Below, in pieces: positions 1 to 64,000 of a DNA stretch of 64,000 bases. Source of the stretch: Halorubrum halophilum (lineage in GTDB: Archaea > Halobacteriota > Halobacteria > Halobacteriales > Haloferacaceae); assembly GCF_000739595.1 (NCBI RefSeq), contig NZ_BBJP01000014.1, positions 1 to 64,000 on the forward strand. The letters run 5' to 3'. The notes beneath the pieces were generated by a model. It was not told the origin of the DNA and made no database searches. It saw only the letters and a program-made list of their open reading frames with translations. How positions within the stretch are numbered: the first letter of the stretch is position 1; every line of letters begins with the position of its first letter. Made by a program: the position numbers and the translations under genes.

Positions 1-1
1 A

Positions 2-764
2 GCCGTCTTCGGGATCGGCCCCGGCGACCCCTCGACGCTCCGGAACCTCGGGCTCGAAGACCAGCGCGGGCTCCGCCCCGTACTAGAGGCGTTCAAGACC
101 GCTCAGAAGCTCTGGGCCGGCGAGCGCGTCAACCACGAGGGGAGCTTCGACGCCGAGGGCGCCGGCCTCAACTACGAACCCCCGCAGGGCGCCGACATTC
201 CGGTTCACGTCGGCGGCGAGGGACCGCACATGTGTCGGATGGCGGCGAAGCACGCGGACGGCCTGCTGTATAACGGTTCGCATCCGAAGGATCTCGCGTG
301 GGCCCGCGAACAGGTCGACGACGGACTCGCGGATCGGCCCGAACACCGCGGCGACTTCGATCTGATCGCGTACGCCGCGGTGTCGGTCGCCGAGGACGAG
401 ACGGCCGCCCGCGAGGCCGCCCGCCCGCCGGTCGCGTTCATCCCCCGGGGGGCCCCCCCGCCCGCCGGTCGCGTTCATCGCCGGGGGCGCAGCGCCGCCG
501 GTCCTGGAGCGGCACGGGATCGACTCGGACGCGGCCAACGAGATCGGCGACCGCGTCTCGGCCGGCGAGTTCTCCGCGGCCTTCGAGCGCGTGACTCCCG
601 AGATGATCGACGCGTTCTGCATGGCGGGCACCCCCGAGACCGTCCGTGAACGCGCGGCCGCCGTCGCCGAACACGCCGACGGGCTGGTGGTCGGCTCGCC
701 GCTCGGCCCGGATCTGGAGGATGCGGTCGATCTCGCGGCCGAGGCCGTCGACGGAATATTTTAA
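2..764 (+). pseudogene. mer: 5,10-methylenetetrahydromethanopterin reductase-like LLM protein, 5' truncated by window and frameshifted
   Basis: The N-terminus lies outside the window. The visible part reads as a luciferase-like (F420/flavin TIM-barrel) reductase of the Mer family, with GEGPHMCRMAAKHADGLL and, near the end, AFCMAGTPETVRERA. In haloarchaea Mer homologues are thought to reduce methylene-folate C1 carriers. The frame runs through PPVAFI near 426-442, breaks, and resumes with the same PPVAFI at 462-479, ending in ELEDAVDLAAEAVDGIF-like sequence at TAA 762-764. A 22-base direct repeat (421-442 and 458-479), offset by 37 bases, causes the shift; deleting 37 bases restores one open frame. 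This may be a real inactivating duplication or an assembly error in a GC-rich run. Family call is good; the exact substrate is inferred. Confidence 0.8.
421..479 (+). repeat. 22-bp direct repeat causing the mer frameshift
   Basis: Bases 421-442 and 458-479 are identical and encode the same peptide PPVAFI in two frames. Between them is a run of C and G that matches nothing expected in the protein. The 37-base offset is not a multiple of three. Confidence 0.9.
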
Positions 765-826
765 ATAGTCGTCGCCGTTCCCGCGCCCCGAGAATTGGAA
801 ATCGCGCCTGATAACTCCGGGGTGAG

Positions 827-835
827 TTTCATAAG
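827..835 (+). promoter_or_regulatory. TATA-like box for the transducer gene
   Basis: TTTCATAAG lies 24-31 bases before the ATG at 858, the spacing expected for leaderless haloarchaeal transcripts, and supports that start over the upstream TTG. Confidence 0.5.
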
Positions 836-857
836 CCGCTTCCGTCGAGTTCTCCGC

Positions 858-2582
858 ATGTCGACGACACGACAGCGGCGCCCGGGTCTCCGCGGGCGGT
901 ACGAAGGCCTCCTGTGGGGAACGATGGACCGTCTCGGGATCACCGAATCGATAGAGCGGAAGGTCGTCACGGCCGTCGGGATCCAGTTTCTCGTCACCGT
1001 CGGGATCTTCCTGACGCAGTTCCTGGTCTCCGGAACGCTCTCCTACGTGATCTCAGGCGCCCTGTTTCTCGGCGCCGTCGTCGCGATCTACAACACCCTC
1101 CTCATCGTCCGCCGTGACTTCGTGGCGCCTCTCAAACAGTTGGAGACCGGCGCCGACGCGATCGCCGCGGGGGAGATCGATGCGGTCGGGTCGAAAGACG
1201 GCTCCGGCACCGCGCTGACCGGCAGCGACCAGCCCGACGAGATCGGGAGCCTCGTGAACTCGTTCGTCGAGGTCGAGCGCTATCTCGGGACCGTCTCCGC
1301 GCAGGCCGAGGCGCTCGCGGCTCAGGAGTTCGACGACCCCGCGCTCGACGAGGACGTGCCGGGCGCGTTCGGCGAGTCGCTCGACGAGATGGCCGCGAAT
1401 CTCGAAGCGTACACGACCGATCTCGAGTCTCTCGTCGACGCCTTCGGCGACGCGGCGGGACGCGCCCGAGACGGCGACCTGACCGCGACGATCGACGACG
1501 GCGCGCTGGCGGTAGACGGGGACCGGTACGCGGAACTCGTCGAGAACTACAACCGACTCGTGACCACGCTCGGCGGGACGGTCGGCGAGGTCGCGTCGTT
1601 CACGGGCGATGTCGCGGACGCGAGCGACGACGTGCGCGCGAGCATGGACGAGGTCGACGACGCCAGCGAGGAGGTCGCGCGCTCGGTCCAGGAGATAAGC
1701 GACGGCGCCGCCGAGCAGACCGAGGAACTGGAGTCGGTCTCCGGCGAGATGAGCACGCTCTCGGCGACCGTCGAGGAGATCGCGGCGTCGGCCGACGACG
1801 CGGCCGCGACCGCCCGGAGCGCGGCGGACCGAGGGCGGGCCGGCCGCGAGGAGGCGGCCGAGGCGATCGAGGAGCTGGAGGCCCTCGAAGCCAGTATCGC
1901 CGAGACGGCGACGGCGGTGGAGGACCTCGTCGACCGGATCGGCGAGATCGACGAGATCGCCTCCGTGATCGACGGGATCGCCGAGGAGACGAACCTGCTG
2001 GCGTTGAACGCCTCTATCGAGGCGGCGCGGGCAGACGGCTCCGGCGACGGGTTCGCGGTCGTCGCCGACGAGGTGAAGTCGCTCGCCGAGGAGACCCGCG
2101 AGGAGGCGGCCGCGATCTCCGGGCGCATCGACGAGGTGCAGGCGGCGTCCGCGGAGACCGCCGCGGACGTGGACGAGATGGAGTCGCAGGTGTCTGACGG
2201 CGTCGACACGATCGAGTCGACGCTCCGGGAGTTCGAAGAGGTCGTGGAGGACGTGACGACCGTCGACGAGACGGTCCAGGAGATAAGCGAGGCGACAGAC
2301 GACCAGGCGCGGACGACGCAGGAGGTCGTCGATATGGTCGACGGCATCGCCTCGGTCAGCCGGCAGACCGCGACCGAGGCGGAGACCGCCGCCGCCGCGG
2401 CCGAGGAACAGACGGCGACGGTCTCGGAGGTCACCCGGCGGGTCCACGCGCTCTCGGACCAGTCGGACGAGCTACTCGCGAGGCTCGACGAGTTCGACGT
2501 TCCCGACGGCGACACTGATCACGCGTCCGCGTCCGAGGCAGAGCGCCCCGGAGCGTCGATCGCAGGCGCGGACGACGACTGA
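858..2582 (+). CDS. Methyl-accepting chemotaxis transducer (two TM, no sensor ectodomain)
   Basis: 574-residue haloarchaeal transducer (Htr/MCP) that would signal to CheA/CheW. Two hydrophobic segments at about residues 37-56 and 61-83 are separated by only a few residues, so there is no extracellular ligand domain. A HAMP-like linker follows, then a long acidic coiled coil. The conserved hairpin tip is near residues 365-420 ([17 protein letters not shown] and [14 protein letters not shown]). Sensing is therefore likely cytoplasmic, membrane-based, or via a partner. No chemotaxis partner gene is nearby. I chose ATG 858 because a TATA-like box sits about 27 bases upstream; a longer form from TTG 795 is open but has no support. 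Confidence 0.93.
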
Positions 2583-2606
2583 GCGAAGCGTTGAGGCCCT
2601 GAAGCG

Positions 2607-2843
2607 CTACTCCGCCGGACCGCGACCGCCGAGCGAGGGGAGCGTCACGCCGATCTCTTGGAGGAGGGCGCCGATCGTCGCGTAGCCGAACGCGGCCACC
2701 GAGGCGACGAGCAGGACCTGACCGACGACGACGAGGAGCGCCGACACCGGATCGCCCGCGCCGAGGATCAGGTCGTTCAGGAAGATGTCGACGAAGCGGC
2801 CGACGTCGCCGACGAGCCGGGAGACGAAGTCGATGAGTGCCAT
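2607..2843 (-). CDS. Small haloarchaeal membrane protein
   Basis: 78 residues starting MALIDFVSRLVGDVG, with one clear hydrophobic stretch (residues about 37-62, SALLVVVGQVLLVASVAAFGY) and a preceding amphipathic helix. Function is not recognised. It ends about 25 bases from the transducer stop on the opposite strand (convergent) and is divergent from the M50 protease gene. A second ATG at 2846 would add one Met. Coding potential is supported by hydrophobic patterning and GC3 bias; no family is claimed. Confidence 0.65.
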   Translation of the reverse strand: MALIDFVSRLVGDVGRFVDIFLNDLILGAGDPVSALLVVVGQVLLVASVAAFGYATIGALLQEIGVTLPSLGGRGPAE

Positions 2844-2980
2844 CATGGAACGTAGTTGGACCAGGGGGTACTTGGATGTTGAGTTCGCGGCTTTCTCTCG
2901 GGACCGATCAGGGAGCACGATTGGCGGCCGGGTTTCGACAACCGAACGGCTTACACCCAGCCGACACGGACCTGTCCGTC

Positions 2981-4852
2981 ATGAACGCCCTGACGGAGCT
3001 GTTCGCCGCGAACACGTTGCTGTGGGTCCTCACGGGGGTCCTCGCGTACTCCGCGGCCGCGATGTGGCTTCGGGACCGGGGGGTCCTCCCCGAGTCCGTC
3101 CGCGTCTCGGGACCGGTACTGACCCTCAGAACCCTCCGCGGCCGGGTCTTCCTCAATCGGCTCGCCGCGCCGAAGCGGCTCTGGCGGGCCGTCGCGAACC
3201 TCGGGCTCGGCGGCGCCTTGGTCGCGATGGTGGGATCGTTCGTCCTCATCCTCTCGTCGGCGCTGTCCGCGCTCCGGACGGCCCAGCCCTCCGCGATCCA
3301 ACAGCCGCAGAACTTCCTGATCATCCCCGGCGTGAACGACTTCCTCCCCCTCTCGGTCGCGCCCGAGATCGTCGCCGGACTCGCGGTCGCGATGGTCGTT
3401 CACGAGGGCGCGCACGGCCTGCTGTGCCGCGTCGAGGGGATCGACATCGAGTCGATGGGGCTCGTCTTCTTCACGTTCCTCCCGATCGGCGCCTTCGTCG
3501 AACCGAACGAGGAGGCGACCCAGGAGGCCTCCCGGGGCGCCCGCGCCCGGATGTTTGCCGCCGGCGTCACCGCGAACACGGTCCTCACGGTGCTCGTCTT
3601 CGCGCTGCTGTTCGGCCCCGTCGTCGGCGCCATCGCGCCGGCACCCGGCTACGCCGTCGGCGAGGTGACTCCCGAGTCGCCGGCCGCGGGGGCCGGCATC
3701 GCCGGAGGCGACCGGCTGGTCGCGGTCGACGGCGCGCCCGTCGACACCGCCGCGGAGTTCGAGACCGCCCTCGCGGACGCCGGCGAGACGGTGAGCGTCA
3801 CGGCCGACGACGGCGACGCGGAGCGGACCGTCGAGGTGGAGCGCGAGCTCCAGGTGATCGGCTCGGCCGGCGGGAACCCGCTCGGCGTGACCGTCGAGGC
3901 GGAGCCGGTGGCGATCGCCTCGGTCAACGGCGAGTCCGTGGCGACCGAGGGGCAGTTCCTCGACGCCGTCGGGAACGCCGAGCGCGCGACGGTGACCGTC
4001 GACGCCGACGGCGCGGCCAACGCCACGGTCGAGTCCGAGACCGCCGAGATCCCGATCGGCGCGTACGCGCTCGGCGTGCAGGAGGACGGCCCCCTCCACG
4101 CGGCGGGCGCGCCCCTCGGCGAGCCCCTGACGATCGTCTCGATCGACGGCGAGCGCGTCCGGAACAACGACGAGCTCTCCGCGGTGCTCGGCGAGCGCGA
4201 GCCGGGAGAGACGGTCGAGGTCGTCGCGTACGGCCCCGACGACGAGCGCGTGCCCTACGACACGGAGCTCGATCCCCATCCGAACCGCGACGGCGGGTTC
4301 GTCGGGGTGAGCGTCTTCCCCGGCTCCAGCGGGCTCGCGCTCGACGACTTCGGCGTCTCGGAGTACCCGGCGGGCGCCTACCTCGAACTGCTCGGCGGCG
4401 ACGGCGGGGAGGGCGCGACCGACGGGCTCGCGCTCGGCGGGCTCACGGACTCCCCGCTCGGGCTCGTGTTCGCCTCGCTCATCCTCCCGCTCGGCAGCCT
4501 GTTCGGACTCCCGTTCAACTTCGCGGGATTCACCGGCGAGATGACCAACTTCTTCGTGGTCGAGGGGTCGCTCGCCGCGCTCGGCGGCGGGACGTTCCTG
4601 CTCGCGAATCTCCTCTTCTGGACCGGGTGGATCAACATCCAGCTCGCGCTGTTCAACTGCCTGCCGGCGTTCCCGCTCGACGGCGGCCGAATCCTCCGGA
4701 TGGTCGCCGAGGCGGTGGTGAGCCGGACACCCATCTCCGACCGCCACGCCGCGGTCCGCACGATCACGGTCTCGTCCGGGCTCGTCATGCTCGCCGGGCT
4801 GATCATGATGATCTTCGGTAATCAGATCCTCATGGCGCTCGGGCTGTTGTAG
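2981..4852 (+). CDS. M50-family (site-2 protease-like) membrane metalloprotease with PDZ domains
   Basis: 623 residues. Zinc-protease signature HEGAH at about residues 140-144 in VAMVVHEGAHGLL, and the second metal-ligand motif LDGG near residue 564 in NCLPAFPLDGGRILRM, define an intramembrane-cleaving S2P/M50 enzyme. Hydrophobic segments flank both. Between them are two PDZ-like regions (about 226-270 with GAGIAGGDRLVAVDG, and 375-435 with IVSIDGERVRNN) that probably gate substrate access on the outer face. Such proteases release membrane-bound regulators or clear signal peptides; the substrate here is unknown. ATG 2981 precedes the first TM; the upstream open frame overlaps the divergent small gene and is unlikely to be translated. 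Confidence 0.92.
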   Translation: MNALTELFAANTLLWVLTGVLAYSAAAMWLRDRGVLPESVRVSGPVLTLRTLRGRVFLNRLAAPKRLWRAVANLGLGGALVAMVGSFVLILSSALSALRTAQPSAIQQPQNFLIIPGVNDFLPLSVAPEIVAGLAVAMVVHEGAHGLLCRVEGIDIESMGLVFFTFLPIGAFVEPNEEATQEASRGARARMFAAGVTANTVLTVLVFALLFGPVVGAIAPAPGYAVGEVTPESPAAGAGIAGGDRLVAVDGAPVDTAAEFETALADAGETVSVTADDGDAERTVEVERELQVIGSAGGNPLGVTVEAEPVAIASVNGESVATEGQFLDAVGNAERATVTVDADGAANATVESETAEIPIGAYALGVQEDGPLHAAGAPLGEPLTIVSIDGERVRNNDELSAVLGEREPGETVEVVAYGPDDERVPYDTELDPHPNRDGGFVGVSVFPGSSGLALDDFGVSEYPAGAYLELLGGDGGEGATDGLALGGLTDSPLGLVFASLILPLGSLFGLPFNFAGFTGEMTNFFVVEGSLAALGGGTFLLANLLFWTGWINIQLALFNCLPAFPLDGGRILRMVAEAVVSRTPISDRHAAVRTITVSSGLVMLAGLIMMIFGNQILMALGLL

Positions 4853-4932
4853 TCCCGAACCGCGGGGCGAGCGGACCCCGCGACGTTCGCCGAATGGGAA
4901 ACGGGTTTCTCCGCGGGGCGAAACGGGTACCC

Positions 4933-6225
4933 ATGAGCCACTCACGCACCGTCGAGATCGAGGGCCACATCATCGACAGCGGGACGATGCAGCGCTGTTT
5001 CGGCGCGGTGATGGACCTCGGCGGCTCCTTCGACGTCGAGCAGTTCGACGTGGGGACCCACGAGGAGGCGGAGTCGTACTGCCGGATGGCGGTCTCGGCT
5101 GACGACCCGGAGACCCTCCAAGCGATCCTCCACGAGCTCCACCAGAACGGCGCGGTACTCGAAGACCCGACGGACGTGGAGCTCGTGGCGGCGCCCGCGG
5201 ACAAGGTCGTCCCGCCGGATTTCTACTCTACCACGAACCACCCGACGGAGGTGCTGTACGACGGCGAGTGGATCGAGGTCGAGCGGATCGAGATGGACTG
5301 CGCGCTGATCGTAGATCCCGAGGGACCGGACGGGACCCCCCGAGCGTACACGAAGGTGCTCAACGCGGTCGAGGAGGGCGACCTCGTCGCCACCGACCAG
5401 TCCGGGATCCGCGTGAAGCCTCCCGAACGCCCGCGACACGGCGGCGGCGCGTTCGGCTTCATGCAGGGCGGCGTCTCCTCCGAGCGCCCCTCGGAGTCGA
5501 CGATCCGGGAGGTCGCCGAGGAGCTCCGCGAGGTGGCCGAAGACGGCGGGAACGTGATGGTCGTCGCCGGCCCCGCCGTGATCCACTCGGGGGCGGGCGA
5601 CGCGCTCGCGGAGCTGGTCGAGGCGGGCTACGTCGACTCCCTGTCGGCAGGCAACGGCTTCGCCACCCACGACCTGGAGCGCTCGCTGTACGGCACCTCG
5701 CTCGGGATGGACGTGGAGACGCTCGAACACCCGCGGAAGGGCCACAAACACCACATCTGGACCATCTCGGAGATCATCCGGGCGGGCGGGATCGAGGCCG
5801 CCGTCGAGGACGGGATCGTCACGGAGGGCGTGATGTACCAGTGCGTGCGAAACGACGTGGACACCGTGCTCGCGGGCTCGATCCGCGACGACGGACCGCT
5901 CCCGGACACGATCACCGACGCGGTCGAGGCGCAGGACGCCATCCGCGAGCAGGCCCACGACGCCGACATCGTGTTGATGCTCGCCACCCTGCTCCACTCG
6001 GTCGCGGTGGGGAACTGCCTCCCGTCGACGACCAAGACCGTCTGCGTCGACATCAACCCCGCCACCGTCACCCAACTGCTCGACCGCGGCTCGGCGCAGG
6101 CGGTCGGGATGGTCACCGACATCGGGACGTTCGTCCCCACGCTCGCGGAGTTCGTGCTGGAAGGAGAGGAGGAGAATCTCGCCGCCGACGCGGACGACAC
6201 GCACTCGCACGCCCACGGGGAATGA
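4933..6225 (+). CDS. Archaeal-type ornithine cyclodeaminase (LOR/SDH-domain, TIGR00300 family)
   Basis: 430 residues matching the archaeal family whose Methanococcus member was shown to convert ornithine to proline plus ammonia, and which resembles the C-terminal part of cyanobacterial ArgZ/AgrE. The N-terminal LOR/SDH bifunctional-domain region (SRTVEIEGHIIDSGTMQR) is followed by a Rossmann-like half with HPRKGHKHHIWTISEIIRAG and KTVCVDINPATVTQL. A His-rich tail (HSHAHGE) ends the protein. It overlaps the next gene by the ATGA junction, implying translational coupling. The methionine at 4894 is in frame but the sequence conserved in the family starts at MSHSRTVEIEG. Confidence 0.85.
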   Translation: MSHSRTVEIEGHIIDSGTMQRCFGAVMDLGGSFDVEQFDVGTHEEAESYCRMAVSADDPETLQAILHELHQNGAVLEDPTDVELVAAPADKVVPPDFYSTTNHPTEVLYDGEWIEVERIEMDCALIVDPEGPDGTPRAYTKVLNAVEEGDLVATDQSGIRVKPPERPRHGGGAFGFMQGGVSSERPSESTIREVAEELREVAEDGGNVMVVAGPAVIHSGAGDALAELVEAGYVDSLSAGNGFATHDLERSLYGTSLGMDVETLEHPRKGHKHHIWTISEIIRAGGIEAAVEDGIVTEGVMYQCVRNDVDTVLAGSIRDDGPLPDTITDAVEAQDAIREQAHDADIVLMLATLLHSVAVGNCLPSTTKTVCVDINPATVTQLLDRGSAQAVGMVTDIGTFVPTLAEFVLEGEEENLAADADDTHSHAHGE

Positions 6226-6761
6226 CCGACGTTCGCCCGTACGACTCCGAGACCGATGTCGACGCGTTATACGGGCTGAAGATCGCCTTCGAGCGCGGGC
6301 TCGGCGCGTCGACCGGCGGCGAGGGGAAGGCGGCCGCCTACGAGGGGAAGCTCACCGACGAGTACCGCGAGCGCTGGCTCGCGTGGGTGGACCGCTGCGT
6401 CGACGACGACGAGCGGTGCGTGACTGTCGCGGTCGAGGAGGGCGGCGAAGGACCCGGCGACCGCGACGGCGACACCGACGGCCCGACCCTCGTCGGCTAC
6501 GTCTTCGTCCTCCCCGAGCGCCTCGCGATGATCTGGGACGCCGCCGTGATCAACGAGATATACGTCGATCCGGAGCATCGCGGGACCGGCGTCGCAGACG
6601 AGTTGATGGACGCCGCGGTCGCGCTCGCCGGAGATCAGGACCTCCCGATCGACCGGGTCGTGCTCGACGTGGACCCTGCGAACGAGCGCGCGAAGGCCTT
6701 CTACGACCGACACGCCTTCGAGTCGTGGGGCGAGATGGTGGCGCGACCGCTCGACGGCTGA
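6222..6761 (+). CDS. GNAT-family N-acetyltransferase
   Basis: 179 residues with the GNAT acetyl-CoA loop region INEIYVDPEHRGTGVADELMD (R-G-T-G-V being the Q/R-x-x-G-x-G/A variant) and the C-terminal VLDVDPANERAKAFYDRHAF typical of the fold. It starts inside the stop codon of the ornithine cyclodeaminase gene (ATGA overlap), so the two are probably cotranscribed. An acidic insertion (about residues 73-88, rich in G, D and E) fits haloadaptation. The acceptor is unknown; an amino-acid or amine linked to ornithine/proline metabolism is only an inference from the overlap. Confidence 0.88.
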   Translation: MTDVRPYDSETDVDALYGLKIAFERGLGASTGGEGKAAAYEGKLTDEYRERWLAWVDRCVDDDERCVTVAVEEGGEGPGDRDGDTDGPTLVGYVFVLPERLAMIWDAAVINEIYVDPEHRGTGVADELMDAAVALAGDQDLPIDRVVLDVDPANERAKAFYDRHAFESWGEMVARPLDG

Positions 6762-6784
6762 CCCTCGGGAGGGCGGGCTCGCGC

Positions 6785-8245
6785 CTACTCGGGCTCGTTG
6801 TACGCCTGCCGCCACAGCAGCCGCACCGACCAGACGACGAACGGCAGCAGGAAGATGACCCGTACGGTGGTCCCCGAGTCGCCCCACGGCCCGGCGATCA
6901 ACGCGATCGTGCCGGCTGCGAGCGCGAGCCCGAACCCGACCGCGCCCGCGGCGATCCGCCGGTCCATCGGCGGCAGATGGGTCGTTCGAATCGGGAGGTC
7001 GAACGCCGAGACGAGCGCCTCGCCGTCGGCGACCGGGCCGACGAACCGCTCCGCCTCGTCCTCGCCGACGCCGGCGGTCAGCTCCACGGTTCGCGCGTCG
7101 AACACGCGGTCCGGGAGCCGAGTGTGAACCACGCTCACCCCCCGGATCCGATCGACGGAGACGGCCCACTGCGGTTCGTCGAGCCACGCGTCGTACGCGA
7201 CCAACCGGTCGGCGTACCGCCGGTACTCGATCGGCGCGTAGGTGAGCGCGAACCCGGCGGCGTTCACGGCGATCGCGCCGAGGTACAGCGCGAAGAGGCC
7301 GACCGCGGACCAGCGGACGGCGGCACCGGAGGGGTCCCCGCCGACGAACAGCCCGAAAGCGGCGATCCACGCGACAAAGAAGCCGGTCGCGTAGATCGGG
7401 GCGACGCCGACGAGCGTCTTCAGAACGCCGGTGGCGGCGGCGGTCCGGCGGTGAACCGGGATCCGGGCGTCCGGTTCGGCGTCGGGGACCGCGATCGGTT
7501 CCGGATCGTCGGGCGACTCGGACGGGCCGGCGAGCCAGTCGGTGAGCCGACCGCCGGCGGACCCGTCGTCGCCGTGAGCCGCCCGGAACGCCGACCACTC
7601 GACGACGAGCTTGACCGCGACGAAGGCGGCGAGCACGGCGACCCCGCCGCCCGCGGCGTGGAGCGGCGGGAGCCCGAACAGGGCGAACAGCAGGAAGGCC
7701 GCCCGCCTCGTCGGAGTCTCCACGACCGCGTACGGGGAGGTCTCCGCGTACCGCCGCCGGCCGAAGTAGTCGCGGGCGACCTCGACCGCTTGCCCCGCGA
7801 GGAGCGCGAGCGCCGACGCGAGGACGGTCGGACGAGAGAGCAGGGCGGGCACGTCGAACGCCTGCGAGAACGTGACGCCGACGAACAGCGCGATCCACGC
7901 GGTCGCGCCGCAGACGGCCGCCGCGAACGGGAGGTTTCGGGGGTAGACCGGGGGAAGCCACGAGACCGGGCGGAACGCGCCGCGTTTGCTCGCCAGCGGC
8001 GTCTCCCTGATCCCGATGACGCCCGACTCGCGGTCCTCGGTGGGCGGTCGGGCCGCGAACAGCGCCTTCGCGCCCGCCAGCGGGATCGACAGCACGACCT
8101 CGATCGCGTACACCGCGGCCAGCGTCGCGGGGTCCCAGCCGAGGCGGAGCACGCCGACGAGCGGGAGCAGGTTGGCGAGCAGAACGGGGAGGAACGCAGC
8201 GGCTCCGGAGGCGGTCCGGCGGCCGCGGTGAGCGATGGAGGGCAT
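6785..8245 (-). CDS. Polytopic haloarchaeal membrane protein (DUF6498-like)
   Basis: 486 residues. The N-terminal part (residues about 10-260) has several TM segments, including LPVLLANLLPLVGVLRLGW and WIALFVGVTFSQAF. A middle cytoplasmic linker and a second TM group follow. Two more TM segments occur near the C-terminus (RIAAGAVGFGLALAAGTIALI, VRVIFLLPFVVWSVRLLWRQ). The N-terminal half resembles the DUF6498 family common in haloarchaea; no function is known. The start at 8245 is supported by a TATA-like TTATCAC about 30 bases upstream on the minus strand. It is divergent from the SdpI-like gene. Confidence 0.8.
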   Translation of the reverse strand: MPSIAHRGRRTASGAAAFLPVLLANLLPLVGVLRLGWDPATLAAVYAIEVVLSIPLAGAKALFAARPPTEDRESGVIGIRETPLASKRGAFRPVSWLPPVYPRNLPFAAAVCGATAWIALFVGVTFSQAFDVPALLSRPTVLASALALLAGQAVEVARDYFGRRRYAETSPYAVVETPTRRAAFLLFALFGLPPLHAAGGGVAVLAAFVAVKLVVEWSAFRAAHGDDGSAGGRLTDWLAGPSESPDDPEPIAVPDAEPDARIPVHRRTAAATGVLKTLVGVAPIYATGFFVAWIAAFGLFVGGDPSGAAVRWSAVGLFALYLGAIAVNAAGFALTYAPIEYRRYADRLVAYDAWLDEPQWAVSVDRIRGVSVVHTRLPDRVFDARTVELTAGVGEDEAERFVGPVADGEALVSAFDLPIRTTHLPPMDRRIAAGAVGFGLALAAGTIALIAGPWGDSGTTVRVIFLLPFVVWSVRLLWRQAYNEPE

Positions 8246-8346
8246 CCGTCGTCGTTTCCGAAACGATCGGCCGGAGTGATAAGCACCGGTGAATACGGCC
8301 CGAGTCGTGGACACGTTCTTAGGCGCGCTCCGCGTGAGGAGGCGGT

Positions 8347-9024
8347 ATGAGAAGCGTACATCGGCTCGCCGTGGCGGCGGGCCTCGTGGCGATCGCGGCC
8401 GCGCTGAGCGCGGTCGCGGCGCCCTCGCTCCCTGAGCGCGTGGTGACGAACTGGGACGCCGCGGGGCGGCCGGCCGGGACTCTCTCGCGGACCGCGGCCG
8501 TCTGGCTACCTCCCGCGCTGATGGCCGGACTGGTCCTGCTTCTGGCCGCGCTTCCACGGGTCGATCCGCTCCGCGAGAACGTCGCGGCGTTTCGCCCGAC
8601 CTACGACTGGTTCGTCGTCGTCCTGACGGCGTTCCTGTTCGTCGTCCACGCCGGAATTCTCGCCTTCAACCTCGGCTACGAGTTCCCGTTCACGTCGCTT
8701 CTCGTGGCCGCCGTCTCGCTGCTCGTCTACTACGTCGGCGCCGTGCTCCCGCGGACCGAGCGCAACTGGTTCATGGGGATCCGCACGCCGTGGACGCTCA
8801 GCAGCGACGCGGTCTGGGACCGGACCCACCGGCTCGGCGGGCGGCTGTTCAAGCTCGCGGCGGTCGTCGGCGTCGCGGGGCTCGCGTTCGGCGAGTACGC
8901 GGTGTACCTCCTCGTCGTATCGGTGGTGACGGTCGCGTTGGTCACCGCGGCGTACTCGTACGTCCTGTACGCTCGGCTGGAGCAAGACGGCGACGGCTCG
9001 GTCGGGCCGGGGTCGGAGTCATAG
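8347..9024 (+). CDS. SdpI/DUF1648-like membrane protein
   Basis: 225 residues with about six TM segments. The N-terminal LPERVVTNWDAAGRPAG matches the DUF1648 motif (hydrophobic helix, then 'P..W...G.P.G'), and the central YYVGAVLPRTERNWFMGIRTPWTLSS followed by VWDRTHRLGGRLF is the hallmark of the SdpI family. In Bacillus SdpI gives immunity to a secreted toxin and senses it; archaeal members are uncharacterised. A Shine-Dalgarno-like GAGGAGG at 8336-8342 precedes the ATG at the usual distance, less common in this window, and a TTCTTAGG box lies further upstream. Confidence 0.85.
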   Translation: MRSVHRLAVAAGLVAIAAALSAVAAPSLPERVVTNWDAAGRPAGTLSRTAAVWLPPALMAGLVLLLAALPRVDPLRENVAAFRPTYDWFVVVLTAFLFVVHAGILAFNLGYEFPFTSLLVAAVSLLVYYVGAVLPRTERNWFMGIRTPWTLSSDAVWDRTHRLGGRLFKLAAVVGVAGLAFGEYAVYLLVVSVVTVALVTAAYSYVLYARLEQDGDGSVGPGSES

Positions 9025-9090
9025 CGTCCCGCCTTCAGGGGGCGAGAACGCCGGACAGGAGTTATGTGGGTGCCCGTGCCATCTCCGGGT

Positions 9091-9516
9091 ATGAGCTATC
9101 TCGTTGCGACCGACGGATCGACGGAGAGCGACGAAGCGGTCCGGTACGCCGCGCGACAGGCGGTCGCGTTCTACGAGACGCTGGAGATCGCCCACGTGCT
9201 GACGCCGGACTCGGAACTGGTCGACGGGACGATCATCCTCCCGGGCGAGGAGGCCGCAGTCGAGGCGGGCCAGGGCGTCTTGGAGAACGCTCGCACCGTC
9301 GCCGAGGAGGCGGTCGGCGACGAGCCGATCGACGTGGAGACCCAGCTCCTCACCGGTCGTCCCGCCGACGCGCTCACGGACTACGCGGCCGATCAGGCCG
9401 TCGACGCCATCTACGTCGGCCACCGGGGGCTCTCGGAGGAGCGCGAGCAGGTCGTCGGCAGCGTCGCGAAGAGCGTGGTCGACAAGGCGGATGTGCCGGT
9501 CACCGTGATCCGGTAG
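9091..9516 (+). CDS. Universal stress protein (UspA family)
   Basis: 141 residues, single Usp domain: MSYLVATDGSTESDEAV at the start, nucleotide-loop region YVGHRGLSEEREQVVGSVAKSVV (G-x2-G-x9-G-S type) and terminal ADVPVTVIR. Members with this loop bind ATP. A TATA-like AGTTATGT (9059-9066) lies about 27 bases upstream; the same GAGTTATGTG string precedes the UspA at 59221. Standalone gene. Confidence 0.93.
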   Translation: MSYLVATDGSTESDEAVRYAARQAVAFYETLEIAHVLTPDSELVDGTIILPGEEAAVEAGQGVLENARTVAEEAVGDEPIDVETQLLTGRPADALTDYAADQAVDAIYVGHRGLSEEREQVVGSVAKSVVDKADVPVTVIR

Positions 9517-9632
9517 CGCGCTCGACTCCGGCGCGATCGATCCCGGCGTGTCCGATTTCGGCGCGTCCGAGACGACGGCAAGGACCACCATTACCGGGGG
9601 TTCAAAACCGGTCGGGGGTGTAACACGACGTG

Positions 9633-10505
9633 ATGCCTGAAGACTCACTCGTCACGGCGGACTGGGTGGAAGAGAATCTCGAGAAGTTCGAAAGCGACGA
9701 CCCGGCGTACCGGCTCGTCGAGATCAACAACCCGACCGTCACCGACGAGTCGGACTACACGCCCTACGAGGAGGGCCACATCCCCGGCGCGCTGAACTTC
9801 GAGTGGGATGAGGTCTTCACCGACAAGACGGAGCGCGACATCGTCTCGAAGGAGAAGTTCGCCGAGCGAAACGGCGAGGGCGGGATCGAGGCCGACACGA
9901 CGGTCGTGGTGTACGGCGGCGGGCGCGTCCCGAACTGGTTCGCGCTGTTCGGCTACTGGATCTACAAGTACTACGGTCACGACGACGTACGCGTGATCGA
10001 CGGCGGGAAGGGGTACTGGGTCGAGAACGACTACCCGCTCTCCACCGAGGAGCCCGACTTCACGCCGCGCGAGTACGAGGCCCGCGGACCCTTCGAGAGC
10101 GTCCGCGCGTACAAGGACGACATCGACAACGCGATCGAGGACGGACTCCCGATGGTCGACGTTCGCTCCCCCGAGGAGTTCTCCGGCGAGGTCATCGCGC
10201 CCGAGGGACTCATGGAGACCGCCCAGCGCGGCGGCCACATCCCCGGTGCGAGCAGCGTCCCGATCGGCACCACCCTGAACGAGGACGGCACGTTCAAGAG
10301 CAGAGAGGAGCTCCGCGAGCTGTACGCTGACGCCGGCGTCGACGGCAACGAGTCGACGATCACCTACTGCCGCGTCGGCGAGCGCTCGTCGATCGAGTGG
10401 TTCCTCCTGCACGAACTGCTCGGCTACGACGACGTTCGCAACTACGACGGCTCGTGGACCGAGTGGGGCAATCTCGTCGGCGCGCCGATCGAGACGGGCG
10501 AGTAA
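9633..10505 (+). CDS. Two-domain thiosulfate/3-mercaptopyruvate sulfurtransferase (rhodanese)
   Basis: 290 residues. Two rhodanese domains: the N-terminal one (about 1-140) is inactive, with VVVYGGGRVPNWFA in place of a Cys loop. The C-terminal one carries the active loop YCRVGERSSIEW, Cys near residue 247, with the usual preceding PMVDVRSPEEFSG and GGHIPGASSVP. It transfers sulfane sulfur from thiosulfate or mercaptopyruvate to cyanide or thiols in the cytoplasm. A GTG codon directly precedes the ATG; a TATA-like TTCAAAAC at about 9600-9607 supports a near-leaderless start. Confidence 0.94.
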   Translation: MPEDSLVTADWVEENLEKFESDDPAYRLVEINNPTVTDESDYTPYEEGHIPGALNFEWDEVFTDKTERDIVSKEKFAERNGEGGIEADTTVVVYGGGRVPNWFALFGYWIYKYYGHDDVRVIDGGKGYWVENDYPLSTEEPDFTPREYEARGPFESVRAYKDDIDNAIEDGLPMVDVRSPEEFSGEVIAPEGLMETAQRGGHIPGASSVPIGTTLNEDGTFKSREELRELYADAGVDGNESTITYCRVGERSSIEWFLLHELLGYDDVRNYDGSWTEWGNLVGAPIETGE

Positions 10506-10600
10506 GGAGGTTCGCGGCTGCGACCGCATCCACGGATTTTTGAATAGTCGGCGCTTTGAATGCCTACTCGATAGGCGCGCTTCTGTTCGAAGCGACCGGT

Positions 10601-10620
10601 CGATGAGAGTTTCGACAGCG
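10601..10620 (+). repeat. Copy 1 of a shared upstream motif (TGAGARTTTCGACAG)
   Basis: This 20-base stretch matches 11425-11444 at 17 of 20 positions. Each copy lies upstream of a small two-TM protein gene (10663 and 11524), with the structured repeat element between them. A weaker third match (TGAGGATTTCGAGAAC) begins near 11468. Confidence 0.5.
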
Positions 10621-10662
10621 CTACAACGACGCGTCCGCATCGGTTACGCGAGTCGAGAACGC

Positions 10663-10866
10663 ATGCTGGACAGAGAACCGACTTGGAACGAGAATCTCGG
10701 CTTCCTGGTCGTCTCGTTCGGAATCGCCAGCACCGCCGCGGTACTCGTCGTCCCCGCGGTCGGCCTCGGAGGCATTCCCGGGGCGATCGTGGCCACCGTC
10801 GTATTCGTCCTCGCCTTTTTGACGTGTATGCTGGCCATCGACAGGCTATTCCTCTCCGAGGAGTGA
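10663..10866 (+). CDS. Small two-TM membrane protein
   Basis: 67 residues: short charged N-terminus (MLDREPTWNENLG), then two TM helices (FLVVSFGIASTAAVLVVPAV and AIVATVVFVLAFLTCMLAI) and an acidic end RLFLSEE. No recognised family. An upstream 20-base motif (10601-10620) resembles one ahead of another small membrane gene at 11524. The repeat element at 10917 begins about 50 bases after the stop. Confidence 0.7.
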   Translation: MLDREPTWNENLGFLVVSFGIASTAAVLVVPAVGLGGIPGAIVATVVFVLAFLTCMLAIDRLFLSEE

Positions 10867-10916
10867 CGCCAAGAGTCCGTCAGCGGTAGCGACGTACGAT
10901 CGACCGGGGCTGCGAT

Positions 10917-11382
10917 CTTGATCGATAGTGGGAGTGGGTATAGCACGTTGGGAGTGAGGTTGTTTATAAGCGATCGAGTAGTGTTGCTGTCGGCTGTTTA
11001 TAAGTGGTTGATGGTGGGTCGGCGGTGAACACCTCCAAAGCCCCAGCCGACGAGGCGGGCGCACGCTCGCTGCGCTCCTCGGTCGCTCGCAGTGCTCGCT
11101 CTCTGCGGTGCTTGCGTCGCCTGCGCCCGCCTCGTCGGCTGCCCCTTTGAGTCCCGCCCGCAACCGCACAGCGCCTCACGCCTCCCCAGCCTCGTCGGTG
11201 GTCCTCCGCTTCGCTCCGGACCACCGACTCCCTCGCACCGTCGGTGAGCGGCCCAGAGGGCCGCTCACCGGGGCGCGCCACCGCCTCGTTCATTTATAAG
11301 CGATCGTCGCTGTCACTCGTGGCCTTTTAAATGCTGGATCGCCACCACCGATCTGCAACACCCACTCCCGCCATCGATCGTC
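10917..11382 (+). repeat. Structured repeat element, copy 1 (full length)
   Basis: A roughly 465-bp element bounded by imperfect inverted repeats: left 10920-10945 and right 11354-11379, 22 of 26 matching, core GGGAGTGGGT. Inside, in order: TTTATAAG boxes at 10963 and 10997 (34 apart); conserved ACCTCCAAAGCCCCAGCC at 11031; an 18-bp perfect stem (11046-11063 with 11122-11139); conserved GGCTGCCCCTTTGAGTCCC; hairpin B (11194-11204 with 11218-11228); hairpin C (12-bp perfect stem 11243-11254 with 11258-11269, loop AGA); then TTTATAAG at 11293 and TTTTAAAT at 11325 (32 apart). No convincing ORF is inside. Three further copies in the window share this order. It could be a non-autonomous mobile element, a structured RNA gene, or both. 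Confidence 0.85.
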
Positions 11383-11424
11383 ACTGTTCCCGTACTGACC
11401 GCGATCTGGTCTCGATAGATCGCC

Positions 11425-11444
11425 CGTTGAGAATTTCGACAGAG
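11425..11444 (+). repeat. Copy 2 of the shared upstream motif
   Basis: Matches 10601-10620 at 17 of 20 positions; core TTTCGACAG. It lies about 80 bases before the small membrane gene at 11524. Confidence 0.5.
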
Positions 11445-11523
11445 CCGCCCTTCTCGATGTCAACGCTGAGGATTTCGAGAACGTCCAAAAACGCTATACC
11501 GGTCCCGAAAGACCGCTCGATCC

Positions 11524-11769
11524 ATGGCTCCGCTTCCGTTACAAGTCCCCGCCGGCCCCGAGTTGCTGCTAATTCTCCTGATACTGATCGTCGTCTTTGG
11601 GCTCATCGGCCGATGGGTCTACCGGGACGCAAAATCCCGCGGGAGCGACTGGGCGTGGCAATGGGGAGTCGGCATCGCGTTCCTGTTTTTCCTCGGTCTG
11701 GTCCCCGGCCTACTCGGTATTCTCATCTACGTCTTGGTCCGAGGAGAGCGCGTTGCAACCGCGTCCTGA
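11524..11769 (+). CDS. Small two-TM membrane protein with phospholipase D-nuclease N-terminal-like layout
   Basis: 81 residues: TM1 LLLILLILIVVFGLIGRW, a short YRDAKSRGSDWAWQWG loop, TM2 GIAFLFFLGLVPGLLGILIYVL, then a basic tail. The 'YRDAKxRG' turn between two helices is common in small haloarchaeal membrane proteins and in PLDc_N-type domains, and is shared in outline with the gene at 24106. A TATA-like GCTATACC at about 11494-11501 sits 25-30 bases upstream, so it is probably leaderless. Function unknown. Confidence 0.75.
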   Translation: MAPLPLQVPAGPELLLILLILIVVFGLIGRWVYRDAKSRGSDWAWQWGVGIAFLFFLGLVPGLLGILIYVLVRGERVATAS

Positions 11770-11935
11770 GCGCGGTCCGCCGAGTAACACGCCTTTAAAA
11801 GGTTCGACGGCGCGGGACGGGCCGGTTGCGGGGGATCCGCCGGCCCGCTTGTCGCCGAGCGCGTCGACCTCGTCTGTGACAACCATTTTCGCAAACGGGG
11901 CGCCTCAGCGTCGACGATTCGCAGCCGTGCAAACG
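11770..11935. other. Intergenic, nothing recognised
   Basis: About 165 bases between two small membrane genes. It contains a CCTTTAAAAGG palindrome near 11791-11801, which could be a TATA-like site, but no ORF or hairpin convincing enough to call. Confidence 0.4.
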
Positions 11936-11944
11936 TCTTTATGG
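11936..11944 (+). promoter_or_regulatory. TATA-like box for the YgaP-like gene
   Basis: TCTTTATGG lies about 25 bases before the ATG at 11966, giving a leaderless transcript. Confidence 0.5.
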
Positions 11945-11965
11945 TTGTGTATACTATTGTAAAGT

Positions 11966-12199
11966 ATGCAAAAGAACGTCGGTACGACTGATAAGCGCGT
12001 CAGAACGGCTTTCGGCGCGGTCCTCGGGATCGTTTCGCTCGGGACGCTCGGTGGCGTGGTTCCGCTCCCGGAGCTCGCTGCGCCCGTGTTCGGAATCGCC
12101 GCGCTCCTCATGCTCGGAACCGCCGCGACCGGCACCTGCGGGCTCTACGCCCTGCTCGGCGTCGATACCTGTCCGGCGTCGGCGGGCGGGTCGCGGTAG
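11966..12199 (+). CDS. YgaP-like transmembrane protein (DUF2892)
   Basis: 77 residues matching DUF2892 closely: N-terminal KNVGTTDKRVRTAFGAVLG, two helices, and the second-half signature TGTCGLYALLGVDTC. In bacteria this unit is often fused to rhodanese (YgaP). Here it stands alone, and a rhodanese gene lies about 1.5 kb upstream, not adjacent. The two cysteines of TGTC...DTC are retained. Function unknown, possibly in sulfur or thiol transport. Confidence 0.88.
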   Translation: MQKNVGTTDKRVRTAFGAVLGIVSLGTLGGVVPLPELAAPVFGIAALLMLGTAATGTCGLYALLGVDTCPASAGGSR

Positions 12200-12385
12200 G
12201 GGTCCCGACGGATCCCGAAACACTCGTGTAGCGAGCCAACACGGACGTTCTCGGCGATTATCGGATCTCCGCCGGCAGCAGCCTCAAGTGTGGCTAGTCG
12301 TAACGCGTAGCATGAGCCTTCGAAACGGATCGATGTCTCCCTCGTGCGAGCGTATCCACGGCGGCGCCGACGGGGGTCACCGCCC

Positions 12386-13618
12386 GTGAGCGACGCTCCG
12401 ACCGTCCTCGTGATCGGCGGGGGCGCGACCGGGACCGGGATCGCCCGCGACCTCGCGCTCCGCGGCGTCGACGTGACCCTCGTCGACCGCGGCGGACTCG
12501 CGAGCGGCACCTCCGGGCGCTCGCACGGCCTGCTCCACAGCGGGGCCCGGTACGCCGAGGCCGACGCGCCCGGCGCCGAGGAGTGTCTCCGCGAGAACCG
12601 GACGCTCCGGGATATCGCCGGCGCGTGCGTCCGCGAGACGGGCGGTCTGTTCGTCCGGCTCTCGGACGACGACCCGGACTACTTCGAGGCGAAGATCGAC
12701 GCCTGCGAGGAGATAGGCATCGAGACCGAGCGACTCGACGGCGACGCGGTGCGGGCGGTCGTCCCCGGCCTCTCCGAGGACGTCGCCGAGGCGTTCCGGG
12801 TGCCCGACGGGGTGATCTACCCCTCGCGGCTAGTCGCCGCCAACGCGGCCGACGCGGAGCGACACGGCGCGACCGTCCACACGGACGCCCCCGTCGAGTC
12901 GATTGAGCGGGCAGACGGCGCGGTGTCGACGGTGCGCGTCGGCGGCGACGTCGGCGCGACCCTCGAACCGGACCACGTCGTCAACGCCACGGGGGCGTGG
13001 GCCGACCGGATCGCCGAGTTGGCCGGCGTCGAGGTGGGGATGGCGCCGAGCCGCGGCGTGATGATCTCCGTCGAGTACGACGGGCTCGACCCGGTGTTGA
13101 ACCGGTGTCGCGACCCCGACGACGGCGACATCGTCGTCCCCCACGAGGGGGAGGCCGTGCTCGGCACGACGAGTGTCCCGGTCGACGACCCCGACGAGTA
13201 CGAGACCGCCGACTGGGAGGTGGAGCGGTCGGTCGCAGAGTGCGCGGCGATGCTCCCCGCGGTCGCCGACGCGCCGACGGTCCGGACGTGGTGGGGCGTC
13301 CGTCCCCTCTACGCGCCCGACGAAGCCGGCTCGGACCGACGTGGGATCTCTCGCGGGTTCAGCGTGATCGACCACGCCGACGAGGGCGTCGCAAACCTCC
13401 ACACCGTCGTCGGTGGGAAGCTGACGACCTACCGGGAGATGGCCGAGGCGACGAGCGACCGCGTCTGCGAGCGGCTGGGCGTCGACGCCGACTGCGAGAC
13501 CGCGACGGAGCGGCTCCCGGGCGCCGACGACCCCGACCGGCTCGACGAGTTCGTCGAGCGGTACGGCGGGTCGAACCCGACCGACGCCGGCGTCGTCGAC
13601 GCCGCTGTCGACGACTGA
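12386..13618 (+). CDS. FAD-dependent glycerol-3-phosphate dehydrogenase GlpA-like, lacking the C-terminal 2Fe-2S-binding domain
   Basis: 410 residues. The FAD-binding motif VIGGGATGTGIARDLALRG and GTSGRSHGLLHSGARYAE match anaerobic glycerol-3-phosphate dehydrogenase subunit A. DAO-fold features continue with HVVNATGAWADRIAEL and GGKLTTYREMAE. Full GlpA is usually 530-590 residues with a BFD-like Cys cluster at the end; this protein stops soon after the FAD domain and no glpB, glpC or glpK is nearby. It may be a paralogue with another polyol-phosphate or hydroxyacid substrate. GTG at 12386 fits the family start; an upstream ATG at 12344 would add a basic extension with no family support. Confidence 0.82.
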   Translation: MSDAPTVLVIGGGATGTGIARDLALRGVDVTLVDRGGLASGTSGRSHGLLHSGARYAEADAPGAEECLRENRTLRDIAGACVRETGGLFVRLSDDDPDYFEAKIDACEEIGIETERLDGDAVRAVVPGLSEDVAEAFRVPDGVIYPSRLVAANAADAERHGATVHTDAPVESIERADGAVSTVRVGGDVGATLEPDHVVNATGAWADRIAELAGVEVGMAPSRGVMISVEYDGLDPVLNRCRDPDDGDIVVPHEGEAVLGTTSVPVDDPDEYETADWEVERSVAECAAMLPAVADAPTVRTWWGVRPLYAPDEAGSDRRGISRGFSVIDHADEGVANLHTVVGGKLTTYREMAEATSDRVCERLGVDADCETATERLPGADDPDRLDEFVERYGGSNPTDAGVVDAAVDD

Positions 13619-13632
13619 AAAGAAAAAATCTC
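13614..13632 (-). terminator. Poly-T terminator for the mini FAD reductase gene
   Basis: Read on the minus strand, a run of Ts (TTTTTTCTTTT) directly follows the stop of the 13655-14239 gene. Archaeal termination commonly uses such tracts. It lies in the 36-base gap between two convergent genes. Confidence 0.5.
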
Positions 13633-13654
13633 GGGAGAAGCGACGCCGTGCCGA

Positions 13655-14239
13655 CTACTCGTCGTCGATCAGGCCGCCGAACACCGATTCCGCGGTGTCG
13701 GGCACGTCGAAGTCGTGGTAGTGCTCGCCCTTCTCGTTCGAGAGGATGTTGAGGGCGGCGGCGGCGCCGTCGCCGGCCGAGATGACCGCCTGCCACTCCT
13801 CGGCCCGGACCATCCCGCCGGTCGCGTACGCGCCCTCGACGCTCGTCTCCATGGAGACGCCGACGTCGACGAGGTCGCCGTCGAACTCGCAGCCGAGCGA
13901 CTCGGCGAGGTCGCGGCTCGCGCCCGTCGCCAGCACCACGTAGTCGGCCTCGTACTCGTCCGCCTCGGTGGTCACGGCGAAGCCGTCGCCGGACTCCTCC
14001 ACCGCCGTTACCTTCTCGCCCTGCTTCCGGTCGACTCCGAAGTCGTCGACCTGCTGGCGGGCGGTCGCCATGAACTCGCTGCCGCCGACCGAGCCGATTC
14101 CGAGGTAGTTGAACAGGTGCGCCTTGTGCATCCAGGTCTTGTCCGTGTCGAACAGGACCGTGTCGAGCCCGTTTTTGCTCGCGAAGAGTCCCGCGCTGAG
14201 CCCTGCCGGTCCGCCGCCGACGATTGCTACGTCTACCAT
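13655..14239 (-). CDS. Short thioredoxin reductase-like FAD/NAD(P) oxidoreductase, no CxxC
   Basis: 194 residues with the N-terminal dinucleotide motif VAIVGGGPAGLSAGLFASKNG and the second FAD signature around VVLATGASRDLA, then GAYATGGMVR and the C-terminal GDGAAAALNIL. This is the FAD-binding half of a thioredoxin reductase without the inserted NADPH-binding domain, and there is no redox CxxC. It may therefore be a compact flavoprotein working with a separate partner. A TATA-like CTTATGAC about 26 bases upstream supports the start. It is convergent with the GlpA-like gene and divergent from the subtilase. Confidence 0.85.
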   Translation of the reverse strand: MVDVAIVGGGPAGLSAGLFASKNGLDTVLFDTDKTWMHKAHLFNYLGIGSVGGSEFMATARQQVDDFGVDRKQGEKVTAVEESGDGFAVTTEADEYEADYVVLATGASRDLAESLGCEFDGDLVDVGVSMETSVEGAYATGGMVRAEEWQAVISAGDGAAAALNILSNEKGEHYHDFDVPDTAESVFGGLIDDE

Positions 14240-14341
14240 ACGCGCCGTAACGAGCGCACGGTCATAAGGGCTGGTGAAAGCGGTTATCCACACGCCGCTG
14301 CCGAGCCGAAGGTATTTGCGCTCGACGCCGATGGTGTGAGT

Positions 14342-16042
14342 ATGACCGCCGTCCGCGCGTCGGGGCCGTCCGCGACCGACGCCGCTCCCGCCTCTCGTCT
14401 CACTCGGTCGCTTCGCCTGTGCTGCGTCGCCGTCGGCGTCCTCGTGCTCGTCGCCGCGCTGTCCGGCTCCGCCGCCGCGGTCGACGGCTCCCCCGACTCG
14501 CTCACCGCGACGAGTTCCGCCGTCAACGCGACCGCCGCCGCCGGCGACGCGGCGACCCCCCTCGACGACGCGAACGGAACGACGACGGTGATCGTCCGGT
14601 TCACGCGGGTCGAAGACCCGGACACGCTCGGCGAGCCCGACGGAAACGGCTCCGCCGCCGTCGCCGACCTCCGCGAGCACGCCGACGCCGAGCAGGCGGC
14701 GTTCGAGGCGTTCGCCGACTCGCGCGACGGCGTGACCGTCGAACGCGAGTTCTGGCTGGCGAACGCGATGCTCGTGGCCGTCGACGCCGACGCGGTGACG
14801 GCGGAGTCGCTGCTGTCGGTCGCGAACGTCACCGGAGTCCATCGGAACGTCGCAGTCGAGCCGCTCGGCGCGGCGGCTCGGCCGCCGCAGGCACCTCCGA
14901 CGCAGCCGCCACGGCCGCAGATCGATGCCGAACCGTCCGGATCGTACACCGCGGGCCTGCGAGTTATCGACGCCCCGACCGCGTGGGAGCGGTTCGACAC
15001 TCGCGGGGCGGGCGCCACTGTCGCGGTGATCGACACCGGCGTCGACCCGGCGCATCGGGACATCGACCTCTCGGGGTGGGCGTCGTTCGACGACAACGGG
15101 ACCGTCGTGAGCGAGGACCTCGCGGACGCGAGCGACCCCGACGGCCACGGCACCCACGTCGCCGGAACAGTGGCGGGCGGGGATGCCTCGGGCACCCATA
15201 TCGGCGTCGCGCCCGAGGCGGACGTGGTCGCGCTGGACGCGTTCGGCGAGAACGATACCGCGACGTTCGCGGGCGTGATCGGGTCGATGCAGTACGCGAC
15301 GACCGAGAGCGACGCCGACGTGCTCCAGATGAGCCTCGGTTCCTCCGGGACGTTCCGCGGGTTCATCGGGCCCGTGCGCAACGCCCGCGCGACCGGCGCG
15401 GTCGTCGTCGCGGCCGCTGGCAACGAGGGCGCGAACACCTCGTCGGCCCCCGGAAACGTGTACGACGCGCTCGCGGTCGGCGCGGTCGACGGGACCGACG
15501 AGGAGCGCCCGGTCGCCGAGTTCTCCAGCGGCCAGCCGATCAACGCCTCCGCGGCGTTCGAGACGTACCCCGAGGAGTGGCCGGCCCACTACGTGGTCCC
15601 CGACGTGTCCGCGCCCGGCGTCAGCGTGGTCAGCGCCGAGGCGGGCACGAGGAGCGGCTACGTCCGTCGACAGGGGACCAGCATGGCCGCCCCGCACGTG
15701 AGCGGGATCGCGGCGCTCGCGGTCGCGGCGACCGACGGCCGAGCCGACGACGCCGACCTACAGGCCGCGATCGTCGACACCGCAGTCCACCCAGCGAACG
15801 CGACCGAGCCGGACGACCGGTACGGACACGGCGTTGTCGACGCGCCGTCCGCGGTCGAGGCGGCGGTGGCGGCGACCCCGCCGGAGGCGGAGTCGACAGA
15901 CGAGGGGAACGCGAGTGGAGGCGCGAACGGGGATTCGCGGGGAGAGAGCGGCACCGAGGATGGTACACCCGGCTTCGGCGGCGTCGCGGCCGTCGTCGCG
16001 CTCGTCGCGGCCGCGGAGCTATCGAGGCGGCGCGGAGTGTGA
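14342..16042 (+). CDS. Halolysin-like subtilase (S8) with PGF-CTERM anchor
   Basis: 566-residue secreted serine protease. A hydrophobic signal segment (LRLCCVAVGVLVLVAALSGSAAA, about residues 27-48) follows a basic start and is followed by a propeptide. Catalytic triad: Asp in AVIDTGVDPAH (about 234), His in GHGTHVAG (about 270), Ser in GTSMAAPHVSG (about 445). The C-terminus is a Thr/Asp/Glu-rich spacer then TPGFGG, a hydrophobic helix and SRRR, the PGF-CTERM signal cleaved by archaeosortase ArtA with lipid attachment. The mature enzyme should be cell-surface anchored. A TATA-like GGTATTTGC at about 14310 supports the ATG. Confidence 0.94.
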   Translation: MTAVRASGPSATDAAPASRLTRSLRLCCVAVGVLVLVAALSGSAAAVDGSPDSLTATSSAVNATAAAGDAATPLDDANGTTTVIVRFTRVEDPDTLGEPDGNGSAAVADLREHADAEQAAFEAFADSRDGVTVEREFWLANAMLVAVDADAVTAESLLSVANVTGVHRNVAVEPLGAAARPPQAPPTQPPRPQIDAEPSGSYTAGLRVIDAPTAWERFDTRGAGATVAVIDTGVDPAHRDIDLSGWASFDDNGTVVSEDLADASDPDGHGTHVAGTVAGGDASGTHIGVAPEADVVALDAFGENDTATFAGVIGSMQYATTESDADVLQMSLGSSGTFRGFIGPVRNARATGAVVVAAAGNEGANTSSAPGNVYDALAVGAVDGTDEERPVAEFSSGQPINASAAFETYPEEWPAHYVVPDVSAPGVSVVSAEAGTRSGYVRRQGTSMAAPHVSGIAALAVAATDGRADDADLQAAIVDTAVHPANATEPDDRYGHGVVDAPSAVEAAVAATPPEAESTDEGNASGGANGDSRGESGTEDGTPGFGGVAAVVALVAAAELSRRRGV

Positions 16043-16083
16043 CCGCGGGAGGGCCGCGAGCCCAGATCCCCGAGCTGGGGGCG

Positions 16084-16962
16084 TTACCCGGAAAAGTCGG
16101 ACAGCGAGCCGGGGCGATCTGACTCGGGGTCATCGGTGTCTCCACCCGGATCACCGTCGGCGTCGCTCTGGTCGTCCAAGTCGCTCTCGTCCCCCTCGTC
16201 GCTGTCGCCCCACGGATTCTCTGAGTCCACCGGCTCGACGGCGCGGTCGAGGTCCTCGGGCGAGTAGTCAGTCCCGTCGTCGAGGAGCATCGCGAGGCGC
16301 TGCCAGCGCGCGCTCTGGTCGTCTTCGCCCTCCGGGCCGACCCGGGCGCCGTGGGTCTTGAAGAACTGCGTCCCGCGGTCCAGCCGCGCGCCCTCTCCGG
16401 TGTGGCCGTCGAAGACTGCGTCGAACTCGCCCTCCGGTTCGAGGTCGCCGACGGGGAAGTCGTGGGCGGGCTGCTCGCCGCGCTCGCGGGCCTCCGCGCG
16501 GACCTCGGCGACGGCGGAGAAGTAGGCGTCGGCGTTCGAGGCCTCCCGGGTCGAGCGCGCGCGGGCGGCCGCCAGCGCGGCGTGGATCGCGCAGAGCCGG
16601 CCCTTCCACTCGGCGGGCTCCCAGCGCTCGGTGGCGAGCTCCTCGTAGCGCTCGATCGTGAGGGCCGCGTCGCTGCCCGCGCGGAGGTCCTCGACGACGT
16701 AGAGATTGAGGCGGTCCCAGAGGTTCCACGCGTAGCCGGAGCGGGCCAGCTCCCACGCGGCCCACGCGGCGACCTCCTCGTCGGAGCGGCGCACCGCCTT
16801 CTGGAGGAGGCTGGAGACGACGTACCGGCTGTACCCGCCGTCGGTCTCGTTGGCCGCCTTCTCCTCGCCGAAGTCGTTCTCGCCGGTCGCGTCCGGCGTC
16901 GTGTCGGTCTCCAAGCTCCCGTCCGACCCGAACGTCGCCTGTCGATCGTCGCCGTCGGCCAT
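16084..16962 (-). CDS. Haloarchaeal protein resembling the C-terminal region of RarA/MgsA-type AAA proteins
   Basis: 292 residues, acidic ends. The core, residues about 43-150, reads YSRYVVSSLLQKAVRRSDEE, then AAWELARSGYAWNLWDRLNLYVVEDL. This resembles the helical tail of RarA/MgsA replication-stress ATPases ('S.LQKAIRRGDE..AL..A.EL...G......RL...A.EDIG'). There is no Walker motif, so it would be the tail domain alone. C-terminal 70 residues are low-complexity Asp/Glu/Ser. A TATA-like TTTTTAAG at about 16986-16993 gives a leaderless start. The domain match is by eye and moderate. Confidence 0.7.
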   Translation of the reverse strand: MADGDDRQATFGSDGSLETDTTPDATGENDFGEEKAANETDGGYSRYVVSSLLQKAVRRSDEEVAAWAAWELARSGYAWNLWDRLNLYVVEDLRAGSDAALTIERYEELATERWEPAEWKGRLCAIHAALAAARARSTREASNADAYFSAVAEVRAEARERGEQPAHDFPVGDLEPEGEFDAVFDGHTGEGARLDRGTQFFKTHGARVGPEGEDDQSARWQRLAMLLDDGTDYSPEDLDRAVEPVDSENPWGDSDEGDESDLDDQSDADGDPGGDTDDPESDRPGSLSDFSG

Positions 16963-17067
16963 ACCCCCGCTCCCGCCGCGAGCGACTTAAAAACCGCGCG
17001 CGGCGGGCGGGGTGTGAGGCGTCGAGCCGTCCGCGGTACCGCGGATCACACCGCGTTTGAAAGATAA

Positions 17068-17076
17068 CCCTTAAGT
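17068..17076 (+). promoter_or_regulatory. TATA-like box for tRNA-Tyr
   Basis: CCCTTAAGT lies about 30 bases ahead of the mature tRNA 5' end, leaving a short 5' leader for RNase P removal. Confidence 0.5.
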
Positions 17077-17102
17077 CGGATCCGGCGGGTAGAATACGGT
17101 AA

Positions 17103-17176
17103 CCGCCCTTAGCTCAGCCTGGTAGAGCAGTCGACTGTAGATCGACTTGTCCCCCGTTCAATTCGGGGAGGGCGGA
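17103..17176 (+). tRNA. tRNA-Tyr (anticodon GTA)
   Basis: 74-nt cloverleaf: acceptor CCGCCCT (17103-17109) pairs with AGGGCGG (17169-17175), discriminator A at 17176. D arm contains AGCTCAGCCTGGTAGAGC. Anticodon stem GTCGA/TCGAC with loop CTGTAGA places GTA at 17137-17139. T arm is CCCCCGTTCAATTCGGGG. The C1-G72 pair is the archaeal tRNA-Tyr identity pair. CCA is not encoded. No intron is seen. Confidence 0.97.
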
Positions 17177-17185
17177 CTTCCTTTC

Positions 17186-17317
17186 CAGTCGATTCGTAGG
17201 CGACTGTAGATCGACTTGTCCCCCGTCCTCGTGAGCGGAGCGAACGAGGGCTCGGAAGACGCAGCGCCGAGCGAAGCGAGGCGACCGTCTTCCGGCGTTC
17301 AATTCGGGGAGGGCGGA
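17186..17317 (+). repeat. Broken duplicate of the tRNA-Tyr 3' half, interrupted by a 70-nt hairpin-rich insertion
   Basis: Bases 17201-17225 repeat the anticodon arm and variable region of the adjacent tRNA-Tyr exactly. 17298-17316 repeat its T loop and 3' acceptor strand. Between them are about 72 bases that interrupt the T stem and form two hairpins: CCTCGT...ACGAGG and CGGAAGAC...GTCTTCCG. The 5' edge (CAGTCGA, then about 10 extra bases) also looks like tRNA sequence. It has no D arm, so it is not a functional tRNA. Such 3'-half copies are usually left by integration at a tRNA attachment site. Confidence 0.8.
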
Positions 17318-17564
17318 CTGGTTCTTTGTGCTCGTGAGCGACAGCGAGCGGATGTTGATCGTGAGGGACAACCGACCCGAATTGGGCACGGAAGACGAGT
17401 CATAGCCCGGACCGGCGAGGAAGCTCCTTTGGATGCTCGCTCACGACTTCGTCGACGCGCTCCCGGCCCACAATCGCCCTGTGCATCGCCTCCGCTGTCG
17501 TCAGGAGTTCGCTCACGGCGTCGGCCGAACTTTCATCCCGGTTCGCGTGGTAGTGGGTCTCGTG
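17318..17564. other. Intergenic between the tRNA remnant and DUF555 gene
   Basis: About 245 bases. I see no integrase or credible ORF; open frames here are shadows. A TATA-like ACTTTCATC at about 17530-17538 belongs to the next gene. Confidence 0.5.
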
Positions 17565-17996
17565 ATGGACTGCCGAGTCGTCGTCGAGGCCGCCGTTCCC
17601 GTGTACGACGTGGAAACTGCCGACGAAGCGGTCCGGATCGCTATCTCGAAGACCGGTGAGATGCTGAACCCGGACCTCAACTACGTCGAGATCGAGACCG
17701 GAAGCCGCACGTCGCCCGGCGGCGAGGAGCTTCCGCCGGCGTTCGTCGCCGCCGACGAGGCTCTCGTCGCGCTCGAACTCCGGATGGACGTGTTCAACGT
17801 CGACCGCGAGGAGCACGCGAGCCGCGTCGCCCGTAAGGAGATCGGACAGCGTCTCCGGAACATCCCGCTGACGGTGCTCCGCGTCGATCAGATCGAGGAT
17901 GACACCGACGAGGACACAACCGACGACGACGCGGTCGACGCCGCCGACGACGCGAACGATACTGACGATGCGAACGATACCGACACGCGGAACTGA
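17565..17996 (+). CDS. UPF0212/DUF555 family protein
   Basis: 143 residues. CRVVVEAAVPVYDVETADEA, ISKTGEMLNPDLNYVEIE and FVAADEALVALELRMDVFN are typical of this archaeal family. The position where euryarchaeal relatives often have a CPxCG zinc motif reads RTSPGGEELP, so metal binding by that motif is absent. The C-terminus is a repetitive acidic tail (DDANDTDDANDTDTRN). GTG at 17562 immediately precedes the ATG and is an alternative start. Function unknown. The gene lies just downstream of the tRNA remnant. Confidence 0.85.
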   Translation: MDCRVVVEAAVPVYDVETADEAVRIAISKTGEMLNPDLNYVEIETGSRTSPGGEELPPAFVAADEALVALELRMDVFNVDREEHASRVARKEIGQRLRNIPLTVLRVDQIEDDTDEDTTDDDAVDAADDANDTDDANDTDTRN

Positions 17997-18082
17997 TCCT
18001 TTACGACGGAGTACTCAGAGTCGGCTCTAGACGGCGTCGCCACTCGAAACGTACTGATCGGTCCGCAGGTGGTGACGAAGAT

Positions 18083-18316
18083 TCAGTCTGCGGTCGGGGC
18101 CAGCGGCTCCGACTCGGACTCGTCCATCGGCTCGGTGATTCCCTCGGTCAGCTTAAAAACAGCGGCTTTGTGGTCGGTCTTCGACTTGTGAATCGATGTC
18201 GGTTTGACGCCGAGTTCTTCGTAGGCGTCGAGGTCGATGTTCTCGTCCCAGAACTCGCACTGCTTTCGTACTTCCGCGAGGAGGCCGTGAAGGTGGATAA
18301 GCTCCTGCTTCTTCAT
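18083..18316 (-). CDS. UPF0058 family protein
   Basis: 77 residues, near-canonical UPF0058: MKKQELIHLHGLLAEV, then YEELGVKPTSIHKSKTDHKAAVF. The His/Asp pattern has been suggested to bind metal. The C-terminus is a short acidic tail. A strong TATA box AATATAAAC (minus strand, about 18342-18350) lies about 27 bases upstream, so the message is probably leaderless. Confidence 0.95.
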   Translation of the reverse strand: MKKQELIHLHGLLAEVRKQCEFWDENIDLDAYEELGVKPTSIHKSKTDHKAAVFKLTEGITEPMDESESEPLAPTAD

Positions 18317-18341
18317 GAGTACCAGTCCTTTGCTACCGGAG

Positions 18342-18352
18342 GTTTATATTAT
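18342..18352 (-). promoter_or_regulatory. TATA box for UPF0058 gene
   Basis: Minus-strand ATAATATAAACC, 26-36 bases before the ATG at 18316. Confidence 0.55.
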
Positions 18353-18587
18353 TATCCTGAGTCACGTTACCATGGGTAGCTCCGATTGTCCCGTTTGCGG
18401 GGCGGAGACGTGTTTTTTCGCGTTATCGATCGGGAAGGTTCGCGAGCTTCCCGCTGGCGACCGACCGCCGGGCGCCGAGGAATTTCGACCGCCAGTGCGC
18501 CCGGGATCGGGTACGCCATCGCGCACCATCGCGCCCCGTCGCGCGCGCTCGGTCGAAGGAAACAGCGAATCCGGAGCGACTTCCGAC
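18353..18587. other. Intergenic; possible remnant of a small CPxCG protein
   Basis: A plus-strand frame from ATG 18372 begins MGSSDCPVCGAETCFF but soon becomes Arg/Pro-rich and runs antisense through the next gene, so I do not call it as intact. It may be the decayed start of a small zinc-finger protein. Nothing else is recognised. Confidence 0.35.
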
Positions 18588-18767
18588 CTACTGGAACTGT
18601 TTGACCGCTTCGAGGTCGCGTTCGGTCCGCATGAACTCCGTCAGTCGGCGCGTCGCGTGACAGTCGGGACAGCTGAAGTTCGATCGGAGGCGCTGCAAGT
18701 CAGCGGGATTGTCCTGCCACTCTTTGTTGCACTCCGGACAGACGAGTCTGACGAACGCATCCACCAT
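18588..18767 (-). CDS. Small zinc-ribbon protein
   Basis: 59 residues, MVDAFVRLVCPECNKEWQ, with CPEC at residues 10-13 and CPDC at about 33-36, then HATRRLTEFMRTERDLE. Two CPxC knuckles make a compact zinc ribbon. Small two-CPxC proteins of this type are widespread in haloarchaea. A TATA-like GTTTTTAACC lies about 27 bases upstream of the ATG at 18767, which favours this over the ATG at 18782. The stop lies 230 bp from the IS element's left end; the IS inserted upstream of this gene's promoter. Confidence 0.85.
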   Translation of the reverse strand: MVDAFVRLVCPECNKEWQDNPADLQRLRSNFSCPDCHATRRLTEFMRTERDLEAVKQFQ

Positions 18768-18820
18768 GCGAGTGACGTACACGCGGCCGGGTTAAAAACG
18801 TACGTGGCGGTTCGGAGGCG

Positions 18821-19510
18821 GTGTTCAGATAAGGATTGAAAAGTGAGGCGGTACGTTTTCAAAGTGACTTATGCCCGAAAACGACCGCCTCAGCGGCTGT
18901 TTAGACGAGATCAACTTAGAGTTTGTGGAGCGAGAAGCAACACCGCGGCTGTTGATGAAGCTCAGTATTCAGCTTCATTTAGCTGAATTATCGCTTTCAA
19001 ATACTGTCTCGTTTCTTGATGTTTTTGGTGTTGATAGGGTTCGATCTACCGTTCATAACTGGGTTCATAAGGCCGATCTACAGCCGGAATCTGGTCGGTG
19101 CCCGAATCACGTTGCGGTCGATGAAACGGTGATTCAGCTTGACGATGAACAATATTGGCTGTACGCCGCGGTCGATCCCGATTCAAACGATTTACTCCAT
19201 ACAAAGCTTGAACCGGCAAGAACGAACGTGATCGCAGATCAGTTTTTCGCGGAGCTCCGCGAAAAACACGATGTAGATGACGCGATCTTTCTCGTTGATG
19301 GCGCGGTTCCACTTCACCGAGCCTGTGACAAACATGGCCTCGATTTCAGATACGAACGACATGGAAATCGGAACAGCGTAGAACGTGTCTTTCGTGAGGT
19401 AAAACGCAGAACTACCAGTTTCTCAAACTGTTTCAGCAACGCCGAGGCAGAAACTGCTAACGAGTGGTTGAGATCGTTCGCTTTCGCATGGAATCAGCTT
19501 ATCTGAACAC
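18821..19510 (+). mobile_element. IS6-family insertion sequence (690 bp)
   Basis: Perfect 13-bp terminal inverted repeats: GTGTTCAGATAAG at 18821-18833 and its reverse complement at 19498-19510, enclosing one transposase gene. The interior is visibly richer in A/T than the surroundings. The flanks (GGAGGCG and TACCGGTT) show no matching 8-bp target duplication, so the copy may have undergone flank rearrangement or cointegrate resolution. Ends and size match haloarchaeal IS6 elements. Confidence 0.93.
18871..19506 (+). CDS. IS6-family transposase
   Basis: 211 residues, DDE transposase of short IS6 type. An N-terminal HTH region (residues about 40-70, VSFLDVFGVDRVRSTVHNWVHKA) precedes the catalytic core. 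DDE residues: Asp in HVAVDETVIQLDDEQYWLYAAVD, Asp in IFLVDGAVPLHRAC, Glu in RNSVERVFREVKRRT. The frame is uninterrupted and ends inside the right terminal repeat, so the element may be active. Codon use is more A/T-rich than its neighbours, consistent with transfer. Confidence 0.95.
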   Translation: MPENDRLSGCLDEINLEFVEREATPRLLMKLSIQLHLAELSLSNTVSFLDVFGVDRVRSTVHNWVHKADLQPESGRCPNHVAVDETVIQLDDEQYWLYAAVDPDSNDLLHTKLEPARTNVIADQFFAELREKHDVDDAIFLVDGAVPLHRACDKHGLDFRYERHGNRNSVERVFREVKRRTTSFSNCFSNAEAETANEWLRSFAFAWNQLI

Positions 19511-19531
19511 TACCGGTTCGGATCGCGTCGT

Positions 19532-19547
19532 TCCCCCGCGCGGGGGA
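19532..19547. terminator. Perfect GC hairpin downstream of tfb
   Basis: TCCCCCGCGCGGGGGA is a complete palindrome between the IS end and the stop of the minus-strand TFB gene. It could halt transcription from tfb or be incidental; no T tract follows. Confidence 0.35.
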
Positions 19548-19574
19548 GCCGCCGAGAACGTCGAACGGGGTGAT

Positions 19575-20585
19575 TCAGGCGGTCAGCCCCTCGCTCGCGT
19601 CGAGGAGCTCCTTGTACCGGTTGCGGATGGTGACTTCGGAGATGTCGGCGACTTCCGAGACCTGACTCTGGGTCACCTTCTCGTTCGAGAGGAGCGCGGC
19701 GGCGTACACCGCCGAGGCGGCGAGCCCGACCGGCGACTTCCCGCTGGTGATCCCGGCCTCCGTCGCGCCGTCGAGCAGCTCGCGGGCCAGCCGCTGGGTC
19801 TCCTCGGAGAGTTCGAGCCGGGAGACGAACCGGGGGACGTAGCTCCCGGGGTCGGCGGGCTGGATCTCCAGTTTGAGCTCTCGGATCACGTACCGGTACG
19901 TCCGGGTGAGCTCCATCTTGTCGACCCGCGAGACAGCGGTGAACTCGTCGAGGCTTCGGGGATTCCCCGCCTGACGTGCCGCGGCGTACAGCGCTGCGGT
20001 CGCGACGCCCTCGATGGAGCGGCCCGGGAGGAGGTTCTCGCTCAGCGCGCGGCGGTAGATGACGGAGGCGGTCTCGCGGACGTTGTCCGGGAGGCCGAGC
20101 GCCGAGGCCATGCGGTCGATCTCGCCGAGCGCCTGTTTGAGGTTGCGCTCCTTCGAGTCGCGGGTGCGGAACCGCTCGTTCCACGTGCGCAACCGCTGCA
20201 TTCGCTGGCGCTGGCGGCTGGACAGGGACTTGCCGTAGGCGTCCTTGTCCTGCCAGCCGATGTTCGTCGAGAGCCCCTTGTCGTGCATCATGTTCGTCGT
20301 CGGGGCGCCCACGCGTGACTTGCTGTCGCGCTCGCTGGAGTCGAACGCGCGCCACTCCGGCCCGCGGTCGACCGAGTCCTGCTCGACGACGAGCCCGCAG
20401 TCGGAACAGACCGTCTCGCCGTGCTCCGTGTCGGTCACGAGGTTCCCGTCGCACTCGGGGCAGGTCGTGGTCTGCTCGCTCGTCGATTCCGTCTCGTCTG
20501 CGGTCGATTCGGTCGACCCCGTGGTTCGGTCTCGCTCCGTCTCGCCGTCGTAGCCGCGTATGTGTGTCTCAGTCATGGTGTTCAT
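19575..20585 (-). CDS. tfb: Transcription initiation factor IIB (TFB), copy 1
   Basis: 336 residues. N-terminal zinc ribbon (CPECDGNL ... VCSDCGLV, residues about 42-67), the B-finger region [23 protein letters not shown], then two cyclin-like repeats, the second with [27 protein letters not shown] (BRE-binding HTH). TFB bridges TBP-TATA and RNA polymerase. Haloarchaea carry several TFBs that route stress and growth programmes; a second lies at 40551. An extended acidic Ser/Thr N-terminus (1-40) differs from copy 2. ATG 20576 is an alternative start. Confidence 0.96.
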   Translation of the reverse strand: MNTMTETHIRGYDGETERDRTTGSTESTADETESTSEQTTTCPECDGNLVTDTEHGETVCSDCGLVVEQDSVDRGPEWRAFDSSERDSKSRVGAPTTNMMHDKGLSTNIGWQDKDAYGKSLSSRQRQRMQRLRTWNERFRTRDSKERNLKQALGEIDRMASALGLPDNVRETASVIYRRALSENLLPGRSIEGVATAALYAAARQAGNPRSLDEFTAVSRVDKMELTRTYRYVIRELKLEIQPADPGSYVPRFVSRLELSEETQRLARELLDGATEAGITSGKSPVGLAASAVYAAALLSNEKVTQSQVSEVADISEVTIRNRYKELLDASEGLTA

Positions 20586-20663
20586 GGTGTTTTCACCGAT
20601 CGAACTCCCGACAGAAATACTGGCGTCGGGTTCGCCGATTCGTTAACCAATAGTAAGTCTCCA

Positions 20664-20678
20664 AAGTATATAAACCTT
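20664..20678 (-). promoter_or_regulatory. tfb copy 1 promoter (BRE-TATA)
   Basis: Minus-strand CAAAGGTTTATATAC, a purine-rich BRE-like stretch joined to a strong TATA box, about 85 bases before the ATG, implying a 5' leader near 60 nt. The first ten bases match the tfb copy 2 promoter. Confidence 0.55.
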
Positions 20679-20851
20679 TGTACTACCTTCTCATCGATGA
20701 TACTGTAAACAGGCCGTATCTGTCTCTTCTGTCCGGGTACTGCGATCTGCGGCCTCTCCGTCGAGTACCCGTTCTGTCGCAGCCGACATCTCCGAGGTAT
20801 ATAAATAATGGTGTCGAACCGCCGTCGACTCGTCGCCGTCGACTGCGGGTC

Positions 20852-21514
20852 TCAGGAGCGACGACGCGCGACGAGTGCGACCGCGATCAGCGCGATGAAC
20901 GCGACAGCGACGTCGAACCCGGGCGCCTCGTCGCCGCTTCCGTCTTCGTCGCTCCCGCCGCCTCCGTTCATCTCGTCGTCGCCGTCGGACATGTTGTCGT
21001 CGGACATGTCGTCGCCAGCGTTCTCACCATCCTCGCCCTCCATGTTCTCGGTGTCCTCGCCGCTCTCGACGGTCAGATCGGCGGGCGACATCACCGGCCC
21101 GCCCGCGGCCGCGTACGGCCCGTCCTCGTTGCCCTCACTGCTGGGGAAGTCGTACGCCTCGTTGTCGTTCGTGTCGCGGTGCGCCATAGCGAACACCGTG
21201 TCGTCGTTCTGCAGGGGGTCGTCGAGCCGGACGCGGACGTCCTCGTGGACGCCCGCCTCCAGGTACTCGGTGGTGCCGCGGATGGAGTCGAACACGGCGC
21301 CGTCCGCGAGCGAGGAGTCGTGAACCGTCACGAACCCGCCGTCGGGAACGTGGACCTCGTCGACGACGACCGTGTTCCCACCGGACGTGCCGTCGGCGAA
21401 GCTCACGCTCGCCTCGTTGGTACCGCTCTGTGCCGCGACCGCGCCAGCCGCGCCGGCGACCGCCGACACGACTACCGCGACCGTTATCGCCAATGTCAAT
21501 GCGCTGTTGCGCAT
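20852..21514 (-). CDS. Secreted PGF-CTERM surface protein with DUF7282-like domain
   Basis: 220 residues. Signal peptide MRNSALTLAITVAVVVSAVAGAAGAVAAQ. The central domain (about 35-145) reads ASVSFADGTSGGNTVVVDEV, VTVHDSSLADGAVFDSIRG and ARMA-like FAMAHRDTNDNEAYDF; this pattern recurs in haloarchaeal surface proteins grouped as DUF7282. A very acidic Asp/Glu/Met/Asn linker follows, ending in EAPGFDVAVAFIALIAVALVARRRS, a PGF-CTERM sorting signal. The mature protein is likely lipid-anchored. Function unknown. TATA box about 20-28 bases upstream. Confidence 0.88.
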   Translation of the reverse strand: MRNSALTLAITVAVVVSAVAGAAGAVAAQSGTNEASVSFADGTSGGNTVVVDEVHVPDGGFVTVHDSSLADGAVFDSIRGTTEYLEAGVHEDVRVRLDDPLQNDDTVFAMAHRDTNDNEAYDFPSSEGNEDGPYAAAGGPVMSPADLTVESGEDTENMEGEDGENAGDDMSDDNMSDGDDEMNGGGGSDEDGSGDEAPGFDVAVAFIALIAVALVARRRS

Positions 21515-21530
21515 GAGAGAGTCGACCGAG

Positions 21531-21545
21531 GATATATAAAAAGAG
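21531..21545 (-). promoter_or_regulatory. TATA box for the PGF-CTERM protein
   Basis: Minus-strand CTCTTTTTATATATC, about 17-30 bases ahead of the ATG at 21514. Confidence 0.6.
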
Positions 21546-21642
21546 ATTTCCCGAACTCCGGCCGCGTTCTCACCCAAATTCGTTCGAAAAGCCGCCCAAA
21601 ACGAGTATTCAAGCGCTAACACACCGGTTTCAGGAATAGCAG

Positions 21643-22104
21643 TGATCGACTGCGGGAGTGGGTATTGCAGATCGGTAACGGTTATCGATTATTTAAACAA
21701 CGGGAAGCAACGGTGACGATCGCTTATAAACGAACAATGCGGTGGCGCGCCCCGGTGAGCGGCCCGGAGGGCCGCGAACCGACGGTGCGAGGGAGTCGGT
21801 CGTCCGGAGCAACGCGGAGGGCGACCGACGAGGCTGGGGAGGCGTGAGGCGCCGTGCGGTTGCGGGCGGTGGGACTCAAAGGGGCAGTCGCGAGGACGGC
21901 GCAGGCGACGTAAGCACCACAAGGAGCGAGTGAAACGAGCGACTGAGGAGCACAGCGAGCGTGCGCCGTCCTCGGCGGCTGGGGCTTTGGAAGTGTTCAC
22001 CGAAGGGTCGTCGATCGCTTATAAACACTCAACGGCAACACCACTCATTCACTTATAAATAACCGATCAGCCGAATAGACACACGCACTCCCGCTCTCGT
22101 TCAC
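21643..22104 (-). repeat. Structured repeat element, copy 2 (full length, reverse orientation)
   Basis: About 460 bp. The plus-strand left end GATCGACTGCGGGAGTGGGT (21644-21663) and the right end around 22085-22095 (GCACTCCCGCT) form the inverted termini; the right one is degraded. On the minus strand: TTTATAAG boxes start at 22059 and 22025 (34 apart), conserved AACACTTCCAAAGCCCCAGCC, a 13-bp perfect stem (21891-21903 with 21962-21974), conserved CTGCCCCTTTGAGTCCC, hairpins B and C, then TTTATAAG from 21730 and GTTTAAAT from 21698 (32 apart). The stem sequence differs from copy 1 but remains paired. It sits upstream of the PGF-CTERM gene on the same strand. Confidence 0.85.
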
Positions 22105-22156
22105 GGATGTCGAGAGAAACACCGCCACGCTTACCTCAACAGCGAGTTCGATCGAG

Positions 22157-22462
22157 TCAGTCCCACGTGATCCAGACGAGAAACAGGAGTCCGAGGGTCT
22201 GGAGGACGTGTAGCGCCATCATCCCGCGCCACGCGATGGCGGGGACGTCGGAGGCGAACCACACGGACAGCATGGGGTCGACCAGGTAGATGTACAGCGC
22301 GAAGGCGTTCTCCCCCAGCAGAAACACGCCGAACATCGCCAACCCGAGGGCGTGCTTCGAGCGGAACTCCGCGTAGTTCCGCCCCCACACCCAGACGAGC
22401 GCGAGCAGCAGGGCGACGTTCACCCCCACTGAGAGCCGCGCTACGTCGAACCAGAGACTCAT
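22157..22462 (-). CDS. Haloarchaeal three-TM membrane protein
   Basis: 101 residues: TM1 LSVGVNVALLLALVWVWG, TM2 LGLAMFGVFLLGENAFALYIYL, TM3 GMMALHVLQTLGLLFLVWITW. No catalytic motif. It lies downstream of an HTH gene on the same strand; HTH plus small membrane protein pairs of this kind are common in haloarchaea and may form a regulator/membrane-sensor unit. A TATA-like GTTATACC at about 22488-22495 suggests it also has its own promoter. Confidence 0.78.
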   Translation of the reverse strand: MSLWFDVARLSVGVNVALLLALVWVWGRNYAEFRSKHALGLAMFGVFLLGENAFALYIYLVDPMLSVWFASDVPAIAWRGMMALHVLQTLGLLFLVWITWD

Positions 22463-22561
22463 CGTACACCTGCTATCGGCGGGGTGGGTATAACGGCTTT
22501 CCCAAATTCGTTCCGAATACGACCCGCAATCCGGCGGATACGGGTCCGAACTGCCGATCTG

Positions 22562-22843
22562 TCAGTCGTCATCTGTTTGCTCCATGATCGTTTCGATGGT
22601 GTCCCAGTGCTGGCGCGCTCGCGGCGTCGGCAGGTAGACGGCGCCGTAGTCGTCGCCGCTGCGCTCGACGACGTCGTTGTCCATCAGGACGTCGAGGTGG
22701 TGGCGGACGGTCTTGTAGTCCAGATCGAGGTCCTCGGCGAGCTGGTTCGCGTTCCGCGGGCGGTCGTCGAGCGCCCGCAACAGCCGGACGCGGTTCGCTC
22801 CGCCCCGCGTTCCGGTTAGCACGTACCAGAGTGCCGCTTCCAT
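22562..22843 (-). CDS. ArsR-like winged-helix transcriptional regulator
   Basis: 93 residues. ANRVRLLRALDDRPRNANQLAEDLDLDYKTVRHHLDVLMDNDVVERSGDDYGAVYLPT is a complete winged helix, with the recognition helix around DYKTVRHHLDVL. No metal-binding cysteines are present. TATA-like GAGTTAGGT upstream. The membrane protein gene follows 99 bases downstream on the same strand and may be its target. Confidence 0.9.
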   Translation of the reverse strand: MEAALWYVLTGTRGGANRVRLLRALDDRPRNANQLAEDLDLDYKTVRHHLDVLMDNDVVERSGDDYGAVYLPTPRARQHWDTIETIMEQTDDD

Positions 22844-22910
22844 CGTATTCCGATCGTCGGCGCGCCACCTAACTCCACCGCTCCCGGACGGGATCCGGAT
22901 GCGGGGACAC

Positions 22911-24002
22911 CTACCGGTTCCGGCTCACCGGGAACGCCACCCTGTCGGGATGCTCGTTGAACCGTGAGAGGATCCGCTCGTACAGCCGGTTCTTGACCCG
23001 CTGTCCGCGTCGCGGATGGGTGAGATACCGGACGCGGAGCTCCACCCACGACTCGCCCTGTTTCACGTTCACCGTCGGCCGGTCGTACACCTCTAGCTCC
23101 ACCGGCGTCTCGGCGAGCGCCTCGCGATACGCCGCGATGCCGGCGGCCATCTCCTCGCCGAGGAGGTCGGTCGCCTCTTCGGCCATGACCTCGCGCGCGA
23201 AGTCGAGGTCGGTCTCGTAGGCGACCTGCACGGCGACCTCGTTCCACACGTACGGGGAGCCGCCCCCGCCGAAGTTGACCACGTTCGAGGAGAGCACGAC
23301 GCTGTTCGGCACGGTCACCACCCGGCCGGACGGCTGGTTCGTCGTCACTAACTCGCCGTTGATCTCCCACAGCGTCGTCACGAGGAAGTCGACGCCGATC
23401 ACGTCGCCCTTCGCGTCGTCGATCCGGACGCGGTCGCCGACGCCGTACGGCTGTTTGACGGTGATGTACACCCACGCGATGAGCGACAGGAGGGGCTGCT
23501 GGAGCGCGAAGGTGATCGCGAAGCCGACGACCCCGAGCGAGAAGAGGAGGCCGAGCCAGTTCTCCGTCAACACCGCGAGCACCGCGACCGTCCCCACGAA
23601 CCCGAACGCGAGGCGCAACACGTTCCGCGTGTTGTACGCGCGCCGCTTGTTCGCCGACCGCATCAACAGTTGGACGGAGAGGAGGTACGTCCCGTACAGC
23701 ACGCCGAACACGGCGACGACGAGCAGCGCCCGCCCGACGACGAGGGGAGCGGGGTGGCCGATCAGGTCCGGCCAGTCGCCGAGCGCCCCCGTCGTCGTCA
23801 CGAGCCCGCCCGCCACGCCGGCGGCGACGCCGAGGACGATGGCGCCCAGCCCAAGCGGTCGTCTCACGGTCGTCGGTCGCGGCGGACCGGCAAAACGGTT
23901 GTGACGACGGGACACCCCGGCCCCGCGAGTCGCGACCCGCCCGAACGCCGCGTTCGCCTCCAGGTCCGCACAGAGTCGGTCGGCGTCGACTGGCAGGCCC
24001 AT
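22911..24002 (-). CDS. MscS-family mechanosensitive ion channel, copy 1
   Basis: 363 residues. After a 50-residue soluble N-terminus come four hydrophobic segments (PLGLGAIVLGVAAGVAGGLV; VVGRALLVVAVFGVLYGTYLL; LAFGFVGTVAVLAVLTE; LLFSLGVVGFAITFALQ), the last entering the pore helix. The beta-domain signature is QPYGVGDRVRIDDAKGDVIGVDFLVTTL and VVTVPNSVVLSSNVVNF. A cytoplasmic alpha/beta domain ends the protein. Such channels release solutes on hypo-osmotic shock. The ATG at 24002 is chosen over 24077, which would run into the divergent gene's promoter. Confidence 0.92.
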   Translation of the reverse strand: MGLPVDADRLCADLEANAAFGRVATRGAGVSRRHNRFAGPPRPTTVRRPLGLGAIVLGVAAGVAGGLVTTTGALGDWPDLIGHPAPLVVGRALLVVAVFGVLYGTYLLSVQLLMRSANKRRAYNTRNVLRLAFGFVGTVAVLAVLTENWLGLLFSLGVVGFAITFALQQPLLSLIAWVYITVKQPYGVGDRVRIDDAKGDVIGVDFLVTTLWEINGELVTTNQPSGRVVTVPNSVVLSSNVVNFGGGGSPYVWNEVAVQVAYETDLDFAREVMAEEATDLLGEEMAAGIAAYREALAETPVELEVYDRPTVNVKQGESWVELRVRYLTHPRRGQRVKNRLYERILSRFNEHPDRVAFPVSRNR

Positions 24003-24075
24003 GCTCGGAGCGGGGACTGCCGGCCCGAAACGGTTCGTGGTCGGGTCGCGTGAGGTTCCCGAAGCAACCAAAGAC

Positions 24076-24086
24076 ACTTATTTTTC
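24076..24086 (+). promoter_or_regulatory. TATA box for the PLDc_N-like gene
   Basis: CACTTATTTTT, about 22-30 bases before the ATG at 24106; leaderless. Confidence 0.55.
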
Positions 24087-24105
24087 GCCCGAGTCGTCGG
24101 GGACG

Positions 24106-24318
24106 ATGTCCCCGATACTACTGCAGGGAGGAGGAGCCGGCGCGCTCTTTCTCCTGTTCGGCCTCCTCATGCTGCTCGTACAGCTCGGCATCATCGTGTG
24201 GATCTACTCCGACGCCCAACAGCGGAGCGACCAGCCGGCGTTCCTGTGGGCGATCGTGGCGTTCCTCGCGCCGCTGCTGGGGCTCGTGTTGTACCTGATC
24301 CTCGGTCGGAATCGGTAG
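24106..24318 (+). CDS. Small membrane protein, phospholipase D-nuclease N-terminal-like
   Basis: 70 residues: TM1 ALFLLFGLLMLLVQLGIIVWIY, a YSDAQQRSDQPAF turn, TM2 LWAIVAFLAPLLGLVLYLIL and basic end GRNR. The two-helix hairpin with 'YxDAxxR' turn matches the PLDc_N (cardiolipin synthase N-terminal) type. No catalytic HKD motif, so it is not itself an enzyme. It is convergent with the exchanger gene. Confidence 0.78.
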   Translation: MSPILLQGGGAGALFLLFGLLMLLVQLGIIVWIYSDAQQRSDQPAFLWAIVAFLAPLLGLVLYLILGRNR

Positions 24319-24339
24319 AAGGCGGCGGGAAATCACCGC

Positions 24340-25371
24340 TCAAACCCCTCTGAGGACAGTCGTCGCCCCGACCGTCTCCGCGACCACCCACGCGACGAAC
24401 AAGAGGTACGCGATCAACAGGACTGAGGACTCCCGCTCGGTGAGCGACAGGTCTGTCCGGAGCGTCGCGAACAGGAGCACGGTCGCCGCGGTGAGCACGC
24501 CCAGCATCGGGACGGCGGTGGAGAAGTTCACGTCGACGCTCCCGACGATCAACACCCCCACCGGGATGGCGACGAGCAGGTCGAACGTGTTCGACCCCAG
24601 CACGTTCCCGAGGCTCGTGCCTCCACGCCCCTCGCGAGCGGTCCGGACGCTCACGAGGGCGTCCGGGAGGCTTGTCGCCGCCGCGACGATCGTGACCCCG
24701 GCGAGGAACTCCGGGACGCCGAACGCCGTCCCGAGCGACTCGACCGACCCGACCAGCCGCTCGACGGCGACGCCGATGAGGAGCAGGCCGGCCGCGAGCC
24801 TCCCCCACTCGCGGCGGGCGTCCACGCCCTCTCGCACTCGCTCGACCGCCGCGTCGCCGACGTCCTCGTACTGGATGAACAGGTAGAGCCCGTACAGCGC
24901 GAGCGGGATCGCGGCGACGGGTCGGGTTAGCTCCCCGACGATCGGGTCCGACGAAACGGGGTAGTAGATGACGGCGAGCGCGAAGGTGACGACCAGCGCC
25001 GACACCGCGATCATGTAGAACTGCGCCTCCTTGTACACGATCGCGCGGCTGGTCTCGAGGTCGCCCTCGGCGCCGAACTCCGATAGGGCGGGGATGACGA
25101 GGACGTTGAAGATCGCGGAGCCGACGAGCGCGCCCACGCCCATGTCGAAGACGCCGGTGATCGCGGTGACGACGACGCTCGCGAACTCCGGGAAGCTCGA
25201 CCCGACGGCGACCACGATCGACCCCTGCACCACCGCCGGCAGGCCGTAGTACCCCGAGAGCGTCTCTGCGGCCTCCTCCAGCCAGCCGCTCCCGACCCAG
25301 ATGGCGCCGGTCGCGGCGGCGATCACGGCGACGTGGAGGACCGAGCCGTCCGCGAGGCTCCAGCCGAGCAT
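24340..25371 (-). CDS. Sodium/calcium exchanger family (CaCA) membrane protein
   Basis: 343 residues, about ten TM segments in two inverted halves. Alpha-1 repeat IVVAVGSSFPEFASVVVTA (Glu near residue 63) followed by GVGALVGSAIFNVLVIPA; alpha-2 repeat VTIVAAATSLPDALVSV followed by LGNVLGSNTFDLLVAIPVG. These define the CaCA exchanger family. The acidic residue of alpha-2 is Asp (SLPDA) rather than the more usual Glu, which may alter ion preference. It begins 3 bases after the malQ stop, so it is probably in the malQ operon. Confidence 0.93.
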   Translation of the reverse strand: MLGWSLADGSVLHVAVIAAATGAIWVGSGWLEEAAETLSGYYGLPAVVQGSIVVAVGSSFPEFASVVVTAITGVFDMGVGALVGSAIFNVLVIPALSEFGAEGDLETSRAIVYKEAQFYMIAVSALVVTFALAVIYYPVSSDPIVGELTRPVAAIPLALYGLYLFIQYEDVGDAAVERVREGVDARREWGRLAAGLLLIGVAVERLVGSVESLGTAFGVPEFLAGVTIVAAATSLPDALVSVRTAREGRGGTSLGNVLGSNTFDLLVAIPVGVLIVGSVDVNFSTAVPMLGVLTAATVLLFATLRTDLSLTERESSVLLIAYLLFVAWVVAETVGATTVLRGV

Positions 25372-25374
25372 CGG

Positions 25375-26865
25375 CTATCTGACGTGTTTGCCCGCGAGCT
25401 CCCACAGCCGGTCCGCGATCGCGTCGTCGAGCGCCCCGCTTCGGACGCGCCACTCCCAGTTGCCGTCGATCGTCCCCGGCTCGTTGAACCGCGCCTCGCT
25501 CCCGAGGCCGAGCAGGTCCTGTGCCGTCGTCATCGCCAGCACCGCCTCCGAGGCCCACACCTCGTCGATGATCTCCCACTCGGTCGGGCGGTCGCCGTCG
25601 GCGCCGACGTTGTACCGGAAGCACTCGCGCTGACGCTCCGGGAGGTCCTCGAAGTAGCCGACCCACGTGTCCGTGTCGTGGGTCGAGGTGTAGCCGACGA
25701 CGCCCTCGGGATAGTGCATCGGCTGGTACTCGTCACCCTCCGCGCACCAGTCGGCGTACTGCGGGACGCGCATCCCGGGGAAGCCGAACTCCGCCATCAG
25801 CTCGTCCATCTCGGGCTCCTCGAACCCGAGGTCCTCGGCGATGAAGGGCGCCTGTCCGAGCTCGCGCTCCACGGCCTCGAACAGGTCGCGTCCCGGTCCC
25901 TGGCGCCACTCGCCGGCGGCCGGGTCGTCGCGGTCGGCCGGGATCGCCCAGTACTTGGCGAACCCGAGGAAGTGGTCGAGCCGGGCCACGTCGGCGAGTT
26001 CGAACAGCCGCCGGAACCGGGCGATCCACCAGTCGTACTCTCGCTCCGCGAGCCGGCCCCAGTCGTAGACGGGGTTCCCCCAGCGCTGCCCGTCGTCGCC
26101 GGCGTTCGGCGGCACTCCCGCCACCGCCGCGGGGCGGTTGTCGTCGTCGAGCCAGAACGCCTCGGGGTTCGCCCACACGTCCGCGGAGTCGAGCGCGACG
26201 TAGATGGGCACGTCCCCGACGATCGACACGCCCTCCTCCTCGGCGACCGCCCGGAGGTCGCGCCACTGCCGGTCGAAGGTCCACTGGAGGAACTCGCGGA
26301 ACCGGACCTCGGCCGCGTGGCGCTCGCGGGCGTCGGCGAGCGCCTCGGAATCTCGCGTCCGGAGCGGGTCGGGCCACTCGGTCCACGTGTCCTCGTCTCT
26401 CGCGTCCGAGAGCGCTCGGAACAGCGCGTAGTTGTCGAGCCAGGGCTCGCGTTCGCGGAAGGCGTCGAGTTCGTCTTCCGCTTCGGGCGCGTCTGACTCG
26501 TCGAACCGCTCGAAGGCGGTCCGCAACAGCGGCTCCTTGTACTCGCGGACCGCCTCGTAATCGACCCGGTCGTCCGGGAAGTCGGGGATCGGTTCGAGGT
26601 CGGACTCGTCGAGCCAGCCGTCGTCGACGAGCCCGTCGAGGTCGATCAGGAGTGGGTTGCCGGCGAACGCGGAGGGCGACTGGTAGGGTGACTCCGCAGC
26701 CCCGTCAGTCGTCGGTCCGAGCGGGCAGATCTGCCAGTGTCGGACGTCGGCGTCGCCGAGGAAGGAGAGGAAGGCCTTCGCCCCGTCGCCGAGGTCGCCG
26801 ATACCGTGTCTCCCCGGGAGCGAGGTGACGTGACAGAACACGCCGCCGGAGCGGTCGAGTCGCAT
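25375..26865 (-). CDS. malQ: 4-alpha-glucanotransferase (GH77)
   Basis: 496 residues, typical for GH77. The N-terminus has SLPGRHGIGDLGDGAKAFL and CPLGPTTDGAAESPYQSPS. The catalytic nucleophile Asp is in VARLDHFLGF, the acid/base Glu in FIAEDLGF, and the transition-state Asp in STHDTDTWVGYF. The enzyme disproportionates maltooligosaccharides in the cytoplasm. It lies between a GH13 amylase upstream (60-base gap) and the exchanger downstream (3-base gap), all on the minus strand. ATG 26865 (MRLDRSGGVFCH) fits the family; a start at 26886 would add seven residues. Confidence 0.96.
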   Translation of the reverse strand: MRLDRSGGVFCHVTSLPGRHGIGDLGDGAKAFLSFLGDADVRHWQICPLGPTTDGAAESPYQSPSAFAGNPLLIDLDGLVDDGWLDESDLEPIPDFPDDRVDYEAVREYKEPLLRTAFERFDESDAPEAEDELDAFREREPWLDNYALFRALSDARDEDTWTEWPDPLRTRDSEALADARERHAAEVRFREFLQWTFDRQWRDLRAVAEEEGVSIVGDVPIYVALDSADVWANPEAFWLDDDNRPAAVAGVPPNAGDDGQRWGNPVYDWGRLAEREYDWWIARFRRLFELADVARLDHFLGFAKYWAIPADRDDPAAGEWRQGPGRDLFEAVERELGQAPFIAEDLGFEEPEMDELMAEFGFPGMRVPQYADWCAEGDEYQPMHYPEGVVGYTSTHDTDTWVGYFEDLPERQRECFRYNVGADGDRPTEWEIIDEVWASEAVLAMTTAQDLLGLGSEARFNEPGTIDGNWEWRVRSGALDDAIADRLWELAGKHVR

Positions 26866-26925
26866 GCGTCCCCCTGCGATCCCCACCGACTCAAGCGTTG
26901 CGTCCGGTCGGTTTCGGCGACGGTT

Positions 26926-29037
26926 TCAGCGCCCGGTCTCTCGGACGACGGCCACGTCGTCGACGCGGATCCGCTCGGTCCCGTCGCCGTCGACGACCAG
27001 GCAGGGCTCGTCGGTCACGAGGTTCCGATTGCCGTGGTCGACGCCGACCGAGACGCTCGCCGGCTCGGGCGCGAAGTTGAGGACGACGACCAGCGACTCC
27101 CCGTCGTCGCGCCGGCGGAACGCCACCACGTCGTTCGGGTGAACCTCCCCGCTGGCGACGATCGGTCGCTCCGAGAGGTCGCCGCTGGCGACGTGGTACG
27201 CCACCCGATCGAGGTCGCCGTCGGGCCCGAGCGCGGAGTGGTCGGCGCGGACCGCGAGCAGCCGCTCGTAGCGATCCCGGACTCCCTCCCGGGCGTGCTC
27301 CCACGCGATCGCGTCGCGGCGACCGCGCTGCCCGATCTCTTGGCCCGCGTAGATCATCGGAACGCCCGGCAGGGTGACGATCGCCGCCCCCGCCGCGGCC
27401 GCGGCGGCGTCGCCGCACTCGACGCGGTAGCGTGTCTCGTCGTGGTTCTCGATGTACTGGAGGAACTCGGCGTGGTCCGGGAAGCCGATCTCGGCGCGCT
27501 GGTCGATCGCGTCCAACAGCGACGCGGCGGGGTCGACGCCCCGACCGATCTGGCGGAGCTGGAAGTACAGCGTCGCGTCGAAGTGTACGTCGAACATCCC
27601 CTCGTGGAAGCCGGGGATGTACGGGATCGTCTCGTCCATCAGCAGGAACTCCCGGTCGATGTCCTTCACCCGGTCACGGAGCTCGCGCCAGAAGGAGTCG
27701 GGCACGGCCCACGCCATGTCGCACCGGAACCCGTCGACGAGCGGCGCCCACTCGTCGATCACGTCGAGGAGGAACCGCCGGACGTCGAGGTTCGCGTGAT
27801 TCAGGTTCGCGATCAGCTCCCAGTCGAAGTACGTTCCCGGCTCGCCGGACTCCTGCCACTCGTAGCGGTCTCGGTACGGGGAGTCCGGGTTCTCGTAGGC
27901 GTCTTGGAACCACTCGTGGTCGCGCGCGGTGTGGTTGGCGACGAAGTCGAACAGCACGCGCATCCCGTGGTCGTGGGCCGTCTCGACCAGCGCTTCGTAG
28001 TCGTCGCGGTCGCCGAGGTCGTCGGCCACGTCGAAGAAGTCGGTGATGTTGTAGCCGTGCGGCTTCCCGTCGTGCTTGAGGATGGGGGTCAGCCACAGGG
28101 TGTCGACGCCCAGATCCGCGATCGTCGGGATCCGCTCCGCGATCGCGTCGAACGTCTCGCCCCGTTTCTCGTCTCCGCTGTCACCGTCGCTCCCCTCGGC
28201 GAACGTCCGGACGTACACCTCGTAGACTGTCGCGTCTTCCGTCCATACCGGCGGATCGTTGAGCCGTACGATCTCGAAGTCGGGGCTGTCCGGGCCCCCG
28301 ACGCGTCCGTCCCCGTCGTCGTCGCCTCGACCTGCGCCGTCGCCGCTCCGATCGACCGCGACCGCGTCGGCGACGCTGACGCGCGGCTCCTGCCCGGGCT
28401 CTGCGGCGACCGCGACCCCGTGGACCCGCAGGCGGTCCGCGACCGCGGTCGCGGGCACCCGGAGCGCTCGCCCGTCGTCGCTGGTTTCGAGCGCGTCGCG
28501 CGGGCTCGTCCGCCCCTCCGCGACCGCGCTCGCGACGTCGCGGTCGTCGACGACGAACCTCACTCGCAGGTCGTCCGCGTCGACCGAGGAGTGCGGGTTC
28601 GGCGTCGCGGTCGCGCGGACGACGATTTCGGACTCCGCGTCGTTTCCGCCCTCGTCCACGCTCGCGTCCAATCGCACGCGCGGCCGCCCGACGCTCTCGT
28701 CGCTGCGCGGCTCGGCGTAGTCGACCGGGGCGTCGCCGGCGGTTCGGTCGCGGATCGCCGTCCCGCTTCCGCCCTCCACGTCCACGCCCTCGTAGCTCGA
28801 CGGGAACGCGCGGACCGTCAGCAGGTGGTCACCGTCCGGCGCGTCGAGTCCGATCCGATAGCGACCGGGGACGTCTGGGGTGAACTCGGTCACTGGGTCG
28901 GTTCCGACGGTCGCTTCGCTGTCGGGGGGCGCGTCGACGACGCGCCACGCGTAGGATCCGCTCGGGTCCGGATCTCGAGGCGCGAGCTCCGTGGTCTCGC
29001 CGGTCGCGAGGAATCTCGGGGGTCCGGGATGGTGCAT
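26926..29037 (-). CDS. GH13 alpha-amylase family enzyme with beta-sandwich N-terminus
   Basis: 703 residues, no signal peptide, so cytoplasmic. The first 260 residues form immunoglobulin-like modules (SYAWRVVDAPPDSEATVGTD, then FTPDVPGRYRIGLDAPDGDH) plus an acidic linker. The GH13 barrel begins at VYEVYVRTFAEG. Catalytic residues: Asp in DGFRCDMAW (about 430), Glu in FLLMDETIP (about 468), Asp in YIENHDETR (about 530). The C-terminal beta domain ends at VVRETGR. Likely hydrolyses maltodextrins; specificity cannot be read from sequence. First gene of an amylase-malQ-exchanger unit, divergent from the glucoamylase (144-base gap). Confidence 0.93.
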   Translation of the reverse strand: MHHPGPPRFLATGETTELAPRDPDPSGSYAWRVVDAPPDSEATVGTDPVTEFTPDVPGRYRIGLDAPDGDHLLTVRAFPSSYEGVDVEGGSGTAIRDRTAGDAPVDYAEPRSDESVGRPRVRLDASVDEGGNDAESEIVVRATATPNPHSSVDADDLRVRFVVDDRDVASAVAEGRTSPRDALETSDDGRALRVPATAVADRLRVHGVAVAAEPGQEPRVSVADAVAVDRSGDGAGRGDDDGDGRVGGPDSPDFEIVRLNDPPVWTEDATVYEVYVRTFAEGSDGDSGDEKRGETFDAIAERIPTIADLGVDTLWLTPILKHDGKPHGYNITDFFDVADDLGDRDDYEALVETAHDHGMRVLFDFVANHTARDHEWFQDAYENPDSPYRDRYEWQESGEPGTYFDWELIANLNHANLDVRRFLLDVIDEWAPLVDGFRCDMAWAVPDSFWRELRDRVKDIDREFLLMDETIPYIPGFHEGMFDVHFDATLYFQLRQIGRGVDPAASLLDAIDQRAEIGFPDHAEFLQYIENHDETRYRVECGDAAAAAAGAAIVTLPGVPMIYAGQEIGQRGRRDAIAWEHAREGVRDRYERLLAVRADHSALGPDGDLDRVAYHVASGDLSERPIVASGEVHPNDVVAFRRRDDGESLVVVLNFAPEPASVSVGVDHGNRNLVTDEPCLVVDGDGTERIRVDDVAVVRETGR

Positions 29038-29181
29038 GTCACCCACATCGGCACCCGGGGTCTTCGTTGTTGCTCCTGTGTCACCCCGGCTGGCCGGACG
29101 CCGGTGAATCGAGCGTCTGCGGCGCGGATCGAAGACGCCCGCGTTCGTCAAGGCTTTCACCTCGGGAATCGCAGGGAACCC

Positions 29182-32100
29182 ATGCGACTGCGAACCGCTC
29201 TCACGGAACACGAACGTCGGCGCGGCGAGCGCTACCCGGCGGAGCGTCCCACCACCGCCGGCGCGTTCACGGGCGACGACGGTCGGTTGGTCCACGTCGG
29301 ACCGAACGGGACCGTCCACGACTGTTCGTACTCCCTATCCGGAGTCGGCGGCGCCGACCGGCTCCGCATGGGGATCACGGCCGGGCGGGGCGTCCGCTGG
29401 TTCGACGACCTGACCACGACCCGCCAACACTACGACGGCGACACGCCCCTCGTCGAGACCGAGTACGACGCCGGCCGCTACACCATCCACCAGTTCGATC
29501 TGGTGGTGAGCGACACCCATCTCACTCACGTCGAGCTGCGCGGCGCCCCGCCGGCGGGCGCGGAACTGGTCGCGGCCTGCGCGTTCTCGCCCGACATGGT
29601 CGAGGGGCGCGTCGGCAACCTCGTCCACGAGGAGGCCGGCCCCGAGGGCGGGAGCGTCGTCGAGGTGTATCACCGCACCGAACACGACTTCCTCACCGCC
29701 TCCACGGGGCTGTCGGCGGCGCACGGCCAGCGGCTCCGCACCGTCTCCGAGCTGCTCGGCGAGAGCGGCGACGGGTTCCCGCACCGCGGCGAGATCGACC
29801 AGCGCGAGGACTCCCGGCTCACCCCGGACGTGGTCGTCCGCGCCCCGTTCGAGCGCGACGGCCGGACCGAGCGCGTCACGCTCGCGAGCCGCGCCGTCCT
29901 CGACAGGCGGGAGACCCGCGAGACGGTCGACGACGCCAAGGACGCGGTTTCCGACGGTCCGGACCGCCAGCGCCGGATCGAGGAGCTGTCGCGGATCGCG
30001 ACCGCCTACCCCGACGCCGACGACCTCCGCGACGCGGCCGAGGGCCGTGGCCCGACCGTCCCCGACGACGTGCCGCGCCGGTCGGTGGTCGCGAGCGATC
30101 TCCGCGCGCTCGACCTTCTCACCGCCGAGTCCGGCGCGCGGATCGCCGCCCCCGAGTTCGACCCGTTCTACTCCACCTCCGGCGGGTACGGCTACACCTG
30201 GTTCCGCGACGAGGCGGAGACGTCGCTGGCCCTGCTCGGCGCGAGCGACGTGCTCGGCCTCGACGCCGACGAGGAGCTCCTCGCGACCGCCTCCTTCTTC
30301 TGTCGGACGCAGGACGCCGACGGCTCGTGGCCCCACCGGGTGTGGGCCGACTCCGGCAAGGTCGCGCCCGGCTGGGCGAACGCTCGGATCGAGGGCGCGA
30401 ACGCCACCGCCGGCCCGAACGATCAGCTCGATCAGCCCGCGTCGGTCGTCGCCTTCCTCGCCCGGCTTCGTCGGACCACCGACCTCCCCCCGGAGTGGCG
30501 CGACCGCGTCGACGACACCATCGTCGACGCCCTCGCGTTCCTCCGCGAGACGACCGAGGACGACGGCCTCCCGCGCCGGTGCCAGAACTGCTGGGAGAAC
30601 GCGCTCGGCCGCTTTACTCACACCGGCGCGACGTACCTCCGCGCGTTCGCCGCCGCGGCACGCGCGCCGCTTCCCGACGAGGTGCGGGCCGACGCCGCCG
30701 AGGCGGCCGACGCCGCTCTCGCCGGGCTGCACGACCGGTGGAACCCGGACACGGAGCGGTTCCCGCAGCGCGCGAGCGCGGAGAGCCGCGACGACCGGCC
30801 GGACGCCAGCACGTTCGCGCTCGCGAGCGCCGCGACCGAGTACGCGGGACTGCGCGACGAGCGCGAGGCGATCGGTACCGACGGCGGGTCGGCTCCCACC
30901 GCGGCCGCCGCGGTCGACTTCGACGCCTTCCTCGACCGCGTGACGACCCACGTGCTGACGACGGTCGGCGATCTCCGCCGCGAGACCGCCGACGTGGAGG
31001 GGCTCGTCAGGTTCACCGGCGACGACTGGCGCACCGCAGAGCAGGGCGGCGCGAAGGTGTGGTCGATCGCGACGCTGTGGGGGTCGACCGCCGCCGCCGA
31101 GCTCGGCGGGCTCGTCCGCGAGCGTGGCGGGGACCCCGCCGACCTGTTCGGCGCCGCGCGCGACCTCTACGCGCTGTGCGAGCCCGACGGCCCGTTCGTC
31201 AACGACGCCGGGCTCATCGCCGAGCAGGCGTTCGACGACGGGGATCTCGACGGCGCGACCCCGATCGCGTGGTCGCACGCCCTCCGGATCGACGCGACTG
31301 TGACGCTCGCGCGACACGGGGCGCTCCCGGTCCCGCACGACGAGCCGCGGGGGCCCGACGAGGCGCCCCACTGGACGACCGGCCGGAAGTTCGGCGTCGG
31401 CACGCCCGCCGACCACGAGGCCGACGACCCGGTACCGGTCTGGTTCACCCTGACCGAGGGCGCGCTCACCGAGGCCCGGTTCCCGCGGATCGACGTGATG
31501 AACGTCCGGACGTTCGACTTCCTCGTCGCCAACCCGGAGACGGGGTACACGGTCCGGACCTTCGACGAGACGAGCCACGTGACCGCGACGGAGACGGTCG
31601 AGCGGACCACGGAGCCGACCGTCGACGACGCCCTCGCGTACACGCAGACGATCCGCGAGACGGGCGACGGCCACGGGCACAGCTGGACGCTCACGGTCGA
31701 GTACGCGGTCGACACCGACGGCGACGCGATCCTCGCCGACGTGTCGTTCGAGGGGAGCCGCGAGTACGACGTGTACGCCCTCGTCGACACCACGGTCACG
31801 AACGTCGGGACGAACGACCGCGGCGACCGGGTTGGCGACTCGGACGGGTACCACCTGCTCGCGCGCAACGACGACGCGGCCGAGCGCGATCCAGGCAAGC
31901 TCGTCGACGACGAGGGCGACTCCTTCGAGGTCGCGCTCGCGCTCGACAGCGCCGGTGGCTTCGACTGGGCGAGCGCCCTCGTGGCCGGCGGCCACGAGGC
32001 CGACGCGCTGTTCGCCGACGGGGAGCGCGGCGAGGGGATCGCGGAGGCGGCCGGAAACGTCGTCCTCGCCGGGCTCGTCGGGAGCGGCACCGAAATCTCG

Positions 32101-33957
32101 GACGCGGTCGCGCTCGGGTTCGCCGAGCAGGCGGACACCGCCGCGGCGCTGGGCGAGGCGCGCGGCGCCATCTCGCGGGGGTTCGACGCCGTCTCCGAGT
32201 CGTACGTCGAGACGTGGCGCGGGTGGCTCGCGGACCGGAAGTTCCCCGCCTCCGTGACCGGCGACGCGGAGTTGGAGACGCAGTACCGGTTCGCGCTGAT
32301 GACGCTCGCGGCCGTCGAGGACAAACGGCACGACGGCGCGGGGATCGCCAGCCCCTCGGTCCCGTGGGGCGAGACCGAGTACGCCGCCGAGGACCGCGGC
32401 TACGGCTACAACTTCGTCTGGTCGCGCGACCTCTACCAGGTGTTCACCGCGCTGATCGAGGTCGGCGAGGTCAAGCGCGGCGCCGACGCGCTCGCCTACC
32501 TCTACAACACCCAGCAGGACGACGACGGGTTCCTCCCGCAGAACACCTACATCGACGGGCGCACGCGGTGGGGCGGCGAGCAGATGGACAACATCGCCTT
32601 CCCCTCGGTGATGGCCTGGCAGCTGTACGAACACGGGATCGCGCCCGGCGAGGCCGACTACACCTACGGTCAGGTCCGACAATCGCTCGGCTACATCGCC
32701 GCCAACGGCCCCGAGACGGCCCAAGAGCGCTGGGAGGAGGAGGCCGGCTTCTCGCCGTCGAGCATCGCCGCCGAGATCGCGGGGCTCGTCTGCGGGGCCG
32801 CGCTCGCGGTCGCCGAGGCCGACCGGATCGAGGCGGGCGACGGCTCCGCCGGCTCCGGGTCGGCGGCCGACCCCGACTCGCTCCGCGCCGACGCCCTCGC
32901 GTGGCTCGCGCTGGCGGACGATTGGACGGCCCGCGTCGAGGAGTGGTGCGCGACGAACACGGGCACCGAGCGACACGGTGAGACCCCCTACTACGTGCGG
33001 GTCACGGCCGACGGCGACCCCGAGGCCGGCCGCCCGCGGACGATCGCCAACGACGGCCCCACCTACGACGAGCGGGAGATCGTCGACGGCGGCTTCCTCG
33101 AACTGGTCCGGCTCGGCGTGAAGCCCGCCGACGACGACGCGGTCCGGAACTCCGTGTCGGTCGTCGACGACTCGATCCGCGTCGATACCCCGTACGGCCC
33201 CGCGTGGTACCGGTACGTCGGCGACGCGTACGGGGAGATCGCGCGCGGCGACCCCGGCGGCCCGTGGGCCGGGACCGGCGACGGCCGCGGGCGCCTCTGG
33301 CCGATCTTCACGGGCGAGCGCGGCGAGTACGAGCTGCGCGCCCGCGCCGACGGCCCCGACGCTTTCGGCGGCACCGACGAGGACGCCCTCGAACCCGACG
33401 CCCTCTTGGAGACGATGGCCGGGTTCGGCAACTCCGGGCGGATGCTCCCCGAGCAGGTGTGGGACCGCGAGCACCCGACCGACTACGGCTGGGAGTTCGG
33501 CGAGGGCACCGGGGGGGCGACCCCCCTCGCGTGGTCGATGGCCGGCTTCATCCGACTCGCGCACGGGGTCGACGCCGGCGAACCGGTCGAGACGCCCACG
33601 GTCGTCCGCGACCGCTACGTCGAGCGCGACGGCTCGGCCGCGCCGGAGTTGACGGCGACCGCGGAGTACGTCGACGACGCCCTCGTCGTCGCCGGCGTGA
33701 CCGACGCGGACACGGTCGCGGTGTACACGCCCGACGGCTCCGAGCTCGCGACGCCGGAAGGCGGCGAGTACGAGTTCCGCCTCGACCCCGCGCTCGACGC
33801 GAAGACGATCATCGTCGCCGCCGCGAACACTGACGGGGTTGGGGACGGTGATGGCGACGCGGAGGGCGAAGACGCGGACAACGAGACGGTCGACGCCGAG
33901 ACGATCCTCGGCGAGTTCTCGGGCGCCGGCACCGCGGTCGAGCGGCTCCGGCTGTAG
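29182..33957 (+). CDS. Giant glucoamylase with two GH15-type modules
   Basis: 1591 residues, about twice a normal glucoamylase. Module 1 (about 1-700): beta-sandwich, then (alpha/alpha)6 barrel with GYGYTWFRDEAETSLALLG near 335 and CWENALGRFTHTG near 469. Module 2 (about 732-1530): glucodextranase-type N domain (TGRKFGVGTPADHEADDPVPVW), barrel motif YGYNFVWSRDLYQVF near 1071, GGEQMDNIAFPSVMAW, and the general-base region MLPEQVWDREHPTDYGWEFG near 1422. The C-terminal module (about 1470-1591) resembles glucodextranase C and ends acidic. No signal peptide, so intracellular glucose release from maltodextrins is likely. Only a weak TATA-like GCTTTCACC precedes ATG 29182. Confidence 0.92.
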   Translation: MRLRTALTEHERRRGERYPAERPTTAGAFTGDDGRLVHVGPNGTVHDCSYSLSGVGGADRLRMGITAGRGVRWFDDLTTTRQHYDGDTPLVETEYDAGRYTIHQFDLVVSDTHLTHVELRGAPPAGAELVAACAFSPDMVEGRVGNLVHEEAGPEGGSVVEVYHRTEHDFLTASTGLSAAHGQRLRTVSELLGESGDGFPHRGEIDQREDSRLTPDVVVRAPFERDGRTERVTLASRAVLDRRETRETVDDAKDAVSDGPDRQRRIEELSRIATAYPDADDLRDAAEGRGPTVPDDVPRRSVVASDLRALDLLTAESGARIAAPEFDPFYSTSGGYGYTWFRDEAETSLALLGASDVLGLDADEELLATASFFCRTQDADGSWPHRVWADSGKVAPGWANARIEGANATAGPNDQLDQPASVVAFLARLRRTTDLPPEWRDRVDDTIVDALAFLRETTEDDGLPRRCQNCWENALGRFTHTGATYLRAFAAAARAPLPDEVRADAAEAADAALAGLHDRWNPDTERFPQRASAESRDDRPDASTFALASAATEYAGLRDEREAIGTDGGSAPTAAAAVDFDAFLDRVTTHVLTTVGDLRRETADVEGLVRFTGDDWRTAEQGGAKVWSIATLWGSTAAAELGGLVRERGGDPADLFGAARDLYALCEPDGPFVNDAGLIAEQAFDDGDLDGATPIAWSHALRIDATVTLARHGALPVPHDEPRGPDEAPHWTTGRKFGVGTPADHEADDPVPVWFTLTEGALTEARFPRIDVMNVRTFDFLVANPETGYTVRTFDETSHVTATETVERTTEPTVDDALAYTQTIRETGDGHGHSWTLTVEYAVDTDGDAILADVSFEGSREYDVYALVDTTVTNVGTNDRGDRVGDSDGYHLLARNDDAAERDPGKLVDDEGDSFEVALALDSAGGFDWASALVAGGHEADALFADGERGEGIAEAAGNVVLAGLVGSGTEISDAVALGFAEQADTAAALGEARGAISRGFDAVSESYVETWRGWLADRKFPASVTGDAELETQYRFALMTLAAVEDKRHDGAGIASPSVPWGETEYAAEDRGYGYNFVWSRDLYQVFTALIEVGEVKRGADALAYLYNTQQDDDGFLPQNTYIDGRTRWGGEQMDNIAFPSVMAWQLYEHGIAPGEADYTYGQVRQSLGYIAANGPETAQERWEEEAGFSPSSIAAEIAGLVCGAALAVAEADRIEAGDGSAGSGSAADPDSLRADALAWLALADDWTARVEEWCATNTGTERHGETPYYVRVTADGDPEAGRPRTIANDGPTYDEREIVDGGFLELVRLGVKPADDDAVRNSVSVVDDSIRVDTPYGPAWYRYVGDAYGEIARGDPGGPWAGTGDGRGRLWPIFTGERGEYELRARADGPDAFGGTDEDALEPDALLETMAGFGNSGRMLPEQVWDREHPTDYGWEFGEGTGGATPLAWSMAGFIRLAHGVDAGEPVETPTVVRDRYVERDGSAAPELTATAEYVDDALVVAGVTDADTVAVYTPDGSELATPEGGEYEFRLDPALDAKTIIVAAANTDGVGDGDGDAEGEDADNETVDAETILGEFSGAGTAVERLRL

Positions 33958-33965
33958 CCGAGCGC

Positions 33966-33974
33966 GGTTTTTAA
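33966..33974 (+). terminator. T-tract after glucoamylase
   Basis: GGTTTTTAA directly follows the glucoamylase stop; a T5 run suitable for archaeal termination. It sits about 45 bases before the third repeat element. Confidence 0.45.
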
Positions 33975-34014
33975 ACCGGTTCTGTGAAACCGGTCGGCCG
34001 CTGATGGCTGCTTC

Positions 34015-34432
34015 TTGATCGATAGCGGGAGTACGTGAATCTCTGTGGTGGATCGGTTGTTTATAAGCGATCGACGACGCTGCGGTGACGATCTCCAAAG
34101 CCCCAGCCGTGAGGACGGCGCACGCTCGCTGCGGTCCTCAGTCACTCACTCCGTTCGCTCCTTGCGGTCCTTACGTCGCCTGCGCCGTCCTCACGGCTGC
34201 CCCTTTGAGTCCCACCCGACCGCACCGCACAGCCTCACACCTCCCCAGCCTCGTCGCTGGCGGCTGGCGCCGCCAGCGACTCCCTCGCGCGGTGCTGCTC
34301 GGCCACGAAGCGGCCTCGCAGGCACGCGCCACCGCCATCATTTATAAGCAACCGTTGTGCTCGCTCTCGGCTATTTAAATATCGCATCACTAGCGACGAA
34401 CTGCAACACCTACCCCCGCTATCGCCCGCCGC
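34015..34432 (+). repeat. Structured repeat element, copy 3 (full length)
   Basis: About 415 bp. Termini: GATCGATAGCGGGAGTACGT at 34017 and the inverted CTGCAACACCTACCCCCGCT at 34401-34420. Internal order matches copy 1: TTTATAAG at 34060 (the first of the paired boxes is missing), TCTCCAAAGCCCCAGCC at 34092-34108, a 17-bp perfect stem (34106-34122 with 34181-34197), GGCTGCCCCTTTGAGTCCC, hairpin B with a different but perfect 12-bp stem (34253-34264 with 34269-34280), a weak hairpin C, then TTTATAAG at 34341 and ATTTAAAT at 34373 (32 apart). It lies between a plus-strand gene and a convergent minus-strand gene. Confidence 0.85.
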
Positions 34433-34452
34433 TGTCACCGATCGGGGGGCGC

Positions 34453-34923
34453 TCATCCGAGCGCGGCCACGTCGACTTCGACGGGCTCCGCGTCTCCGTC
34501 ATCGCCGCCAACGTCGAGTTCGACGCCGTCCACCACCGACTCTCGAACCGTCTCGCGCCACGACTCGACGGCCTCGGTGTGTCGCTTCCGGCGGGTCTCC
34601 ACGTCGGCGTCCGGGTTGTCCGCCATCGTTTCGTCCACCTCCGGATACGGGGGCACGTCCGAGACGAGGTCGTGCGGGTCGATGTGGATCGGGGCGGGAC
34701 CAGACTCCTCGCCGCTGTCGTCGTCGGGCGTCGCCCCGTCGCTCGTCCCGAGGCTGTGCAGTCGCGCGCGCATCCTCCCCGAGAAAGGCGGCGTCACGCG
34801 GAGCACGACCGCGCGGTCGCTTCGCAGCGTCGCCTCCAGCGCGGTCGCCACGTCGTCGCGGTGGACCGCGACCGACCGGATCTGGCTCGGGTCGCCGGAC
34901 GCGGACGACTCCTCGTCAGTCAT
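34453..34923 (-). CDS. Uncharacterised acidic haloarchaeal protein
   Basis: 156 residues, low hydrophobicity, no TM segment. RSVAVHRDDVATALEATLRSDRAVVLRVTPPFSGRMRARLHS looks like a small folded domain. A linker follows, then IHIDPHDLVSDVPPYPEVDETM and a helical ETRRKRHTEAVESWRETVRESVVDGVEL. Family not identified with confidence. Its ATG overlaps the end of the MutS-like gene, so the two are translationally coupled and may act in the same process. Confidence 0.8.
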   Translation of the reverse strand: MTDEESSASGDPSQIRSVAVHRDDVATALEATLRSDRAVVLRVTPPFSGRMRARLHSLGTSDGATPDDDSGEESGPAPIHIDPHDLVSDVPPYPEVDETMADNPDADVETRRKRHTEAVESWRETVRESVVDGVELDVGGDDGDAEPVEVDVAALG

Positions 34924-36754
34924 CCTCCCTCGACCACTCCGCGTCCGAGAGGGTGCGCTGGACCGCCTCCTCGCCGACGGCGCCGGCGAGGTGCTCGAAC
35001 CCGGCGCGGACGCCGCGGTCCCTCGCGTTCGCCACCAGCCGCGAGACGATGAACTCCGGCGTCGACTTCCCGACCGTGCCGAACCGCGGCTGGTAGTCGA
35101 CCCGGAGGTCGAGGTCGTTCGTGAGCCCCTCGGCGAAGATACCGTCGATCCGGGCGAGGTCCGGGAGCGGACTCAGGTCGTCCGCGAGGTGGGTGACGTA
35201 GATACCCAAGGCGCCCCGATCGACGGTGAGGGTGACGAGCCCGTTTAAGAGGTCCGCCGCGCGTCCCGGCTCCGTGATCGCCTCGAACTCGTCGACGAGC
35301 ATCAGGGTCCGCCCGTCGGCGACCAGCGGCGGCACGACCGACTTCAGCGTCGACTCCAGCACGCCGGCGTTGAAGGAGGCGTGTCGGCGGTGGAAGACGA
35401 TCCGGTCGAACGCGCCGACCTCCGCCTCTTCGGCCGGCACGGGGAGCCCCATCGACGCTAACAGCGCGACCGCACACAGCGTCTCCAACAGGGTGGTCTT
35501 CCCGCCGGAGTTCGCCCCTGTGAGGACGCTCACGCGGTCACCGGTCGGCGGTGCCTCGGCGCTCGCCACGCCGGGCTCGCCCGCGAGCGAGTGCGAGCCG
35601 ATCGCGTACGACACCGGCTGGACCTCGCCGTCGATGAAGAGGTTGCGAGCGTTTCGCACGGCGACGCCGTCGTCGACGAGGGTCGGTCGGGTCAGGTCGA
35701 ACGCGGCCGCGAAGCGCGCGAGCGACAGCAGGAAGGCGGCGTCGGAGACGGCCGCGACTGCGCCGGCGACGGTGTTTGTGCTCTCCTCACTGTTCTCTTC
35801 TCCCTCTCCCTCGATTCGCATCCCGCCGATCCGCTCGCGGATGTCGGCGGCGACGGTCTCCTCGCGCTCCGCGACCGCCCCCTCCAGTTCTGTCACCAGA
35901 TCGCGGAGGGTGGCGGAGACGAAGTCGGCCGCGTCGAGCGCCTCGTCCGGCGAGACCGATCGCACCGTCGCCGGGTCGACGCCGGTCTCGCGCGCGACGT
36001 GGTCGATCGTCGCGGCCTCCAGCGCCTCGAAGTCGCGCAGGGAGCCGTCTCGGACCGCGTCGAGCACGTCGAACGCCGAGTTCGCGAGGTCCCGGGCCGC
36101 GTCGAGCTGATCGCGCCGCCGGTCCAGCTCGTCGTCCGCGCCGCGCGCGACCTCGATCTCGCCGTCGCCGCCGGCGCCCGTCGGGTCGATCGCGCCCCGC
36201 ACGTCGGCGAGGGCGTCGGCGGCGTCGCGCAGGGCATCCCCGTCAAGCGCGCCGATGTCCTCGAAGGGCTCGTCCGTGAGACCGACCTCGCGCAGCGCGA
36301 CGGCGGTCTCGACGGCCGCCAGATCCGAGCCCTCGGCGTCGTCGTAGCCGTCGAACGCCTCGGTCACTTGCTCGCGCTCGTCGTCGTCGAGTTCCTCCCA
36401 CGCGTCGCGGGCGGCGATCACGTCGTCGAGTCGGGACTCGACCGCCTCGCGGTCGGTGAGCGGCGTCAGCACGCGGATCCGGTCGGCGGCGTGGGCGGTC
36501 AGCGCGTGGCCCGCCGCCAGTCCGAGGAGATCGTCGTACACCGAGCGCGTGTCGCCGGTCGCGAGGACGTCCATGCCGGCCTCGCCGTTGGCCCGGCGGA
36601 GGATCCGGGTGGCTCGCCCGCGGTGGAGCCCGGCGTCGACGAGCGCCCGCACGTCGGCCGACTCGATCGCCTCGACCGCGCGCTCGGTCCCGAGCGACTC
36701 CGTGAGCCGCTCGCTCGTCTTGGGGCCGATCCCCCAGTAGTCCTCCAGTCGCAT
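34916..36754 (-). CDS. MutS-family ATPase with N-terminal helix-hairpin-helix (MutS5-like)
   Basis: 612 residues. The N-terminus is a helix-hairpin-helix (YWGIGPKTSERLTESLG, residues 5-22) that could bind branched or structured DNA. The middle is coiled-coil. The C-terminal MutS ATPase has Walker A VLTGANSGGKTTLLETL (about 408-424), Walker B TLMLVDEFEAITEPG and the D-loop/His-switch region YVTHLADD. There is no MutS mismatch-recognition domain (no F-x-E motif), as in MutS2/MutS5-type proteins linked to recombination control. Coupled to the small acidic protein downstream. Confidence 0.9.
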   Translation of the reverse strand: MRLEDYWGIGPKTSERLTESLGTERAVEAIESADVRALVDAGLHRGRATRILRRANGEAGMDVLATGDTRSVYDDLLGLAAGHALTAHAADRIRVLTPLTDREAVESRLDDVIAARDAWEELDDDEREQVTEAFDGYDDAEGSDLAAVETAVALREVGLTDEPFEDIGALDGDALRDAADALADVRGAIDPTGAGGDGEIEVARGADDELDRRRDQLDAARDLANSAFDVLDAVRDGSLRDFEALEAATIDHVARETGVDPATVRSVSPDEALDAADFVSATLRDLVTELEGAVAEREETVAADIRERIGGMRIEGEGEENSEESTNTVAGAVAAVSDAAFLLSLARFAAAFDLTRPTLVDDGVAVRNARNLFIDGEVQPVSYAIGSHSLAGEPGVASAEAPPTGDRVSVLTGANSGGKTTLLETLCAVALLASMGLPVPAEEAEVGAFDRIVFHRRHASFNAGVLESTLKSVVPPLVADGRTLMLVDEFEAITEPGRAADLLNGLVTLTVDRGALGIYVTHLADDLSPLPDLARIDGIFAEGLTNDLDLRVDYQPRFGTVGKSTPEFIVSRLVANARDRGVRAGFEHLAGAVGEEAVQRTLSDAEWSREDD

Positions 36755-36825
36755 ACGCGGTACTGTCCCCCCGGCGTCTTGGCGTTTTCGTCGGGGCGCG
36801 TCACCCCGAGGAGGACGACGTCACC

Positions 36826-37974
36826 TCACCGCGACTGCCGGTAGATCAGGTTCCGCTGGATGTCGTTCGCGCCCTCGTAGATCACCGGAATGCGCACGTC
36901 GCGGTAGACGCGAGCGATCCGGCGGTCGGTGAGGATCGAGCGCCCGCCGTGGAGCTTCATGCCCTTCTCGGCGCAGTCGGCCGCGACCTCGGTTGATTTG
37001 GTCTTCGCCAGCGCGGCCCAGTAGCCGGCGTCGTCGTTGTCCGCGACCTTCTCACAGGCGCGCCAGTTGAGCGCGCGCGCCGACTCGAAGCCGATCCGCA
37101 TGTCCGAGAGAGTGTGCTGGACCGCCTGAAACTCGTTGACGGTGCGGCCGAAGGCGTTGCGCCCGTGGACGAACTCCTCGGCCTCCTCGATGGCGGCGGC
37201 GGCGAGCCCGAGCCCGTGACCCCCGACGATCACGCGGCCGTGGTTGAAGAAGTCGGCGAGGACGTAGAAGCCGCCGCCCTCGCTGCCGACGACGTTCTCC
37301 TCGGGGACGAAGCAGTCCTCGAAGACGATGTGGCCCTGCTTGGAGGCGCGCATCCCCATCTTCTCCGGGATGTGTTCGGCCTCGTAGCCGTCCGAGTCCG
37401 TTTCGACGATGAACAGCGTGTAGTTGGAGTAGCGGTCGTCGCTCTCGCCGGTCTTCGCGTAGACGGTGAGCCAGTCTGCCTCGACCGCGTTGCCGACCCA
37501 GTACTTCTCGCCGGTGAGCTCGTAGCCGCCCTCGACCTTCTCCGCCTTCGTCGTCATCCCCGCGAGGTCGGAGCCCGTCTCGGGCTCGGAGACGGCGAGC
37601 CCCGAAATTTGGTCGTTCTCTGCGACCGGCCGGAGGTACTCCTCCTTCTGTGCGTCGGTGCCGTACTGCTCGACCATCTCCGCGCCGAAGCTGGCGAGCT
37701 GGAGTGTGAGCGCGATGCCGGCGTCGGCGCGGTAGAACTCCTCCGCGATCGCGAGCACCTGCGCGAGGTCGAACCCCTTCCCGCCGTACTCCTCGCCGAT
37801 GTCCTGCGCGACGAGTCCGGCGTCCATCCCCGCCTCCAGCACCTCCCACGGGTACTCGCCGGAGTCGTAGTACGCCTCGGCGTTCGGGGCGATGTACTCG
37901 TCGGCGAACTCGCGGGCCTCTGCCTTCACGTCCCTCGCGCGCTCCGGGACGATACTGTCGTCAAGTAGGTCCAT
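36826..37974 (-). CDS. Acyl-CoA dehydrogenase
   Basis: 382 residues, standard ACAD length. N-terminal all-alpha domain with VAQDIGEEYGGKGFDL; FAD/substrate loop ISGLAVSEPETGSDLAGM and EKYWVGNA; middle beta domain MGMRASKQGHIVFEDCFVPEENVVG; C-terminal alpha domain with GMKLHGGRSILTDRRIARVYRDVR and terminal IYEGANDIQRNLI. The catalytic base is expected at EG (IYEGAND, Glu near 368), as in short/medium-chain enzymes. Oxidises acyl-CoA with electrons to ETF. Start at 37974; an upstream frame is a shadow. Confidence 0.95.
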   Translation of the reverse strand: MDLLDDSIVPERARDVKAEAREFADEYIAPNAEAYYDSGEYPWEVLEAGMDAGLVAQDIGEEYGGKGFDLAQVLAIAEEFYRADAGIALTLQLASFGAEMVEQYGTDAQKEEYLRPVAENDQISGLAVSEPETGSDLAGMTTKAEKVEGGYELTGEKYWVGNAVEADWLTVYAKTGESDDRYSNYTLFIVETDSDGYEAEHIPEKMGMRASKQGHIVFEDCFVPEENVVGSEGGGFYVLADFFNHGRVIVGGHGLGLAAAAIEEAEEFVHGRNAFGRTVNEFQAVQHTLSDMRIGFESARALNWRACEKVADNDDAGYWAALAKTKSTEVAADCAEKGMKLHGGRSILTDRRIARVYRDVRIPVIYEGANDIQRNLIYRQSR

Positions 37975-38015
37975 GCGCCATGTGCGGACCCCGTAGTCAA
38001 AACGTTCGTGGAATA

Positions 38016-38027
38016 ACGAAAAACACC
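38016..38027 (-). terminator. T-tract after menE
   Basis: Minus-strand GGTGTTTTTCG lies about 15 bases beyond the MenE stop at 38039; candidate terminator in the gap before the acyl-CoA dehydrogenase. Confidence 0.4.
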
Positions 38028-38038
38028 GGGACAGTTTA

Positions 38039-40030
38039 TCAGTCGTTACGGTCGCTCGCCGGGTCGTCGCTTCCGCCGTCCTCCTCACGGTCGCCGTCAG
38101 CGCTGCTTTCGCTGTCGTCGTCTTCGCCGTCCGCGTTCTCGTCACGGTCGTTCGACGGAGGGTCGGGTGTCACCGACTCATCCGTATCAGTCGTCTCAGT
38201 CGCGTCGTCCGCGTCGTCCGATTCGGCCGGTTCAGTCGGCTCGGCGGGCTCGAACCCTGCGGTCTCCAGATCGGCGTCGCTCCGGGGGTCATGCCCGCGC
38301 TCGCGGAGGACTTCGCGCACCGCTTCCCGGTCGACGGTCCCCGACACGGTCCGGGGGAGCTCGTCGACGTACGCGACGGTCTTCGGGATCTTGAACCCCG
38401 CGAGCCGGTCCCGCGCGAACGAGACGAGTCGCTCCTCGTCCACGAGCGGCGGCCCGGCGGTCTCGCCGGGACCGTCCTCGTCTGCGGGTTCGCCGTCCGC
38501 TCCTTCGTCGTCCGCGTCTCTCTCGTCAGCGCCCCTCTCGTCCGCATCTCTCTCGTCCGCATCTCCCTCACCGATGGCTCCGCCGTCTCCGCCGCTTCCA
38601 CCCTCTCCGCCGCCTTCTACCCGGTCGCCGACGGCGAGCAGCGCCGAGACGCGCTCGCCCCACACGTCGTCGTCGAGCCCGACCACGGCGGCGTCCTCGA
38701 CCGCCGGGAACTCCCGGAGCACGTCGACCACCTCGCCGGGTTCGACGTTCTCACCCCCGGTGACGATCCGGTCGTCGAGCCGGTTGAGCACGTAGAGGAA
38801 CCCCCCGTCGTCGACGCGACCCACGTCGCCGGTGTGGAGGCCGTGCGGGCCGAACGCCGAGCGGTCAAGGGCGGTGGCGGCGTCTCGGCCGTCTTCGTCG
38901 CTGTCGCGCTCTCCGTCGGTTCCGTCCTCCCCGTCGATGTACCCGGGAGTCACCGTCGGGCCGTCGACGACGATCTCGCCGCTCTCTCCCGGTTCGACCG
39001 GCGTTCCGTCCTCGTCGACGACCGTCACGTCGGTACCGAACAGCGGTCGACCGACGGTGCCGATCCGGCTCTTCGTCTGTCGCGGCGTCGCGGTCGCGAT
39101 CTGTGAGGCCGACTCGGTCATCCCGTAGGTCGGATACACCGGGATCGAGTAGTCGCGGCAGCGCTCGACCAGTTCGTCCGGGGCGGGCGCCCCGCCGAGC
39201 AGGACCACCCGGAGCGTGTCCGAGAGCGTCCCTCGACGGTCGAGCATGCGTTGGAGCATCGTCGGGACCAGCGAGATACCGGTCACGTCGTAGGTGTCGA
39301 TGTCGTCCGCGGTGCCGCCCGGGTCGAACCCCTCGCGGAGCACGAGCGTCGTCCCGTACAGCGCGGAGCGGTACACCGGGGCAAGCCCGCCCATGTGGTG
39401 GAGCGACAGCGACACGAGCCACCGGTCCCCGCGATCGACGCCGAGCCGGAACGCGGAGGCGACGGCCGAGCTGTAGATGTTACCCGCGGTGAGCGGGACG
39501 GGCTTGGGCTCGCCCGTCGTCCCCGACGTGAACAGGATACAGAGGTACTCCGACTCCGCCCACTCCGGCGGATGGACCGGCTCGGGTTCGACGCCGTGGA
39601 CCGCCGTGACGCCCTCGGCGGCCGGATCGTCGACGGAGAACACCGGGACCTCGCTGTCCGTGGCACACTCCTCGATCGCGCCGAGCGCGGCGTCTTCCGT
39701 CGGCTCCGCGCACACCACCGCGTCGAGGTCGGCCCGCTCGACACGTTCGGCGAGCTCGCGCTCGGTGAGCTCCTGTCCCAGCGGGACGAAGGTCGCCCCG
39801 ATCCGCATCGCCGCGTGGACGAGCCCCACCGTGCCGACGTACGGCGGCGTGAGCACGCCCAGCCTGTCGTCCGCCTCGATGCCGTGGGCGACGAGACGTC
39901 CGGCGGTCTCGGAGACGAGCCGATCGAGGTCGGTGTAGGTCCACGCCTCTCCATCTTCGGCCCGTATCAACGCGGTGTGGTCCGGCGAGGAGGCGACGCG
40001 GTGTGACAGCCAGTCGCGCATCGTCGTCAC
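38039..40030 (-). CDS. menE: 2-succinylbenzoate-CoA ligase (MenE-type AMP-binding enzyme) with acidic insertion and tail
   Basis: 663 residues; MenE is usually about 450-500. ANL-superfamily motifs: P-loop LFTSGTTGEPKPVPLT, YPTYGMTESAS, LHTGDVGRVDDGGFLYVLNRLDD, and the C-terminal lysine region GFKIPKTVAYVDELPRTVSG, where the expected final catalytic Lys appears replaced (SGTVDREA). Extra length comes from a DERDADERGADER repeat (about 485-515) between the two C-terminal strands and a 90-residue acidic tail. It would activate OSB in menaquinone synthesis; no other men gene is adjacent, so assignment to MenE over another acyl-CoA synthetase is by overall similarity. ATG 40021 (MRDWLSHR) is an alternative start. 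Confidence 0.8.
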   Translation of the reverse strand: MTTMRDWLSHRVASSPDHTALIRAEDGEAWTYTDLDRLVSETAGRLVAHGIEADDRLGVLTPPYVGTVGLVHAAMRIGATFVPLGQELTERELAERVERADLDAVVCAEPTEDAALGAIEECATDSEVPVFSVDDPAAEGVTAVHGVEPEPVHPPEWAESEYLCILFTSGTTGEPKPVPLTAGNIYSSAVASAFRLGVDRGDRWLVSLSLHHMGGLAPVYRSALYGTTLVLREGFDPGGTADDIDTYDVTGISLVPTMLQRMLDRRGTLSDTLRVVLLGGAPAPDELVERCRDYSIPVYPTYGMTESASQIATATPRQTKSRIGTVGRPLFGTDVTVVDEDGTPVEPGESGEIVVDGPTVTPGYIDGEDGTDGERDSDEDGRDAATALDRSAFGPHGLHTGDVGRVDDGGFLYVLNRLDDRIVTGGENVEPGEVVDVLREFPAVEDAAVVGLDDDVWGERVSALLAVGDRVEGGGEGGSGGDGGAIGEGDADERDADERGADERDADDEGADGEPADEDGPGETAGPPLVDEERLVSFARDRLAGFKIPKTVAYVDELPRTVSGTVDREAVREVLRERGHDPRSDADLETAGFEPAEPTEPAESDDADDATETTDTDESVTPDPPSNDRDENADGEDDDSESSADGDREEDGGSDDPASDRND
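38512..38575. repeat. 15-bp minisatellite inside menE
   Basis: About four imperfect copies of a 15-base unit (CTCTCTCGTCCGCAT-like on the plus strand) encode the DERDADERGADE acidic insertion. The period is a multiple of three, so copy number can vary without frameshift. Confidence 0.75.
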
Positions 40031-40048
40031 CGGGGGTGGGCGCGTCGC

Positions 40049-40483
40049 CTACTCATCGGCGGGCTGGCGCACCGTCAGTACCGGCACGTCGGAGGTCCGG
40101 ACGACCCGCTCCGTGACGCTGCCGAGCAGGTAGCGGTCGAGCCCCTTCCGGCCGTGCGTCCCCATCACGATCACGTCGATGTCGTTCTCGGCGACGTGGT
40201 CGCGGATCGACTGGTACGCGGTGCCCGTGGCGACCGTCGTCTCGCAGTCGACGCCCGCGTCCGCGGCGGCGTCGGCGACGCGGCGCGTGGCCTCCTTCCC
40301 CTCCGATTCGAGCGCCTCGACGACGACGTCGGCGCCGGCTTCGAGCGTCGAGTACGCCGCCCCGTCGACGACGTAGAGGGCGTGCAGGCGGGCGTCGTAG
40401 TGTTGCGCGAGGTCGATCGCGTGCTCGATCGCGGCGTCCGACGCCGGACTGCCGTCGGTCGGTACGAGGATCTGAGAGTACAT
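40049..40483 (-). CDS. Universal stress protein (UspA family)
   Basis: 144 residues. MYSQILVPTDGSPASDAAI opens the domain. The ATP-binding loop is VMGTHGRKGLDRYLLGSVTERVVRTSDVPVLTV, the G-x2-G-x9-G-S/T form. Its stop lies 18 bases from the menE start on the same strand, so the two may share a transcript. TATA-like GGTTTTTAATC lies about 30 bases upstream. Confidence 0.94.
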   Translation of the reverse strand: MYSQILVPTDGSPASDAAIEHAIDLAQHYDARLHALYVVDGAAYSTLEAGADVVVEALESEGKEATRRVADAAADAGVDCETTVATGTAYQSIRDHVAENDIDVIVMGTHGRKGLDRYLLGSVTERVVRTSDVPVLTVRQPADE

Positions 40484-40550
40484 CTCGTCGAAAGGTACGC
40501 CCGGTGCCGATTAAAAACCCGATCACGGAAGACTGTCGTCGCGGCCGACC

Positions 40551-41507
40551 TTATCGAAAGCCCATCGCTTCGATCTGCTCCTGATACCGGTTGCGGATGG
40601 TGACCTCGGTGACCTGTGCGACGTCGGCGACCTCGCGCTGGGTCTTCTTCTCGTTACACAGAAGCGACGCGGCGTAGATGGCGGCGGCGGCGAATCCCGT
40701 GGGCGATTTCCCGGAGAGGAGCCCCTGCTCGGCGGAGACGTCGATGATCTCGGTCGCCTTCGACTGGACCTCCTCGCTGAGCTCCAGCGAGGACGCGAAC
40801 CGGGGGACGAACTGCTTCGGATCGACCGGCTTCAGCTCCAGCCCGAGTTCTTGGGAGATGTAGCGGTACGTGCGACCGATCTCCTTTTGCGGGACGCGCG
40901 ACACGTCGGCGACCTCGTCGAGCGAGCGCGGGATCCCCTCCTGCCGGCAGGCGGCGTAGAGGGCGGCGGTGGAGACGCCCTCGATCGAGCGCCCGCGGAT
41001 CAGATCCTCGTTGAGCGCGCGTCGGTAGATGACGGAGGCGACTTCACGTACCGATCGCGGGACGCCGAGAGCGCTCGCCATCCGGTCGATCTCCGAGAGC
41101 GCGAACTGGAGGTTGCGCTCGCCGGCGTCCTTCGTCCGAATCCGCTCCTGCCACTTGCGCAGCCGGTGCATCTGTGACCGCTTCTCGGAGGAGAGCGACC
41201 GGCCGTACGCGTCCTTATCCTTCCAGTCGATCGTCGTCGTCAGCCCCTTGTCGTGCATCGTCTCGGTGATGGGGGCGCCGACGCGCGACTTCGACTGGCG
41301 TTCCGAGTGGTTGAACGCGCGCCACTCCGGCCCGCGGTCGATGTTCCGTTCGTCCAGCACCAGGCCGCAGTCCTCACAGACGAGCTCTTGGTCGGCGTCG
41401 GTGACGATCTCCTCCGAATCGCACTCTGGACAGGAGACCGCCTCCGTCTCGTCCGATTCTTGCTCGGTCTCCCGCTCCTGTTGGCGCTGGCGGCTCGGAC
41501 GTTCCAT
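40551..41507 (-). CDS. tfb: Transcription initiation factor IIB (TFB), copy 2
   Basis: 318 residues. Zinc ribbon CPECDSEEI ... [10 protein letters not shown] (residues about 26-50), B-finger [27 protein letters not shown], two cyclin repeats and the C-terminal [31 protein letters not shown]. The N-terminal extension is short and charged, unlike copy 1. Its closeness to the consensus suggests a housekeeping TFB; that is inference. Confidence 0.96.
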
Positions 41508-41524
41508 TATAAGGTTTCTGGTTA

Positions 41525-41543
41525 TTGCCGCATTTAAACCTTT
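41525..41543 (-). promoter_or_regulatory. tfb copy 2 promoter (BRE-TATA)
   Basis: Minus-strand ACAAAGGTTTAAATGC, about 20-35 bases before ATG 41507, so leaderless or nearly so. CAAAGGTTTA is shared with the tfb copy 1 promoter. Confidence 0.6.
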
Positions 41544-41703
41544 GTCCGAATCTGGGAATTGCCCTCGCCACGCCGACCCGTGAGTCGGCGACTAGAACGG
41601 CTCTCCGGGCCCTGTACGGTTCGTTCGCGTTTTTCTGTCACACCCACCGCGCCGCAGAGTGTACCTCCGAACCGCATCGAAATGAACACGAAACGTGACT
41701 GTG
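41544..41703. other. Intergenic, nothing recognised
   Basis: Between the two divergent genes. Apart from the tfb promoter and the direct repeat starting at 41704, I see no ORF or hairpin. Confidence 0.4.
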
Positions 41704-41745
41704 TTGTATTACTATCGGACATTTAACAAAGCTTTTGTATTACTA
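41704..41745 (+). promoter_or_regulatory. Direct repeat TTGTATTACTA flanking a TATA-like box
   Basis: TTGTATTACTA occurs at 41704-41714 and 41735-41745, 31 bases apart (about three helical turns). CATTTAAC (41719-41726) between them is the best TATA candidate for the ATG at 41762, so a dimeric regulator on the repeats would bracket the promoter. A second A/T-rich box AAGTATATAG lies too close to the start to act as TATA. Confidence 0.5.
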
Positions 41746-41761
41746 AAGTATATAGCGATGT

Positions 41762-42163
41762 ATGAGCACCACGCAGTCCGACGGGATCGAAGCCACGCTC
41801 CGCGGCTGTCGCCCCGCAGAGATCGACCCCATCGTCGTCGACGCCGCCGACCTCGAAAGCACCGCGCCCGAACACCTCCGCGACCTCAAAGCCGAGTTCT
41901 CCGCCCGCGGCTACCAGCCCGCGACCCTCTCCGTCGCGGCCTGCTTCGACTGCGACGACGCGCTCTCTACCCAGCGCGAGGCCGACCGGCTCCGCGAGTT
42001 CGTCCGCGCCGCGTCGTTCCTCGGCGCCGGACGGATCGAAGTCCGCCTCGACGAGGTGGCCGACCGAGACGCCGCCGAGCCGGCGCTGTCTGCGCTCGCG
42101 GAGCGCGCGCGCCGTGAGGGCGTCGAACTCGTCCGCGTCGACGACGGCTCGGCCGCCGCCTGA
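41762..42163 (+). CDS. Uncharacterised haloarchaeal protein, TIM-barrel fragment-like
   Basis: 133 residues. ADLESTAPEHLRDLKAEFSARGYQPATLSVAACFDCDDALSTQREADRLREFVRAASFLGAGRIEVRLDEVA resembles the central strands and helices of xylose-isomerase/AP-endonuclease-like TIM barrels, but only half a barrel is present and metal ligands are not evident. It lies 4 bases before the METTL5-like gene and is likely cotranscribed. Possibly an accessory factor; no function claimed. Confidence 0.82.
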   Translation: MSTTQSDGIEATLRGCRPAEIDPIVVDAADLESTAPEHLRDLKAEFSARGYQPATLSVAACFDCDDALSTQREADRLREFVRAASFLGAGRIEVRLDEVADRDAAEPALSALAERARREGVELVRVDDGSAAA

Positions 42164-42167
42164 GCGG

Positions 42168-42791
42168 ATGGCGTCGAAGCGATCGCTCGCGACCAAGCTC
42201 GGCGTCGTCGCCGGCTTCGAGGACCCCAGCGCCGCACTCGAACAGTACCCGACGCCCCCCGATCTCGGGGCGCACGTCGTCCACCTCGCCGACCTCCACG
42301 GCGACGTCGACGGCCGGACCGTCCTCGACCTCGGTACCGGAACGGGGATGCTCGCGCTGGCGGCCGCCCTCCGCGGTCCCGCGCGCGTGTTCGGTGTCGA
42401 ACTCGACCGCGGCGCGCTCTCGACGGCGATCGAAAACGAGCGCCGGATCGCCGCCAGCGCCCCCGTTCACTGGCTCCAAGGCGACGCGACGCGGCTCCCG
42501 CTCGACGTGCCCGACCCCGTGACCGTCGTGATGAACCCGCCGTTCGGCGCGCAGGACGGGAACCGGAACGCCGACCGCGGGTTCCTCGCGACCGCCAGCC
42601 GCGTCGCGGCGGTCTCGTACTCGGTCCACAACGCCGGCAGCCGAGAATTCGTCGAGGCGTTCGCGGCCGACAACGGCGGCGACGTCACCCACGCGTTCGC
42701 CGCCGACTTCCAGATCGAGGCGCAGTTCGACCACCACACCGACGCCGCCCGCGATATCGACGCCGAAGTGTATCGGATCGAGTGGACGTGA
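42168..42791 (+). CDS. METTL5-family nucleic acid adenine methylase
   Basis: 207 residues, class I SAM fold. LEQYPTPPDLGAHVVHLA, SAM loop TVLDLGTGTGMLALAAAL, FGVELDRGALSTA and the catalytic motif IV VVMNPPFGAQDGNRNADRGFL are diagnostic of the METTL5/archaeal HemK-like group that methylates N6 of adenine in small-subunit rRNA. A ribosomal RNA substrate is therefore likely. Second gene of a two-gene unit. Confidence 0.93.
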   Translation: MASKRSLATKLGVVAGFEDPSAALEQYPTPPDLGAHVVHLADLHGDVDGRTVLDLGTGTGMLALAAALRGPARVFGVELDRGALSTAIENERRIAASAPVHWLQGDATRLPLDVPDPVTVVMNPPFGAQDGNRNADRGFLATASRVAAVSYSVHNAGSREFVEAFAADNGGDVTHAFAADFQIEAQFDHHTDAARDIDAEVYRIEWT

Positions 42792-42919
42792 CGGCGACGA
42801 TCGTCGATACCTAGCAGGCGCCGGCGACGGAGCGGGCGGGAGCGCGGGAGACGGGATCTCTCGAAGAGTCGTCACACCGAGCGAAGGAGGGTGAGGTCGG
42901 TGACGCAGATCGACCGCGC

Positions 42920-43585
42920 CTAGTCGTCACCCGTGGCGACCCGCGGTCCGTCGAACCCGATCGGGATCGGCTCTCGCGGGATCGGCTCAGCGGATCCCTC
43001 GCGGGCGAACGGCGGCCAGCGGACCTCGGTCGCGATCGGGCCGTCGAGGTCCAGCGTCATCCGGAGGTCCCCCCTCCGGTCGGCAAGCTCGAAGCCGACC
43101 GACCGGTAGACGCTCCGTGCGACCCGATTCCCGCTCTCGACGTGGAGTTCGAGCCCCTCGCGACTCCCGGCGGCGGCGTCGGCGATGACGTGGCGGCAGA
43201 GCTCCGTCCCCACGCCTCGCCCCTGCATCTCGGGGTAGACGAAGACGGCGAGCTCGGGGCGGGCCGCGTCGGTCGGGGTGTACATGGCGTGACCGAAGGG
43301 CTCGCCGTTCCGCTCGGCGACGACGTTGCTCCCGTCGGCGAGCATCGTCTCGATCCAGTCGGCCCGGCGGCTCCGGGTCACCGGCGGGAGCCCCTGCGCG
43401 CGGTCCGCCGTCCCGAACCCCTCGTACATCTCCGCGAGGGCCGCGGCGTCCTCGCGGACCGCGGGGCGGATCGTCCACCGGGCCCCCTGCTTGTCCACGA
43501 AGCGCGGACAGCGCGGCGGACAGTGGACCGTCCCCTCGCACTCGCTGCCGTCCCAGCCGTCGCAGGCGGTGGCGTCGTGGCTCAT
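42920..43585 (-). CDS. GNAT-family acetyltransferase with Cys-rich N-terminus
   Basis: 221 residues. The first 30 residues hold a cysteine cluster (CDGWDGSECEGTVHCPPRCPRF), probably a metal or structural motif seen in related haloarchaeal GNATs. The GNAT core follows: WTIRPAVREDAAALAEMYEGF, acetyl-CoA loop VYPEMQGRGVGTELCRHVIADA (QGRGVG), and NRVARSVYRSVGFELAD. Substrate unknown. ATG 43585 is preferred; the 43636 start lacks family similarity. Confidence 0.88.
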   Translation of the reverse strand: MSHDATACDGWDGSECEGTVHCPPRCPRFVDKQGARWTIRPAVREDAAALAEMYEGFGTADRAQGLPPVTRSRRADWIETMLADGSNVVAERNGEPFGHAMYTPTDAARPELAVFVYPEMQGRGVGTELCRHVIADAAAGSREGLELHVESGNRVARSVYRSVGFELADRRGDLRMTLDLDGPIATEVRWPPFAREGSAEPIPREPIPIGFDGPRVATGDD

Positions 43586-43690
43586 AGCTGGCAATCGACC
43601 CTCCACGGGGTTATATCGTGACAGGTGGTCCCACAACCTGAGAACGGAGCGGCGGGTGGCGATCGGCGGTCGACCGGATAGAACCCGATC

Positions 43691-44479
43691 TCACTCCCGA
43701 ATGAGGACGATCCCGTCGCGGAACACCGAGTGGTTCGGCACCACGTGCTCCTCGCCGTCGGCCTCGATGCGGGTGACGAACAGGTCGACCTCCTGCACGA
43801 TGCCGCGCTCGCCGGCGACACGCACCTCGTCGCCGATCACGTACGGCTGCCGGAGCAGGAGGAACACCCCGGCGGCCGCGCTGGCGACGAGGTCCTTCGT
43901 CGCCAGCGCGGCGAACAGCACGACCGCGAGCGCGTACGCGCCCAGCAACACGACCAGTGCGAGGGTCTGCACGCCGACCTGTCCGAGCGCGATCAGGGCG
44001 GCGACGTACACGACGCTGTACTTCACGAGCGGCGGCAACACGCCGAGTTCGGGGAGCTTGATCCCGCGGAGCCGCTCGGCGACGAGCAGCTCCGCCTTGT
44101 CGCCGACGACGACCCCGACGATGAGGACGACGACCGCGACGAACAGCCGCGGGAGGAACGCGGCGACGCCCGACCAGAACTGTTCGAGGTAGTTCACGTC
44201 GGCGACCGTGAGCGCGACGATGACGGCGACCGCGATGATGAAGTAGCTCGACAGCTTCGCTAAGATTCGCACCGTCGAGGTGTCGAATTCGCGGGCGGTG
44301 CGCTCGAAGGCGGTCCCCTCGATCACCTCCGGGACGCCCGCGCGAGTCAGCAGGCGGCGGTTGATCACGCCGACAACGTACGCCGCCACCAGCCCGAACA
44401 GCAGCACGAACAGGGCCAGCCAGAGCCGGTCCGGGACCGCCGCGACGAACTCGGAGAGCGGTGTCGGTACCGCGGACAT
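43691..44479 (-). CDS. MscS-family mechanosensitive channel, copy 2 (dacZ operon)
   Basis: 262 residues. Hydrophobic segments at about 18-40, 80-100, 108-135, 160-205; the last leads into the beta domain QPYVIGDEVRVAGERGIVQEVDLFVTRIEADGEEHVVPNHSVF. The large cytoplasmic vestibule domain of full MscS is absent: the protein ends at DGIVLIRE right after the beta domain. It begins 5 bases after dacZ, so is probably controlled with c-di-AMP synthesis and osmotic balance. Confidence 0.9.
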   Translation of the reverse strand: MSAVPTPLSEFVAAVPDRLWLALFVLLFGLVAAYVVGVINRRLLTRAGVPEVIEGTAFERTAREFDTSTVRILAKLSSYFIIAVAVIVALTVADVNYLEQFWSGVAAFLPRLFVAVVVLIVGVVVGDKAELLVAERLRGIKLPELGVLPPLVKYSVVYVAALIALGQVGVQTLALVVLLGAYALAVVLFAALATKDLVASAAAGVFLLLRQPYVIGDEVRVAGERGIVQEVDLFVTRIEADGEEHVVPNHSVFRDGIVLIRE

Positions 44480-44484
44480 GGCGA

Positions 44485-45294
44485 TTAGTACTCCTCCGGA
44501 TCGATCTCCAAGACGAGTTCGCCCGCTTTAAACGCCCGCACGAGCCCGTCCGACTCGGAGAGCACGATGGAGGTCGAGTTGGTGTCGCGGGTGATCGCGG
44601 CGCCGGACATGTGGCGCGCGCCGAGCCCCTTCGGGATGTCGACGCCCTCCGCGCCGGGTTCGAGGTAGCGGTACGCGGAGACGATCTTCCCGGAGTCGGA
44701 GACGACGAAGGCACCGTCGAGCCGCGAGAACTCCTTGAGCATGACGTTGACGATGGGGTCGCCGACGTGGACGTGCGACTTCTCGAAGGGGTTGTACGAT
44801 AGCGGACGGGACTTGTTCATCACCTTTCCCGCGTCGCCGACGACGAACAGCGCGCCCACCGGCTTCCCCTTCTGTCCCTTCTGTCCGAGCTCGATCGCGA
44901 CCTCGAACACGTCGCGGATCACGCTCGGCTCCGCCCGCGAGTTGACGAAGAGGTCGTAGATTCCGGTGTGGACCGTCTCGTCGACGGTGACCCGAATCAC
45001 GGCGTCCGACCCGCCGTCGAAGACGGACGCGATACAGACCACCTCGTCGCCCTCCGAGACGAGCTCGGCGTCCATCGCCCCCTCGATGCCGAACCGGATC
45101 CGGTCTTTGACGTTGTCGAACGGGAGGGGAAGCTCGACGAACACCTCGGCGTCGACGTCGTTGTCGGGGGCGACGACGACGACCTCCGTGTCGCCGTCCT
45201 CGAACCGATCGTGGAACGAGCTGGTCGGCGAGAACACCAGCACGGCGTCCGCGTCCTCGACGAGATCGGACAAGTGGTCTGTGAGCGAGGCCAT
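44485..45294 (-). CDS. dacZ: Diadenylate cyclase (c-di-AMP synthase)
   Basis: 269 residues. The C-terminal half is a DAC domain: KGKPVGALFVVGD, the DGA motif in FSRLDGAFVVSDSGKIVSAYRYL, and GLGARHMSGAAITRDTNSTSIVLSESDG, where the bacterial RHR(A) motif reads RHMSGAA. The N-terminal half (about 1-130) is the archaeal DacZ-specific domain. It makes c-di-AMP from two ATP; in Haloferax this nucleotide affects osmoregulation and its level is tightly limited. The downstream gene is an MscS channel, a fitting partner. Confidence 0.94.
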   Translation of the reverse strand: MASLTDHLSDLVEDADAVLVFSPTSSFHDRFEDGDTEVVVVAPDNDVDAEVFVELPLPFDNVKDRIRFGIEGAMDAELVSEGDEVVCIASVFDGGSDAVIRVTVDETVHTGIYDLFVNSRAEPSVIRDVFEVAIELGQKGQKGKPVGALFVVGDAGKVMNKSRPLSYNPFEKSHVHVGDPIVNVMLKEFSRLDGAFVVSDSGKIVSAYRYLEPGAEGVDIPKGLGARHMSGAAITRDTNSTSIVLSESDGLVRAFKAGELVLEIDPEEY

Positions 45295-45360
45295 TGCTCG
45301 TAGGGACTCTCGGCCGACGTATAGTCGTTGTGTCAGTGTCGTGCGCGTGTCAGACGCCGC

Positions 45361-47334
45361 CTACGTCACGAGGACGCGCACTTGATAGGGAGCCAGATCG
45401 AGCCGCGCCAGTTCCTCGTCGGGCGACAGATCGAGGTCCCCGTCGCGCAGGGGCGCGCCGCGCTCCGTCACCGCTTCCCCCCACGTCCACGGAATTTCGA
45501 ACGCCTCGAACGACTCCGGGCCGAAATTGGCGACGACGACGACTTGGCCGTCGCTTCCGATCGGCTGGTCTCCCGGCCGGCAGTAGGCGACCACGGCGGG
45601 GCCGTCGGGATCGTCCGTCTCGGGATGGACGTGGAGGAGTTCCACCTCGTTCCGCTGGAGCGCCGCCGTCGACGTCCGAAGGTGGATCAGATCGCGGACG
45701 GCCTCGTGGAGCGCGCCGTGGCCGGGATACTCGCGACGCGACCAGTCGATCGGGTCCTCCATCTTCCGCTGCCAGTTCTCGTAATCGAGGTCGTGAATCT
45801 CGGCGAACTCCTCGCCCGCCAGGATCATCGGGACCCCGACCGACGTGAGGAGGATCGCGAACGCGCCCCGGACTCGGTCGAGTGCCTCGGTGTGAGCGTC
45901 GATCTGCACGCTCTCGCCGGCGGTGACGAGGTTGTCTATGAGGTACCGCACGTTCTCGATCGACCCGTCGCCGAGGCCTCCCTCGGCGACCATGGTGCCG
46001 AACAGGAAGTTCATCAGCCGCTGGTCGCCCTCCGCGCCCACGTCGTGAGAGGTGATGTAGTTGACCGCCTGCGAGAGGTCATCGAACCCCCCCTCGAACG
46101 CCTCGGTTCGGCCGTCGTACGTCCGGTCGTTGGCGATCAACGCCTCGATCCGCTCACTCCGGGCGGGCCCGTCCCCGTCGGGCTCGATTCCGTCTCGAAG
46201 GAGGCGTCTGGCTTCGACCTGGAAGTCGAAGTTCCACATGGCGTCTACGACGGACCGACCGTCGGGGTTGTTCTCGTGGTCACGGACGATCTGTGCGCGA
46301 GTGTGAGAGTCCTCGGCGACGACGAGAAACGGCCGGTCTGCGGACAGTTCGTCGTGGGCCGCGTGGGTACGGTCGCGGAACCGCTGGACGAACTGCCAGT
46401 TGTCGGCGCCCTTGAACTCGTCTATTCGGAAGCCGTCGACGTGATACTCTTCGACCCAGTACTCCCCCATCCGGCAGAGAAGCTCCTGTGCCGGGTGGTA
46501 GCCGTCGAGCGTCTCCTCGAAGTCGAAGCGGCGTCCGCCCCAGTCGCTCCGCTCCGGCTGTTCGTCCGGGTGACGGAAGAACCAGCCGTCCGCCAGCTGC
46601 TCCAGCGGACACCCCGTCGCGTGGTTCACCACCACGTCGAGGAACACCCGGATACCGCGTCGGTGGCACTCCTTGATCAGGAACTTCGTGTCGATCGGCC
46701 CGCCGAGGTCGTTGTCGGGCGCGAAGAAGAACCGCGTCCCGTACCCCCACCCGCGGTCGTCCGGCGAGTCCATGATCGGCAGCAGCTCGATCCCGTTGAC
46801 GCCCAAGTCCGCGATCGCGTCTAGGTGGTCGGTCAGCAGGTCCTGTAGGTCCCCGTCGGCGACGTTACGCCGGTTGCCGCCCGTCGCGGGCGCGGCCCAG
46901 CGGGGCGGGAACTCGTACAGCACCAGCTCGTGGTTCCCCGGAAGCCCGCCTTCGGGGAGCTCGTCGTCCCAGGAGAACGGGGGACGGTATCGCTCGCCGT
47001 CCCGAATCCGGAAGGTGCTGCGGATTCCCTGGAACCGGGTGAGATCCTCGGCGAACGGGTCGGGAACCGCGATCGGCTCGTCTTCGCCGCGCTCGACGAC
47101 GAATTCGTACTCGTAGCGGCCGTCGGCCAACTCTAGCTCGCTCAAGTCCAGCTCGTACCACCCCTCGTCGCCGGTCGGTGTCAGCTCCGCTCGGTCCCAA
47201 CTCCCCGGCTCGAACTCCGAGCGGGACTGCAGCGGCGAGTAGCGCATCGCGACCGTCTCTGCGTCCATCGCCGGCACGCGGACGACGGAGGAATCCGTGT
47301 CCGGCGGAAACGCGATGTCGGTGTCAGTGCTCAC
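45361..47334 (-). CDS. GH13 alpha-amylase family enzyme with CBM48-like N-terminus
   Basis: 657 residues, no signal peptide. The first 120 residues are a CBM48/isoamylase-N beta-sandwich (VAMRYSPLQSRSEFEPGSWD, YEYEFVVERGEDEPIAVPDPFA). The barrel follows: LGVNGIELLPIMDSPDDRGWGYG, then nucleophile Asp in HVDGFRIDEF (about 298), acid/base Glu in FLVVAEDSH (about 337), Asp in YITSHDVG (about 430). Layout resembles branching or trehalohydrolase-type GH13 enzymes, but catalytic specificity is not clear. Monocistronic. It is separated from dacZ by 66 bases on the same strand. Confidence 0.93.
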   Translation of the reverse strand: MSTDTDIAFPPDTDSSVVRVPAMDAETVAMRYSPLQSRSEFEPGSWDRAELTPTGDEGWYELDLSELELADGRYEYEFVVERGEDEPIAVPDPFAEDLTRFQGIRSTFRIRDGERYRPPFSWDDELPEGGLPGNHELVLYEFPPRWAAPATGGNRRNVADGDLQDLLTDHLDAIADLGVNGIELLPIMDSPDDRGWGYGTRFFFAPDNDLGGPIDTKFLIKECHRRGIRVFLDVVVNHATGCPLEQLADGWFFRHPDEQPERSDWGGRRFDFEETLDGYHPAQELLCRMGEYWVEEYHVDGFRIDEFKGADNWQFVQRFRDRTHAAHDELSADRPFLVVAEDSHTRAQIVRDHENNPDGRSVVDAMWNFDFQVEARRLLRDGIEPDGDGPARSERIEALIANDRTYDGRTEAFEGGFDDLSQAVNYITSHDVGAEGDQRLMNFLFGTMVAEGGLGDGSIENVRYLIDNLVTAGESVQIDAHTEALDRVRGAFAILLTSVGVPMILAGEEFAEIHDLDYENWQRKMEDPIDWSRREYPGHGALHEAVRDLIHLRTSTAALQRNEVELLHVHPETDDPDGPAVVAYCRPGDQPIGSDGQVVVVANFGPESFEAFEIPWTWGEAVTERGAPLRDGDLDLSPDEELARLDLAPYQVRVLVT

Positions 47335-47587
47335 ACCGTACTAACAGCGGAGAGCGGTAAGTGCCGTCGGCTTGCTCCTGCAAGACGTTGATACGTCCCT
47401 CGAGCGGGCTCTCGCTCGACGCGGCAGCCGCGTTCGTCGTTGCCTCGTCGTCTCGGGGCCGTTCGGCTGCTACGCCACTCGGTCGATCCGCGTCGGCTTC
47501 GCGCTGGATCGCTCGCGATGCGACCCCGCAAGAAGCACTTGCGAACGCAAGCCCAGGCGTATTACCAGTCGATTCCGTAGCGCTGTC

Positions 47588-47821
47588 ATGACAGCGTTGG
47601 CACTCGACAAACGGACGCTCCAGAGACTGAGTATCGCATCGACGCTCCTAGACGCCATCGCGGCGTTCGCCCGCCGAGACACCCGGACGGGGATCCTCCT
47701 GCTCGGCGCGGCCGTCGCCTCGATATGGGTGCCGGGATTGGGCGTGATCGCCTCCGTCCTCACCCGACTCTACCGGAAATTGCGAAGAGGCCGGCGTCCG
47801 AGCCTCGGAGAATCGGTGTGA
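47588..47821 (+). CDS. Small basic membrane protein
   Basis: 77 residues. A soluble start (TALALDKRTLQRLSIASTLLDAIAAF), one or two weak hydrophobic segments (TGILLLGAAVASIWVPGLGVIASVL), and a basic end RKLRRGRRPSLGESV, unusual for this acidic proteome. No family recognised. It may be real; coding bias and hydrophobic pattern are moderate. Confidence 0.5.
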   Translation: MTALALDKRTLQRLSIASTLLDAIAAFARRDTRTGILLLGAAVASIWVPGLGVIASVLTRLYRKLRRGRRPSLGESV

Positions 47822-47884
47822 GTACGACCGCGAGCCGGCTTCCCGCCCGACTTTTACGCGAGAGGGCCGACTGATCGGACGAAC

Positions 47885-49009
47885 ATGGCGACCCGCGAGG
47901 CCCTCTGGGACTACCGCGACGAGTTCGGCGACGCCTTCGGTCGGACCTACTTCCGACGATTCGGCCCGGGCGTGGTCTCCAGCGTCGGGATCGGGACCTA
48001 CCTCGGCGACCCCACCCCCGCCGTCGACGACGACTACCGCGAGGCGATCGACCTCGCGCTTCGCTCCGGCGTGAACCACGTCGACACCGCGGTCAACTAC
48101 CGGTGCGGGCGCGCCGAGCGCGTCGTCGGCGAGGCGGTCCGGAACTCCCCGATCGACCGCGACGCGATCGTGGTGGCGACGAAGGGCGGGTTCCTCCCGT
48201 TCGACGGCAGGCGTCCCGACGACCCCGCCGAATTCGTCCGCGAGCAATTTGTAGAGCCGGGGATCGTCGCGCCCGACGACCTCGCGAACGGGGCGCACGC
48301 GATCGCCCCCGACTACTTGGGGTGGTCGCTCGACCGATCCCTCGAGCGGCTCGGCCTCGACGCGATCGACTGCTACTACGTCCACAACCCGGAGACCCAG
48401 CTGGCGACGCGCTCTCGAGACGCGGTGTACGACCGACTCGAGGCCGCCTTCGAGGCCTTGGAGCGCCGGCGCGCCGCGGGCGACATCGGGGCCTACGGCG
48501 TCGCGACGTGGGACGCGTTCCGGGTCGCCGAGGACCACGAGCGATACCTCTCGCTCGCGGCGATCCTCGCGCGGGCCGAGGCCGCCGGCGAGGCGGTCGG
48601 CTCCGACGACGACCACGGGTTCGACGCCATCCAGCTCCCCTTCAACGTCGCGATGGCGGACGCGTTCACGCGGCGGAACCAGCGAGCTCCCGGCGTCGAC
48701 TCCGACGGCGACGCCGACGCGGAGCCGGTCTCCACCTTGGAGTTCGCCCACGAGGCCGGGCTCTCCGTGGTGACGAGCGCGAGCATCGGACAGGGCGATC
48801 TCGCCGTAGAGGGGGCAATCCCGACCGACGTCGACGCGACGCTCGCGGGCGAGACCCCGGCCCAGCGCGCGCTCAACTTCGCGCGGAGCGCGCCGGGCGT
48901 CACCTCCTCGCTGGTCGGCGCGAGCGACCTCGACCACGTCCGCGAGAACGTCGCCGCCGGAACCTTTGACCCCCTCGGCGCGTCGGCGTTCGACGCGGTG
49001 TTCGAGTGA
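47885..49009 (+). CDS. Aldo/keto reductase
   Basis: 374 residues, longer than the usual about 320. Family motifs: SSVGIGTYLGDPTPAVDDDY, catalytic Asp/Tyr in VDTAVNYRCGRAE, Lys in VATKGGFLPF, His in CYYVHNPETQ; NADP-site region SLVGASDLDHVRENV. An acidic insertion at about residues 266-280 accounts for part of the length. Substrate is unknown. It is followed 60 bases later by the lipoprotein pair on the same strand. Confidence 0.92.
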   Translation: MATREALWDYRDEFGDAFGRTYFRRFGPGVVSSVGIGTYLGDPTPAVDDDYREAIDLALRSGVNHVDTAVNYRCGRAERVVGEAVRNSPIDRDAIVVATKGGFLPFDGRRPDDPAEFVREQFVEPGIVAPDDLANGAHAIAPDYLGWSLDRSLERLGLDAIDCYYVHNPETQLATRSRDAVYDRLEAAFEALERRRAAGDIGAYGVATWDAFRVAEDHERYLSLAAILARAEAAGEAVGSDDDHGFDAIQLPFNVAMADAFTRRNQRAPGVDSDGDADAEPVSTLEFAHEAGLSVVTSASIGQGDLAVEGAIPTDVDATLAGETPAQRALNFARSAPGVTSSLVGASDLDHVRENVAAGTFDPLGASAFDAVFE

Positions 49010-49069
49010 GTGCCGGGCGACGACCGGTCCGGCAAAAGACGTTTGTCGGGACCGCCCCAAGCCGGTCGC

Positions 49070-49843
49070 ATGTCCCCCACGCGGCGAGCCCTCCTCCGGA
49101 GCGCGTCGCTCGGTGCGCTCACGATGGGCGGCTGTCTCGGCACCGAGACGCGCGGCGACGGCGCAGATCCGGCGGCCGAGACGAGATCGACGACGGGTAG
49201 CGACGACGACCCGACGGTGCTGAAAGTCCGGAATCCCGGCGGCGAGGCGGTCGTCGTCGACCGCTCCGTCGGAGATGACGGGAGTGAAAGCGACGACGAT
49301 GAAAGCGACGAGAGCGACGGCGACGCCGATCCCGCCCCGATCGGACGCGAACTCGTGACGACCGCCGACCGGGCGACCGAGCTGACGGTCACCGCGGGCG
49401 TCCCCGACGAGGACCGCTCGCGGGTCCGGTCGTTCCTTGACGACACCGACTACGAGACGGAGAGCGTGTTCGTCGCCCGCGCCGGAATCAGGTCGTGTTA
49501 TCGGTTCCGGATCCGGTCGGTGTCGTGGGAGCCGGGCGACGTCGAGTACGAGTACTGTCGCGAGCTCCGGCCGCCCGACGCGGCCTGCGAGACCGACACG
49601 CGAGACGCCGTCGGGCTCCTCTTCCGACTCCCCGCCGCGCTCGACTCGCCGCTCACAAGGTCGGGATCGAGCGGCCGATCACCCTGTGAGCGCGTCGGGA
49701 CGGATTACGACCGGATCGACGCGAACGCGACCGTGCAGGGGAACGAGACCGCGCTCGGCGAGAGTTCGGACGGCGAGACCGCGGACGCCGGAACCGCAGG
49801 CGCCCAGACCGCGGACGAGGAGCCCGGGGGTGACGGCTCGTGA
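49070..49843 (+). CDS. Tat-type lipoprotein, uncharacterised (first of an overlapping pair)
   Basis: 257 residues. Twin-arginine signal with lipobox: TRRALLRSASLGALTMGGCLG, lipidated Cys near residue 22. Then an acidic spacer (SDDDESDESDGDADP), a beta-rich domain around ELTVTAGVPDEDRSRVRSFLDDTDYETESVFV, and a conserved-looking CYRFRIRSVSWEPGDVEYEYCRELRPPDAACETD with three to four cysteines that may form disulfides outside the cell. Low-complexity tail. Its TGA overlaps the GTG of the next lipoprotein, so they are made together. No family recognised. Confidence 0.82.
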   Translation: MSPTRRALLRSASLGALTMGGCLGTETRGDGADPAAETRSTTGSDDDPTVLKVRNPGGEAVVVDRSVGDDGSESDDDESDESDGDADPAPIGRELVTTADRATELTVTAGVPDEDRSRVRSFLDDTDYETESVFVARAGIRSCYRFRIRSVSWEPGDVEYEYCRELRPPDAACETDTRDAVGLLFRLPAALDSPLTRSGSSGRSPCERVGTDYDRIDANATVQGNETALGESSDGETADAGTAGAQTADEEPGGDGS

Positions 49844-51192
49844 CGCGCCGCCTCACCCGTCGCGGGACGCTGGCGGCCGCCGGCGTGCTCGCGTTCGGAG
49901 GCTGTCTCGACGGCAGGCGTAGTCGGGGGTTCTGGGACGATCCGCCGTCGCTCGACACGACCGGAGTGTCGCGGGCGATCGAGGCCCCCGTCCCCGACCG
50001 CCCGCGGCTCGTCCCCGTCTCGATTGAAAGCGGGGTCTCGGCGGCGTTCGCCGATCGCGTCGACCGTCTGCTCGAACCGATCCCCAACCCCCTGACGGCT
50101 GAAACGCTCCCGAACGGGGCGATTCGCGAGCAGATCGCTGAGGGACGCGACGGCGCCCGCGACGCGCTCCCGGCACCCGAGGAGCCGATGGCGCCGCTCC
50201 GTCGGGCGGAGCGCTTCGCGACCGCGCGCGGCCGCGCCGCGACCGCCGTCGGCACGTGGGCCGGCGTGACGACCGGGGGCGACCCGCGAGCGGTGACGGC
50301 CGGCGTCGAAACCGTCCGGAACCGGGCCGCCGAGACGCTGGAGACACTCCCCGGGGACGCGTCGGACCCTCTCGCCGGCGCGGCCGTGTACGGCCCGATC
50401 GAGCGCTGGCTCGACGCCGCGCTGCGCCGGGACCTCGTCGGTGGGTCCGCCGGCGTCGCGGACGACGCCAACCCGCTTCGAGCCGGGGAGACGGTCGGCG
50501 ACACCGAACGGGTCCAGTCGCACGTCGAGGTCGGTCGGCACCTCCGCGACCGGTACCGGAACTCGCTCGCGGAGCCGCAGGCGGTCGACGTCCCCCTTCG
50601 CGAGGCGGCCGAGGCGGTCGGCACCGAGATCGCCGATCGGCTCCGAGAGCTCCACGGGGGCGACACCGACCGGATCAGGGGGAGCCCCGGGATGGAGGCG
50701 TTCCTCGACGATCGGTCGATTCCACGCGACGCGCCCAGCGTCTCGCTCCTGTCTCGCGCGAACTACCGGACCTTCGAGGATCTCCGGTTCGATCCCGTCC
50801 CGCTCGGCGACTGGACCCCGGACCATCCGGCGACGGCGCTCGCCCGAACGGCGCTCGCTCGGGTCCGACTGCGCGCCATCGACGCCCTCGCCGCGGAGAT
50901 CGAGAACGGGGAGACGATGTTCCCGGCGGACGCGGCCGCGGTCGAGAGCGGCCGCGACGCCGCGATCCGGTCGGTGGAGGGGCTCGTGGCGAGCGCGAAC
51001 CCCCTGGCGCGCTGGCTCGGCGCGCAGTTCCGCCCCCTGTTCGACGAACGGGACGCCGCGCTCGCGGAGAGCGATCCCGATCCGCGCGCGGTCTCCGAAG
51101 CGTTCGCCGCGTACCGATGGATCGAACTGGTCGGCGGTGAGGTGACCCCCGTGCTGGCGTCGATCAGCGACGCGCTCGAGGCAGCAGACTAA
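49840..51192 (+). CDS. Tat-type lipoprotein, uncharacterised (second of the pair)
   Basis: 450 residues. Tat lipoprotein signal RRLTRRGTLAAAGVLAFGGCLD with lipidated Cys near residue 22. The rest is almost all helical with regular charged/hydrophobic patterning (AAVGTWAGVTTGGDPRAVTAGVETVRNRAAETLETL; HVEVGRHLRDRYRNSL), possibly an all-alpha repeat fold. No catalytic motif seen. GTG start overlaps the previous stop (GTGA). The extracellular pair may form a two-component surface complex. Confidence 0.82.
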   Translation: MTRRLTRRGTLAAAGVLAFGGCLDGRRSRGFWDDPPSLDTTGVSRAIEAPVPDRPRLVPVSIESGVSAAFADRVDRLLEPIPNPLTAETLPNGAIREQIAEGRDGARDALPAPEEPMAPLRRAERFATARGRAATAVGTWAGVTTGGDPRAVTAGVETVRNRAAETLETLPGDASDPLAGAAVYGPIERWLDAALRRDLVGGSAGVADDANPLRAGETVGDTERVQSHVEVGRHLRDRYRNSLAEPQAVDVPLREAAEAVGTEIADRLRELHGGDTDRIRGSPGMEAFLDDRSIPRDAPSVSLLSRANYRTFEDLRFDPVPLGDWTPDHPATALARTALARVRLRAIDALAAEIENGETMFPADAAAVESGRDAAIRSVEGLVASANPLARWLGAQFRPLFDERDAALAESDPDPRAVSEAFAAYRWIELVGGEVTPVLASISDALEAAD

Positions 51193-51279
51193 GCCCTCGG
51201 AGCGTACCGATGAGGGAGGAGAAAGCGGAGACGGGGTGACGGCCGGTTTCGGCGACTGTGCGATCGGAACGGGCGGCGG

Positions 51280-51450
51280 TCAGCGCAGCTCTTTGAACGT
51301 GGCTTTGCACTCGGGACAGACGCGCACGGAGAACACCTCGTCCGGGTCGTTCTGCTTTTTCAGGACCTTCTCGCAGTCGGCGCAGTTCAGCCGCTCGTAG
51401 GTGTCCTTGAACAGGTCGCCGTCGCGAAGTCCCTTCCGCGTCGATTTCAT
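51280..51450 (-). CDS. HVO_0758-type small zinc finger protein
   Basis: 56 residues. MKSTRKGLRDGDLFKDTYERLNCADCEKVLKKQND, then VCPECKATFKELR: two C-x2-C knuckles (CADC, CPEC) as in the HVO_0758 family of haloarchaea. A strong TATA box (minus-strand TTTTTATACC, about 51472-51481) about 25-30 bases upstream supports the start. Confidence 0.93.
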   Translation of the reverse strand: MKSTRKGLRDGDLFKDTYERLNCADCEKVLKKQNDPDEVFSVRVCPECKATFKELR

Positions 51451-51471
51451 GCCTCCAAGTTGATCCCGTGA

Positions 51472-51482
51472 CGGTATAAAAA
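51472..51482 (-). promoter_or_regulatory. TATA box for the HVO_0758-type gene
   Basis: Minus-strand GTTTTTATACC, 22-32 bases ahead of the ATG at 51450. Confidence 0.55.
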
Positions 51483-51596
51483 CCCCGTACGACGCGAGTC
51501 GGACGCCGCGACTCGCCCGTCGCCGACGGGCGACTCCGCGTCGATCGGACGGGTCGCTTTCGCAACCCTTGTCTCCGCCCCCGAAGTAGCTCGACC

Positions 51597-52781
51597 GTGT
51601 CACGGAGTCGGCTGTTCGGATCGCTGTGTGCGCTCGTCTTTCTCGTCAACTTCGCACGAGTCGTGTTCGCACCCCTCGTGGGCGAGTTCATCGGCGAGTT
51701 CGCGATCGGCGAGGGGACGGCGGGGCTGATCGTCACGCTCGCGTGGCTCGGCTCGGCGGCGCCGCGGCTCCCAGCGGGCTGGGCGCTGACGCACTTCTCC
51801 CGTCAGTTCGTGATCCTCGTCTCCGGGGCAATGCTGACGCTGGGCGCGCTCGGCGTCGCGCTGGCGCCGGGCGTCCCGACGCTGCTGACCGCCGCGTTCG
51901 CGATCGGGTTGGCCTCCGGCGTCTACTTCGTCGCCGCCAACCCCTTGGTCGCGGAGCTGTTTCCGACCCGCGTCGGTCGCGTGATGGGCGTTCACGGGAT
52001 GGCGAGCCAGCTCGCCGCCGTCGCCACCGCGCCAGTGGTCACGGTCGCGCTCTGGTACGACTGGCGGCTCGCCTTCTACGGGCTCGCGCTCGCCGCCGCC
52101 GCCTCCACCGTCGTCTTCGTCGTCTTCGCCCGGCAGACGGACCTCCCGGACGCCGGCGCGAGCGACACCGACTTCGTCGCCGGCGCGTTCTCGGAGTGGA
52201 AGCTGATTCTGGCGGGCGTCGTGTTACTGGGGCTCGCGAGCTTCGTCTGGCAGGGACTCTTCAACTTCTACGAGCTGTACATGATCGACAAGGGGCTCCC
52301 GCCCGCGACGGCGCGGAACCTGCTCACGGTGATCTTCGCCGCGGGCGTCCCCGCGTTCCTCGTCTCCGGCGACCTGGCGGACCGGCTCCCGCACGTGCCG
52401 TACCTGCTCGGAATCGTGTCGACGTTCATCGGCGGCGTCGTCCTCGTGGTCGTCTCCTCGGGACTGGCCGCGGTCGTCGCCGCCAGCGTCGTCGTCGGCT
52501 TCACGATCCACATGCTGTTCCCCGCCGGCGACACCTACCTGCTCGCGTCGCTGCCGGACGAGTCGCGGGCGTCGGCGTACGCCGTCTTCTCCGCCGGAAT
52601 GATGACGACGCAGGCGGCCGGCTCGTGGGTCGTCGGCGAGGCGATCGAGGCCGGTGCCGGCTACGACGCGGTCTTTCTCACGCTCGCCGGGGGACTCGCG
52701 CTCGTCGTCGTCGCGTACGCGGTGCTGGAACGCCTCGGCCGGATCCCCGGTGGGGCCGCGAGCGCGGAGCCAGCGCGGTGA
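51597..52781 (+). CDS. MFS transporter
   Basis: 394 residues, 12 predicted TM helices. The first helix begins FGSLCALVFLVNFARVVFAPLVGEF. Loop 2-3 signature WALTHFSRQFVILVSGAMLTLGA corresponds to the MFS G-x-x-x-D/R-R region. ELFPTRVGRVMGVHGMAS is the loop 4-5 motif. The second half mirrors it with SGDLADRLPHVPYLLG. The substrate is not predictable. GTG start at 51597. Neighbouring zinc-finger gene is divergent. Confidence 0.92.
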   Translation: MSRSRLFGSLCALVFLVNFARVVFAPLVGEFIGEFAIGEGTAGLIVTLAWLGSAAPRLPAGWALTHFSRQFVILVSGAMLTLGALGVALAPGVPTLLTAAFAIGLASGVYFVAANPLVAELFPTRVGRVMGVHGMASQLAAVATAPVVTVALWYDWRLAFYGLALAAAASTVVFVVFARQTDLPDAGASDTDFVAGAFSEWKLILAGVVLLGLASFVWQGLFNFYELYMIDKGLPPATARNLLTVIFAAGVPAFLVSGDLADRLPHVPYLLGIVSTFIGGVVLVVVSSGLAAVVAASVVVGFTIHMLFPAGDTYLLASLPDESRASAYAVFSAGMMTTQAAGSWVVGEAIEAGAGYDAVFLTLAGGLALVVVAYAVLERLGRIPGGAASAEPAR

Positions 52782-52797
52782 GAGCGGTCCGCACTCC

Positions 52798-52857
52798 GCC
52801 CGCCGTCCACCTGCCCGCCGTCCACCTGCCCGCCGTCCGCCGTCCGCCTGCCCGCCG
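52798..52857 (+). repeat. 15-bp tandem repeat upstream of gpgS
   Basis: About three and a half copies of CCTGCCCGCCGTCCA in the gap between the MFS gene and gpgS, ending about 30 bases before the gpgS TATA box. Confidence 0.8.
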
Positions 52858-52886
52858 AGACCGGCACGGGAGCACGGGTATCGCAC

Positions 52887-52896
52887 CTATTTAGGG
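52887..52896 (+). promoter_or_regulatory. TATA-like box for gpgS
   Basis: CCTATTTAGG, about 24-33 bases before the ATG at 52920. Confidence 0.5.
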
Positions 52897-52919
52897 CGTC
52901 CCGCCCGTGTACCGGATAG

Positions 52920-54116
52920 ATGGAGTACGTACAAGAGCGCGTGACGACGCTGCACGCGTTGACCGACCACCGGCCGGAGGCCCCCACCGGCCGGGCGGCG
53001 GTCGTCGTGCCGATGACGGAGCGCGAGTACGGGACGCTCGCGGCCGATCGGGTCCTGACGGCGCTGGAGTCTGTCGACCCCGCCCGCGTGGTCGTCCCCC
53101 TCCGCGCCCCCGCCGAGCGCGTCGGGCCCTTCGCCGAATGGCTCGACGGCTTCGACGTGACCGTAGAGCCCCTGTGGTGCGGCGGCCCGCGGCTCACGGA
53201 GCTGCTCGCGGCCCGCGGGCTCGACGGGGACCGCGGAAAGGGTCGGGACGTGTGGCTCGGGCTCGGTCGCGCCCTGGAAGAGGAGTTCGTCGTCGTCCAC
53301 GACGCCGACACGAAGACGTACTCGCCCGCCTTCGTCAACCGACTGCTGTTCCCGCTCGCGCACGGCCACGACTTCTCGAAGGGGTACTACGCTCGCGTCG
53401 AGGACGGGTCGCTGTACGGGCGGCTGTTCCGGCTGTTCTTCAGGCCCTTAGTCCGCGCGCTCGCCGACGCTACCGAGCGCCGCGAGGCCGGCGTTCTGGA
53501 GTACCTCGACGCGTTCCGCTACGCGCTCGCCGGGGAGTTCGCGGCGACGACCGACCTCGTCTCGCGGCTCCGCGTCCAGCGCGGCTGGGGGTTGGAGGTC
53601 GGGACGCTCGGCGAGACGTTCGCGCACGCGGGCTTCGCGGGGAGTGCACAGGTGGATCTGGGGCGGTACGAGCACGACCACCGCTCCGTCGACGGCCCGA
53701 CCGGGCTCGCCGACATGAGCCGGGCGGTCGGCGAGGCGACCCTCCGCGCGGTCGAGAACGCTGGCGTCCAGATCGAGTACGACGCGCTCGCCGCCCGCTA
53801 CCGCGAGGCGGCCGACGGGCTGATCCGCGGCTACGAGACGGACGCCGCGTTCAACGGCCTCGACTACGACCGCACCGACGAGCGCGAGCAGGTCGCGACG
53901 TACGCCGACGCCCTCGGAGAGCCGGGCCCGGACACCCGTCTCCCGGCGTGGCGCGACGCTCCCCTCACGCCCGCGGAGGTGGCCGACGCGGCGCGGGCCG
54001 ACCTCGCGGCGGCTGCGCGGGATACGGGGTCGGGGCGAACGGATCGGAAGCCGCGGGAGGCCGACCGCCCGCGGCCCGCGGACCCGAGCGCCGACGCCCC
54101 GGCGGGGGAGGACTGA
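52920..54116 (+). CDS. gpgS: Glucosyl-3-phosphoglycerate synthase (GT81-like)
   Basis: 398 residues. GT-A fold: AAVVVPMTEREYGTLAADRVLTALE, DxD-type metal motif in VVVHDADTKTYSP (about 125-130), then GYYARVEDGSLYGRLFRLFF and GWGLEVGTLGETF. The pattern matches GpgS, which transfers glucose from a nucleotide sugar to 3-phosphoglycerate, the first step toward glucosylglycerate, an anionic compatible solute. No phosphatase (gpgP) gene is adjacent. A disordered Arg/Asp/Pro tail ends the protein. Cotranscription with the next gene (3-base gap) is likely. Confidence 0.88.
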   Translation: MEYVQERVTTLHALTDHRPEAPTGRAAVVVPMTEREYGTLAADRVLTALESVDPARVVVPLRAPAERVGPFAEWLDGFDVTVEPLWCGGPRLTELLAARGLDGDRGKGRDVWLGLGRALEEEFVVVHDADTKTYSPAFVNRLLFPLAHGHDFSKGYYARVEDGSLYGRLFRLFFRPLVRALADATERREAGVLEYLDAFRYALAGEFAATTDLVSRLRVQRGWGLEVGTLGETFAHAGFAGSAQVDLGRYEHDHRSVDGPTGLADMSRAVGEATLRAVENAGVQIEYDALAARYREAADGLIRGYETDAAFNGLDYDRTDEREQVATYADALGEPGPDTRLPAWRDAPLTPAEVADAARADLAAAARDTGSGRTDRKPREADRPRPADPSADAPAGED

Positions 54117-54119
54117 CCG

Positions 54120-54719
54120 ATGGGGGATGGAGACGGACCCGGCGGCTCCGATGGCGACGCCCCCAGCGTCGCCGCCCGCGACGACCTCGCCGGCGTCGTC
54201 GACCTGTTCCAGTGGCTCACCCGCGAGGAGCTGTCGCGAGCGCTCTCGGAGCTCGCTTATAAACAGCGCGCCGAGGTCGATGACGAGGCCATCGCCGCCG
54301 CCATCGACGTCGCGGTCGCGGAGTACGCGCTCGTCCCCGCGCCCCCCGCGGCGCTCTCGGAGGCGGGAGCGGGGAGCGCGCCGGAATCGGTGGCGGACCC
54401 CGCCGACCTCGACAGAGGGGACGACACCGACGGCGCCGACGCGATCGCTCTCGCGGTCGGCCCGGCGGCGTTCCCCTCGCTGCCGGCGGACGCCGAGGAC
54501 CTCCCGCACATCCTCGACGTCCCCGAGCGCGACGTGGATCGAGAGGCGCTCTCGGAGGCAGTGTTGAAGCGGCTGTCCGAGGACGCGGTCGCCGCGATCG
54601 AGTCGAGTGACGCGGAGCGGCTGGAGGTCCTCGCGGACGTGACCTACGACATCGAGGCGTGGGCGCCCGTCGACGCCGGGGACATCCGCGAGCGGATCGT
54701 CGACGAACTGGACGCGTAG
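54120..54719 (+). CDS. Uncharacterised haloarchaeal protein downstream of gpgS
   Basis: 199 residues, acidic, soluble. A helical segment DDLAGVVDLFQWLTREELSRALSELAYKQRAEVDDEAIAAAIDVAVAEYAL is followed by an acidic linker and a second helical domain VDREALSEAVLKRLSEDAVAAIESSDAERLEVLADVTYDIEAW. No family is named with confidence. A TTATAAAC inside it (about 54257) looks like TATA but is coding. Tight spacing suggests a shared transcript with gpgS. Confidence 0.85.
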   Translation: MGDGDGPGGSDGDAPSVAARDDLAGVVDLFQWLTREELSRALSELAYKQRAEVDDEAIAAAIDVAVAEYALVPAPPAALSEAGAGSAPESVADPADLDRGDDTDGADAIALAVGPAAFPSLPADAEDLPHILDVPERDVDREALSEAVLKRLSEDAVAAIESSDAERLEVLADVTYDIEAWAPVDAGDIRERIVDELDA

Positions 54720-54756
54720 GCGCCTCTGCGGGACCGTCTACAGCCCACGCCGACGC

Positions 54757-55509
54757 TCAGTCGATCACGTCGACGATTTCCCCCTCGATCATCCGCGCGA
54801 GGACGACCCGAGACACGTCCGCGCGCTCGTGGACGGCCCGAGCGATCTCCCGCGCCGTCGCCTCGTCGTGGGCATCGTCGACGGCGTTGACGAGGGGGAT
54901 CGCGGTCGCGTCCTGCGGAACATCTTTTAAACCCCCCAGTTCATCGGCGAGCACTCGTCCGACCAGTTCGGGAGTGATCTCGTCGCCGACCGCCGCGTCG
55001 GTGATCGCGGCCACGCGCTCGGGACGGTGGACGGTCTCCGCCGTCAGCGGCTCGCCGACCGCGCCGACGCTCGCCACCGGCACCACGCGGTCCGCGCTCG
55101 CCGGGACCTGCGGCTCGCGCTCGTTCGGGGCTTTGAAAAGGCGCGTCCGCGCGCCGTCGGCCTTCACAAGGACCGGCCCGTCGTGTGCGGCCCCGATCTC
55201 GTCGACGACCGTCGGGTCGTATCCCCGATACCGATCGTCGCGCTCGCGCTCCGGGACCAGTCCGAGCGGGAAGGCGTCCTCGGCTCCCTCGTTCGCCGGC
55301 TCCGCGAGTGCGGCGACCGGATCCTCGGTCACGCGGACGCCCGCGACCTCCCGGTCGAAGATCGGGATCCGGACCGTCGCGGTGAGTACCGCCGGATCGA
55401 GCCGCCCGGCGAGCGCGTAGAGGGTGGTCTTCTTCCCGCCGGCGCCGACGAGGCAGGTCGTTCCCGCGGCCGCGTCGAGGGCGTCGACGACGCCGTCGAT
55501 ACCGTTCAT
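54757..55509 (-). CDS. yqeC: YqeC-like putative selenium-cofactor biosynthesis protein
   Basis: 250 residues. P-loop-like TCLVGAGGKKTTLYALAG near the N-terminus, then VLVKADGARTRLFKAPNEREPQVPASADRVVPVASV, a signature of the YqeC/EF2563 family associated with Se-dependent molybdenum hydroxylases. Here it is divergent from an aldehyde ferredoxin oxidoreductase, another tungsten/molybdenum pterin enzyme, so it may help mature that cofactor. That is inference from context. Confidence 0.85.
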   Translation of the reverse strand: MNGIDGVVDALDAAAGTTCLVGAGGKKTTLYALAGRLDPAVLTATVRIPIFDREVAGVRVTEDPVAALAEPANEGAEDAFPLGLVPERERDDRYRGYDPTVVDEIGAAHDGPVLVKADGARTRLFKAPNEREPQVPASADRVVPVASVGAVGEPLTAETVHRPERVAAITDAAVGDEITPELVGRVLADELGGLKDVPQDATAIPLVNAVDDAHDEATAREIARAVHERADVSRVVLARMIEGEIVDVID

Positions 55510-55620
55510 GTCCGAATCCGTGGTCGGCGAGGGGCGAAAGGCCGTCGGTCGGGGCGGATCGAACGAGGGAGATCGGATCGGCGTGTGGTTTAATCCCGTT
55601 CGCCCGCGAGGTGGCTCACG
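55510..55620. promoter_or_regulatory. Divergent promoter region yqeC / AOR
   Basis: 111 bases. GGTTTAATC near 55586 is a plausible TATA box for the AOR gene at 55621. No clear box for yqeC was seen. Confidence 0.4.
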
Positions 55621-57495
55621 ATGACCGTTCCCGACCGGATGCTCCGCGTCGACCTCACCACGGAGCGCGTGCGCAGCGAGCCGGTTCCCGAGGCGTGGCT
55701 CGCGCGCTACGTCGGCGGGAAGGGGCTCGGCGCGCGGTACCTCTACGAGATGGAGCCGGGCGTCGACCCGGCGTCGCCGGCGAACCGGCTCGCGTTCGCC
55801 GTCGGCCCGCTGACCGGATACCTCCCCGGCGAGCCGCGCTACGCGGCGGTGACGAAGTCCCCGCTCACGGGCGCGTTCCTCGACTCCTACGGCGGCGGGT
55901 CGTTCGCGTCGCGGCTGGCCGGCTCCCTCGGCGACCACCTCGGCGTCGTGATCGAGGGCGCGGCCGACGACCCGGTGGTCCTCTCGCTCGCCGGCGGGGA
56001 GGCGACGATCGAACCCGCGGACGACCTCCGTGGACTCGACGCGGCAGAGACCGACGCGCGGTTCCCGGACGCCGCCGTCGCCTGCGTCGGTCCGGCGGGC
56101 GAGGCTGAGGTCCGGTACGCGACGATCGCCTCCGACGGCGGCGACCACCACGCGGGTCGGGGCGGCGCGGGCGCAGTGATGGGCGCGAAGGGGCTCAAGG
56201 CGGTCGTCGCCCGCGATCCGGCGCTCGAGGTTCCCGCCGCGCTCCGCGACCTCCGCGAGCGCGACGAGGCGGCGTTCGCCGACAGCGACGCCGGCCGGTG
56301 GCTCGCCGCGGGCGACACTCTCGAAACAGTCGCGTTCGGCGACGAGACCGGCGTGCTCCCGACGCGCGGCTGGCAGTCCCGCCGCTTCGGCGGCGCTGAC
56401 GGTCTCGGCGTCGAGCGGGCGACCGAGAGCGCGACCGGCCGCGAGCGTCCCGAGGATCCGGTTCCGGGAGGGTTCCGGGTGTCGGCGGGGGAAGGGACGA
56501 GTTCGACCGAGGACGCCGACTCCGACACCACCGTCCCCCGCGGCGGCACCCCCATCGCGCTCGGCGCGGGGCTCGGGATCGACGACTTCGACGCGGTCGC
56601 GGCCCTCGGCGGTGTCTGCGACCGGCTCGGGATCGACGTGATCTCCGCCGGAAACGCGGTCGCGTGGGCGGTCCGCGCGAGCGACGCGGGGCTGATCGAT
56701 CCCGCCGATCACGGCGTCGATCGCGATCTCTCGTTCGGCGACGAGGCGGCCGCCAGAGAGCTGATCGAGGAGATCGCGGCCCGGTCGACCCCGCTGGGCG
56801 ACGCGCTCGCGGACGGGGTGGCGGCCGCCGCGGAGCGGTTCGGCGGGACAGATTTGGTGCCGACCGTGAAGGGGATGGAACTGGCCTCGTACGACCCGCG
56901 CGGCGCGGCGACGATGGCGCTGGCGTTCGCGACCGGCGACCGCGGCGGCTGCCACCGACGCGCCCGGCCGGTCGAGACCGAGGCGGTGGCCGACCCGGGG
57001 TGGAACCCCGCCGAGCGCGCCGCTGTCGTCGCGGACGAGCAGGACCGGCGGGCCGGGCTGTGGTGTCTCGTCGGCGACGACTTCCTCGCCGAGAGCTTCG
57101 GGGCGGCGGCGGCCGCCGAGTGGCTCGCCGCCCTCGGCGACGAGCGCGACCCGGATGACCTCCGGCTCCTCGGCGAGCGCGTGTGGACGCTCACGCGCCT
57201 GTTCAACCTCCGAGAGGGGTTCGACCGCGACGACGACGGCCTTCCGGAGGCGCTGACGCGGAATACCGATGAGGCAGGCAAAGAGGGCGAAGCGCCCGGC
57301 GACGGCCTCGACCCCGACGCGTTCGAGGACCTCCTCGACCGGTACTACGCGTATCGGGGCTGGGACCGCGAGGGCCGGCCGACCGCCCGACTGCTCGATC
57401 GGCTCGGGCTCGCCGACCTTCCCGACGCGGCGACGCCGGTTGGGTCGGCGGAAACGATACCGGGTTTCGGCGCCGCTGACGGCGACGACGACTGA
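55621..57495 (+). CDS. Aldehyde ferredoxin oxidoreductase family protein lacking the CxxCxxxC cluster ligands
   Basis: 624 residues. The N-terminal AOR domain is intact: LARYVGGKGLGARYLYE, AVGPLTGYLPGEPRYAAVTKSPLTGAFLDSYGGG, and AGRGGAGAVMGAKGLKAVV bind the pterin cofactor. Domain 2-3 continues with CDRLGIDVISAGNAVAWA, VKGMELASYDPRGAATMALAFATGDRGG and LWCLVGDDF. Where Pyrococcus AOR has RPCYACPIGCGRV, this protein has RPEDPVPGGFRV (about 274-285): all three N-terminal 4Fe-4S cysteines are missing. Only the later Cys region (LWCLV) survives. It may be an AOR paralogue without the cluster, using another electron route. Confidence 0.9.
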   Translation: MTVPDRMLRVDLTTERVRSEPVPEAWLARYVGGKGLGARYLYEMEPGVDPASPANRLAFAVGPLTGYLPGEPRYAAVTKSPLTGAFLDSYGGGSFASRLAGSLGDHLGVVIEGAADDPVVLSLAGGEATIEPADDLRGLDAAETDARFPDAAVACVGPAGEAEVRYATIASDGGDHHAGRGGAGAVMGAKGLKAVVARDPALEVPAALRDLRERDEAAFADSDAGRWLAAGDTLETVAFGDETGVLPTRGWQSRRFGGADGLGVERATESATGRERPEDPVPGGFRVSAGEGTSSTEDADSDTTVPRGGTPIALGAGLGIDDFDAVAALGGVCDRLGIDVISAGNAVAWAVRASDAGLIDPADHGVDRDLSFGDEAAARELIEEIAARSTPLGDALADGVAAAAERFGGTDLVPTVKGMELASYDPRGAATMALAFATGDRGGCHRRARPVETEAVADPGWNPAERAAVVADEQDRRAGLWCLVGDDFLAESFGAAAAAEWLAALGDERDPDDLRLLGERVWTLTRLFNLREGFDRDDDGLPEALTRNTDEAGKEGEAPGDGLDPDAFEDLLDRYYAYRGWDREGRPTARLLDRLGLADLPDAATPVGSAETIPGFGAADGDDD

Positions 57496-57531
57496 ACGGC
57501 GAGAAAACCGGACGAGAAAACCGGCGCCGAC

Positions 57532-58734
57532 CTACGGGGCCGCCTGCTTCGTCGAGACCAGTTCGATCACGTCGCGGTGGGAGAGCTCGTGGTCCGTCCC
57601 CACCTGTCGGCCGCTCCGGCAGTCGGTGCCGTGGAGGAGCCCCTCGCCGATGTCCGAGTGGATGTGGAACGCGAAGTCCTCGGTCGTCGACCCGCCGGGG
57701 AGGATGAAGCAGTCGCGGAAGACGCCCTTCTCGTCTTTGCTCCCGTTCGCGGAGCCGGGGAAGACGGCGATACACCCGAGCACGTCGAAGACGGCCTCCT
57801 CCAGCGCGCCCTGCACGCCGGTCCCGTCGTACTCGGCGACGAACTCGCCGATCTGCGCTAAGCCCGCCTCCTGCTCGCCGGAGACGTCGTCGACGACCTC
57901 GAAGTCGCTCTCGCCGGGCGTGTAGTCGACGACGCCCGCGTCGTCCGCGTTCTTGAGGGCCTTCTCCGCGTGAGCGCTCGCGGGGACGAACGAGAGGTGG
58001 TCGTAGTCGGGGTCGGTCGTGATCTCCCCCCAGTTCGCCTGCGCCTCGGGGGTGTCCATCTTGTTGGCGGCGACGACCATCGGCTTCGTGCGCTTGCGGA
58101 TCTCACGGGCGAGGTCGGCCTTGTCGGCCTCGTCCCACGTCTCCGGATCGAGTTCGAGCCCCTCCGCGAGGATCACCTGTTTCATCCGGTCCTTGTCGAT
58201 GCCGAACGCGGACATCTGGTCGGCGAGCTCCGCCTCGATGGCGGCGTCCGCGCCGTGGTAGCGCGTCTCAAACTTTTCGAGCCCCTTCTCTAACACGTCG
58301 AGGTACCAGGCGTCGAGCTCCTCCTCTAAGAAGTCGATGTCCTCGCGCGGGTCGTGGCCCTCGGTGGTCTCGCCCTCGATGTCGGTCTTGCCCGAGAAGT
58401 CGACGACGTGGATCAGCACGTCGGTCTCGTTGAGGTCGGTGAGGAACTGGTTGCCGAGCCCGCGGCCCTCGTGGGCGCCGGGGACGAGCCCGGCGACGTC
58501 GACGAGCTTGACCGGGACGAAGCGGGTGCCCTCGCGGCAGACGCCGACGCTCGGCGTGCAGGTCTCGTCGAACTCGGGGGCGGCGCAGTCGACGCGGACG
58601 TACGCCTCGCCGACGGTCGGGTCGATCGTGGTGAACGGGTACGCGCCCTCAGGCACGTCGTTCATGGTCGCGGCGTTGAAAAACGTCGACTTCCCCACGG
58701 AGGGCTTGCCGACGAGGCCGATCCGGTAACTCAT
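57532..58734 (-). CDS. YchF/Obg-type GTP-binding protein (archaeal, TGS domain)
   Basis: 400 residues. G1 IGLVGKPSVGKSTFFNA, G2/G3 region YPFTTIDPTVG and KLVDVAGLVPGAHEGRGLGNQFL, G4 VVAANKMDTPEA, then a helical domain and a C-terminal TGS-like domain (RDCFILPGGSTTEDFAFHIHSDIGEGLL). The NKMD motif is retained, unlike ATP-preferring YchF (NxxE), so GTP is the likely nucleotide. Role in translation is expected for the family. Confidence 0.94.
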   Translation of the reverse strand: MSYRIGLVGKPSVGKSTFFNAATMNDVPEGAYPFTTIDPTVGEAYVRVDCAAPEFDETCTPSVGVCREGTRFVPVKLVDVAGLVPGAHEGRGLGNQFLTDLNETDVLIHVVDFSGKTDIEGETTEGHDPREDIDFLEEELDAWYLDVLEKGLEKFETRYHGADAAIEAELADQMSAFGIDKDRMKQVILAEGLELDPETWDEADKADLAREIRKRTKPMVVAANKMDTPEAQANWGEITTDPDYDHLSFVPASAHAEKALKNADDAGVVDYTPGESDFEVVDDVSGEQEAGLAQIGEFVAEYDGTGVQGALEEAVFDVLGCIAVFPGSANGSKDEKGVFRDCFILPGGSTTEDFAFHIHSDIGEGLLHGTDCRSGRQVGTDHELSHRDVIELVSTKQAAP

Positions 58735-58834
58735 TACCAGCAGTGCGCGATCCACGGTAAAAAGCGATGCGAGACGCGCCGTGGCGTGGGGAGCGGTGAC
58801 GTGCGGGCGTATCAGCCGGACTCGATCGGTCCGA

Positions 58835-59092
58835 TCAGGCGTCGCCGTCGGACTGCCCCGGCTCTCCGAGCGCCTCGATCGGGAGCACGTTCTGGAGCGC
58901 GGCGACAGCGTCCTCGGCGCTCTCGAATCGCTCTTGGTCGATGTCGGCCACAAGGTCGCCGAGGTCGGCGTCGCCGTCGGCGAACAGCACGGTCGTGCCG
59001 GCACAGGAGTCGGAGAGATCCTCGCGGGCGGCCGGATACGAGTAGTCGCGGAACTCGTCTTCGACGCGAGAGAGATTTATTTCGGATGTCAT
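58835..59092 (-). CDS. DUF5789/DUF2795-like small acidic protein
   Basis: 85 residues. SRVEDEFRDYSYPAAREDLSDSCAGTTVLFADGDADLGDLVADIDQERFESAEDAVAALQNVL matches the small haloarchaeal DUF5789 layout: 'Y..PA...DL' motif followed by helical end. Single Cys at residue 30. TATA-like GCGTTTAAGG about 30 bases upstream. Function unknown. Confidence 0.82.
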   Translation of the reverse strand: MTSEINLSRVEDEFRDYSYPAAREDLSDSCAGTTVLFADGDADLGDLVADIDQERFESAEDAVAALQNVLPIEALGEPGQSDGDA

Positions 59093-59220
59093 GATAGAGA
59101 TATCGACGCGTGGGACCTTAAACGCGCCCCTCGTCCGAATTCCGACGGATCCGGCCGAAAAAGAACCGGCAAAACGCGCAAAGAGTTATGTGCGGGCCGC
59201 TCTGTGGTGCATGTGAACAT

Positions 59221-59751
59221 ATGTCTCTATACGATCGGATCCTCGTCCCGACCGACGGCTCCGCCGAGGGGAAGCGGGCGGTCGCGCACGCCCTCGACCT
59301 CGCGTCGGTCCACGACGCGAACGTTCACGCGCTGTACGTGGTCGACACGGCGAGCTACGCGGGGATGCCGATGGAGAGTTCCTGGGAGGGGGTCGGCGAC
59401 CTCCTGCGGGACGACGCGAACGAGGCGGTCGCGGAGGTCGAGTCGCTCGCGGCCGAGACCGACCTCGGGATCGAGACGGCGGTCGCGGAGGGGTCGCCGA
59501 GCAAGGAGATCATCCGGTACGCCGAGGGAAACGGCTGTGACCTGATCGTGATGGGCACGCACGGGCGCGGCGGGATCGACCGGCTCCTCCTCGGGAGCGT
59601 CGCCGAGAAGGTGGTCCGCGGGTCGAGCGTCCCCGTGCTGACGGTGCGGTTGGACGGAAATATTCCGGGAGACGGGGCCGTCGAAAGCGACGCTCCGGCC
59701 GAGAACGAACCGTCGGCTGACGGCGAGTCCGAAGCGACGGGACAGAGCTAG
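59221..59751 (+). CDS. Universal stress protein (UspA family) with acidic tail
   Basis: 176 residues. Usp domain 1-145: YDRILVPTDGSAEGKRAV, loop IVMGTHGRGGIDRLLLGSVAEKVVRGSSVPVLTV, ATP-binding form. Residues 146-176 are a disordered Glu/Ala/Ser tail. AGTTATGT about 33 bases upstream repeats the box of the UspA gene at 9091. An ATG at 59188 would add a Cys-rich leader (MCGPLCGACEH) with no family support. Confidence 0.93.
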   Translation: MSLYDRILVPTDGSAEGKRAVAHALDLASVHDANVHALYVVDTASYAGMPMESSWEGVGDLLRDDANEAVAEVESLAAETDLGIETAVAEGSPSKEIIRYAEGNGCDLIVMGTHGRGGIDRLLLGSVAEKVVRGSSVPVLTVRLDGNIPGDGAVESDAPAENEPSADGESEATGQS

Positions 59752-59787
59752 GCGACGGTCGCGTGTCGAGCGTTCGACGATCGGTCC

Positions 59788-60783
59788 TCAGTCGTCGGCG
59801 TCGCGCAGGTGTTCGCAGTCGCCGGCGTGGACCCGACGGATACCGTCGGCCGTCTCGATCACGAGCGCGCCTGGCGGCTCCACGTCGATCGCGGTGCCCG
59901 TCACCGGGCCGTTCGGGGTGTCCACGCGGACCCGGCGGCCGAGGGTGCTCGCGCGCTCGCGCCACGCCGGGAGGATCCGGTCCATCCGGTCGGGCGTCCC
60001 CGCCAGCGCCGCGAAGCGTTCGAGGAGCGTCGCGGCGACCCGGCGCCTGTCGACGGGCCCGTCGAGTTCCTCCTGTAGGGAAGTCGCACCCGCCGGAAGC
60101 GTCTCGGCGTCGATGTTGGCGTTGACGCCGATCCCCGGGACGATCCACGAGATCCGGTCAGCCTCGCCCTCCATCTCCGTGAGGATCCCCGCGACCTTGC
60201 GGCCGCCGCGACCGCCCGGGTCGGGGTCGGCGCCGCCCTCGCCGTCGTCTCCGCTCTCGGACTCCCCCACGAGCACGTCGTTCGGCCACTTGATGTGGGC
60301 GTCGACGCCGGCCTCTCGGCAGGCGTCGGCCGTCGCGACCGCGGCGGCGAGGGTGAAGAGCGGGGCGCGGGCCGGCGGCGCGTCGGGCCGGATCGCGAGC
60401 GAAAGCCAGACGCCGCCGCTCGGCGCGACCCACTCGCGGTCGAGTCGCCCCCGGCTGCCGGTCTGCTCGTCGGCGACGACCGCGACGCCGTCGGCCCCGT
60501 CGCTCGCCAGTTCGCGGGCCCGCTCGTTCGTCGACGCGATCCGGTCGCGGTACTCGACCGCGTAGGGCGCGTCGAGTCCGAACTCGATACCGGCCGCGGA
60601 GTAGCCGGGGTCCTTAGGCGCGACGTACCCCTCCGAGGTCGACTCGACCGCGAACCCTTCCTCGCGGAGCGACTCGACTGCCTTCCAGACCGCCGCCCGC
60701 GACACGCCGAGGTCGTCGGCGAGCGCGGGACCGGAGACGGGGCCGTCGCCGAGAGCGTCGAGCAGCGCGCGGCGCGTGTCCAT
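59788..60783 (-). CDS. birA: Biotin--protein ligase (BirA) with HTH
   Basis: 331 residues. N-terminal winged HTH (LADDLGVSRAAVWKAVESLREEGFAVES), then the ligase: ASTNERARELA, ADEQTGSRGRLDREWVAPSGGVWLSLAIRP (biotinyl-AMP loop GSRGR), IKWPNDVLVGE, KVAGILTEMEGEADRISWIVPGIGVNAN, and a C-terminal SH3-like domain. An acidic insertion (ESGDDGEGGADPDPGG) sits between KWPND and KVAGIL. It biotinylates carboxylase carrier protein and, through its HTH, may act as a biotin repressor; no biotin gene is adjacent. Confidence 0.95.
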   Translation of the reverse strand: MDTRRALLDALGDGPVSGPALADDLGVSRAAVWKAVESLREEGFAVESTSEGYVAPKDPGYSAAGIEFGLDAPYAVEYRDRIASTNERARELASDGADGVAVVADEQTGSRGRLDREWVAPSGGVWLSLAIRPDAPPARAPLFTLAAAVATADACREAGVDAHIKWPNDVLVGESESGDDGEGGADPDPGGRGGRKVAGILTEMEGEADRISWIVPGIGVNANIDAETLPAGATSLQEELDGPVDRRRVAATLLERFAALAGTPDRMDRILPAWRERASTLGRRVRVDTPNGPVTGTAIDVEPPGALVIETADGIRRVHAGDCEHLRDADD

Positions 60784-60938
60784 GTCGACGGGGTCGGCGC
60801 GAGCGTGCAAAGCCGTTCCGGGTCCCGGTTCCTCTCCGACTCAGAGCGCCGGATCTCGCCCGAGCCCGGACCCCAGCTCTCGCCCGACCGATCGGACCGA
60901 GCACAGGCCTATCCGTGTGGAGCGCGAACTTCGGCCGA

Positions 60939-61271
60939 ATGACCGGTTCCGGCCGCGAAACCGTTCTCCTGACCGTCCTCGACGGCGACGACCGGACCGA
61001 GCTCGCGGTCGAGCCCGGACGAAACCTGCGTCGGGCCCTCTTGGAGGCGGGGCTGTCGCCGTACGCCGCCGCGACGCGCCGGCTCAACTGCGGCGGCCGG
61101 GGGCTCTGTGCCACCTGCGGCGTCCGGATCCGGGAGGGACCCGCACCTGAGCACTGGCACGACCGACTGGCGGACCGGTTTGGCTATCCGCGCCTCTCCT
61201 GTCCGATGACCGTCGAGCTGGTCGACAAGCTGGTGTGGGGCTCGCGGGCGCGACCCGACAGCGAGGAGTGA
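60939..61271 (+). CDS. 2Fe-2S ferredoxin (plant type)
   Basis: 110 residues. Cluster ligands in RLNCGGRGLCATCGVRI (C-x5-C-x2-C) plus a final Cys in RLSCPM. The first loop has five residues between Cys 1 and 2, slightly longer than the usual four of plant-type ferredoxins but as in adrenodoxin-like and haloarchaeal variants. Lacks the acidic insertion of the main haloarchaeal ferredoxin. Role: electron carrier, partner unknown. Confidence 0.9.
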   Translation: MTGSGRETVLLTVLDGDDRTELAVEPGRNLRRALLEAGLSPYAAATRRLNCGGRGLCATCGVRIREGPAPEHWHDRLADRFGYPRLSCPMTVELVDKLVWGSRARPDSEE

Positions 61272-61462
61272 GCGCGCCTCCGATCCGGCGGTCGGAGCCG
61301 TCCGGATCCGGACCGGAGACACCGTGTTTCCGGTGAAACGGCGAGCGTTACCGAGTCGCACGCGGTCGGCGGCGGACTCGACGAGAGGAGGAGAGGGGAC
61401 ACAAGGGGCGTTCGGACCGGCTTCGGCGCAAGACACAAGGTCTCACGGGCGAACGCTCGGGT
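61272..61462. other. Intergenic, nothing recognised
   Basis: 190 bases between same-strand genes. Short repeats only; the ATG at 61463 has no convincing TATA box. Confidence 0.4.
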
Positions 61463-62026
61463 ATGCAACCCTCCAAGGAGCGGGAGGCGTCCGACGGCGA
61501 TCCGATGGACGACCTCGACGACCTCCTCGACGACGACCTCGCGGGCGGCGAGGGGGAGCCCGACGCCGAGACGGACGGTGCCGCGACCCCCGAACCGAGC
61601 GCGGGGAGTTCCCGGACTGGGGAGGCCGGCAGAATCGGCATCTCCGGCCGGTGGTTCTCGGCGAAGGCCTTCGCGCTCGCGCTCGTCACGGTCGCCGTCG
61701 CAGTGTTCGTCGGTGGTCTGATCCCGCTTATCGGCGGGACGATCGGGACAGCAGGAGGCGTGTTCCTCGCCGCGTTCCTGCTTGGCCTCGTCGTCTCGAC
61801 TCGTCGGTACGTCGAGACGGGGATCGCCGGGGCCGCGGCGGGCGCGACGAGCGCGGTGACGAGCGTCCTCGGCGTCGGCTTCCTCCCGATCGGGATCGAC
61901 TACCTCTCGCAGTGGGGGCTGCCGCTCGTCGCGGTCGGCGGCGGCGCGGGGCTCGCGTTAGCGCTGCTCGGTCACTACTTCGGGCGGGACCTCCGAGCGG
62001 GGCTGACCGAGGATATCGGCGGATAA
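61463..62026 (+). CDS. Membrane protein, DUF456-like
   Basis: 187 residues. The first 60 are disordered and acidic (MDDLDDLLDDDLAGGEGEPD). Then four TM segments: FALALVTVAVAVFVGGLIPL, IGTAGGVFLAAFLLGLVV, AGAAAGATSAVTSVLGVGFL, LPLVAVGGGAGLALALLGHYFGRDL. Gly/Ala-rich helix packing with GGTIGTAGG resembles DUF456-type proteins. Function unknown. Confidence 0.82.
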   Translation: MQPSKEREASDGDPMDDLDDLLDDDLAGGEGEPDAETDGAATPEPSAGSSRTGEAGRIGISGRWFSAKAFALALVTVAVAVFVGGLIPLIGGTIGTAGGVFLAAFLLGLVVSTRRYVETGIAGAAAGATSAVTSVLGVGFLPIGIDYLSQWGLPLVAVGGGAGLALALLGHYFGRDLRAGLTEDIGG

Positions 62027-62066
62027 GGCGAAGCAGGCGAACCAGGCGGAACGAGACGGTCGGTGG

Positions 62067-63008
62067 TCAGCGCGCCCGCAGCGCGTCTTCGACGCCGACG
62101 TAGGCGGCGATCTCGTGGCGTTCTAAGACGAGGAAGCCGGCGAGGATCGCGACGAATCCGAGGAGCGCCTCCGCCTCGATCAGGCTGCCGAGCAGGACCC
62201 AGCTCCCGACCGCGGCGACGACCGGTTCCGCGTAGCCGACGAGGTGGAGCTGCGTCGGTCCCACCTCGTCGAGCAGCGCGAAGTAGATCAGGAACGCGAC
62301 GACGCCCGACAGCAGCGTGAGGTACGACAGCGACATGATCGAGGTGGCGTTCCAGACGATCGCCGCGGGCGACTCGCCGAGCAGGGCGGCCCCGACGAAC
62401 AGCATTCCGGCGCCGGAGACCATCGCCCACCCCTGCAGCGCGGCGATCGGGAGGTCGGTGCGGAGCGGGCGGAGCAGGACCGCGCCCAGCGAGAAGGCGA
62501 CCGCGCCGGCGAACGCGAGCGCGACGCCGAGGAGCGCGGAACTGCCGAGCCCCGCCTCCATCGGGTCGGCGATCACGATCACACCGAGGATCCCGAGCGC
62601 GAACCCGCCGATCTCGAAGGGGCCGAGCCGCTCGTTCGGAAGGAGCAGCGCCGCGAGCGTGGCCGTCAACACCGGCGCGAGACTCACGACTACGGCGGCG
62701 ACACCGCCCGAGATGTGGAGCTCGGCGACGTACAGCAGGCCGTGGTACGCGGCGATCACGAAGACGCCGGCGACGGCGACGCCGAGCCACTCGTCGCGGC
62801 CCCGAGGGACCGTCCTGCCGGACATGACAACGGCGACGCCCAACACGATCGCGCCGGCGACGGCGTAGCGCACGCCGGCGAACAGCAGCGGTGGGAAGTA
62901 GTGCAGCCCGGCCTCGATGGCGACGAAGGAGGTGCCCCACAGGACCGCGAGGAGGACGAAGGCGGCGACGATCGATTCGGGAGTGGAAATGAGGTTCCGC
63001 AGATTCAT
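62067..63008 (-). CDS. EamA/DMT-family transporter
   Basis: 313 residues with ten TM helices in two EamA repeats. Repeat 1 opens VAAFVLLAVLWGTSFVAIEAGLHYFPPLLFAGVRYAVAGAIVL and contains VAAVVVSLAPVLTATLAALLL; repeat 2 has LQGWAMVSGAGMLFVGAALL and YAEPVVAAVGSWVLLGSLIEAEALLGFVAILAGFLVL. Likely exports an amino acid, metabolite or drug. Its promoter is covered by a palindrome and it is divergent from an Lrp-type regulator, a classic regulator/exporter pair. Confidence 0.94.
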   Translation of the reverse strand: MNLRNLISTPESIVAAFVLLAVLWGTSFVAIEAGLHYFPPLLFAGVRYAVAGAIVLGVAVVMSGRTVPRGRDEWLGVAVAGVFVIAAYHGLLYVAELHISGGVAAVVVSLAPVLTATLAALLLPNERLGPFEIGGFALGILGVIVIADPMEAGLGSSALLGVALAFAGAVAFSLGAVLLRPLRTDLPIAALQGWAMVSGAGMLFVGAALLGESPAAIVWNATSIMSLSYLTLLSGVVAFLIYFALLDEVGPTQLHLVGYAEPVVAAVGSWVLLGSLIEAEALLGFVAILAGFLVLERHEIAAYVGVEDALRAR

Positions 63009-63030
63009 TGGTTATCTGTTCGAAATCACC

Positions 63031-63052
63031 AGAGATAGTTAAACTAATCTCT
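63031..63052 (-). promoter_or_regulatory. Palindromic operator over the DMT exporter TATA box
   Basis: AGAGAT (63031-63036) and its complement ATCTCT (63047-63052) flank AGTTAAACTA, which on the minus strand holds a GTTTAACT TATA box about 30 bases before the ATG at 63008. Occupancy would block transcription; the divergent Lrp protein is the obvious candidate regulator. Confidence 0.6.
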
Positions 63053-63131
63053 CGAATTGCCCCGTATCTGGAATGAACAATCACACATACGAATATGATG
63101 CGAGTTCGTCTCGAAACGAGGCCTAATCTTG

Positions 63132-63147
63132 TACTTGGCTTCAAGTA
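63132..63147 (+). promoter_or_regulatory. Inverted repeat TACTTG-N4-CAAGTA upstream of lrp
   Basis: TACTTG (63132-63137) and CAAGTA (63142-63147) form an inverted repeat just ahead of the TATA box (TAATATATAAC, about 63157-63167) of the regulator gene at 63191. A likely autoregulatory site. Confidence 0.6.
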
Positions 63148-63190
63148 TATCGGTCGTAATATATAACAGACCATCACGCGAACGAGAGGT

Positions 63191-63673
63191 ATGGACGAGC
63201 GCGACGTGCGGCTGTTGAAGGCGATTTCGGACCTCGGCACCGGGAGTCCCGAGCGGCTCCACGAGGAGACCGACATCCCGGTATCGACGATCCACTACCG
63301 GCTGAACAACCTCCGAGAGGACGGCGTGATCGAGAACGACCTGTACGACCTCGACCACGAGGCGCTCGGGCTCGGCGTCACCGTGATCGTCGAGGTGCTC
63401 GCGGACTACGAGGGGCCTTACGAGGAGTTCGCCGAGGAGCTGCTCGCCGTCGAGGGCGTCACGGAGGCGTTCTTCACGATGGGCGAGACCGACTTCGTCG
63501 TCCTCGCGCGGCTCTCCTCGTCGGACACCGTCGAGCGCCTCATCAGCGACTTCGAGGCGATCCCGGAGGTCGAGCGCACGAACTCGACGTTCACGATTTC
63601 TACTCTGCGCGACGAACCGCGCGCGCCGGCGACGTACGACCTCGACACGCTGATCGAGGAGCTGACCGACTGA
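63191..63673 (+). CDS. Lrp/AsnC-family transcriptional regulator
   Basis: 160 residues. N-terminal HTH DERDVRLLKAISDLGTGSPERLHEETDIPVSTIHYRLNNLREDGVIEN, then a C-terminal RAM domain: LGVTVIVEVLADYEGPYEEFAEELLAVEGVTEAFFTMGETDFVVLARLSSSDTVERLI, ending in EVERTNSTFTISTLRDE. Regulators of this family respond to amino acids. It is divergent from the EamA exporter with two palindromic sites between them. TATA box about 27 bases upstream; leaderless. Confidence 0.95.
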   Translation: MDERDVRLLKAISDLGTGSPERLHEETDIPVSTIHYRLNNLREDGVIENDLYDLDHEALGLGVTVIVEVLADYEGPYEEFAEELLAVEGVTEAFFTMGETDFVVLARLSSSDTVERLISDFEAIPEVERTNSTFTISTLRDEPRAPATYDLDTLIEELTD

Positions 63674-63703
63674 GGAAAGGCGGTCTCAGCGCTTTGGCGA
63701 CGG

Positions 63704-63712
63704 CATTTTTAA
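63704..63712 (+). terminator. T-tract after lrp
   Basis: CATTTTTAA, a T5 run about 30 bases after the lrp stop. It also overlaps the edge of repeat element copy 4. Confidence 0.4.
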
Positions 63713-64000
63713 ACAGAATTGGTGTTGCGACGACCGTTTATAAACGGATCTGCGGTGCGGTTGCGGTGGGTGGGGCTCAAAGGGGCAGTCGTGATCCCCG
63801 CGAGCAACGCGAGCGGGGGCACGGGAGACGAAGTCTCCCGGAGAGACGAAGCCCGCTGTAGCAAGCACCGCAGCGAGGGAGCGACAGCGACCGAGCGAGG
63901 AGCGCAGCAAAGCGCGCGAGTCGTCGCGACTGGGGCTTTGGAGGTGTTCACCAGGATGTCGGCAGCGACCACTTATAAATAAACCACAGAAACGCGCAAT
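63705..64000 (-). repeat. Structured repeat element, copy 4 (short form, cut by window end)
   Basis: On the minus strand from the window edge: TTTATAAG starting at 63979, GGTGAACACCTCCAAAGCCCCAG (63930-63952), a stem-loop region between 63920 and 63785 with new sequence (AGTCG/CGACT closing), then CTGCCCCTTTGAG at 63776-63788. It then goes directly to a TTTATAAA box (63737-63744) and GTTTAAAA (63707-63714), skipping the region that carries hairpins B and C in other copies. No terminal inverted repeat is visible on the lrp side. So this is a deletion variant or a separate subtype. Confidence 0.8.

What the first reader, a model, noticed from the sequence alone, without database searches (positions are those of the whole stretch)
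10917..11382. A ~465-bp structured element repeated four times (10917, 21643 reverse, 34015, 63705 reverse)
Four copies share an invariant order: tandem TTTATAAG boxes, the string CTCCAAAGCCCCAGCC, a long variable stem, GGCTGCCCCTTTGAGTCCC, two smaller hairpins, two more A/T boxes, and (in three copies) inverted termini with core GGGAGTGGGT. None encodes a credible protein. This is neither an ordinary intergenic repeat nor a recognised IS. The inverted ends suggest a MITE-like mobile unit, while the internal architecture suggests a transcribed structured RNA. I do not recognise it as a named family, but I could not search.
Basis: partly seen in the sequence, partly recalled or inferred. Interest (0 to 1): 0.82.

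Follow-up and report, generated by a model that had tools for sequence, protein, structure and literature searches.

The report
Order-wide haloarchaeal mobile DNA-hairpin repeat
The four repeats are copies of a non-coding, hairpin-forming DNA element that sits between genes in tens to nearly two hundred places per genome in most Halorubrum species examined, with relatives in much of the salt-loving archaea; its hairpins are rebuilt as perfect DNA palindromes while one mismatched core motif is kept, so it looks like an undescribed family of transposase-free mobile repeats rather than an RNA gene.

Summary
Three copies are complete; the fourth (63.7-63.98 kb) has hairpin 1 but no termini and no recognisable hairpins 2/3. 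The genome has 139 sites of the P2 motif, against 0 for the reversed control. I collected 93 unique hairpin copies; none overlaps a called gene and 43 of 91 lie between convergent genes. Hairpin 1 has a strict foot, CAAAG-CCC-CAGCC...GGCTG-CCC-CTTTG, around stem arms that differ between copies yet stay Watson-Crick complementary. G-U is no commoner than A-C (7 vs 17), as expected for a palindrome maintained as DNA, not RNA. The same hairpin, with the foot pair swapped to G-C, recurs in other haloarchaeal families. Class A copies (38, including copies 1-3) have inverted termini, often lie between decayed ends of a separate cargo-carrying MITE and show insertion polymorphism with compact empty sites. 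Class B copies (55) lack termini and often keep their position between species. I found no transposase with these termini, no link to IS605, IS6 or resident Y1 transposases, no Rfam match and no description in the searchable papers. Best reading: an undescribed family of non-autonomous mobile DNA-hairpin repeats. Mobilising enzyme and host function are unknown.

The parts
10918..11379 (+). copy 1, class A, whole unit between the inner inverted termini
10918..10945 (+). left inner terminal repeat TTGATCGATAGTGGGAGTGGGTATAGCA
10963..10970 (+). left A/T box 1 TTTATAAG
10997..11004 (+). left A/T box 2 TTTATAAG, about 30 bp before P1
11036..11048 (+). P1, 5' foot of hairpin 1: CAAAG-CCC-CAGCC
11036..11149 (+). 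hairpin 1: conserved foot with CCC/CCC internal loop, variable self-complementary arms, semi-conserved inner loop
11137..11155 (+). P2, 3' foot of hairpin 1 plus tail: GGCTGCCCCTTTGAGTCCC
11195..11227 (+). hairpin 2, stem sequence unrelated between copies but palindromic, flanked by CTCCCCAGCCTCG and CTCCCTCGC
11242..11270 (+). hairpin 3 CGGTGAGCGGCCC...GGGCCGCTCACCG
11272..11284 (+). P3, conserved GGCGCGCCACCGC
11293..11300 (+). right A/T box TTTATAAG
11354..11379 (-). right inner terminal repeat
11429..11446 (-). decayed outer end (Y type) GGCTCTGTCGAAATTCTC of the surrounding MITE, 72 bp outside the inner terminus
21643..22112 (-). copy 2, class A
34015..34429 (+). copy 3, class A with one left box missing; occupied site shared with three close relatives
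63700..63980 (-). copy 4, no termini found, hairpins 2/3 not recognisable
24311..24340 (.). site without an element in this genome that holds a class A copy in relatives G004 and G011

Best explanation
It is a family of non-coding, transposase-free mobile DNA repeats built around a DNA hairpin with a conserved foot and a conserved C-rich mismatched loop. Shown: in the home genome 93 collected copies lie outside called genes, enriched between convergent genes; the hairpin recurs across Halobacteria; arms are complementary but not conserved; class A copies have inverted termini, occupied/empty site polymorphism and decayed ends of a second MITE around them; class B copies lack termini and are positionally stable at the sites compared. 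Inferred: the foot and CCC/CCC loop are what a recombinase or host protein recognises in extruded or single-stranded DNA; the A/T boxes help the flanks melt; template switching and gene conversion rebuild arms as perfect palindromes and shuffle or invert stems; class A spreads as passenger of, or targeted insert into, the MITE with ends GGCTCTGTTGAAATCCTC; copies persist mainly where they disturb no promoter. The mobilising enzyme is not identified.
For: Copy number and control; 93 copies outside called genes, convergent 43/91 against 9/51 window gaps, Fisher p 5e-4; arms paired 79% against 54% when arms are shuffled among copies, 64 distinct arms in 91 copies; CCC/CCC loop kept in 151/158, WC 1067, G-U 7, A-C 17; foot pair C-G in 157/158 Halorubrum copies and G-C in 33/33 from other groups; order-wide sites, 188/293 genomes with almost no reversed-control hits; empty/occupied sites and a core-deleted remnant; fixed inner termini at -108; outer X/Y ends above the 99% control level in 24 of 67 scorable class A ends, 22 of them in fixed register, class B 2/110; solo X/Y elements with perfect 8-bp duplications; inverted loops; palindrome-corrected copies L079 and L145; no match in 2.9 million viral contigs or in phage records.
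Against: No transposase with the inner termini was found. No target duplication could be fixed for the hairpin unit itself. Occupied sites carry extra flanking sequence relative to empty ones, so exact excision is not shown. Class B positions are conserved between species, which could also mean host function. Strong order-wide conservation of foot motifs is more than a dead repeat needs.
Confidence: 0.6

Rival explanations
1. Host-beneficial intergenic DNA site: the hairpins act as a bidirectional barrier between convergent genes (transcription or supercoil insulator, REP/BIME-like), which keeps the foot motifs conserved and class B copies in place.
For: Enrichment between convergent genes, conserved positions of class B copies among Halorubrum species, conserved motifs across the order.
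Against: Copy number varies widely within the genus (8 to 186 P2 sites), 105 of 293 sampled Halobacteria have none, and sites are empty in close relatives, so no single copy is needed; avoidance of promoters explains convergent enrichment without function.
Confidence: 0.22
2. A family of small structured RNAs: the TTTATAAG boxes are promoters and the hairpins form in an RNA of about 250 nt.
For: A TATA-like box lies about 30 bp before P1; stems covary; a PATE in a Halorubrum lacusprofundi virus is strongly expressed (PMC10544981).
Against: No G-U excess on either strand, inverted loops, unrelated stems in orthologous copies, no credible Rfam hit.
Confidence: 0.1
3. PATE/IS200-IS605 derivative: deletion remnant of an IS605-type transposon, moved in trans by a Y1 transposase.
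For: Palindromes, no coding capacity, high copy number and heterogeneity resemble the PATEs of Haloquadratum (PMC3119063).
Against: None of the three Y1 loci of the genome resembles the element; several high-copy genomes have no Y1 match (G138 84 sites, G018 94, G077 56, G265 43, G058 36).
Confidence: 0.08

Closest known systems
PATEs of Haloquadratum walsbyi (PMC3119063) and the PATE of HRTV-DL1 (PMC10544981)
   Same: Non-coding, palindromic, high-copy, heterogeneous haloarchaeal repeats of a few hundred bp
   Different: PATEs have near-terminal palindromes related to IS605 ends and no inverted termini; here the palindromes are internal, no IS605 similarity was found, and class A has inverted termini. 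Copy 1 has no match among phage records.
SMR-A elements of Haloquadratum (PMC3119063)
   Same: Inverted termini not linked to a known transposase, no target duplication found, too short to code, nested in or around other mobile elements
   Different: SMRs of one type are commonly >95% identical; this family diverges to 70-85% and carries an order-wide hairpin. Sequence relation not tested.
REP/REPIN/BIME elements of bacteria
   Same: Works like them: intergenic hairpins with a conserved foot, up to about 190 copies per genome, alternative complementary stems
   Different: Foot is SAAAG-CCC / CCC-CTTTS rather than GTAG, units are about ten times longer, and no resident Y1/RAYT is required
Haloarchaeal MITE with 18-bp TIR GGCTCTGTTGAAATCCTC (X/Y ends)
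   Same: Its decayed ends flank many class A copies in fixed register
   Different: Solo X/Y elements are about 300 bp or longer, lack the hairpin module and carry small genes

Membership tests
MITE (TIR-bounded, non-autonomous) | Terminal inverted repeats | tested here: met
   Met for class A (38 of 93 copies have at least one, 29 both; control 1 in 682 scans), not for class B
MITE (TIR-bounded, non-autonomous) | Termini shared with an autonomous transposon | tested here: not met
   All inner-terminus hits examined belong to the element family and no pair encloses a transposase; the IS6-type IS in the window has TIR GTGTTCAGATAAG
MITE (TIR-bounded, non-autonomous) | Target-site duplication | tested here: inconclusive
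   Solo X/Y elements show perfect 8-bp duplications; the three class A copies with both outer ends above threshold do not
MITE (TIR-bounded, non-autonomous) | Insertion polymorphism at orthologous sites | tested here: met
   Three sites in the window region
PATE / IS200-IS605 | Near-terminal palindromes similar to IS605 ends | tested here: not met
   No similarity to the three Y1 transposase loci; TnpB-only elements not tested
REPIN / RAYT system | GTAG/GGAG foot | tested here: not met
   Foot is CAAAG or GAAAG with a CCC loop
REPIN / RAYT system | Associated Y1 tyrosine transposase | tested here: not met
   Absent from several high-copy, near-complete genomes
Structured RNA family | Match to a curated family | tested here: not met
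   Only the tRNA at gathering threshold; weak matches far below gathering scores
Structured RNA family | RNA-type covariation (G-U tolerated on one strand) | tested here: not met
   G-U 7 vs A-C 17 among 1112 pairs
SMR-A of Haloquadratum | Sequence homology to HqIRS42/43/55 | not tested
   Their sequences were not fetched

The most novel reading that the evidence does not exclude
A haloarchaeal element class recognised as an extruded DNA hairpin: an order-wide motif (SAAAG-CCC-stem-CCC-CTTTS) is selected as a mismatched cruciform and moved or bound by an unknown enzyme, while the arms evolve freely under palindrome correction; class A shows it hitching onto a cargo-carrying MITE.
Probability: 0.25. 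Interest if true: 0.8.

Novelty: new variant of a known kind. Interest (0 to 1): 0.6.

Why it matters
If right, much of the Halobacteria carries an undescribed intergenic DNA-hairpin family whose copies give a natural record of how palindromes are rebuilt, inverted and exchanged in polyploid archaea, and whose conserved mismatched foot points to an unknown hairpin-recognising enzyme. It also matters practically: covariation in these repeats would be mistaken for RNA structure.

Tried and rejected
Phage and viral origin: no match in phage records or in 2.9 million viral contigs. IS605/IS200 origin: no similarity to the three TnpA loci. RAYT/Y1 dependence: Y1 absent from several high-copy genomes. 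IS6-family parent for the outer TIR: 30 IS6-type loci fetched; only scattered matches to the outer TIR, one pair (L388) around a degenerate transposase, and the window's own copy has GTGTTCAGATAAG. Named RNA family: none. tRNA/rRNA-linked repeat: the only tRNA is at 17103, far from the copies. Empty-site test at copy 1 failed because the downstream neighbourhood is not syntenic. Paper searches by motif text and by topic found no description.

Full report
Observation. The four copies exist with the stated order of motifs. Copy 1 spans 10918-11379 (+), copy 2 about 21643-22112 (-), copy 3 about 34015-34429 (+) and copy 4 about 63700-63980 (-). Copies 1-3 are complete, apart from one missing left box in copy 3. 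Copy 4 has hairpin 1 with its foot but no termini and no recognisable hairpins 2 and 3. In the home genome (3.68 Mb, 103 contigs) blastn with copy 1 gives 78 pieces, with only 40 of 221 candidates scored; the P2 motif has 139 sites against 0 for the reversed pattern. I collected 93 unique copies with both feet, a lower bound that is biased toward copies with a well-kept P1.

Context. With a simple codon-usage gene caller of my own none of the 93 copies overlaps a called gene; 43 lie between convergent genes, 38 in tandem gaps (19 in each orientation) and 10 between divergent genes. In the window 9 of 51 gaps are convergent, Fisher p 5e-4. Orientation relative to tandem genes is even, so this is not a 3'-UTR element of a gene.

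Anatomy. Alignment of all copies gives: A/T boxes TTTATAAG, GGTGAACACC, foot P1 CTCCAAAGCCCCAGCC, stem, foot P2 GGCTGCCCCTTTGAGTCCCACCC, CCTCACGCCTCCCCAGCCTCG, hairpin 2, CTCCCTCGC, hairpin 3, P3 GGCGCGCGCCACCGCA, and an A/T box. The foot pairs as CAAAG:CTTTG and CAGCC:GGCTG around an unpaired CCC/CCC, kept in 151 of 158 copies. The arms above it take all four Watson-Crick pairs; paired fraction 0.79 against 0.54 (maximum 0.59) when arms are shuffled among copies. Hairpin 2 is filled by unrelated palindromes in different copies. Some copies have 2-3 tandem 51-57 bp leader units, each with an A/T box and P1.

DNA or RNA. In the outer 8 bp of the arms of 139 copies there are 1067 Watson-Crick pairs, 7 G-U, 17 A-C and 21 other mismatches. 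An RNA stem would tolerate G-U on the transcribed strand; here neither strand shows it. Loops occur inverted (L080, L082, L100; relative G031 at the copy 2 site), and orthologous copies carry different but self-complementary stems. A few copies (L079, L145) have lost the CCC/CCC loop by becoming a perfect palindrome, so correction happens and the loop is normally kept, presumably by selection. This points to DNA-level maintenance. It does not exclude transcription.

Distribution. All 34 same-genus genomes match; P2 sites range from 8 to 186 in the 19 of the genus sampled. A degenerate P2 pattern hits 188 of 293 Halobacteria genomes, with only a handful of reversed-control hits in all; by my tally 58 genomes outside the genus, in 10 family groups, have 10 or more. 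Named carriers include Halorussus, Haladaptatus and Haloarcula marismortui pNG500. Outside the genus the foot pair is G-C (33 of 33), in Halorubrum C-G (157 of 158), a compensatory difference with the loop unchanged; it may be one or few evolutionary events and counts as such. Viral contigs have no P2 match and phage records none for copy 1; one Halorubrum plasmid record matches copy 1.

Two classes and mobility. Class A (38 copies) has inverted termini TTGATCGATAGCGGGAGTRGGTATAGC at -108 from P1 in most copies; class B (55) has none. At copy 3 the genomes G014, G004 and G011 are occupied, while G062, G029, G031, G017, G002, G005 and G059 have a short intergenic gap. At copy 2 G029 and G031 are occupied, G062 and G017 empty, and G004 keeps termini and boxes without the hairpins. 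A site at 24311-24340 is empty here and occupied in G004 and G011. The occupied sites bring roughly 35-90 bp of further sequence on each side. That sequence matches the ends of a separate MITE with TIR GGCTCTGTTGAAATCCTC in 24 of 67 scorable class A ends (22 in the register -70 to -75) above the 99% control level, against 2 of 110 class B ends. Solo copies of that MITE are widespread on haloarchaeal plasmids (63 records), show perfect 8-bp duplications in three cases read directly (AAGAACTC in L411, TTCCAAGT in L409, GACGGAGA in L410) and carry small genes, once a restriction endonuclease. Whether the hairpin unit is passenger of this MITE or inserts into it is open. No inner-terminus pair encloses a transposase. 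Class B copies often sit at the same place in other species; that sample was fetched by the motif and is biased toward presence.

Comparison. PATEs and SMRs of Haloquadratum (PMC3119063) are the nearest described haloarchaeal categories, REP/REPINs the nearest by way of working. PATE membership fails on IS605 similarity as far as tested; REPIN membership fails on foot and Y1 transposase. SMR-A remains possible for class A but was not tested by sequence. A 2025 REP survey of bacteria and archaea (PMC12306157) lists no haloarchaeon in the strain table read. Text searches found no paper with these motifs.

Verdict. A real, large, order-wide family of intergenic DNA-hairpin repeats, mobile at least in class A, not shown to be an RNA, new as a family as far as could be searched, of a known general kind.

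Noticed in passing
Haloarchaeal plasmids, e.g. L408 2198-3574, L409 1800-2447, L410 1800-2199, L411 1500-1807: An order-wide MITE with 18-bp TIR GGCTCTGTTGAAATCCTC, distinct X and Y subterminal ends, 8-bp duplications and varied small cargo genes (in L408 a restriction endonuclease).
   Followed up: partly
18811-19533: IS6-type insertion (transposase ORF 18871-19506, TIR GTGTTCAGATAAG) absent at the orthologous place in G031, G062, G017 and G004.
   Followed up: partly
L067, L072, L085, L088, L150 inside hairpin 1: Arrays of short palindromes of differing sequence with recurring linkers (e.g. TCATCAGAACGC..GCGTTCTGATTGGCTCACGAGAGC..GCTCTCGTGAACG) nested inside the loop of hairpin 1.
   Followed up: no
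26737-33957: 2406-aa ORF whose open length varies from about 1350 to 2420 aa in relatives, which suggests intein presence/absence.
   Followed up: no
20852-21469: The gene next to copy 2 matches several tandem domains in relatives, so its domain repeat number appears to vary.
   Followed up: no
L339, L342, L359, L366 (other families): Outside Halorubrum hairpin 1 often has a second inner type with conserved ATATCC...GGATAGNGG; its meaning is unknown.
   Followed up: no

Follow-up and report, generated by a model that had tools for sequence, protein, structure and literature searches.

A dispersed hairpin element of Halobacteria that keeps its fold while its stems change in sequence

The window, a stretch of 64,000 nucleotides from Halorubrum halophilum (contig NZ_BBJP01000014.1), carries several copies of a non-coding repeat of about 460 bp. 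Copy 1 (10920 to 11379) is bounded by the inverted ends GATCGATAGTGGGAGTGGGTAT and ACACCCACTCCCGCCATCGATC, and its folded strand is the minus strand. The main hairpin of copy 1 (11025 to 11161, minus strand) is matched by R1, a covariance model of the minus strand, with an E-value of 1.3e-32; in its outer stem, the arm at 11044 to 11063 pairs perfectly over 20 bp with the partner arm at 11122 to 11141. It is accompanied by two smaller minus-strand hairpins, hairpin B with 11-bp arms (11194 to 11228) and hairpin C with perfect 13-bp arms (11242 to 11270; pair 11242/11258). Copy 2 (21643 to 22103) lies in the opposite orientation, on the plus strand, and contains a main hairpin at 21865 to 22000 (plus strand, E 7e-34). 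For copy 3, comparison with four other Halorubrum genomes in which the site is empty gives an insertion interval of 33969 to 34446 (minus strand), which includes the main hairpin (about 34085 to 34219, minus strand) and a hairpin B with 12-bp arms (34253 to 34280, minus strand). Copy 4 (L135; about 63740 to 64000, plus strand) is partial, as it continues past the end of the window; it is more divergent than copies 1 to 3 and has an extra hairpin module inserted in its main stem. A first-pass annotation had described perfect main stems of 18 bp in copy 1 (11046-11063/11122-11139), 13 bp in copy 2 (21891-21903/21962-21974) and 17 bp in copy 3 (34106-34122/34181-34197), together with a hairpin B that differs in sequence between copies 1 and 3 and is perfectly paired in both. 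All of these are present, the stem of copy 3 reaching 19 bp with its flanks, and the three stems are parts of the 460-bp repeat. They are not explained by chance: the window contains seven perfect inverted 17-mers with a spacer of at most 100 nucleotides, which overlap and all lie within copies 1 and 3, whereas first-order Markov controls yield a mean of 0.0, and 22 inverted 13-mers were observed against a mean of 1.35 in the controls. The folding energy of the hairpin is -78.2 kcal/mol (z = -4.4 against dinucleotide shuffles).

The element is dispersed through the chromosome in well over 100 copies. Its 11-bp core CAAAGCCCCAG occurs 159 times in the H. halophilum genome (3.68 Mb in 103 contigs) and the reversed control only five times; the genome has fewer elements than core motifs, as the motif is present in tandem in some copies. 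BLAST with copy 1 retrieved about 40 copies, either complete or partial, together with a few short secondary matches, and 96 copies were extracted from the genome. Full elements have inverted ends of about 22 bp (TGATCGATAGCGGGAGTGGGTAT); in addition to the three hairpins (main, B and C), their interior contains TTTATAAGCGATCG boxes. Both inverted ends are found in 35 of the 96 copies and neither end in 50; none of the copies with both ends shows a target duplication of more than 4 nt (28 of 35 have none at all, the others 3 to 4 nt). A 57-bp unit with CAAAGCCCCAGCCG at its end is often tandemly repeated beside the hairpin. In many copies, the hairpin is preceded in the plus sense by tandem units of 57, 54 or 51 bp, in which a TATA-like box is found along with CAAAGCCCCAGCCG (L065, L109, L103, L086, L123). 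Several sites within the main hairpin carry small inserted modules of two perfect hairpins with triloops (L135, L066, L074, L086, L097, L106, L112); these modules fall into at least four sequence types and resemble the SMR-A insertions described in Haloquadratum.

The folded minus strand has a common layout, in which GGGTGGGACTSAAAGGGG at the 5' end is followed by a variable stem, a ladder of short helices with tandem GA mismatches, the complementary stem and GGGGCTTTS at the 3' end. The inner mismatches of this strand are tandem GA, which is typical of stable sheared pairs. Covariation of the stems, which the first-pass annotation had named as a check, was analysed with an R-scape-like script (not R-scape itself) using a null based on FastTree and Fitch counts. 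Double changes occur at 17 of the 29 predicted pairs in 76 aligned copies. In 56 aligned type-I copies of H. halophilum, all twelve top-scoring column pairs are helix pairs, one of which (columns 27/123) had been omitted from the consensus owing to alignment gaps; three of the twelve pass the tree-based null with E<0.01, and one has E=0.06. Hairpin B is present with 24 distinct arm sequences of at least 8 bp among the copies of this genome, mostly as perfect arms of 11 to 15 bp. The annotation had given selection on structure rather than on sequence as one of two readings; the structural part of this claim is supported, but structure alone is not sufficient, since GGGTGGGAMTGAAAGGGGC, GACGYAAGCACYG, GCRCAGCGAG and GGGGCTTTC are conserved in sequence. 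The class-wide anchors also contain conserved G runs, GGGTGGGA..AAAGGGG..GGGG (e.g., L167-L196), which might be able to fold, at molar KCl concentrations, into a quadruplex that includes a hairpin loop. The sequence GTGGGACTGAA may resemble the ends of haloarchaeal CRISPR repeats.

The first set of hairpins collected across the class was pre-selected for pairing, and a second set of 127 distinct non-Halorubrum copies was therefore selected by the conserved anchors only, with no pairing requirement. In this set, 94% of the 11 outer pairs are Watson-Crick pairs, compared to 56% when the arms are swapped between copies, and at least nine of the 11 pairs are formed in 121 of the 127 copies (swapped arms, 7.7%). 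In the pre-selected set, controls with a slid register were only 22-25% paired, and all four Watson-Crick pair types are present at most pair positions. Copies that have the inverted ends and copies that lack them are equally paired (0.96 and 0.95). In the minus sense, the 127 copies contain 30 G.U and seven A.C oppositions (p=2e-4), and the pairing-filtered set contains 31 and five; in the copies of H. halophilum alone, however, the excess is weak (18:9, p=0.12). In the absence of strand choice, mutation should produce G.U and A.C equally, and the excess of G.U shows that the folded strand is the minus strand of the window, with the caveats that strand-biased deamination and relatedness among copies could influence this ratio. 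The asymmetry also argues against a symmetric double-stranded cruciform, one of the roles suggested in the first-pass annotation. As a further possibility, very recent palindrome formation had been considered there; this is not supported, as the fixed internal mismatches, the anchors and the hairpin layout are common to the whole class. Furthermore, four Natrinema-type loci, homologous in both of their flanks (80-92% identity), have stems that differ and are still paired, with double changes and one G.U among the stem changes, and such compensatory changes in place likewise speak against a recent origin of the palindromes. Replacement or re-insertion also happens: at L187 and L282, the flanks are 92-94% identical and the entire intergenic element is different.

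R1 matches were found in 178 of 242 genomes of Halobacteria, representing 58 of 73 genera (e.g., Haloarcula, Halosimplex, Natrinema, Halorussus, Haladaptatus and Halonotius), with copy numbers of 4 to 74 in twelve other genera. Among 196 genomes drawn from across the phylum, all 24 matches lay inside Halobacteria and none in the sampled genomes outside the class. A viral origin was rejected, as neither IMG/VR contigs (two anchor patterns) nor phage records gave a match. The element is present in only five plasmid records, with at least 95 haloarchaeal plasmid records existing, and the TnpB-rich contigs C65, C37, C54, C72 and C79 of H. halophilum (at least 246 kb) contain no copy against 10.6 expected, which suggests that it is restricted to the main chromosome; it seems to be largely confined to main chromosomes, unlike the ordinary transposons of this genome. 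Its presence differs between species: most Halorubrum species lack an element at the copy-1 site, and the copy-3 site is cleanly empty in four species, occupied in the same orientation in two and inverted in one. According to gene calls based on codon-usage predictions made in the present analysis, all 96 copies are intergenic; convergent genes flank 45 of 93 copies (compared to 11 of 57 gene pairs in the window; p=4e-4), and divergent genes flank 12 of 93. Inverted twin hairpins were found for 47 of 143 copies from the class and for none of 67 copies of H. halophilum itself. The twins of other genera lie 25-300 bp apart, for example at L169, L180 (Halonotius-like) and L168/L179 (G058).

Several families of dispersed repeats resemble the element in part. 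The bacterial REP/REPIN (BIME) elements, which are associated with RAYT tyrosine transposases, are dispersed intergenic palindromes with more than 100 copies per genome, inverted pairs, conserved feet and variable stems (PMC3116915, PMC2817692). The inverted pairs are matched by the twin hairpins of the archaeal element; however, REP palindromes comprise 20-40 bp with a tetranucleotide foot of the GTAG/CGTC type, whereas the hairpin described here is about 130 nt long with many internal loops and the foot GGGTGGGAMTGAAAGGGG. A dedicated stand-alone Y1 transposase such as RAYT is missing as well: only three Y1 transposase matches (137-140 aa) were found in H. halophilum, and all of them have a TnpB gene no more than about 1.2 kb away, which is the arrangement of ordinary IS605-type elements and not that of RAYT. 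PATEs and small mobile repeats (SMR) of Haloquadratum walsbyi are transposase-free and contain palindromes, some elements include inserted smaller repeats, and SMRs have inverted ends without target duplication (PMC3119063). The combination of SMR features is seen in 35 of the 96 copies, those with both ends; over half of the copies lack both, and PATEs and SMRs differ from the element in the class-wide conserved, covarying hairpin. PATEs share near-terminal palindromes with IS605-type transposons, whereas the hairpin was found at only one of 23 TnpA/TnpB loci, with about three expected by chance; IS605/TnpB element ends or omega-RNAs were rejected on the same ground. The length, inverted ends, lack of coding capacity and presence/absence polymorphism are reminiscent of MITEs; however, the short or absent target duplications and an internal hairpin that is conserved between genera whether or not the ends are present are not. 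The tested defining features thus fail for each of REPIN, PATE and MITE, with the exception of the inverted pairs of REPINs. The promoter repeats of the halovirus HF2, at 56-58 bp, are about as long as the 57-bp units, but the motifs quoted for them are different (PMC8707807). ORF clustering around 155 loci was noisy, with mostly spurious frames that were merged, and revealed neither a recurrent neighbouring gene nor a clear transposase cluster. In Rfam searches, only a tRNA elsewhere in the window reached its gathering score, and six loci gave no relevant match at E<=5. No published description was found in the open-access literature (subscription papers were outside the scope), the Haloquadratum PATE/SMR paper being the closest.

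The pairing conserved despite sequence change, the single folded strand, the intergenic dispersal and the variable presence between species are observed. The most likely explanation, which we hold with about even confidence, is that the element is dispersed but non-autonomous and that an unidentified trans-acting factor recognizes the fold of its single strand, be it ssDNA or RNA. The stems would then belong to an interspersed non-coding family that spans Halobacteria, as the conserved helices of its main hairpin. It is inferred that the fold may be exposed on a single strand, either at an ssDNA stage of replication or transposition or in a transcript, and that the factor would be needed for spread or upkeep; we propose that selection by such a factor would keep each stem paired while leaving its letters free. 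This explanation is supported by the covariation above the tree-based null, the class-wide pairing, the in-place changes in Natrinema and the G.U excess, and further by the class-wide distribution, the empty sites, the intergenic and convergent placement, the inverted twins and the pairing independent of the ends. Evidence against it includes the absence of a recurrent adjoining transposase family, the lack of any sign that a factor binds to the hairpin, the minority of copies with both inverted ends, the lack of longer target duplications and the weak G.U excess in the own genome.

Alternatively, the element might encode a structured non-coding RNA of minus sense, which acts in trans as a ribonucleoprotein, and many of its copies would be genes or retro-/transposed gene copies. 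The strong strand-specific G.U excess, the length of the fold with its multiple loops, tandem GA mismatches and internal loops of conserved sequence, and TATA-like boxes flanking many Halorubrum copies are in line with this possibility, which we nevertheless consider rather unlikely: no TATA-like signal at a fixed distance is present in 129 copies from other genera, a fixed-distance promoter outside Halorubrum being rejected accordingly, next to co-directional genes the copies lie about equally often in either orientation (20:16), and there is no relative in Rfam. Within the favoured reading of a factor-recognized single-strand fold, we lean slightly towards ssDNA, because a promoter common to the class is missing and the orientation is independent of neighbouring genes.

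It is also conceivable that mutation homogenises the stems by template switching or arm-to-arm conversion, thereby producing covariation without selection on the fold. Indeed, the stem interior of L065 (about 972-1077) and L125 (about 1034-1136) is the reverse complement of that of other copies, an inversion between the arms indicating that arm-to-arm exchange happens, and the stems change faster than the flanks. However, the internal-loop mismatches persist uncorrected at fixed places, and the G.U/A.C asymmetry and the conservation of anchors and layout across 58 genera also speak against this explanation, which we consider improbable. Weaker still is a cis-acting role between genes, e.g., as a bidirectional terminator or insulator, as it fits the nearly half of copies between convergent genes, but not a strand-specific fold without orientation preference, the many orthologous sites without the element or the copies between divergent genes.

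A more tentative proposal, to which we give less than even confidence, is that the haloarchaea possess a hitherto undescribed structured RNA, or a folded ssDNA, which is spread class-wide with well over 100 chromosomal copies, might form a (ribo)nucleoprotein with an unidentified partner and would represent an archaeal REPIN/SINE-like counterpart. Without an Rfam entry or a description that we could find, a strongly covarying, strand-specific hairpin family is present in most haloarchaeal genera and, by a rough count (159 core motifs x 460 bp), occupies up to about 2% of the H. halophilum chromosome. It shows that dispersed elements can change in sequence and yet keep a uniform structure, and it offers a genetically tractable route to the factor that would read the fold.

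Follow-up and report, generated by a model that had tools for sequence, protein, structure and literature searches.

What process would leave, directly behind a tRNA gene, a broken second copy of its own 3′ half with a palindromic insert inside it? The question is raised by the tRNA-Tyr locus of Halorubrum halophilum (genome G000), which lies in the window, the whole 64,000-nucleotide stretch of contig NZ_BBJP01000014.1 that was analysed. The initial annotation had offered two answers, the scar of a lost integrated element or a tandem duplication later hit by a small palindromic insertion.

The tRNA-Tyr locus

The locus is composed of the following parts.

17103-17177 (+): tRNA-Tyr(GTA) gene, source of the copied 3′ end, called by ARAGORN and by Rfam (RF00005, 60.3 bits)
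17178-17200 (+): spacer of 23 nt between tRNA and copy, in other Halorubrum of similar length and partly alike
17201-17226 (+): 26 nt identical to 17132-17157, the anticodon arm and 5′ T-stem strand of tRNA-Tyr
17227-17249 (+): cassette hairpin 1, from the fold; related sequences occur elsewhere
17250-17297 (+): cassette hairpin 2, from the fold, with a core of the GGAAG..CTTCC type
17296-17319 (+): end of the unit, 24 nt identical to 17155-17178, which hold the T-loop, 3′ T-stem and 3′ acceptor strand of tRNA-Tyr
about 17320-17412 (+): decayed second unit of the usual kind, without the closing 3′-end copy, from by-eye comparison with loci L032 and L036
17433-22000 (no strand given): accessory-looking stretch 3′ of the Tyr units

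The description of a tRNA-Tyr followed by a broken copy of its own 3′ half is confirmed, with 26 nt and 24 nt of exact identity; of the interval assigned to it, the start at 17186 has to be moved, as it lies in the spacer and the exact copy starts at 17201. The 26-nt repeat begins 69 nt from its source, an event with a probability of about 1e-12 by a simple estimate, and the two exact identities rule out a chance repeat. The segment 17201-17226 is the 5′ arm of an atypical Tyr unit. Regarding the insert, put earlier at about 72 bases, it measures 71 nt (17227-17297), has CGT at both edges and does fold into two hairpins, with −39.5 kcal/mol and a z of −3.5, a fold that none of 200 shuffles equalled; copy and insert taken together fold less exceptionally (z −1.5, equalled by 14 of 200 shuffles). 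Within the decayed second unit, an inverted T-arm remnant, CGACCCGAATTG, was recognised by eye at 17373-17384.

Between the tRNA-Tyr and its copied parts there are the spacer and the hairpins only, and no integrase occurs in the Pfam matches of the 20 flanking ORFs scanned, in agreement with what had been stated for the neighbourhood. Two ORFs of at least 80 aa outside the scanned set touch the interval, 17114-17389 (−) and 17216-17659 (+), and also cover the tRNA or extend past the copy. As for Rfam, the only matches at gathering score in the window and in four unit-bearing loci are the tRNAs themselves, so that membership of the feature, or of the units, in a known Rfam family was rejected. 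The accessory-looking stretch 17433-22000 carries a DUF555 gene, a piece of an IS240-type DDE transposase, a TFB gene and a DUF7282 gene, and its G+C content is low, down to 0.53.

Comparison within Halorubrum

The comparison covered 52 Halorubrum genomes, and the region downstream of tRNA-Tyr was read in 28 of them. A further copy of the tRNA-Tyr 3′ end (up to 4 mismatches, within 620 nt) was found in 14 of the 28, and a copy of the anticodon arm (up to 6 mismatches) in 10. Besides the genome of H. halophilum, the Tyr arrangement is present near full length in G036 (99%), G050 (95%), G026 (92%), G037 (91%) and G015 (88%); two exactly repeated units stand behind tRNA-Tyr in G037 and G038. A second type of unit also occurs behind tRNA-Tyr in the genus, in which a core hairpin stands between an inverted T-arm and a directly copied 3′ end. 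Both types are found together behind tRNA-Phe of G045 (L033), with arms that are Phe-specific.

Among the 378 pairs formed by the 28 genomes, the upstream flank of tRNA-Tyr is common to 351 and the downstream flank to 6, so that the end of tRNA-Tyr is the edge of a variable region, as had been suspected from the window. A look for islands at this tRNA in relatives had been proposed: in G028 the broken Tyr copy lies 21 kb behind the tRNA (G028:C4:70579-91704), with a junction (L024) that carries TTCGGGGAGGGCGGA, a layout such as an integrated element would leave. Similar distances from tRNA-Tyr to copy were seen in G018:C41, G025:C1 and G044:C134, perhaps elements of about 20-21 kb; the junction was read in G028. 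The integration-like character of the locus thus finds a counterpart in G028, but a single scar of one lost element does not agree with an arrangement that recurs near full length in five other genomes of the genus, has an equivalent at tRNA-Phe and belongs with units found throughout the class.

The usual unit and its occurrence in the genome of H. halophilum

The usual unit consists, in this order, of hairpin 1, an inverted tRNA 3′ end, a conserved core hairpin and a direct tRNA 3′ end, and units are often stacked in tandem. The core contains TTCGGTTC, and its hairpin keeps fixed mismatches. In the Tyr unit of the window, by contrast, a copy of the anticodon arm and T stem takes the place of the inverted 3′ end as 5′ arm, and the cassette sits between T stem and T loop.

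In H. halophilum, the loci around all 52 Rfam tRNA matches were surveyed, and 51 distinct tRNA sequences passed the filters. The tRNA's own 3′ 20-mer (up to 3 mismatches) recurs within 500 nt downstream for 14 of the 51, exactly in 12, against 30 of 2546 combinations with the downstream region of another tRNA and 1 of 51 on the tRNA's own upstream side; the tRNAs without a copy are increased by eight Rfam matches clustered on contig C79, and tRNA-Gly(GCC), two genes of one sequence, entered once through its locus without a full unit. The C79 cluster (G000:C79:12030-14071; L053, L059, L073) packs these eight matches into 2 kb of a 27.8-kb contig, with ARAGORN calls that include Gln, Asp, Pro, Ser, Glu, Met and Arg; it is probably virus- or plasmid-borne.

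The tRNA-Gly(GCC) gene, present in two identical copies, allows a plus/minus comparison inside one genome: in L055 a full unit fills exactly the space from the tRNA end to a short unit, and in L054 a like short unit follows the tRNA directly. This shorter kind, recognised by eye, has only some 14 nt of the acceptor end, as a direct and as an inverted repeat, and was found behind tRNA-Gly(CCC), tRNA-Gly(GCC) and tRNA-Arg(CCT) (L042, L054, L057).

Usual units were modelled with the covariance model R1, which has 82 positions, was built from 40 units, was applied at E ≤ 0.001 and was not designed for the shorter kind; the Tyr unit of the window matches it weakly (23.1 bits, E 0.06). H. halophilum has 21 R1 matches at E ≤ 0.001, of which 16 lie behind a tRNA, two behind a tRNA remnant and three in a dispersed repeat, a count of adjacency that is biased towards R1 because R1 derives from tRNA-adjacent units (the pair counts of A3, which was fitted to R1, are biased likewise).

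The search for relatives of the insert in its own genome, suggested at the outset, gave four dispersed loci that match 17237-17297 (61 nt) with 90% identity, together with weaker matches; the insert is therefore a palindromic cassette with dispersed relatives, in keeping with the small palindromic insertion first proposed. A dispersed repeat, GAGGCTGGGGAGG..GGGACTCAAAGGGGCAGCC, was examined in 16 copies (L002-L005, L007, L008, L054, L056, L081, L163-L169). Twelve contain a cassette related to the window insert, and four lack it at that place (L054, L056, L081, L163), although in L163 a related cassette is present further along.

Distribution across Halobacteria

A 24-mer spanning inverted T-loop and core was searched in 84,980 species genomes and gave 46 matches in 45 stretches, all haloarchaeal, from Halorubrum, Halobellus, Halopenitus, Natrinema, Halosimplex, Natronolimnohabitans, Halomicrobium, Natronorubrum and MAGs. 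A tRNA lies upstream of 43 of the 46, and a closing copy of the 3′ end follows in 37; of the three matches without an upstream tRNA, two are at the edge of the locus and one (L095) stands behind the 3′ half of a tRNA-Gly.

With R1, and up to 15 candidates scored per genome, matches were obtained in 289 of 292 genomes of Halobacteria and in 76 of 77 genera. In a sample of the phylum, 32 of 196 genomes matched, and all 32 belong to Halobacteria (labelled as same order or closer). Three genomes, G060, G166 and G296, each at least 98% complete, gave no R1 match even with laxer filters. Among the 36 best-scoring loci of the class and phylum scans, 32 have a tRNA within 900 nt upstream.

A set of loci was then assembled from the 150 best of 251 matches and 41 more, 189 unique in all, from which nine palindrome echoes on the opposite strand were removed to leave 180 units; as the fetched loci are the best-scoring matches, the sample favours well-kept units. 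A tRNA lies within 1000 nt upstream of 169 of the 180, with 26 anticodon types represented; the other 11 are closed by a tRNA-like 3′ end, and an intact upstream tRNA was not found in the locus. Over 18 nt, the closing copy equals the upstream tRNA exactly in 109 of the 169 and with up to 2 mismatches in 153, still with 26 types. The initial annotation held that the same arrangement in distant haloarchaea would point to a functional structure rather than a scar, and related units do stand behind these 26 anticodon types across Halobacteria.

Since R1 was built from tRNA-adjacent units, the complete and distant chromosome of G057 is a fairer test of position. It has 40 R1 matches (43 less three opposite-strand echoes). 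A same-strand tRNA precedes 38 of these by no more than 800 nt (chance 0.8%), and no match lies on the 5′ side of a tRNA; the remaining two are, by eye, behind remnants of tRNA 3′ ends. Half of the tRNAs of G057 (21 of 42) have a unit, and six consecutive units were read by eye behind one tRNA-Ser (L268).

Structure and covariation

The unit folds into two stems split by an internal loop, with fixed mismatches, an architecture that might be compared with the integron attC site, whose two box pairs flank an unpaired spacer and which IntI recognises as a single strand. In the alignment of 40 units (A2), 93.5% of cells pair and 11 of the 17 pairs change on both sides; the covariation is 0.335 versus 0.142 after shuffling, and none of 500 shuffles reached it. 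For 145 distinct matches, which were aligned by the model and so lean towards it, the pairing is 94.4% and the covariation 0.287 versus 0.121. Single units were folded in six cases, with z from −1.0 to −5.4; most fold well, but not all.

The L-stem was followed in the 120 units that have the commonest core. Its 18 distinct forms comprise 76 Watson-Crick pairs, one G·T, two A·C and 11 other pairs; the stem changes by whole Watson-Crick pairs with few G·U, so that there is no sign of an RNA wobble preference, and RNA wobble as the driver of stem changes was rejected on these counts, limited to 18 distinct stems. Finally, the unpaired positions of the core are constant across genera, which argues that something recognises the core.

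Movement between tRNAs and correction of the arm

Some units share parts in spite of different addresses. Hairpin 1 of an Asp unit (L143) is identical over 45 of 45 nt to that of a Ser unit (L134) in a different genome, and a Val unit (L056) and a Gly unit (L107) have hairpin 1 and core in common, with tRNA-derived ends that are local. For 54 of 150 units, hairpin 1 had a neighbour in another locus; the tRNA was the same in 41 of these cases and another one in 13; movement between tRNAs is therefore the rarer event and not the commonest history.

As for the inverted arm, 164 of 213 units agree in it with the T-loop type of their own tRNA, against 88.6 expected under independence; by type, the agreement is 116 of 146 for CAAATC, 25 of 30 for CGAATC and 12 of 15 for CAATTC. 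A cruder permutation test goes in the same direction (7.10 versus 6.50 matches, sd 0.06). In the 49 units whose arm differs from the local T-loop, 19 arms are of another common type and 30 are otherwise changed. These comparisons suggest that movement between tRNAs does happen, and show an inverted arm that follows the local tRNA. Template switching has been proposed, in the passages concerned of PMC8794818, to keep hairpin arms paired and to give multi-base compensatory changes; the whole-pair changes of the L-stem, with few G·U, are what arm homogenisation by such switching would predict.

Integrated stretches, vehicles and enzymes

Two stretches of the H. halophilum genome show how units stand towards larger insertions. 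About 5 kb separate tRNA-Ala(CGC) from its 3′ remnant, after which comes a complete unit (L161, G000:C77:90800-96600), and about 15 kb separate tRNA-Leu(TAG) from its 3′ remnant, followed by a complete unit and a decayed second one (L162, G000:C98:115700-131300). Both stretches look like integrated elements, and the order of remnant and complete unit indicates that large elements seem to use the tRNA and to displace a pre-existing unit, which would not seem to be their scar.

Carriage by viruses, phages or plasmids found no backing, since the exact 24-mer had no match in viral contigs and one 126-nt unit had none in plasmids and phages, queries with which distant relatives could be missed. Regarding candidate enzymes, 16 genomes were searched. 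Cas1 is absent from H. halophilum and from G048, G064, G052, G053, G076, G068 and G294, all unit-rich, and present in the unit-rich G057 and G075 as well as in the unit-free G060 and G166; a need for Cas1 was rejected on the eight unit-rich genomes that lack it. The IS200/IS605 Y1 transposase TnpA (PF01797) occurs in 14 of the 16, unit-free G060 and G166 included, and the sole unit-rich genome with no PF01797 match is G068 (21 R1 matches). Judged from this one genome, a requirement for TnpA is unlikely, and an earlier enzyme, since lost, is possible.

Relation to known elements

Partial tRNAs directly beside full tRNA genes were remarked upon in Haloferax gibbonsii LR2-5 (PMC7921747); the hairpin unit, the inverted arm, the shared core and the class-wide family are absent from the passages in question. 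This remark is the nearest to a description of hairpin units at tRNA ends, which was not found in the open-licence PMC literature, and the units are apparently undescribed as a family. Palindromic repeats, tRNA ends as insertion sites and template switching are each already known.

Several known systems share traits with the units. The SMR-A elements of Haloquadratum walsbyi are similarly small (about 110 bp) and transposase-free, with inverted ends and a mobilisation termed enigmatic, and sit inside palindromes of other elements (PMC3119063). Their targets, according to the same passages, are IS605-type and PATE palindromes, with no target duplication, whereas the units are found at tRNA 3′ ends, are accompanied by a duplicate of the tail of the local tRNA and adopt its sequence; identity with SMR-A was rejected on these sites and on the unit end, which repeats the upstream tRNA end (109 of 169 exact over 18 nt). 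The REP elements of the GTAG/CGTC families are likewise short repeated palindromes of intergenic DNA, but are characterised, in the part of PMC3733652 that bears on them, as stem-loops of 20-40 bp with an unpaired tag at one end, in contrast to units with tRNA-copied arms at tRNA 3′ ends. The CGTC of the unit is inside the core and partly paired; without an unpaired end tag, and with matches at tRNA 3′ ends or remnants (G057) rather than dispersed, the units were not assigned to REPs.

In Aciduliprofundum boonei, the casposon recognises TCAAATC, which is the T-loop motif in our own reading, upstream of its insertion point at the tRNA-Pro 3′ end and duplicates 14-15 bp, as reported in the relevant section of PMC6614799. 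It needs a Cas1-family casposase, in contrast to the units, which abound in H. halophilum and seven other genomes devoid of Cas1. The attachment sites of archaeal tyrosine integrases share with the units the direct repeat of a tRNA 3′ end, but the duplication is single and bounds a gene-bearing element, and an inverted arm or a core hairpin is absent from the passages of PMC8371274 on these sites. In the window the copies are separated by spacer and hairpins, with no integrase in the 20 flanking ORFs scanned, and the distribution of related units is class-wide, not sporadic; membership among integrase scars was rejected accordingly.

Explanations weighed

With confidence a little below even, the feature of the window is interpreted as an atypical member of class-wide palindromic non-coding units that spread among tRNA 3′ ends as DNA-level repeats. 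Anatomy, position, tandem growth, sharing between tRNAs and local arms are shown by the units themselves, and the course of events is inferred. A unit would insert at the end of a tRNA gene, where about 14 to 22 nt of the tRNA tail would then be present twice in direct orientation, so that the tRNA stays intact; this repeat, which we infer may be a target duplication, could come from a staggered cut or from a template switch within the conserved T-loop. The inverted arm would then be rewritten to the local sequence through hairpin template switching, and recombination between repeated ends would lengthen or shorten the arrays. Such spreading has to contend with several facts: no enzyme was found, no vehicle was seen with the unit and the 24-mer used as queries, 49 of 213 inverted arms are unlike the local T-loop, and three of the 21 matches in H. 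halophilum are in a dispersed repeat and not at a tRNA. Units at different tRNAs with related hairpins 1 are the minority, and the Tyr unit of the window matches R1 weakly. Moreover, the fixed mismatches and the core common to different genera give an impression of selection, not required of a repeat that is purely parasitic. A bolder form, possible but rather to be doubted, is that of a class-specific repeat for which the tRNA 3′ end is both address and template, with a unit that lands, duplicates the tail, rewrites its arm and may pass on to a further tRNA, where the arm is adapted anew, and so forms CRISPR-like arrays of tRNA ends.

The same units could come about with no dedicated mobility, if polymerase template switching and gene conversion, strong in polyploid haloarchaea, copied hairpin 1 and core between tRNA tails by switches at the T-loop GGTTCRAATCC. 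This would suit the copied segments of the usual unit, which by eye start at the T-loop, the stretch most alike among tRNAs, as well as the exact tandem duplications of L013 and L015, the dispensability of Cas1 in eight unit-rich genomes and of TnpA in one, and the lack of plasmid, phage or viral copies with the queries used. We consider it unlikely, as the first switch, from tRNA end to hairpin 1, has no evident homology to work on, template switching would tend to erase the constant unpaired positions of the core, and the restriction to one class in the phylum sample is left unexplained. Distinctly unlikely, in turn, is a selected structural RNA, in which the units would be trailers of pre-tRNAs, with hairpins that serve termination, regulation or processing of the 3′ end; the inverted arm would be an antisense of the 3′ end of the mature tRNA and be masked by the direct copy. 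Near-universality in the class (289 of 292), covarying stems, conserved unpaired core positions and, in G057, the placement of units 3′ of the tRNA and in sense orientation, with none on the 5′ flank, all speak for such a role. The best-defined units show no wobble preference (76 Watson-Crick, one G·T, two A·C, 11 other), however, half of the tRNAs of G057 (21 of 42) have no unit, the tRNA-Tyr locus varies widely inside one genus, and three genomes at least 98% complete have no match.

In the reading as integration scars, each copy would mark where an integrative element, since lost, had its distal attachment site. The use of tRNA 3′ ends by archaeal integrases, as treated in part of PMC8371274, the length of the Tyr copy, which spans anticodon to 3′ end as an attachment site would, and the hypervariability of the tRNA-Tyr locus fit this reading, which is nevertheless very improbable: it does not account for an inverted arm, a core common to different tRNAs, six units in a row at L268 or units in 289 of 292 genomes, and the 5-kb and 15-kb stretches at tRNA-Ala and tRNA-Leu end in their own remnant before a complete unit begins. 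A plain att scar was therefore rejected for the whole family on distribution, inverted arm and shared core, and for the units this reading is already largely refuted.

Significance

In conclusion, a feature that is nearly ubiquitous in the sampled genomes of a class, and stands beside half of the tRNA genes in one genome (G057), seems undescribed as a family. The units can confuse the calling of att sites and tRNA pseudogenes; they also provide natural sequences for the study of hairpin template switching, and the unit-free G060, G166 and G296 lend themselves to the search for a gene that the units require. Mobile units would be a case of a non-coding repeat that adapts to many tRNA genes and leaves them intact, and would imply an activity peculiar to Halobacteria; units that work as RNA would add a further level to tRNA biology. 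In both cases, the partial tRNAs found beside full copies could be explained by them.
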